Source of the DNA: Spirochaetaceae bacterium
GTDB taxonomy: Bacteria > Spirochaetota > Spirochaetia > Treponematales > Breznakiellaceae
Direction of reading: 5' to 3'
Assembly: GCA_031255115.1 (NCBI GenBank)
Contig: JAIRTD010000182.1
Location: 1-12,572, forward strand
DNA: 12,572 nucleotides
The translations under genes and the position numbers were made by a program. The number at the start of each line of letters is the position of its first letter. Position 1 is the first letter of the stretch. The notes beneath the pieces were generated by a model. That model saw nothing but the letters and a program-made list of their open reading frames with translations. It was not told the DNA's origin and did not search any database. Below are positions 1 through 12,572 of this stretch, piece after piece.

Positions 1-586
1 GAATCCTTTTGGCAATGACAATCCCCCGGCCAATGTGTACTATGTCGGCTCCCAGGAAATCGTTGCCGGCCAGCTTCAGATGGAAGCTATGGGCCAGCTC
101 CTCAACGGGCAGGGCGGTGTTTGCATACTCATGGGCAAACTTGACAATGAAGGCGCCATACTCAGAACCCAGGGTAATAAAGACATCATCGCTTCCAAAT
201 ACCCCGGCATACGGGTTCTTGCCGAGGAAACCGGAAACTGGCAGCGGGATCAGGGCATGAGCCTTACCGAAAACTGGATTACCACCTATGGCCGTAATCT
301 TACGGGTATTCTGGGAAACAATGACGAAATGGCCCTGGGCGCTGTCGAAGCTCTCAAAGCCGCGGGCCGTACCGATGTTATTGTAATGGGTGTTGACGCT
401 ATTCCTGACGCTTTGGCCGCTGTTGCCAATGGAAGCCTTGCCGCCACGGTGCTTCAGGATGCCGCCGGTCAGGGCAGAGGCGCGGGAGAGGCCGCCCATA
501 ACGCTCTCCAGAACCAGAACCAGCCGCCCATCAACTGGATCCCCTTTGTGCTTATCGACCAAAGCAATTTGGCGCAGTATCAGTAA
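1..586 (+). CDS. mglB: Sugar ABC transporter substrate-binding protein, MglB-like (5' end missing)
   Basis: The reading frame is open from base 2 and ends at TAA 584-586, so only about the last 194 residues are present and the signal peptide is not visible. The protein would bind a sugar in the periplasm and deliver it to the MglA/MglC-like membrane complex encoded downstream. Family signs are the NNDEMALGAVEALKAAG segment (compare NNDAMAMGAVEALKAH in E. coli MglB) and the GVDAIPDALAAVANGSLAATVLQD segment, here split as GVDAIPDALAAV and ANGSLAATVLQD, which matches the GVDALPEAL...ALAGTVLND stretch of MglB. These form the C-terminal lobe and hinge of type I periplasmic binding proteins. Gene order B-A-C is that of mgl operons. 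The ligand is uncertain: the neighbouring dehydrogenase and isomerase suggest inositol or a related compound rather than galactose. Confidence 0.88.
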   Translation, partial: NPFGNDNPPANVYYVGSQEIVAGQLQMEAMGQLLNGQGGVCILMGKLDNEGAILRTQGNKDIIASKYPGIRVLAEETGNWQRDQGMSLTENWITTYGRNLTGILGNNDEMALGAVEALKAAGRTDVIVMGVDAIPDALAAVANGSLAATVLQDAAGQGRGAGEAAHNALQNQNQPPINWIPFVLIDQSNLAQYQ

Positions 587-611
587 AAATACCCAGGTAA
601 CAGGAAACCTG

Positions 612-641
612 CCGGGACGTATATAGCGCGTCCCGGTTTTT
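612..641 (+). terminator. Intrinsic terminator after the binding-protein gene
   Basis: An 8-bp perfect stem pairs ccgggacg (612-619) with cgtcccgg (629-636) around a 9-nt loop, directly followed by TTTTT (637-641). It lies 25 bases after the binding-protein stop and about 50 before the ATPase start. In binding-protein transporter operons such a structure usually lets part of the transcripts read through, so that the binding protein is made in excess over the membrane components. That role is inferred here. Confidence 0.8.
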
Positions 642-691
642 CCGAAGGGACGGTTCGGCGCGCAGGGCCGTCCTGTCAAGGGGGGTGAGGA

Positions 692-2221
692 TTGAGCGAA
701 TATCTACTTGAAATGAGAAATATTGTAAAAACCTTTCCGGGTGTACAGGCCTTGAGAGGGGTGGAACTTAAAGTCAGGCCCGGCGAAATTCATGCCTTGA
801 TGGGGGAGAACGGGGCGGGAAAATCCACCCTCATGAAGTGTATAGCCGGTATTCACCGGCCGACAAGCGGGGAGATTTTTTTTGATGGACAGGTCAGGGG
901 TCCCTACAACACCTCAGAGGCCTTTACAATGGGCATTTCCATGATACACCAGGAACTGACCCCCATACTGCACCGGCCAATCGCCGAAAATATATGGCTT
1001 GGACGGGAGCCGTTGAACAAGTTTGGACTTATCGATCACAAGAAAATGTACGAGATGACCAGGGAGGTTCTTAAGATTATCGAACTGGAAGAAGATCCTT
1101 CTTCCCTCATGGCGTCTCTTACCGTAGCGAAAATGCAGATGGTCGAAATCGCAAAGGCGGTTTCGTTTGATTCACAATTGATTATAATGGACGAGCCCAC
1201 ATCGGCTCTTACAGATAAAGAGGTTAAACAGCTTTTTGACATCATGCGAAAGCTGAAGAGTCAGGGGAAAAGCATCATCTTTATTTCTCATAAACTTGAT
1301 GAAATCTACGAAATAGCCGATCGCATTACAGTCTACCGGGACGGTATGTATATAGGCGCCGAAAACACCGCTGATCTCAAGGTCGACAAGCTCATCAATA
1401 TGATGGTAGGCAGGGATGTGAACGAACTTTTTCCCAAGGTTCCCTGTCCCATAGGCGAAGTCAGGCTGGAGGTAAAAAATCTTTCCAACCGGAAGTATTT
1501 TCACGATGTTTCCTTTGCCGTGCGCAGGGGCGAAATCTTTGGTATAGCCGGTCTTGTCGGCGCGGGCCGTACCGAAGTTGTGGAAACTATCTTTGGCATG
1601 AGGCCCCATACATCAGGCGAAATATTCATTGACGGAAAAAAGGTAGAAATAAAGAGCCCGCGGGACGCCATACGGTACGGCATGGCCTGGCTGACCGAGG
1701 ACAGGCGTGGTTCGGGAATCTTTCCCATGCTGTCGGTGCAGCTTAACATAGTCATCGCTACAATTCCCCGTTTCCTCAACAAGATAGGACTTATACGGGA
1801 TTCAAAACTTAACGCGAGCTGTGAAGAATACGTACGGAAGATTCAGGTTAAGACGCCTAGCCTTGCGCAGCATGCGCAAAACCTGTCGGGAGGCAATCAA
1901 CAGAAAGTACTCGTGGCCCGCTGGCTTATGACTAACCCGGACATACTCTTTCTCGACGAGCCTACCAGGGGCATCGATGTGGGAACCAAATCGGAAATAC
2001 ACAGACTCATTACCAATCTTGCCGGAGAAGGCAAATCTATAGTGATGATCTCAAGCGAGCTTCCCGAAGTCATGGGTATGAGCGACCGTATCATGGTCAT
2101 GCATCAGGGCAAGGTAACCGGCATTGTTGATAATACCAGCGGGCTTACCCAGGAAGAACTGATGGCGTATGCCACGGATACGGTAGAAGAATACAAAAAA
2201 AACAAGGAGGGTAAAGAATGA
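692..2221 (+). CDS. mglA: Sugar ABC transporter ATP-binding protein, MglA-like (two nucleotide-binding domains)
   Basis: This 509-residue protein of the MglA/RbsA/XylG family would power sugar import from the cytoplasmic face of the membrane. Domain 1 has Walker A GENGAGKST (about 38-46), Walker B IIMDEPTSALTD (D167, E168) and the switch His200. Domain 2 has the family-typical degenerate P-loop GLVGAGRTE, an intact signature LSGGNQQ (398-404) and Walker B FLDEPTRGID (D422, E423). The N-terminal run EYLLEMRNIVKTFPGVQAL and the length closely match E. coli MglA (506 residues). The signature of domain 1 reads LTVAKMQM, further from LSGGQ than the LSVSQMQM of MglA. The start is TTG at 692, preceded by a purine-rich G tract (680-690). 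The gene overlaps the permease gene by 4 bp. The sugar is not defined by the ATPase. Confidence 0.92.
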   Translation: MSEYLLEMRNIVKTFPGVQALRGVELKVRPGEIHALMGENGAGKSTLMKCIAGIHRPTSGEIFFDGQVRGPYNTSEAFTMGISMIHQELTPILHRPIAENIWLGREPLNKFGLIDHKKMYEMTREVLKIIELEEDPSSLMASLTVAKMQMVEIAKAVSFDSQLIIMDEPTSALTDKEVKQLFDIMRKLKSQGKSIIFISHKLDEIYEIADRITVYRDGMYIGAENTADLKVDKLINMMVGRDVNELFPKVPCPIGEVRLEVKNLSNRKYFHDVSFAVRRGEIFGIAGLVGAGRTEVVETIFGMRPHTSGEIFIDGKKVEIKSPRDAIRYGMAWLTEDRRGSGIFPMLSVQLNIVIATIPRFLNKIGLIRDSKLNASCEEYVRKIQVKTPSLAQHAQNLSGGNQQKVLVARWLMTNPDILFLDEPTRGIDVGTKSEIHRLITNLAGEGKSIVMISSELPEVMGMSDRIMVMHQGKVTGIVDNTSGLTQEELMAYATDTVEEYKKNKEGKE

Positions 2222-3207
2222 CACAGCGTTTTGATATGAGACGGATATTTAGAACATACGGTATGGTTATTGTTCTTCTTTTTATGATAATACTGCTCAG
2301 TTTGGTAAGCAGGGGTACGTTTCTTTCGCCAACCAATATTTTTAATGTATTAACCCAAAGTTCAATCTTCGGGATTATGGCGCTGGGGATGACCTTTGTT
2401 ATCATTTCCAAAGGCATAGACCTTTCGGTAGGCTCGGTGCTGGCCCTGTCCGGCGTTGTGGCGGCGAGTGTTGCCCAGGTTGCGGACGCTACGGAAAAGT
2501 ACTTTCCCAATATACCGGTGCTGCCGGTCCTTGTACCTGTGGTAGTGGCTCTGGTTATAGGCGCAGGCTGCGGCTGTATCAGCGGCTTCCTTATCGCCAA
2601 GACCGGGATACCGGCCTTTATCGCCACCCTGGGCATGCAGACTGTGGCCAGGGGTTTTGCCCTCATCTATACCAAGGGGAGGCCGGTAAGCAATCTTATT
2701 CCCTCCCTGAGTTTTCTGGGAGACAAAGTCTTCAGGAACATGATTCCCGTTCCGGTAATCATTTATTTTATAATGATTATTATCAGTTACATACTGCTCA
2801 ATAAAACCCGGTTTGGAAAAAATACCTATGCCATAGGAGGCAATATAACCGCGGCGGAAGTATCGGGCATCAATGTTTCTAAAAACCTTATCCTGATTTA
2901 TACCTACTGCGGGCTCCTTGCCGGTCTTGCCGCGCTGGTTTTCGCCGGGCGGGTGGGGAGCGTACATCCCGGCGCCGCTGAAGGTTATGAGCTTACCGCC
3001 ATAGCCGCGACTACCATAGGCGGTACGTCCCATTCGGGCGGCATAGGAACTATAGTCGGCGCCTTTATCGGCACCATGGTACTCCAGGTTCTGCGTAACG
3101 GTTTTACCCTCCTCAGCGTAAACGCCTACTGGCAGAAAGTCGCCGAAGGTCTTATTATCGTCGTAGCGGTTATTATTGATATGAGGAAAAACGCAAAACG
3201 TGATTAG
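2218..3207 (+). CDS. mglC: Sugar ABC transporter permease, MglC-like
   Basis: This 329-residue hydrophobic protein is of the RbsC/MglC/XylH permease family and would form the membrane channel, probably as a homodimer. Its first membrane segment is around residues 15-31 (GMVIVLLFMIILLSLV), followed by several more. Diagnostic segments are GMTFVIISKGIDLSVGSV, the cytoplasmic coupling region GYELTAIAATTIGGTSHSGG and the C-terminal VNAYWQKVAEGLIIVVAV, which parallels VNPYWQYIIKGGIIIFAV in E. coli MglC. The ATG at 2218 overlaps the TGA of the ATPase gene (ATGA) and has a strong AAGGAGG at 2204-2210, so translation of the two is probably coupled. It forms one importer with the two upstream genes. 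Confidence 0.92.
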   Translation: MTQRFDMRRIFRTYGMVIVLLFMIILLSLVSRGTFLSPTNIFNVLTQSSIFGIMALGMTFVIISKGIDLSVGSVLALSGVVAASVAQVADATEKYFPNIPVLPVLVPVVVALVIGAGCGCISGFLIAKTGIPAFIATLGMQTVARGFALIYTKGRPVSNLIPSLSFLGDKVFRNMIPVPVIIYFIMIIISYILLNKTRFGKNTYAIGGNITAAEVSGINVSKNLILIYTYCGLLAGLAALVFAGRVGSVHPGAAEGYELTAIAATTIGGTSHSGGIGTIVGAFIGTMVLQVLRNGFTLLSVNAYWQKVAEGLIIVVAVIIDMRKNAKRD

Positions 3208-3252
3208 ACTTGTTTACACATCATAGATTTGAGTTTGTCAAACAAGTCTTTT
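3206..3252 (+). terminator. Possible weak terminator or 3'-end stem-loop after the permease gene
   Basis: A perfect 10-bp inverted repeat pairs agacttgttt (3206-3215) with aaacaagtct (3240-3249), and three more T follow (a TTTT run at 3249-3252). The loop is long (24 nt) and the stem AT-rich, so termination may be weak. It starts inside the permease stop codon. It could equally protect the importer mRNA 3' end or be a regulatory palindrome. No convincing promoter was seen in the 61-base gap to the next gene. Confidence 0.35.
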
Positions 3253-3268
3253 GTCACGGGAAGGAAGT

Positions 3269-4294
3269 ATGAATAAGGTTAAAATTGGTTCTGTGGGGCT
3301 CGGCCGGCTGGGCGTAAGGCATGCCGAAAACATTGCCGGAAAAATCAGGAACGCGGAGCTTACAGCCCTCTGCGATGTTGACACTGCCAAGCTCAAAGAA
3401 ACAGCCGGACGGCTGGGGGTTTCCCGCTGCTTTGATTCCTTTGAGGAAATGATAGCTTCCAAAGATATTGACGCCGTGACGCTCGTATCTCCTTCGGGCC
3501 TCCATACAAAGCAGATTGCCGCCGCCCTTGCCGCGGGAAAACATGTGTTTTCCGAAAAACCCCTGGGCGTCAGCGTGGCCGAGTGCAAGGAAGCGGAAAA
3601 GGCGGTAGAGGCCCACCCTGATCTGGTGTTTATGCTGGGCTTTATGCGGCGCTTTGACGAGTCATACCAGTATGCGTATAAAAAAGTGGCCGCAGGCGAG
3701 ATAGGCAGGCCGGTGCTTTTTAGGTCTTACAGCCAGGACCCCGAAAAATTTATTGAAGGCGCTATCGCCTTTGCCCCTCATTCGGGCGGACAGTTCCTTG
3801 ACATGGCGGTCCATGACATTGACCTGGCCCGGTGGTTTACCGGCTCCGAGCCTGAGAGCGTCTATGCCATAGGGGATTGTTACGCCCATCCTGAATTCGG
3901 CCGGTACAAGGACGGAGACAATGTATCATGCCTCATGAAATTCCGAAACGGCTGTATGGTGTTCCTGTTTGCCGGACGCACCGCTCCCCACGGGTACAAT
4001 GTGGAGACCGAGATCATAGGAACCAAGGGCATACTCCGTGTCGCGTCGGTTCCCCAGAAAAATCTTGTAGAGATTCTTGACAATCACGGAGTACGAAAGG
4101 AATGCAGTGAGAATTTTCTTGAGCGTTTTGAAAGCGCCTATGTCAACGAGGTTCAGGAATTTGTTGACTGTATTATCTTCGGCAAAAAACCTGCCGTCAG
4201 CGTATATGACGGAACCAGGGTTTCTGAAATAGCGTATACTTGCAAGGCGGCATTTGAACAGGGAGAGATGATTACGTTTTCTATGTCAGTATAA
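3269..4294 (+). CDS. Gfo/Idh/MocA family oxidoreductase, inositol 2-dehydrogenase-like
   Basis: This 341-residue protein is an NAD(P)-dependent sugar or cyclitol dehydrogenase. The N-terminal Rossmann fold begins IGSVGLGRLG (about 6-15). The family motif SEKPLGV places Lys97 exactly where Bacillus subtilis IolG has its catalytic Lys97. The later stretch GGQFLDMAVHDIDLARW supplies Asp178 and His182, with the D-x3-H spacing of the IolG triad (K97, D172, H176). This supports oxidation of a ring hydroxyl, as in myo-inositol to 2-keto-myo-inositol (scyllo-inosose), but related sugars are possible. ATG 3269 was chosen because AAGGA lies just upstream and the protein then starts like its family; an in-frame TTG at 3251 would add six unlikely residues. 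It lies between the importer and the regulator gene, as expected for the first catabolic step. Confidence 0.85.
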   Translation: MNKVKIGSVGLGRLGVRHAENIAGKIRNAELTALCDVDTAKLKETAGRLGVSRCFDSFEEMIASKDIDAVTLVSPSGLHTKQIAAALAAGKHVFSEKPLGVSVAECKEAEKAVEAHPDLVFMLGFMRRFDESYQYAYKKVAAGEIGRPVLFRSYSQDPEKFIEGAIAFAPHSGGQFLDMAVHDIDLARWFTGSEPESVYAIGDCYAHPEFGRYKDGDNVSCLMKFRNGCMVFLFAGRTAPHGYNVETEIIGTKGILRVASVPQKNLVEILDNHGVRKECSENFLERFESAYVNEVQEFVDCIIFGKKPAVSVYDGTRVSEIAYTCKAAFEQGEMITFSMSV

Positions 4295-4335
4295 ACGGCT
4301 CAGGTATGACGGCCGGAGCCTATACGGGGAAAGAT

Positions 4336-5379
4336 ATGCTTAGCATCAAGGATATTGCAAGACAGGTTGGAACTTCTCCCTCAACGGTTTCCCGTGTTGT
4401 CAACGGAAAGGCCCATGTTAATTCAAAAAAAAGGGAACAGATACTCAAGCTTATAAAGGAAACCGGCTATGTGCCCAACAAGGCCGCGCGGAGCATGGTG
4501 CTTCAACGGAGCTTTGCCGTGGGCATTGTCGTTCCTGATACCTTCAATCTTTTTCAGCAGGAACTCTTTTCGATCATAGAGCGGCGGCTCGAATCCCTGG
4601 GCTACCATACCCTGTTCTTTTTTACCAAGCTCGGCCTTTCAAACGAAGAGGACTGTCTCCGGCGCCTCTCTATGGAAAAACTTGACGGAGTCATCATACT
4701 CCAGGAAATGCATCTCCCCGGGTTTTTTGAATACTTTTCCAGAACCGCCCTGCCTGTTGTAGCGTCAACCTGCAAGTACCATGAGTACCCCACTGTGGGC
4801 GTCAACGAAAAACAGGCGGCCTTTGAGGGCGTCAATTACCTTATCAGCCTGGGCCATAAAAAGATAAACATGATTTCCGGCATCGGCTTTGCCTTTGGGA
4901 CAAGGCGCACCGAAGGCTACTACGAGGCTCTGACGTTTAACGGCATAACGCCGGACGAATCGCGGGTAAGTTCGGTACAGTACTACACCGCCGAATTCGG
5001 CATGTACGGCATGAGCGAAATGCTTCAGAAGAGCAGGGATTTTACCGCCCTCTTTACCGCCAACGACGAACTTGCCATAGGGGCCATCAGGGTGCTGCGC
5101 GACGAGGGCATCAGGGTTCCTGAGGATGTTTCGGTACTTGGCTTTGATGATATTTATATGAGTAATTATATCGTACCCAGACTTACCACCATCAGGCAGC
5201 CCATAAACGAAATAGGCGAACAGGCCGCCCTGGCTTTGCACCAGAACATTACAGGCGTCCCTGGTTCCGCGGGGTTTGATATTGAACTTCCCCACCGGCT
5301 TGTTATCAGGGAGTCCACGGCCCCCCTGTCGCCGTCCACAACAAAGGCGGCCGGTGTTTATAAGGAGATACCATGTTGA
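4336..5379 (+). CDS. LacI-family transcriptional regulator
   Basis: This 347-residue repressor has the classic LacI layout. The N-terminal helix-turn-helix is LSIKDIARQVGTSPSTVSRV (2-21). A hinge region around NKAARSM precedes a periplasmic-binding-protein-like effector domain, which contains FTANDELAIGAIRVL and VSVLGFDDIYMSNY and ends with the usual LTTIRQP. ATG 4336 (MLSIKDIA) is preferred over in-frame ATG 4306 because LacI proteins normally start right before this helix and GGGGAAAG lies just upstream. The gene sits inside the catabolic cluster, 41 bases after the dehydrogenase gene, and overlaps the next gene by 7 bp. It probably controls this locus in response to the transported sugar or an intermediate. 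No operator could be assigned with confidence. Confidence 0.92.
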   Translation: MLSIKDIARQVGTSPSTVSRVVNGKAHVNSKKREQILKLIKETGYVPNKAARSMVLQRSFAVGIVVPDTFNLFQQELFSIIERRLESLGYHTLFFFTKLGLSNEEDCLRRLSMEKLDGVIILQEMHLPGFFEYFSRTALPVVASTCKYHEYPTVGVNEKQAAFEGVNYLISLGHKKINMISGIGFAFGTRRTEGYYEALTFNGITPDESRVSSVQYYTAEFGMYGMSEMLQKSRDFTALFTANDELAIGAIRVLRDEGIRVPEDVSVLGFDDIYMSNYIVPRLTTIRQPINEIGEQAALALHQNITGVPGSAGFDIELPHRLVIRESTAPLSPSTTKAAGVYKEIPC

Positions 5380-6242
5380 AAAGAAACAGAATCGCCCTAA
5401 ACCGCATCATTTCCCCTTCGCCCAGCCTGAAAGATTTCTTTTCCTTTGCCCGGAGCCTCGGCCTCTCCAAGGTCGAACTCCGCAACGACCTTCCGGGCAG
5501 GCCAGGAATCTCCGGCATCATCGACGGCCTCAAACCCGCCGGGGCTGCCCGCATGGCCCGTGATGAGGGCATTGAGATTATCACTATTAACGCCCTTCAA
5601 AAATTCAATCTCCCCTCTGAGAGACAACGCTGTGTGGAAGAACTGAAGGGGCTTCTGGAGCTCTCGTCCGCCCTGGGCTGTAAAGCGGTGGTACTCTGCC
5701 CAAATAACGAGAAAGACGACAGGCGTTCCGGGGCGGAACAGTACAGGGACACGGTAGCCGCCCTGACCGAATATGGCCCCCTCTTTGCAGAATACGGCGT
5801 TCTCGGTTATATTGAAGCTCTGGGGTTCAGCATATCGTCTTTGGCGTCTTTACCCGCGGCGCTTGGGGCTGCCAGGGCATCGGGCTTTGCCTGTTACAAG
5901 ACGCTTCTTGACAGTTTTCATCATTATATAGGCCCTGATACGGAGCATATCTTTGGCATGGACGGTCTTGGCGCTTCGTATGAAACAGCGTATACCGGCC
6001 TGGTTCATCTGTCCGGAGTCGAAGGCACAATTCCTCTCGCGGAATATCGTGATGAACACCGGGTGCTGCCGGGCCCGGCGGACACGATGGGCAACAAGGA
6101 ACTTATCGCGCGGCTCCTTGGACTGGGGTATACGGGCGACTTTTCCTTTGAGCCTTTCTCGGAGACAATTCAGCGCTTGTCTCCCGGCGAAGCGGCTTCA
6201 GCCATTGAGGCAAGCCTTCACTATCTGGGAGTCATGCCCTGA
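5373..6242 (+). CDS. Sugar phosphate isomerase/epimerase-type TIM-barrel protein, IolI-like
   Basis: This 289-residue protein belongs to the xylose isomerase-like TIM-barrel family and most resembles 2-keto-myo-inositol isomerase IolI. Parallels include VELRNDLPG (YIEIRTMDKLP in B. subtilis IolI), ITINALQKFN (LALNALVFFN), LLDSFHHYIG (LDSFHFHAMG), HRVLPG (DRVWPG) and SFEPFSE (SVELFRP). Metal-binding candidates are E148, D180, H212 and E260; in IolI they are E142, D174, H200 and E246. It likely interconverts the keto product of the neighbouring dehydrogenase. The C-terminal loop after H212 is longer than in IolI. ATG 5373 has AAGGAG at 5362-5367 and overlaps the regulator stop, so the two are coupled. 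Other activities of this versatile fold (tagatose or psicose epimerase type, inosose dehydratase) remain possible. Confidence 0.78.
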   Translation: MLKRNRIALNRIISPSPSLKDFFSFARSLGLSKVELRNDLPGRPGISGIIDGLKPAGAARMARDEGIEIITINALQKFNLPSERQRCVEELKGLLELSSALGCKAVVLCPNNEKDDRRSGAEQYRDTVAALTEYGPLFAEYGVLGYIEALGFSISSLASLPAALGAARASGFACYKTLLDSFHHYIGPDTEHIFGMDGLGASYETAYTGLVHLSGVEGTIPLAEYRDEHRVLPGPADTMGNKELIARLLGLGYTGDFSFEPFSETIQRLSPGEAASAIEASLHYLGVMP

Positions 6243-6273
6243 CGTGTAACGCGAGCCGGGTACGGGCCCTGGT

Positions 6274-6302
6274 TTGCAAAATACGGCGTTTTTGGATATA
6301 CT
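6274..6302 (+). promoter_or_regulatory. Candidate sigma-70 promoter for the transketolase genes
   Basis: TTGCAA (6274-6279) and TATACT (6297-6302) are separated by 17 bases, with four or five of six bases matching consensus in each box. Transcription would start near 6309. The boxes are overlapped by an inverted repeat, acggcgt (6283-6289) and acgccgt (6315-6321), centred on the -10 box. A second palindrome, aaaatt-g-aatttt, lies at 6324-6336. Either could be an operator, for example for the LacI-type regulator. This is inferred. Confidence 0.5.
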
Positions 6303-6368
6303 AAAATTCCGGAGACGCCGTGTAAAATTGAATTTTGAATAATGAAATTAAATAGAGGAGAAATTATT

Positions 6369-7202
6369 ATGGATAAAGAAAAACTGGATTTTCTTAAAGC
6401 CAGGGCGCTAGAAATCCGCAAGCTGACTATCGAAGAAATCGGAACGCTGGGCGTTGGTCACATAGGCGGCGCTATGTCCATAGTGGAAGTACTGGCGCTT
6501 TTGTATTTCCACCGTATGAAGGTGGACCCCAAACAGCCCAGAATGGCCAACCGGGACCAGCTTGTGGTGTCCAAAGGCCACGCCGGGCCCGCCGTATACG
6601 CGGCTCTCGCCGCCAAAGGATTTTTCCCCAAAGACTGGCTTGCCACGCTGAACCAGGGAGGAACCAAACGTCCCAGCCACTGCGACCGGAACCTGACTCC
6701 CGGCATTGACATGACCGCCGGTTCCCTGGGGCAGGGTTTTTCCGCCGCCGTGGGCATAGCCCTGGGGCTCAGAATGGACAAAAAGTCTTCGTATGTGTAT
6801 TCCATAATTGGCGACGGCGAATCCAACGAAGGGCAGGTATGGGAGGCCGCGCTTTTTGCGGGAGCCAGAAAGCTGTCCAATTTTATTGGATTTACCGATT
6901 ACAACAAACAACAGCTTGACGGCTATACCAAAGATATCATTGACCTCGGCAACCTCGAAGCCAAATGGCGGGAGTTCGGCTGGTTTGCCCAGACCGTAGA
7001 CGGCCACGACATTGCCGCTCTCGATGACGCGGTAGAAAAGGCCCAGGCCCAAAAAGAAAAGCCGTCCATGATTGTGATGAATACCATTAAAGGCCGGGGC
7101 TGCAGCTTTGCCGAAGGCATTCTTTCTAACCACAATATGACTTTTAATATGGAAAAGGCCCGGGAAGCGCTTAACGCGCTTGACGCCCAGGGAGGTAAGT
7201 AA
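6369..7202 (+). CDS. Transketolase, N-terminal (thiamine diphosphate-binding) subunit
   Basis: This 277-residue protein is the first half of a split transketolase. Visible are GHIGGAMS with His31, KGHAGPAVYAAL with His71, GSLGQGFSAAVGIALG (118-133) and the thiamine diphosphate and magnesium motif GDGESNEG (148-155), which ends in the DYNK Asn179. With its partner it would move two-carbon ketol units between sugars. ATG 6369 is chosen over in-frame ATG 6342 because GAGGAG (6355-6360) sits eight bases upstream of it. The stop overlaps the partner start by one base (TAATG). Similar split transketolases occur both as pentose-phosphate enzymes and as pathway-specific enzymes in sugar-degradation clusters. 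Its position behind a catabolic cluster suggests the latter but does not prove it. Confidence 0.9.
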   Translation: MDKEKLDFLKARALEIRKLTIEEIGTLGVGHIGGAMSIVEVLALLYFHRMKVDPKQPRMANRDQLVVSKGHAGPAVYAALAAKGFFPKDWLATLNQGGTKRPSHCDRNLTPGIDMTAGSLGQGFSAAVGIALGLRMDKKSSYVYSIIGDGESNEGQVWEAALFAGARKLSNFIGFTDYNKQQLDGYTKDIIDLGNLEAKWREFGWFAQTVDGHDIAALDDAVEKAQAQKEKPSMIVMNTIKGRGCSFAEGILSNHNMTFNMEKAREALNALDAQGGK

Positions 7203-8137
7203 TGGAAACAAAAGAATTACGCGCGGCCTATGCGGAAACACTGATAGCCCTGGGGGCAAAGAACCCCAATATCGTCGTTCTTGAGGCAGATCTGATGAAC
7301 GCCACCGGAACAAAGGTCTTTAAGGAAGCCTATCCCGACCGCTTTATCAACGTCGGCATAGCGGAGGCGAATATGATAGGCGTTGCCTCGGGCCTTTCGG
7401 AAACAGGAAAAATCCCCTTTGCTTCAACCTTTGCCTGTTTTGCTTCCCGCAGGGATTTTGATCAGTTCTTTATCTCGGCCAATTATGCCCAGCTCAATGT
7501 CAAACTCATCGGGACCGATCCGGGCGTTACCGCCGCCTTTAACGGTGGGACCCACATGCCCTTCGAAGACCTCGCCCTCATGAGGGTCATACCCAAACTC
7601 ATCGTTGCCGAACCCTCTGATCCCAGAGTCTGCGCCGCTTTTATTGAACAGGCCGCCAGTCTCTACGGCTGCGTGTACATACGCATAGCCCGCAAGGCCG
7701 TCCCCTACCTGTACGACGAAAACGAAAAATTTGAATTCGGCAAGGCCAAACTTCTTAAACAGGGCAAGGACGTATGTTTTATGGCCCTGGGAAGCCTCAT
7801 GGTAAATGAATCCCTCAAGGCCGCCGAACTGCTTGCCGGCCAGGGCATAGACGCCGGGGTGCTGGATATACTTACCCTCAAACCCATTGACCGGGAAGCG
7901 GTCCTTGACCAGGCCGCCAAAGTCAGGGCGGTAGTTTCGGTGGAGAACCACCAGGTCATAGGCGGCCTGGGGAGCGCCATCGCCGAACTCCTTGCGGAGA
8001 ACAGCTATCAGGGCAAGTTCAAACGTGTAGGCATTCAGGACGAATTCGGCCAGGTCGGAACCCAGGACTTTTTGGTCAAGCACTACGGCCTTGACGCCGA
8101 AACCATAGCCGCCGGAACAAAGGCGCTTTTGGGTTAA
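7202..8137 (+). CDS. Transketolase, C-terminal (pyrimidine-binding) subunit
   Basis: This 311-residue protein is the second half of the split transketolase. It has the pyrimidine-binding domain and the swivel domain. FINVGIAEANMIG supplies the catalytic Glu55 that activates thiamine. ASTFACFASRRDFDQ and GVTAAFNGGTHMPFEDLALMR are family landmarks, and the C-terminal third (DILTLKPID, VVSVENHQVIGGLGSAIAE) is the transketolase C domain. Its length is typical of archaeal and bacterial split forms. GGAGG at 7191-7195 and the one-base overlap with the N subunit imply coupled, equal synthesis. The last gene of the catabolic block has no clear terminator after it, so some read-through into the his leader is possible. 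Confidence 0.9.
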   Translation: METKELRAAYAETLIALGAKNPNIVVLEADLMNATGTKVFKEAYPDRFINVGIAEANMIGVASGLSETGKIPFASTFACFASRRDFDQFFISANYAQLNVKLIGTDPGVTAAFNGGTHMPFEDLALMRVIPKLIVAEPSDPRVCAAFIEQAASLYGCVYIRIARKAVPYLYDENEKFEFGKAKLLKQGKDVCFMALGSLMVNESLKAAELLAGQGIDAGVLDILTLKPIDREAVLDQAAKVRAVVSVENHQVIGGLGSAIAELLAENSYQGKFKRVGIQDEFGQVGTQDFLVKHYGLDAETIAAGTKALLG

Positions 8138-8153
8138 ACGGCGTGGATTTGTA

Positions 8154-8182
8154 TTGACACAATGCGTATAAAAAGGTATGGT
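8154..8182 (+). promoter_or_regulatory. Candidate promoter of the his operon
   Basis: A perfect -35 box TTGACA (8154-8159) is followed after 17 bases by TATGGT (8177-8182), four of six bases of a -10 box. A start seven bases further falls on A8189, the first base of the leader-peptide ATG, so the mRNA might be leaderless. A better-looking TATAAA at 8167-8172 has no matching -35 at proper distance. Confidence 0.5.
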
Positions 8183-8188
8183 TTTTCC

Positions 8189-8251
8189 ATGAAACGGATT
8201 TTTGTGCCCGGACATCACCATCATCACGGATTTTTCATCTGGCAGGCATAG
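8189..8251 (+). CDS. hisL: his operon leader peptide (attenuator peptide)
   Basis: A 20-codon frame encodes MKRIFVPG, then five consecutive histidines (codons at 8213-8227, mixed CAT and CAC), then GFFIWQA and TAG. It lies just upstream of a strong terminator and of hisG. It matches the role of E. coli hisL, whose peptide has seven His in a row. The peptide is a histidine sensor: with little charged tRNA-His, a ribosome stalls on the His codons and favours antitermination. ATG 8189 is chosen as start. An in-frame ATG at 8162 would give 30 codons but lies inside the promoter spacer. Shine-Dalgarno support is poor: AAGG at 8173-8176 is 12 bases away, and it would not be transcribed if the mRNA starts at 8189. 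Confidence 0.88.
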   Translation: MKRIFVPGHHHHHGFFIWQA

Positions 8252-8300
8252 GATCCGGCGCCTGAAAGGCGCTGTAAACGGTAATCAGGCCGTGGATTCC
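8251..8300 (+). promoter_or_regulatory. Candidate antiterminator of the his attenuator
   Basis: The segment from the leader stop codon (8251-8265) can pair with 8285-8300, which includes the whole 5' arm of the terminator. Gcctga (8260-8265) pairs with tcaggc (8285-8290), extended outward by 8258-8259 with 8292-8293, tcc (8254-8256) with gga (8294-8296) and gga (8251-8253) with tcc (8298-8300), with three single-base bulges. Forming it excludes the terminator. A ribosome stalled on the His codons leaves it free; one at the stop codon covers its 5' arm. A local hairpin 8256-8274 competes with it. Confidence 0.65.
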
Positions 8301-8321
8301 TATGGAGTCCACGGCTTTTTT
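8289..8321 (+). terminator. his attenuator terminator
   Basis: A 12-bp stem (8289-8300 with 8304-8315, one G-T wobble) around a three-base loop is followed at once by six T (8316-8321). It is located 37 bases after the leader-peptide stop and about 190 before hisG, so it must be overcome for his expression. Together with the leader peptide and the alternative pairing upstream it forms a complete attenuator. Confidence 0.92.
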
Positions 8322-8348
8322 ATTCGTGGCGAAGGTTTAATACCCCGC
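8322..8348 (+). repeat. 27-nt direct repeat, copy 1
   Basis: This segment, starting attcgtggcg and ending ataccccgc, recurs exactly at 8450-8476, 128 bases later. It begins right after the T-tract of the attenuator terminator. It contains aggtttaatacc (8333-8344), whose exact reverse complement is at 8384-8395, allowing a 12-bp stem that encloses a small gaacc/ggttc hairpin (8350-8362). Confidence 0.85.
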
Positions 8349-8449
8349 CGAACCTGCGGTTCAAACTCTGCCGCGGTTATAAAGGTATTAAACCTGAGTC
8401 CAAAACCTGATGAGAACAACAACCGCGTGGCTCTGCCGCACGGTTGTTG
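8349..8449 (+). other. Structured spacer between the repeats, no gene seen
   Basis: This 101-base spacer holds the inverted 12-mer ggtattaaacct (8384-8395), two copies of ctctgccgc (8366-8374 and 8431-8439), and a strong hairpin at 8417-8449 (9 bp caacaaccg/cggttgttg plus 4 inner pairs). That hairpin stands at the same place relative to repeat copy 2 as the terminator hairpin does to copy 1, but ends in TTGTTG rather than TTTTTT. It may be a decayed duplicate. A frame is open across parts of it, but it resembles no protein. Confidence 0.6.
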
Positions 8450-8476
8450 ATTCGTGGCGAAGGTTTAATACCCCGC
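8450..8476 (+). repeat. 27-nt direct repeat, copy 2
   Basis: Exact copy of 8322-8348. Its 12-mer (8461-8472) can pair with the same complement at 8384-8395, so copies 1 and 2 compete for one partner. It is followed by a short tandem repeat cccgcgcaag (8472-8481 and 8486-8495) and then the hisG ribosome binding site. Confidence 0.85.
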
Positions 8477-8510
8477 GCAAGAAAACCCGCGCAAGGGACA
8501 AGGAGTGGTT

Positions 8511-9365
8511 ATGGGCAAACTGAGGATTTTGATTCCAAAGGGCAGGATATACGATAATGTGTCGCGGCTCTTTTCCGACGCGGGAATTCAGATGAGCCTT
8601 GCGGACCGTACCTACAGGCCCCGCCTGGCTGTCCCCTGGCTTGACGCAAAAATCATGAAGCCCCAGAACGTGGGCGAGCTTCTTGAACTGGGGAGCCATG
8701 ACGCGGGATTTACCGGGCTTGACTGGATACAGGAATCAGGCGCGGACATCGAAGAACTTATGGACCTGGGCTTTGACAAGGTTCGCATAGTCGCCGCGGT
8801 TCCTGCCGGTAAAAGCGTTGATGAACTTAAAACGCGCACCCTTGTGGTTGCCACCGAATATGTAAATATAGCCGGGGCCTGGCTTGACCGCGCGGGCTAC
8901 CGCTACCGTATTGTACGCACCTACGGGGCCACAGAGGTTTTTCCTCCTGATGACGCGGACATGATTATCGACAATACCTCATCAGGGCAAACCCTCAAAG
9001 ACAACGGCCTCCGTATCCTGGACACCATACTCGAATCTTCCACCCGTTTTGTCGCTTCCCGGGCTGCCCTTGCGGACAGCGAAAAGCGGGGCCAGATAGA
9101 AGAGCTGGTCATGCTTTTTAAGGCAGTCCTTGAGGGCAGGGACAAGGTAATGCTTGAGATGAATGTTTCCAAAGAACGCTTTGACGCCCTTATCGCGGCG
9201 CTCCCGGCCATGCGGAGCCCCACTGTCGCGCCCCTGTACGGCGAAGCGGGCTTTGCGGTAAAAATCGCCGTGCCAAAAAACGAGGTTCCTGTTTTAATTT
9301 CAAAATTAAAAAAATTCGGCGCTGCGGATATTGTAGAATACGAACTAAGGAAGGTAGTGCCATGA
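8511..9365 (+). CDS. hisG: ATP phosphoribosyltransferase, long form
   Basis: This 284-residue enzyme catalyses the first, committed step of histidine synthesis: ATP plus PRPP to phosphoribosyl-ATP. The N-terminus LRILIPKGRIYDNV and the PRPP-binding loop DNTSSGQTLKDNG (154-166) are diagnostic. The C-terminal part (about 211-284, including MNVSKERFDALIAALPAMRSP, here spanning two stretches, and GFAVKIAVP) is the regulatory domain of the long form, which binds histidine for feedback inhibition. No HisZ partner is therefore needed. ATG 8511 with AAGGAG (8500-8505) is preferred over in-frame GTG 8505. It is the first structural gene after the attenuator, and its stop overlaps hisB by 4 bp (ATGA). 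Confidence 0.95.
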   Translation: MGKLRILIPKGRIYDNVSRLFSDAGIQMSLADRTYRPRLAVPWLDAKIMKPQNVGELLELGSHDAGFTGLDWIQESGADIEELMDLGFDKVRIVAAVPAGKSVDELKTRTLVVATEYVNIAGAWLDRAGYRYRIVRTYGATEVFPPDDADMIIDNTSSGQTLKDNGLRILDTILESSTRFVASRAALADSEKRGQIEELVMLFKAVLEGRDKVMLEMNVSKERFDALIAALPAMRSPTVAPLYGEAGFAVKIAVPKNEVPVLISKLKKFGAADIVEYELRKVVP

Positions 9366-9979
9366 GAAAAACCCAAATCGAACGAAACACCAAAGAAACT
9401 GGCATCTCCATAAGCCTTGATCTTGACGGTCAGGGAGAGGCAAAACTCGATATACCCATAGGCTTTATGACCCATATGCTCAATACCTTTGCAAAGCACG
9501 GCCTCTTTGACCTTGAGATACACGCCTCTGGCGATCTGGAAGTAGACCAGCACCACCTTGTCGAAGATATGGGCATAGTCCTTGGCCAATGTTTTACCAA
9601 AGCCCTGGGAGAGAAGCGGGGCATACGGCGGGTAGGGAGCTGCCTGTATCCCATGGACGAAACCCTTGCCCGCGCTGCCGTTGACCTGTCGGGGAGACCC
9701 TTTCTGGTGTTCGAAGCGGGCCTTTCAACAGCGCCGCTGGTATTCAAAAGCCCGGGCGGAACCGAAGGGAGTTTTCAGACCGATGTAATTGAAGATTTTT
9801 GGCAAGGCTTTGCAACTAACGCCTGCTGCGCCCTTCATCTTGAAATCATCAGGGGAAGAAGCGATCACCACAAAATAGAAGCCCTCTTTAAGGCCGCCGC
9901 CAGAGCCCTCAGGGACGCCTGCGAAATCGACCGCCGGGCCCCTGACTTTATTCCCTCCACCAAGGGCGCCATAGCATGA
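9362..9979 (+). CDS. hisB: Imidazoleglycerol-phosphate dehydratase
   Basis: This 205-residue, single-function enzyme dehydrates imidazole glycerol phosphate to imidazole acetol phosphate. The Mn-binding histidine motifs are visible: GFMTHML (His38), VDQHHLVED (His64, His65, Glu68) and SDHHKIEALFKA (His169, His170, Glu173), plus LHLE (His159). Two positions depart from the most common form: Thr37 where GFLDHM has Asp, and Leu66 where DHHTVED has Thr. There is no HisN phosphatase domain, unlike the fused E. coli HisB. Length is usual for the monofunctional family. AAGGAAGG lies at 9347-9354, and both ends overlap neighbours by 4 bp, implying translational coupling from hisG to hisH. Confidence 0.94.
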   Translation: MRKTQIERNTKETGISISLDLDGQGEAKLDIPIGFMTHMLNTFAKHGLFDLEIHASGDLEVDQHHLVEDMGIVLGQCFTKALGEKRGIRRVGSCLYPMDETLARAAVDLSGRPFLVFEAGLSTAPLVFKSPGGTEGSFQTDVIEDFWQGFATNACCALHLEIIRGRSDHHKIEALFKAAARALRDACEIDRRAPDFIPSTKGAIA

Positions 9980-10611
9980 GCGAAAAAGCCATGACCGGCG
10001 TTATCGACTATGGCGCGGGAAACCTCGGTTCGGTGATGAACGCCCTGGCCCGGCTTTCTATCCCCGCCCGCTTTGTCCAGGGCCCGGAAGAACTCAATCC
10101 CCGCCTGTTCCGGGGAATCATACTTCCCGGCGACGGACACTTTGCCACAGCCGCAGAATCACTTGGCGGCTCAGGCTATGCCGAGGCGATTAAGGACTGG
10201 ATTAAGGCCGACAGACCCTTTCTTGGCATCTGCCTCGGCCTTCAACTTCTCTTTGAAAAATCAGAAGAAGCCCCTCCCAAAGACGGCAAAGAAACGCCGG
10301 GCTTTGCCCTTATCCGCGGCGAAGTAAAAAAATTCCCCGGCCGCAAGGTTCCCCAAATAGGCTGGAACCAGACCAGGATAAAAAAGAATTCCCGCCTCTT
10401 TGCCGGTTTTACCGGGACTGAATTTTTTTATTATATTCATTCCTATTATGTTGAACCGCTCGATACCGCCGACATCGCGGCAGAGGCCGACTACTATCTC
10501 AGCTACTGTTCCGCCGTGGAACGCGGCGCCCTTGCGGCGGTTCAGTTTCATCCCGAAAAATCCGGGGCTGCGGGACTAAAGCTTTTAGAGAACTGGAGTA
10601 GATTTTGTTGA
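9976..10611 (+). CDS. hisH: Imidazole glycerol phosphate synthase, glutamine amidotransferase subunit
   Basis: This 211-residue class I glutaminase provides ammonia to HisF. The nucleophile is Cys86 in FLGICLGLQLLFE, and the other triad residues are His192 and Glu194 in VQFHPEKSG. The start VIDYGAGNLGSVMNAL and the oxyanion-strand motif PGDGHF are typical. ATG 9976 overlaps the hisB stop (ATGA); a second in-frame ATG at 9991 would also leave a complete domain. The last codons (GLKLLENWSRFC) are encoded by a segment that occurs again just before hisF, apparently because of an insertion that changed the hisH tail from an ancestral ending into RFC. Confidence 0.94.
   Translation: MSEKAMTGVIDYGAGNLGSVMNALARLSIPARFVQGPEELNPRLFRGIILPGDGHFATAAESLGGSGYAEAIKDWIKADRPFLGICLGLQLLFEKSEEAPPKDGKETPGFALIRGEVKKFPGRKVPQIGWNQTRIKKNSRLFAGFTGTEFFYYIHSYYVEPLDTADIAAEADYYLSYCSAVERGALAAVQFHPEKSGAAGLKLLENWSRFC
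10570..10601 (+). repeat. Direct repeat of the hisH 3' end, copy 1 (within hisH)
   Basis: This 32-base segment matches 10671-10702 with one mismatch (A10575 against G10676); the inner 26 bases 10576-10601 are identical to 10677-10702. It encodes the hisH C-terminus (AGLKLLENWS). Confidence 0.9.
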
Positions 10612-10670
10612 GCCCCACGCCGTGTTACATTATCGCGTTGACCCGCTCGCCGGCTCGCGGGCTGCTATTG
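10602..10670 (+). other. Short insertion between hisH and hisF
   Basis: About 69 bases, including the last hisH codons and stop, separate the two copies of the hisH tail. The piece contains ttgagcccc (10608-10616) facing ggggct (10673-10678), and a GC-rich near-palindrome cccgc (10642-10646) and gcggg (10657-10661) around gccggc. No T-tract follows, so it is not a normal terminator. No gene is visible. A 10-mer ccggctcgcg (10650-10659) also appears in reverse at 6250-6259, perhaps by chance. Confidence 0.6.
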
Positions 10671-10702
10671 GCGGGGCTAAAGCTTTTAGAGAACTGGAGT
10701 AG
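10671..10702 (+). repeat. Direct repeat of the hisH 3' end, copy 2 (carries the hisF ribosome binding site)
   Basis: Second copy of 10570-10601. Its GGAG (10696-10699) lies eight bases before the hisF ATG and is the only good ribosome binding site there. Read in the hisH frame it continues through hisF's start to TAA at 10716-10718 (ENWSSFYAG), giving a likely ancestral hisH end that overlapped hisF by 11 bases. Confidence 0.85.
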
Positions 10703-10707
10703 TTTTT

Positions 10708-11484
10708 ATGCAGGCTAAACGGATAATCCCCTGCCTTGATGTTGACGACGGCAGAGTGGTCAAGGGCGTCAAGTTTAAGGGAATCAGGGATGCCGGAGAC
10801 CCGGCCGAACTTGCCCGGCGCTACAATGAACAGGGCGCGGATGAACTTACCTTCCTCGACATAGGCGCTTCCTACAAGAGCAGGGCCATTCTCATGGACC
10901 TGGTGCGCAAGGTTGCAAAGGAAGTTTTTATCCCCCTCTGCGTGGGCGGCGGCATACGAAGCGTTGACGATATGCGCGAGGCAATGAACGCCGGCGCCGA
11001 CAAAGTATCGGTGTGTACCTCGGCGCTCACCAATCCCCCGCTGTTATACGACATGGCCAGGGCCTACGGAAACCAGTGCGTAGTTCTTTCCCTGGACGCC
11101 AAACGCGCGGGCCTGGATAAAGACGGCAGACCGTTCTGGCACGCCTATGCCAAGGGCGGCAGGGAAGATACCGGAAGAGACGCCATAGCCTGGGCCGTCG
11201 AAGCCGTTGAACGGGGAGCCGGAGAAATCCTCCTCAATTCGATAGATTCAGACGGAACCGGCGGAGGTTATGACAAGGAACTAACCAGGGCCGTCATGGC
11301 CGCGGTGCCGGTTCCGGTCATCGCCTCAGGCGGCGCGGGCTCGCTCGAACAGATAGCCCATATACTCGAAGGCGACGAAGGCGCCGACGCGGCCCTGGTG
11401 GCTTCAATGCTGCACTTTGGCCAAACTTCAATACAGGAAATAAAAAAACACATTGAATCAAAAGGCGTAGTCGTGCGATGGTAA
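10708..11484 (+). CDS. hisF: Imidazole glycerol phosphate synthase, cyclase subunit
   Basis: This 258-residue TIM barrel uses ammonia from HisH to convert PRFAR into imidazole glycerol phosphate and AICAR. The catalytic acids are at the canonical numbers: Asp11 in IIPCLDVDDGRVVKG and Asp130 in VVLSLDAKR. Phosphate-binding elements CVGGGIRS, NSIDSDGTGGGYD and IASGGAGS are visible. The usual FLDITAS reads FLDIGAS, and the loop DRDGT reads DSDGT, both mild variants. Length is usual. It is the only his gene here not closely joined to its upstream neighbour, owing to the insertion at the hisH end, and it depends on the repeated hisH segment for ribosome binding. Confidence 0.95.
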   Translation: MQAKRIIPCLDVDDGRVVKGVKFKGIRDAGDPAELARRYNEQGADELTFLDIGASYKSRAILMDLVRKVAKEVFIPLCVGGGIRSVDDMREAMNAGADKVSVCTSALTNPPLLYDMARAYGNQCVVLSLDAKRAGLDKDGRPFWHAYAKGGREDTGRDAIAWAVEAVERGAGEILLNSIDSDGTGGGYDKELTRAVMAAVPVPVIASGGAGSLEQIAHILEGDEGADAALVASMLHFGQTSIQEIKKHIESKGVVVRW

Positions 11485-11503
11485 ACTGCGCGGGGAGGAA
11501 TAA

Positions 11504-12572
11504 ATGGTAATAGCGTCCATAGACATTCAGGGCGGCAAAGTCGTCCAGCTAAAACAGGGCTCGCAGCTCATGCTCCAAAGGGACAATCCCCTGGAACTCA
11601 TCAGGGAATTTGACCGTTACGGCGAAGTTGCGGTCATCGACCTTGACGCCGCCATGGGAAAGGGGCACAACGAAGAACTGATAAAGCCCCTGCTCCGCCT
11701 TGGCCGGTGCAGAGTGGGCGGCGGCATACGGAGCGTTGAACGGGCCAAAGAACTGGTAAGCCTTGGCGCGTCTAAAATCATCGTAGGTTCGGCGGCGTTC
11801 AGGGACAGCGCCGCAAACGGAACCGGCGGCTTTGCCCCCCAGCTTTCATGGCTCGAAAAACTCGCCGCCGCAATAGGCCGCGAAAGAATCATCATTGCCA
11901 TTGACGCAAGAGACGGCGAAATCACCGTTGACGGCTGGAAAACAGCCACCGCCCTTCCCCTGGTTCAAAGCGCCAAAACCCTCGAACCCTATACATCAGA
12001 ATTCCTTTTTACCTGCGTCGAGCGCGAAGGAACCCTGAGCGGCATTGACCTCGACCGCGTGCGGGAACTAAGAGCGGCAATCTCCTGCGGCCTCACTGTC
12101 GCGGGCGGCGTTTCTACCCTGGACGAAATCAGCGCCCTGGCAAAACTCGGCTGCGACGTACAACTCGGCATGGCCCTCTACACCGGCAAGATAGACCTTT
12201 CCGCCGCCTTTATCGCCTCCCTCAACTGGGAAAAGGTCGCCTCTATGGTTGCGCCTAACCAAGCGTCATCAGTTGCGCCTAACGGGGCACAGGCCGCCCC
12301 CGCCCTGCTTCCATTGATAGCCCAGTCGCCTGACGGCCAGGTCCTTATGACCGGCTATACCGATAGAGAAGCGTTAGCCGAAACCTTCGTCCGGGGCAAA
12401 CTCTGCTTTCACAGCCGCACCAGGAACAAACTCTGGATGAAAGGCGAAAGTTCAGGCAATACCCTTACCCTCCTTCGCCTCAGGGCCGACTGCGACCGGG
12501 ACGCCCTGCTTGCCACGGTGATACCCCGGGGCCCGGTCTGCCATACCGGCGCGTATAGCTGCTTTGAAACAG
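11504..12572 (+). CDS. hisA: HisA-HisI fusion: ProFAR isomerase and phosphoribosyl-AMP cyclohydrolase (3' end missing)
   Basis: The frame is open from ATG 11504 (GGGGAGGAA just upstream, 11492-11500) to the window end, 356 codons, with no stop. Residues 1-245 are HisA, the TIM-barrel isomerase of ProFAR to PRFAR: IDIQGGKVVQLKQG with catalytic Asp7, VGGGIRSVE, IAIDARDG with Asp134, EREGTLSG and VAGGVSTLDE. After a linker (about 246-267, VAPN occurring twice) the chain continues as HisI, phosphoribosyl-AMP cyclohydrolase: MTGYTDREAL, FHSRTRNKLWMKGESSGNT, then ADCDRDALL and GPVCHTGAYSCFE. These carry the zinc ligands Cys330, Cys346, Cys353 and the metal-binding Asp329, 331, 333. HisI is usually separate or fused to HisE, so a HisE domain may follow beyond the window. 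The joined enzymes catalyse consecutive steps. HisA has EREG where many have DRDG. Confidence 0.9.
   Translation, partial: MVIASIDIQGGKVVQLKQGSQLMLQRDNPLELIREFDRYGEVAVIDLDAAMGKGHNEELIKPLLRLGRCRVGGGIRSVERAKELVSLGASKIIVGSAAFRDSAANGTGGFAPQLSWLEKLAAAIGRERIIIAIDARDGEITVDGWKTATALPLVQSAKTLEPYTSEFLFTCVEREGTLSGIDLDRVRELRAAISCGLTVAGGVSTLDEISALAKLGCDVQLGMALYTGKIDLSAAFIASLNWEKVASMVAPNQASSVAPNGAQAAPALLPLIAQSPDGQVLMTGYTDREALAETFVRGKLCFHSRTRNKLWMKGESSGNTLTLLRLRADCDRDALLATVIPRGPVCHTGAYSCFET

Follow-up and report, generated by a model that had tools for sequence, protein, structure and literature searches.

Leader-peptide attenuation is a textbook mechanism that has been described mainly in Proteobacteria, and the E. 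coli hisL leader is an ordinary one, led by a Shine-Dalgarno (SD) sequence. In hisL of E. coli and Salmonella (Rfam family RF00514, His_leader), a short leader peptide with a run of histidines precedes hisG and is accompanied by overlapping alternative hairpins and an intrinsic terminator. The spirochaete locus described here shares this layout and the same inferred logic, but differs from hisL in that the predicted promoter of most spirochaete leaders ends 6-7 nt ahead of the AUG, in that an SD sequence is lacking, and in that the predicted antiterminator is a three-way junction. In mycobacteria, short leaderless ORFs with tandem Cys codons as the sensing codons control the downstream operon; they resemble the design predicted here in being leaderless sensing ORFs and differ from it in the amino acid, cysteine, and in their actinobacterial host.

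Attenuation by leader peptides has also been reported in Firmicutes (PMC9413887) and Actinobacteria (PMC3890552). By comparative genomics, His-leader attenuators were placed before the his operons of the Bacillus cereus group, Eubacteriales and Erysipelotrichales (PMC9413887). Like the leader studied here, these contain three to five tandem His codons, a terminator and an antiterminator, but they belong to a different phylum, and the available text of that study mentions neither a leaderless design nor spirochaetes. The original prediction for our locus had assigned the mechanism mainly to Proteobacteria and T-boxes to most Firmicutes; because of the His attenuators of some Firmicutes (PMC9413887), this was too narrow, the mechanism being already not confined to Proteobacteria. 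In Sinorhizobium meliloti, the attenuator leader RNA of trpL (rnTrpL) starts at the AUG of the leader ORF; this system differs from ours in responding to Trp instead of His and in its non-spirochaete host, and, once released, its leader RNA and its peptide reportedly act in trans (PMC7298713). Corynebacterium glutamicum has leaderless his transcripts (PMC3896937), as well as leader peptides for trp, leu, ilv and aro genes (PMC3890552). In Spirochaetales, short leader genes have been counted by distance, with no his attenuator in the available part of that account (PMC4833913). Among the papers listed by our literature searches, none was recognised as describing a spirochaete his attenuator, and the survey of Lopatovskaya et al. 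2010 could hold one.

We analysed a stretch of 12,572 nt (hereafter the window) from a draft genome of 1.9 Mb that is 74% complete. The hisG loci nearest to that of the window belong to a metagenome-assembled genome (MAG) labelled Spirochaetaceae bacterium (87% identity), to Breznakiella homolactica (80%) and to a MAG labelled Gracilinema caldarium (76%), and MAGs labelled Treponema are also among the closest. These neighbours bear out the spirochaete host that the original prediction had allowed for. Breznakiella is placed in the Breznakiellaceae, Treponematales, Spirochaetota, and the host family is probably Breznakiellaceae. The locus comprises the following features:

8154-8182, + strand: sigma70 promoter with TTGACA (8154-8159), a 17-nt spacer and TATGGT (8177-8182), from a promoter scan and the comparison with relatives
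8189, + strand: predicted transcription start at the A of the leader AUG, placed by the promoter spacing
8189-8251, + strand: leader peptide ORF of 20 codons, MKRIFVPGHHHHHGFFIWQA followed by the stop codon; relatives also have His-rich leaders
8195-8208, + strand: region 1, the 5′ arm of the 1:2 hairpin, from folding, with weaker comparative support
8213-8227, + strand: five adjacent His codons inside the leader ORF, the predicted stall site
8245-8257, + strand: region 2, which overlaps the leader stop codon and pairs with region 1 or region 3, from comparison and folding
8258-8272, + strand: small hairpin between regions 2 and 3 in the predicted three-way junction (79.2% of alignment cells paired)
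8278-8293, + strand: helper hairpin ACGGU:GCCGU, predicted in the antiterminator, its 3′ arm shared with the terminator stem (92.8% of cells paired)
8294-8304, + strand: stretch of region 3 forming the antiterminator pairing with region 2, from comparison and folding
8287-8321, + strand: intrinsic terminator, the 3:4 hairpin plus T6, from a terminator scan and the alignment
8511-9365, + strand: hisG (PF01634 and PF08029), first gene of the presumed regulated operon
9362-12571, + strand: hisB, hisH, hisF and a hisA-hisI fusion truncated at the end of the window, all presumably transcribed together with hisG

The 20-codon peptide with five adjacent His codons and the downstream hisG agree with the original prediction. 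So does the presence of a hairpin followed by T6 (8316-8321), although the scan gave a terminator-like stem of 14 pairs (8287-8317) instead of the 12 bp proposed; the sigma70 promoter, the SD absence, the antiterminator pairing and the apparently leaderless design go beyond it. The SD sequence of hisG, AAGGAG, lies at 8500-8505, and the transketolase genes upstream end at 8137, codirectional with the leader. Folding of the leader region was more stable than in 200 out of 200 dinucleotide shuffles (z -4.53). A chance ORF was ruled out, as none of 200 simulated windows of equal length (order-1 Markov) had a five-His run contained in an ORF. Terminator and promoter scans of a 421-nt stretch gave one hit each, against shuffle averages of 0.6 and 0.4; because these scans are not significant alone, the case rests on conservation. 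We read the locus as a ribosome-mediated attenuator that controls transcription of the his operon and has a leaderless, or nearly leaderless, leader mRNA; we give this reading a probability of about 0.88.

Some further observations concern the surroundings of the leader. The hisA-hisI fusion ORF (11504-12571) combines a HisA-type domain (PF00977) with a following PRA-CH domain (PF01502) and is truncated by the window end. Between the terminator and hisG there is a dispersed repeat, with a 33-nt direct repeat at 8316-8348 and 8444-8476 and, in the same stretch (8316-8476), the inverted arms AGGTTTAATACC and GGTATTAAACCT; genome G000 holds 20 further partial matches to it. The distance from leader to hisG is 323 nt in the window, compared with 123-237 nt in 28 of 32 related places examined.

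To follow the leader in relatives, we compared the best 80 of 219 confirmed hisG loci, about a third of which had His-rich leaders in a first scan. Twenty-five leaders were aligned from the leader ATG to the T-run (alignment A1), and the alignment was turned into a covariance model (R1). This model matched the coding strand of 32 of the 80 loci, 24 of the 32 being sequences from which it had been built; it matched L015 and L054, neither of which is in A1, and it also gave five weak reverse-strand matches, to the palindrome. Among 145 genomes of the family, 54 had a match at E up to 1e-6, at one place each except for G496 (two), a figure that describes distribution and is not an independent test because many of these genomes probably hold the source loci of R1. 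Thirty-two of the resulting 55 places were examined, with the leader start sought 60-600 nt upstream of hisG, and all of them were found 123-395 nt upstream of the gene. In 29 of these places a TTGAC stands 35-37 nt upstream of where the leader begins, and in one it stands at 43 nt; it was absent from two, one of which starts at a contig end. The expectation of the original prediction that related leaders would preserve the His run and the hairpins thus held in large part: the His run and the terminator recur, and the 2:3 and 3:4 pairings are conserved, but the leader is not present in all relatives and the 1:2 pairing is weaker. The two matches of G496 (C208:406-570 and C190:5475-5603), one of which (L279) lies 207 nt before hisG, possibly reflect two his operons or a mixed bin.

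Promoter position was analysed in 26 leaders whose upstream sequence was long enough, the one in the window and those of 25 loci (L087, whose contig begins 2 nt before the leader, was left out). With the start most like MKR/MNR chosen where a leader had several in-frame starts, which can tighten the distances, the distance from TTGAC to the start was 35-37 nt in 24 of the 26 leaders and 43 nt in one, and one leader had no TTGAC. The extended motif TTGAC-N17-19-TANNNT was present in 25 of the 26 and ended 6, 7, 8 or 12 nt before the ATG in 18, 5, 1 and 1 cases, respectively; in the window, 6 nt separate the -10 hexamer from the leader ATG. The exceptions were L063, with 12 nt between -10 and ATG, and L048, without a recognised promoter. 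The base at -1 is a pyrimidine in 25/26 leaders, and an SD-like tetramer precedes only one of the 26, compared with 23/26 hisG starts of the same loci. Outside this set, the whole R1 matches L022, L028, L076 and L080 have TTGAC 35-36 nt before the ATG, and a fifth, the decayed L037, which has lost its start codon, does not show such spacing. Because the promoter adjoins the AUG and SD-like motifs are nearly absent, the leader mRNA is probably leaderless, and we infer that transcription would start at the AUG or within a few nt of it. Mapping in Leptospira interrogans, also a spirochaete, gave about 440 mRNAs whose 5′-UTRs are shorter than 10 nt (PMC5243855); therefore, spirochaetes can have such RNAs. 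The apparently leaderless design is a more unusual feature than the attenuator itself.

An unlikely alternative is a classical his attenuator with an ordinary 5′-UTR, in which the -35/-10 match would be spurious and transcription would start upstream, for instance by read-through from the transketolase genes. The constant distance between TTGAC and leader start over the family and the order, the absence of an SD-like motif from 25 of the 26 leaders and the different nearest upstream ORFs found at many leader loci all argue against it, even though the start site is a predicted one, the gene ending at 8137 is codirectional and a promoter of such quality occurs 0.4 times by chance per 421-nt shuffle.

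The switch was examined by comparing the duplex energies of each locus's own regions with those of regions swapped between the 25 loci, using 5000 permutations. Own regions paired better than swapped ones in the 2:3 duplex (-17.6 versus -15.2 kcal/mol; 0/5000 permutations), in the 3:4 duplex (-24.0 versus -20.3 kcal/mol; 0/5000) and in the 1:2 duplex (-12.2 versus -11.1 kcal/mol; 73/5000), while the control pairings 1:3, 1:4 and 2:4 gave 4064, 2644 and 4982 of 5000 permutations, respectively. In the alignment, 88.4% of the antiterminator cells were paired (35-48% when slid) and 96.9% of the terminator cells (31-47% when slid), values reached by 0/500 shuffles in both cases. Changes on both sides of a pair were found in 15 antiterminator cells, versus 6.4 in shuffles, and in 22 terminator cells, versus 7.0 (0/500 each), the antiterminator covariation tests covering own-family leaders. 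Counted by pair, the antiterminator does not stand out, with four pairs changed on both sides versus 3.0 in shuffles (146/500) and a number of pair types reached by 223/500; for the terminator, the pairs changed on both sides were matched by 86/500 shuffles and the pair types by 21/500. The 1:2 hairpin is predicted in the window, with 88% of its cells paired; because 118/500 shuffles reach this percentage, it is the weakest part of the switch.

These pairings bear on a second alternative, namely that the hairpin is a plain terminator of the upstream unit next to a chance ORF, with no regulation. The terminator is strong by itself, as that reading would have it, but the conserved His-rich leaders with fixed promoter spacing, the covariation of region 2 with region 3 and a ribosome spacing that fits make it very improbable. 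A terminator serving the upstream gene only was ruled out by the own-locus 2:3 and 3:4 pairing together with the antiterminator covariation.

In the attenuator reading, the predicted antiterminator is a three-way junction composed of an outer helix (8247-8256 with 8294-8304), the small hairpin and the helper hairpin. When the first 38 or 51 nt were blocked and the transcript ended at region 3, the minimum-energy fold was the antiterminator; the full leader with a ribosome at the stop codon folded into the terminator. Folding without a ribosome when region 3 has just been made favoured 2:3 over 1:2, and therefore the 1:2 hairpin would have to win kinetically. For the whole leader, likewise, the terminator was still the best fold when a ribosome occupied the His codons, so that the switch must be kinetic. 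With a ribosome footprint size taken from general knowledge, region 2 remains free when the A site is at the first His codon in 25/25 leaders and at the last His codon in 24/25, and a ribosome at the stop codon overlaps region 2 in 25/25 leaders and covers all of it in 18.

The mechanism that we propose would operate as follows. RNA polymerase would start at the leader AUG or a few nt from it, and a ribosome would load straight on the 5′ end. When charged tRNA-His is scarce, this ribosome would stall on the five His codons, masking region 1 and leaving region 2 free, so that the 2:3 three-way junction would form as antiterminator and transcription would run on into hisGBHF-AI. When charged tRNA-His is plentiful, the ribosome would reach the stop codon inside region 2 and the 3:4 terminator would form. 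Of this scheme, the leader, the place of the promoter, the SD absence, the terminator, the antiterminator covariation and the ribosome spacing come from sequence and comparison, whereas the coupling, the site of transcription start and any histidine response are predictions. Overall, anatomy and comparison, the latter through the pairings and the ribosome spacing, support well, at the sequence level, the ribosome-mediated his attenuator that had been proposed.

In other phyla, his genes are under the control of histidine T-boxes or of the repressor HisR (PMC9413887), but a T-box or another tRNA- or protein-sensing leader with an incidental His peptide is hardly credible here, as no Rfam family, His_leader included, reaches its gathering score in the window, no T-box match was found at E up to 10 in 8100-8520, and the conserved stretch of A1 from ATG to T-run is mostly explained by leader codons plus switch regions. 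On these grounds any Rfam RNA, T-boxes included, was rejected as a candidate, with no matches in the window or in 8100-8520 and with the relatives below the RF00514 cut-off. At the RF00514 gathering score of 49 bits, none of 39 relatives matched, nor was there a match in G000; a sub-threshold match of 26 bits fell on the real leader of the relative G263.

We then considered the order as a whole, in which hisG was found in 92 of 116 genomes, and the upstream sequence covered 90 of these 92 (all but G433 and G412). A strict leader rule was applied that asks for an ORF of 8-50 aa with at least three His in seven and a TTGAC 31-39 nt before the start. Forty-two of the 90 genomes had such a leader and none of the 90 reverse strands did. 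By family, the counts were 10/27 in f1, which we infer to be the Breznakiellaceae, 4/25 in f2, 12/14 in f3, 16/23 in f4 and 0/1 in f60; a strict-rule leader was thus absent from 17/27 own-family genomes and from 21/25 genomes of f2. The TTGAC-to-start distances of the 42 leaders were 35, 36, 37, 38 and 39 nt in 7, 8, 14, 11 and 2 cases, respectively, although 31-39 nt was allowed; where an ORF had several starts the one with TTGAC in range was chosen, which can tighten these distances. When the promoter rule was dropped, 55 of the 90 genomes qualified, including 14/14 in f3, 23/23 in f4 and 8/25 in f2, some of the last looking like chance. A terminator-like hairpin followed 40 of the 42 leaders, compared with 38 of 126 shuffles, an SD-like tetramer preceded 4/42, and TANNNT was found at standard spacing in only 20/42. 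Several f4 leaders (L237, L238 and others) have two consecutive GCCGGC-rich hairpins behind them, perhaps tandem terminators. Taken together, these comparisons indicate that predicted attenuation of this kind recurs across four family-level groups of one Spirochaetota order.

Outside the order, no poly-His ORF (four His in six) was found within ~1.5 kb of hisG in the 30 loci at the top of a phylum-wide hisG search, a narrow sample in which 19 of the 30 came from one family and in which hisG need not be the first his gene. With E up to 0.01, a phylum-wide R1 search matched 53 of 392 genomes. Those at E below 1e-8 were from 7/17 own-family genomes and one f3 genome; beyond these top eight the places were weak, many of them matching the terminator end only.

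The history of the leader was explored on a quickly built hisG tree with 80 rows (the window and 79 loci, L080 being left out), of which 32 had a leader, 46 had none and two, L023 and L040, were unscored owing to short upstream sequence. The leader label required 10 changes on this tree, compared with a mean of about 25 when labels were shuffled, and 0/500 shuffles were as low; therefore, the leader is clustered but has repeatedly changed. Its presence in families f1 to f4 suggests that it is old in the order. At 33 of the 48 loci without an R1 match, a codirectional ORF of at least 100 codons, a putative gene from ORF calls, ends 6-102 nt before hisG, which suggests that the leader was lost when hisG joined another operon. 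In the leaders of L095, L085 and L022 the His codons are few or scattered. Among decayed copies, L037 lacks the start codon and the promoter, and L076 and L080 lack the early stop. The sparse-His leaders and the broken L037 look like stages of loss.

A broader reading, which we put forward tentatively and regard as somewhat short of an even chance, is that a His sensor in which a ribosome loads onto the free 5′ end of a leaderless mRNA still being made has been retained in one order of spirochaetes ever since that order arose. With region 1 at transcript positions of about +7 to +20, the promoter position would be part of the sensor, and the switch would read the capacity for leaderless initiation together with tRNA-His charging. 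The terminated leader RNA, of ~130 nt, could moreover act in trans as a leaderless small mRNA.

Leaders rich in other amino acids were also noticed, among the 30 loci with weak R1 matches from the phylum-wide search. Outside the order, Trp runs were seen by eye in short ORFs of L099, L111, L114, L116, L117 and L118. The Trp-rich ORFs at L111:1453 and L117:623 precede genes read by eye as trpE, and that at L099:797 precedes one read in the same way as a trpB; the Trp-rich leaders come with terminators, and L111 and L117 have two consecutive terminator hairpins. Also outside the order, L098:1510 has a Tyr-rich short ORF, MIYFYYYYYYYPYG, then a terminator, and is a possible Tyr attenuator. By eye, the starts of these Trp and Tyr leaders lie further from the promoter than those of the His leaders. 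Within the order, a leaderless Trp-leader pattern was found at 17 places in 16/116 genomes, compared with four for the backwards pattern, and the places looked coding-like by eye.

What is new here, within a known class of mechanism, is thus a his attenuator predicted in spirochaetes whose leader peptide is probably read from a leaderless mRNA and whose antiterminator is predicted to be a three-way junction. Since the leader is apparently without a ribosome-binding site, ribosomes would have to initiate at a bare 5′ end for attenuation to work, and the locus would offer a natural system in which leaderless initiation can be timed against transcription. It also provides a candidate histidine-responsive control element for spirochaetes, and the Trp-rich leaders in another Spirochaetota family suggest that the mechanism there may extend beyond histidine.
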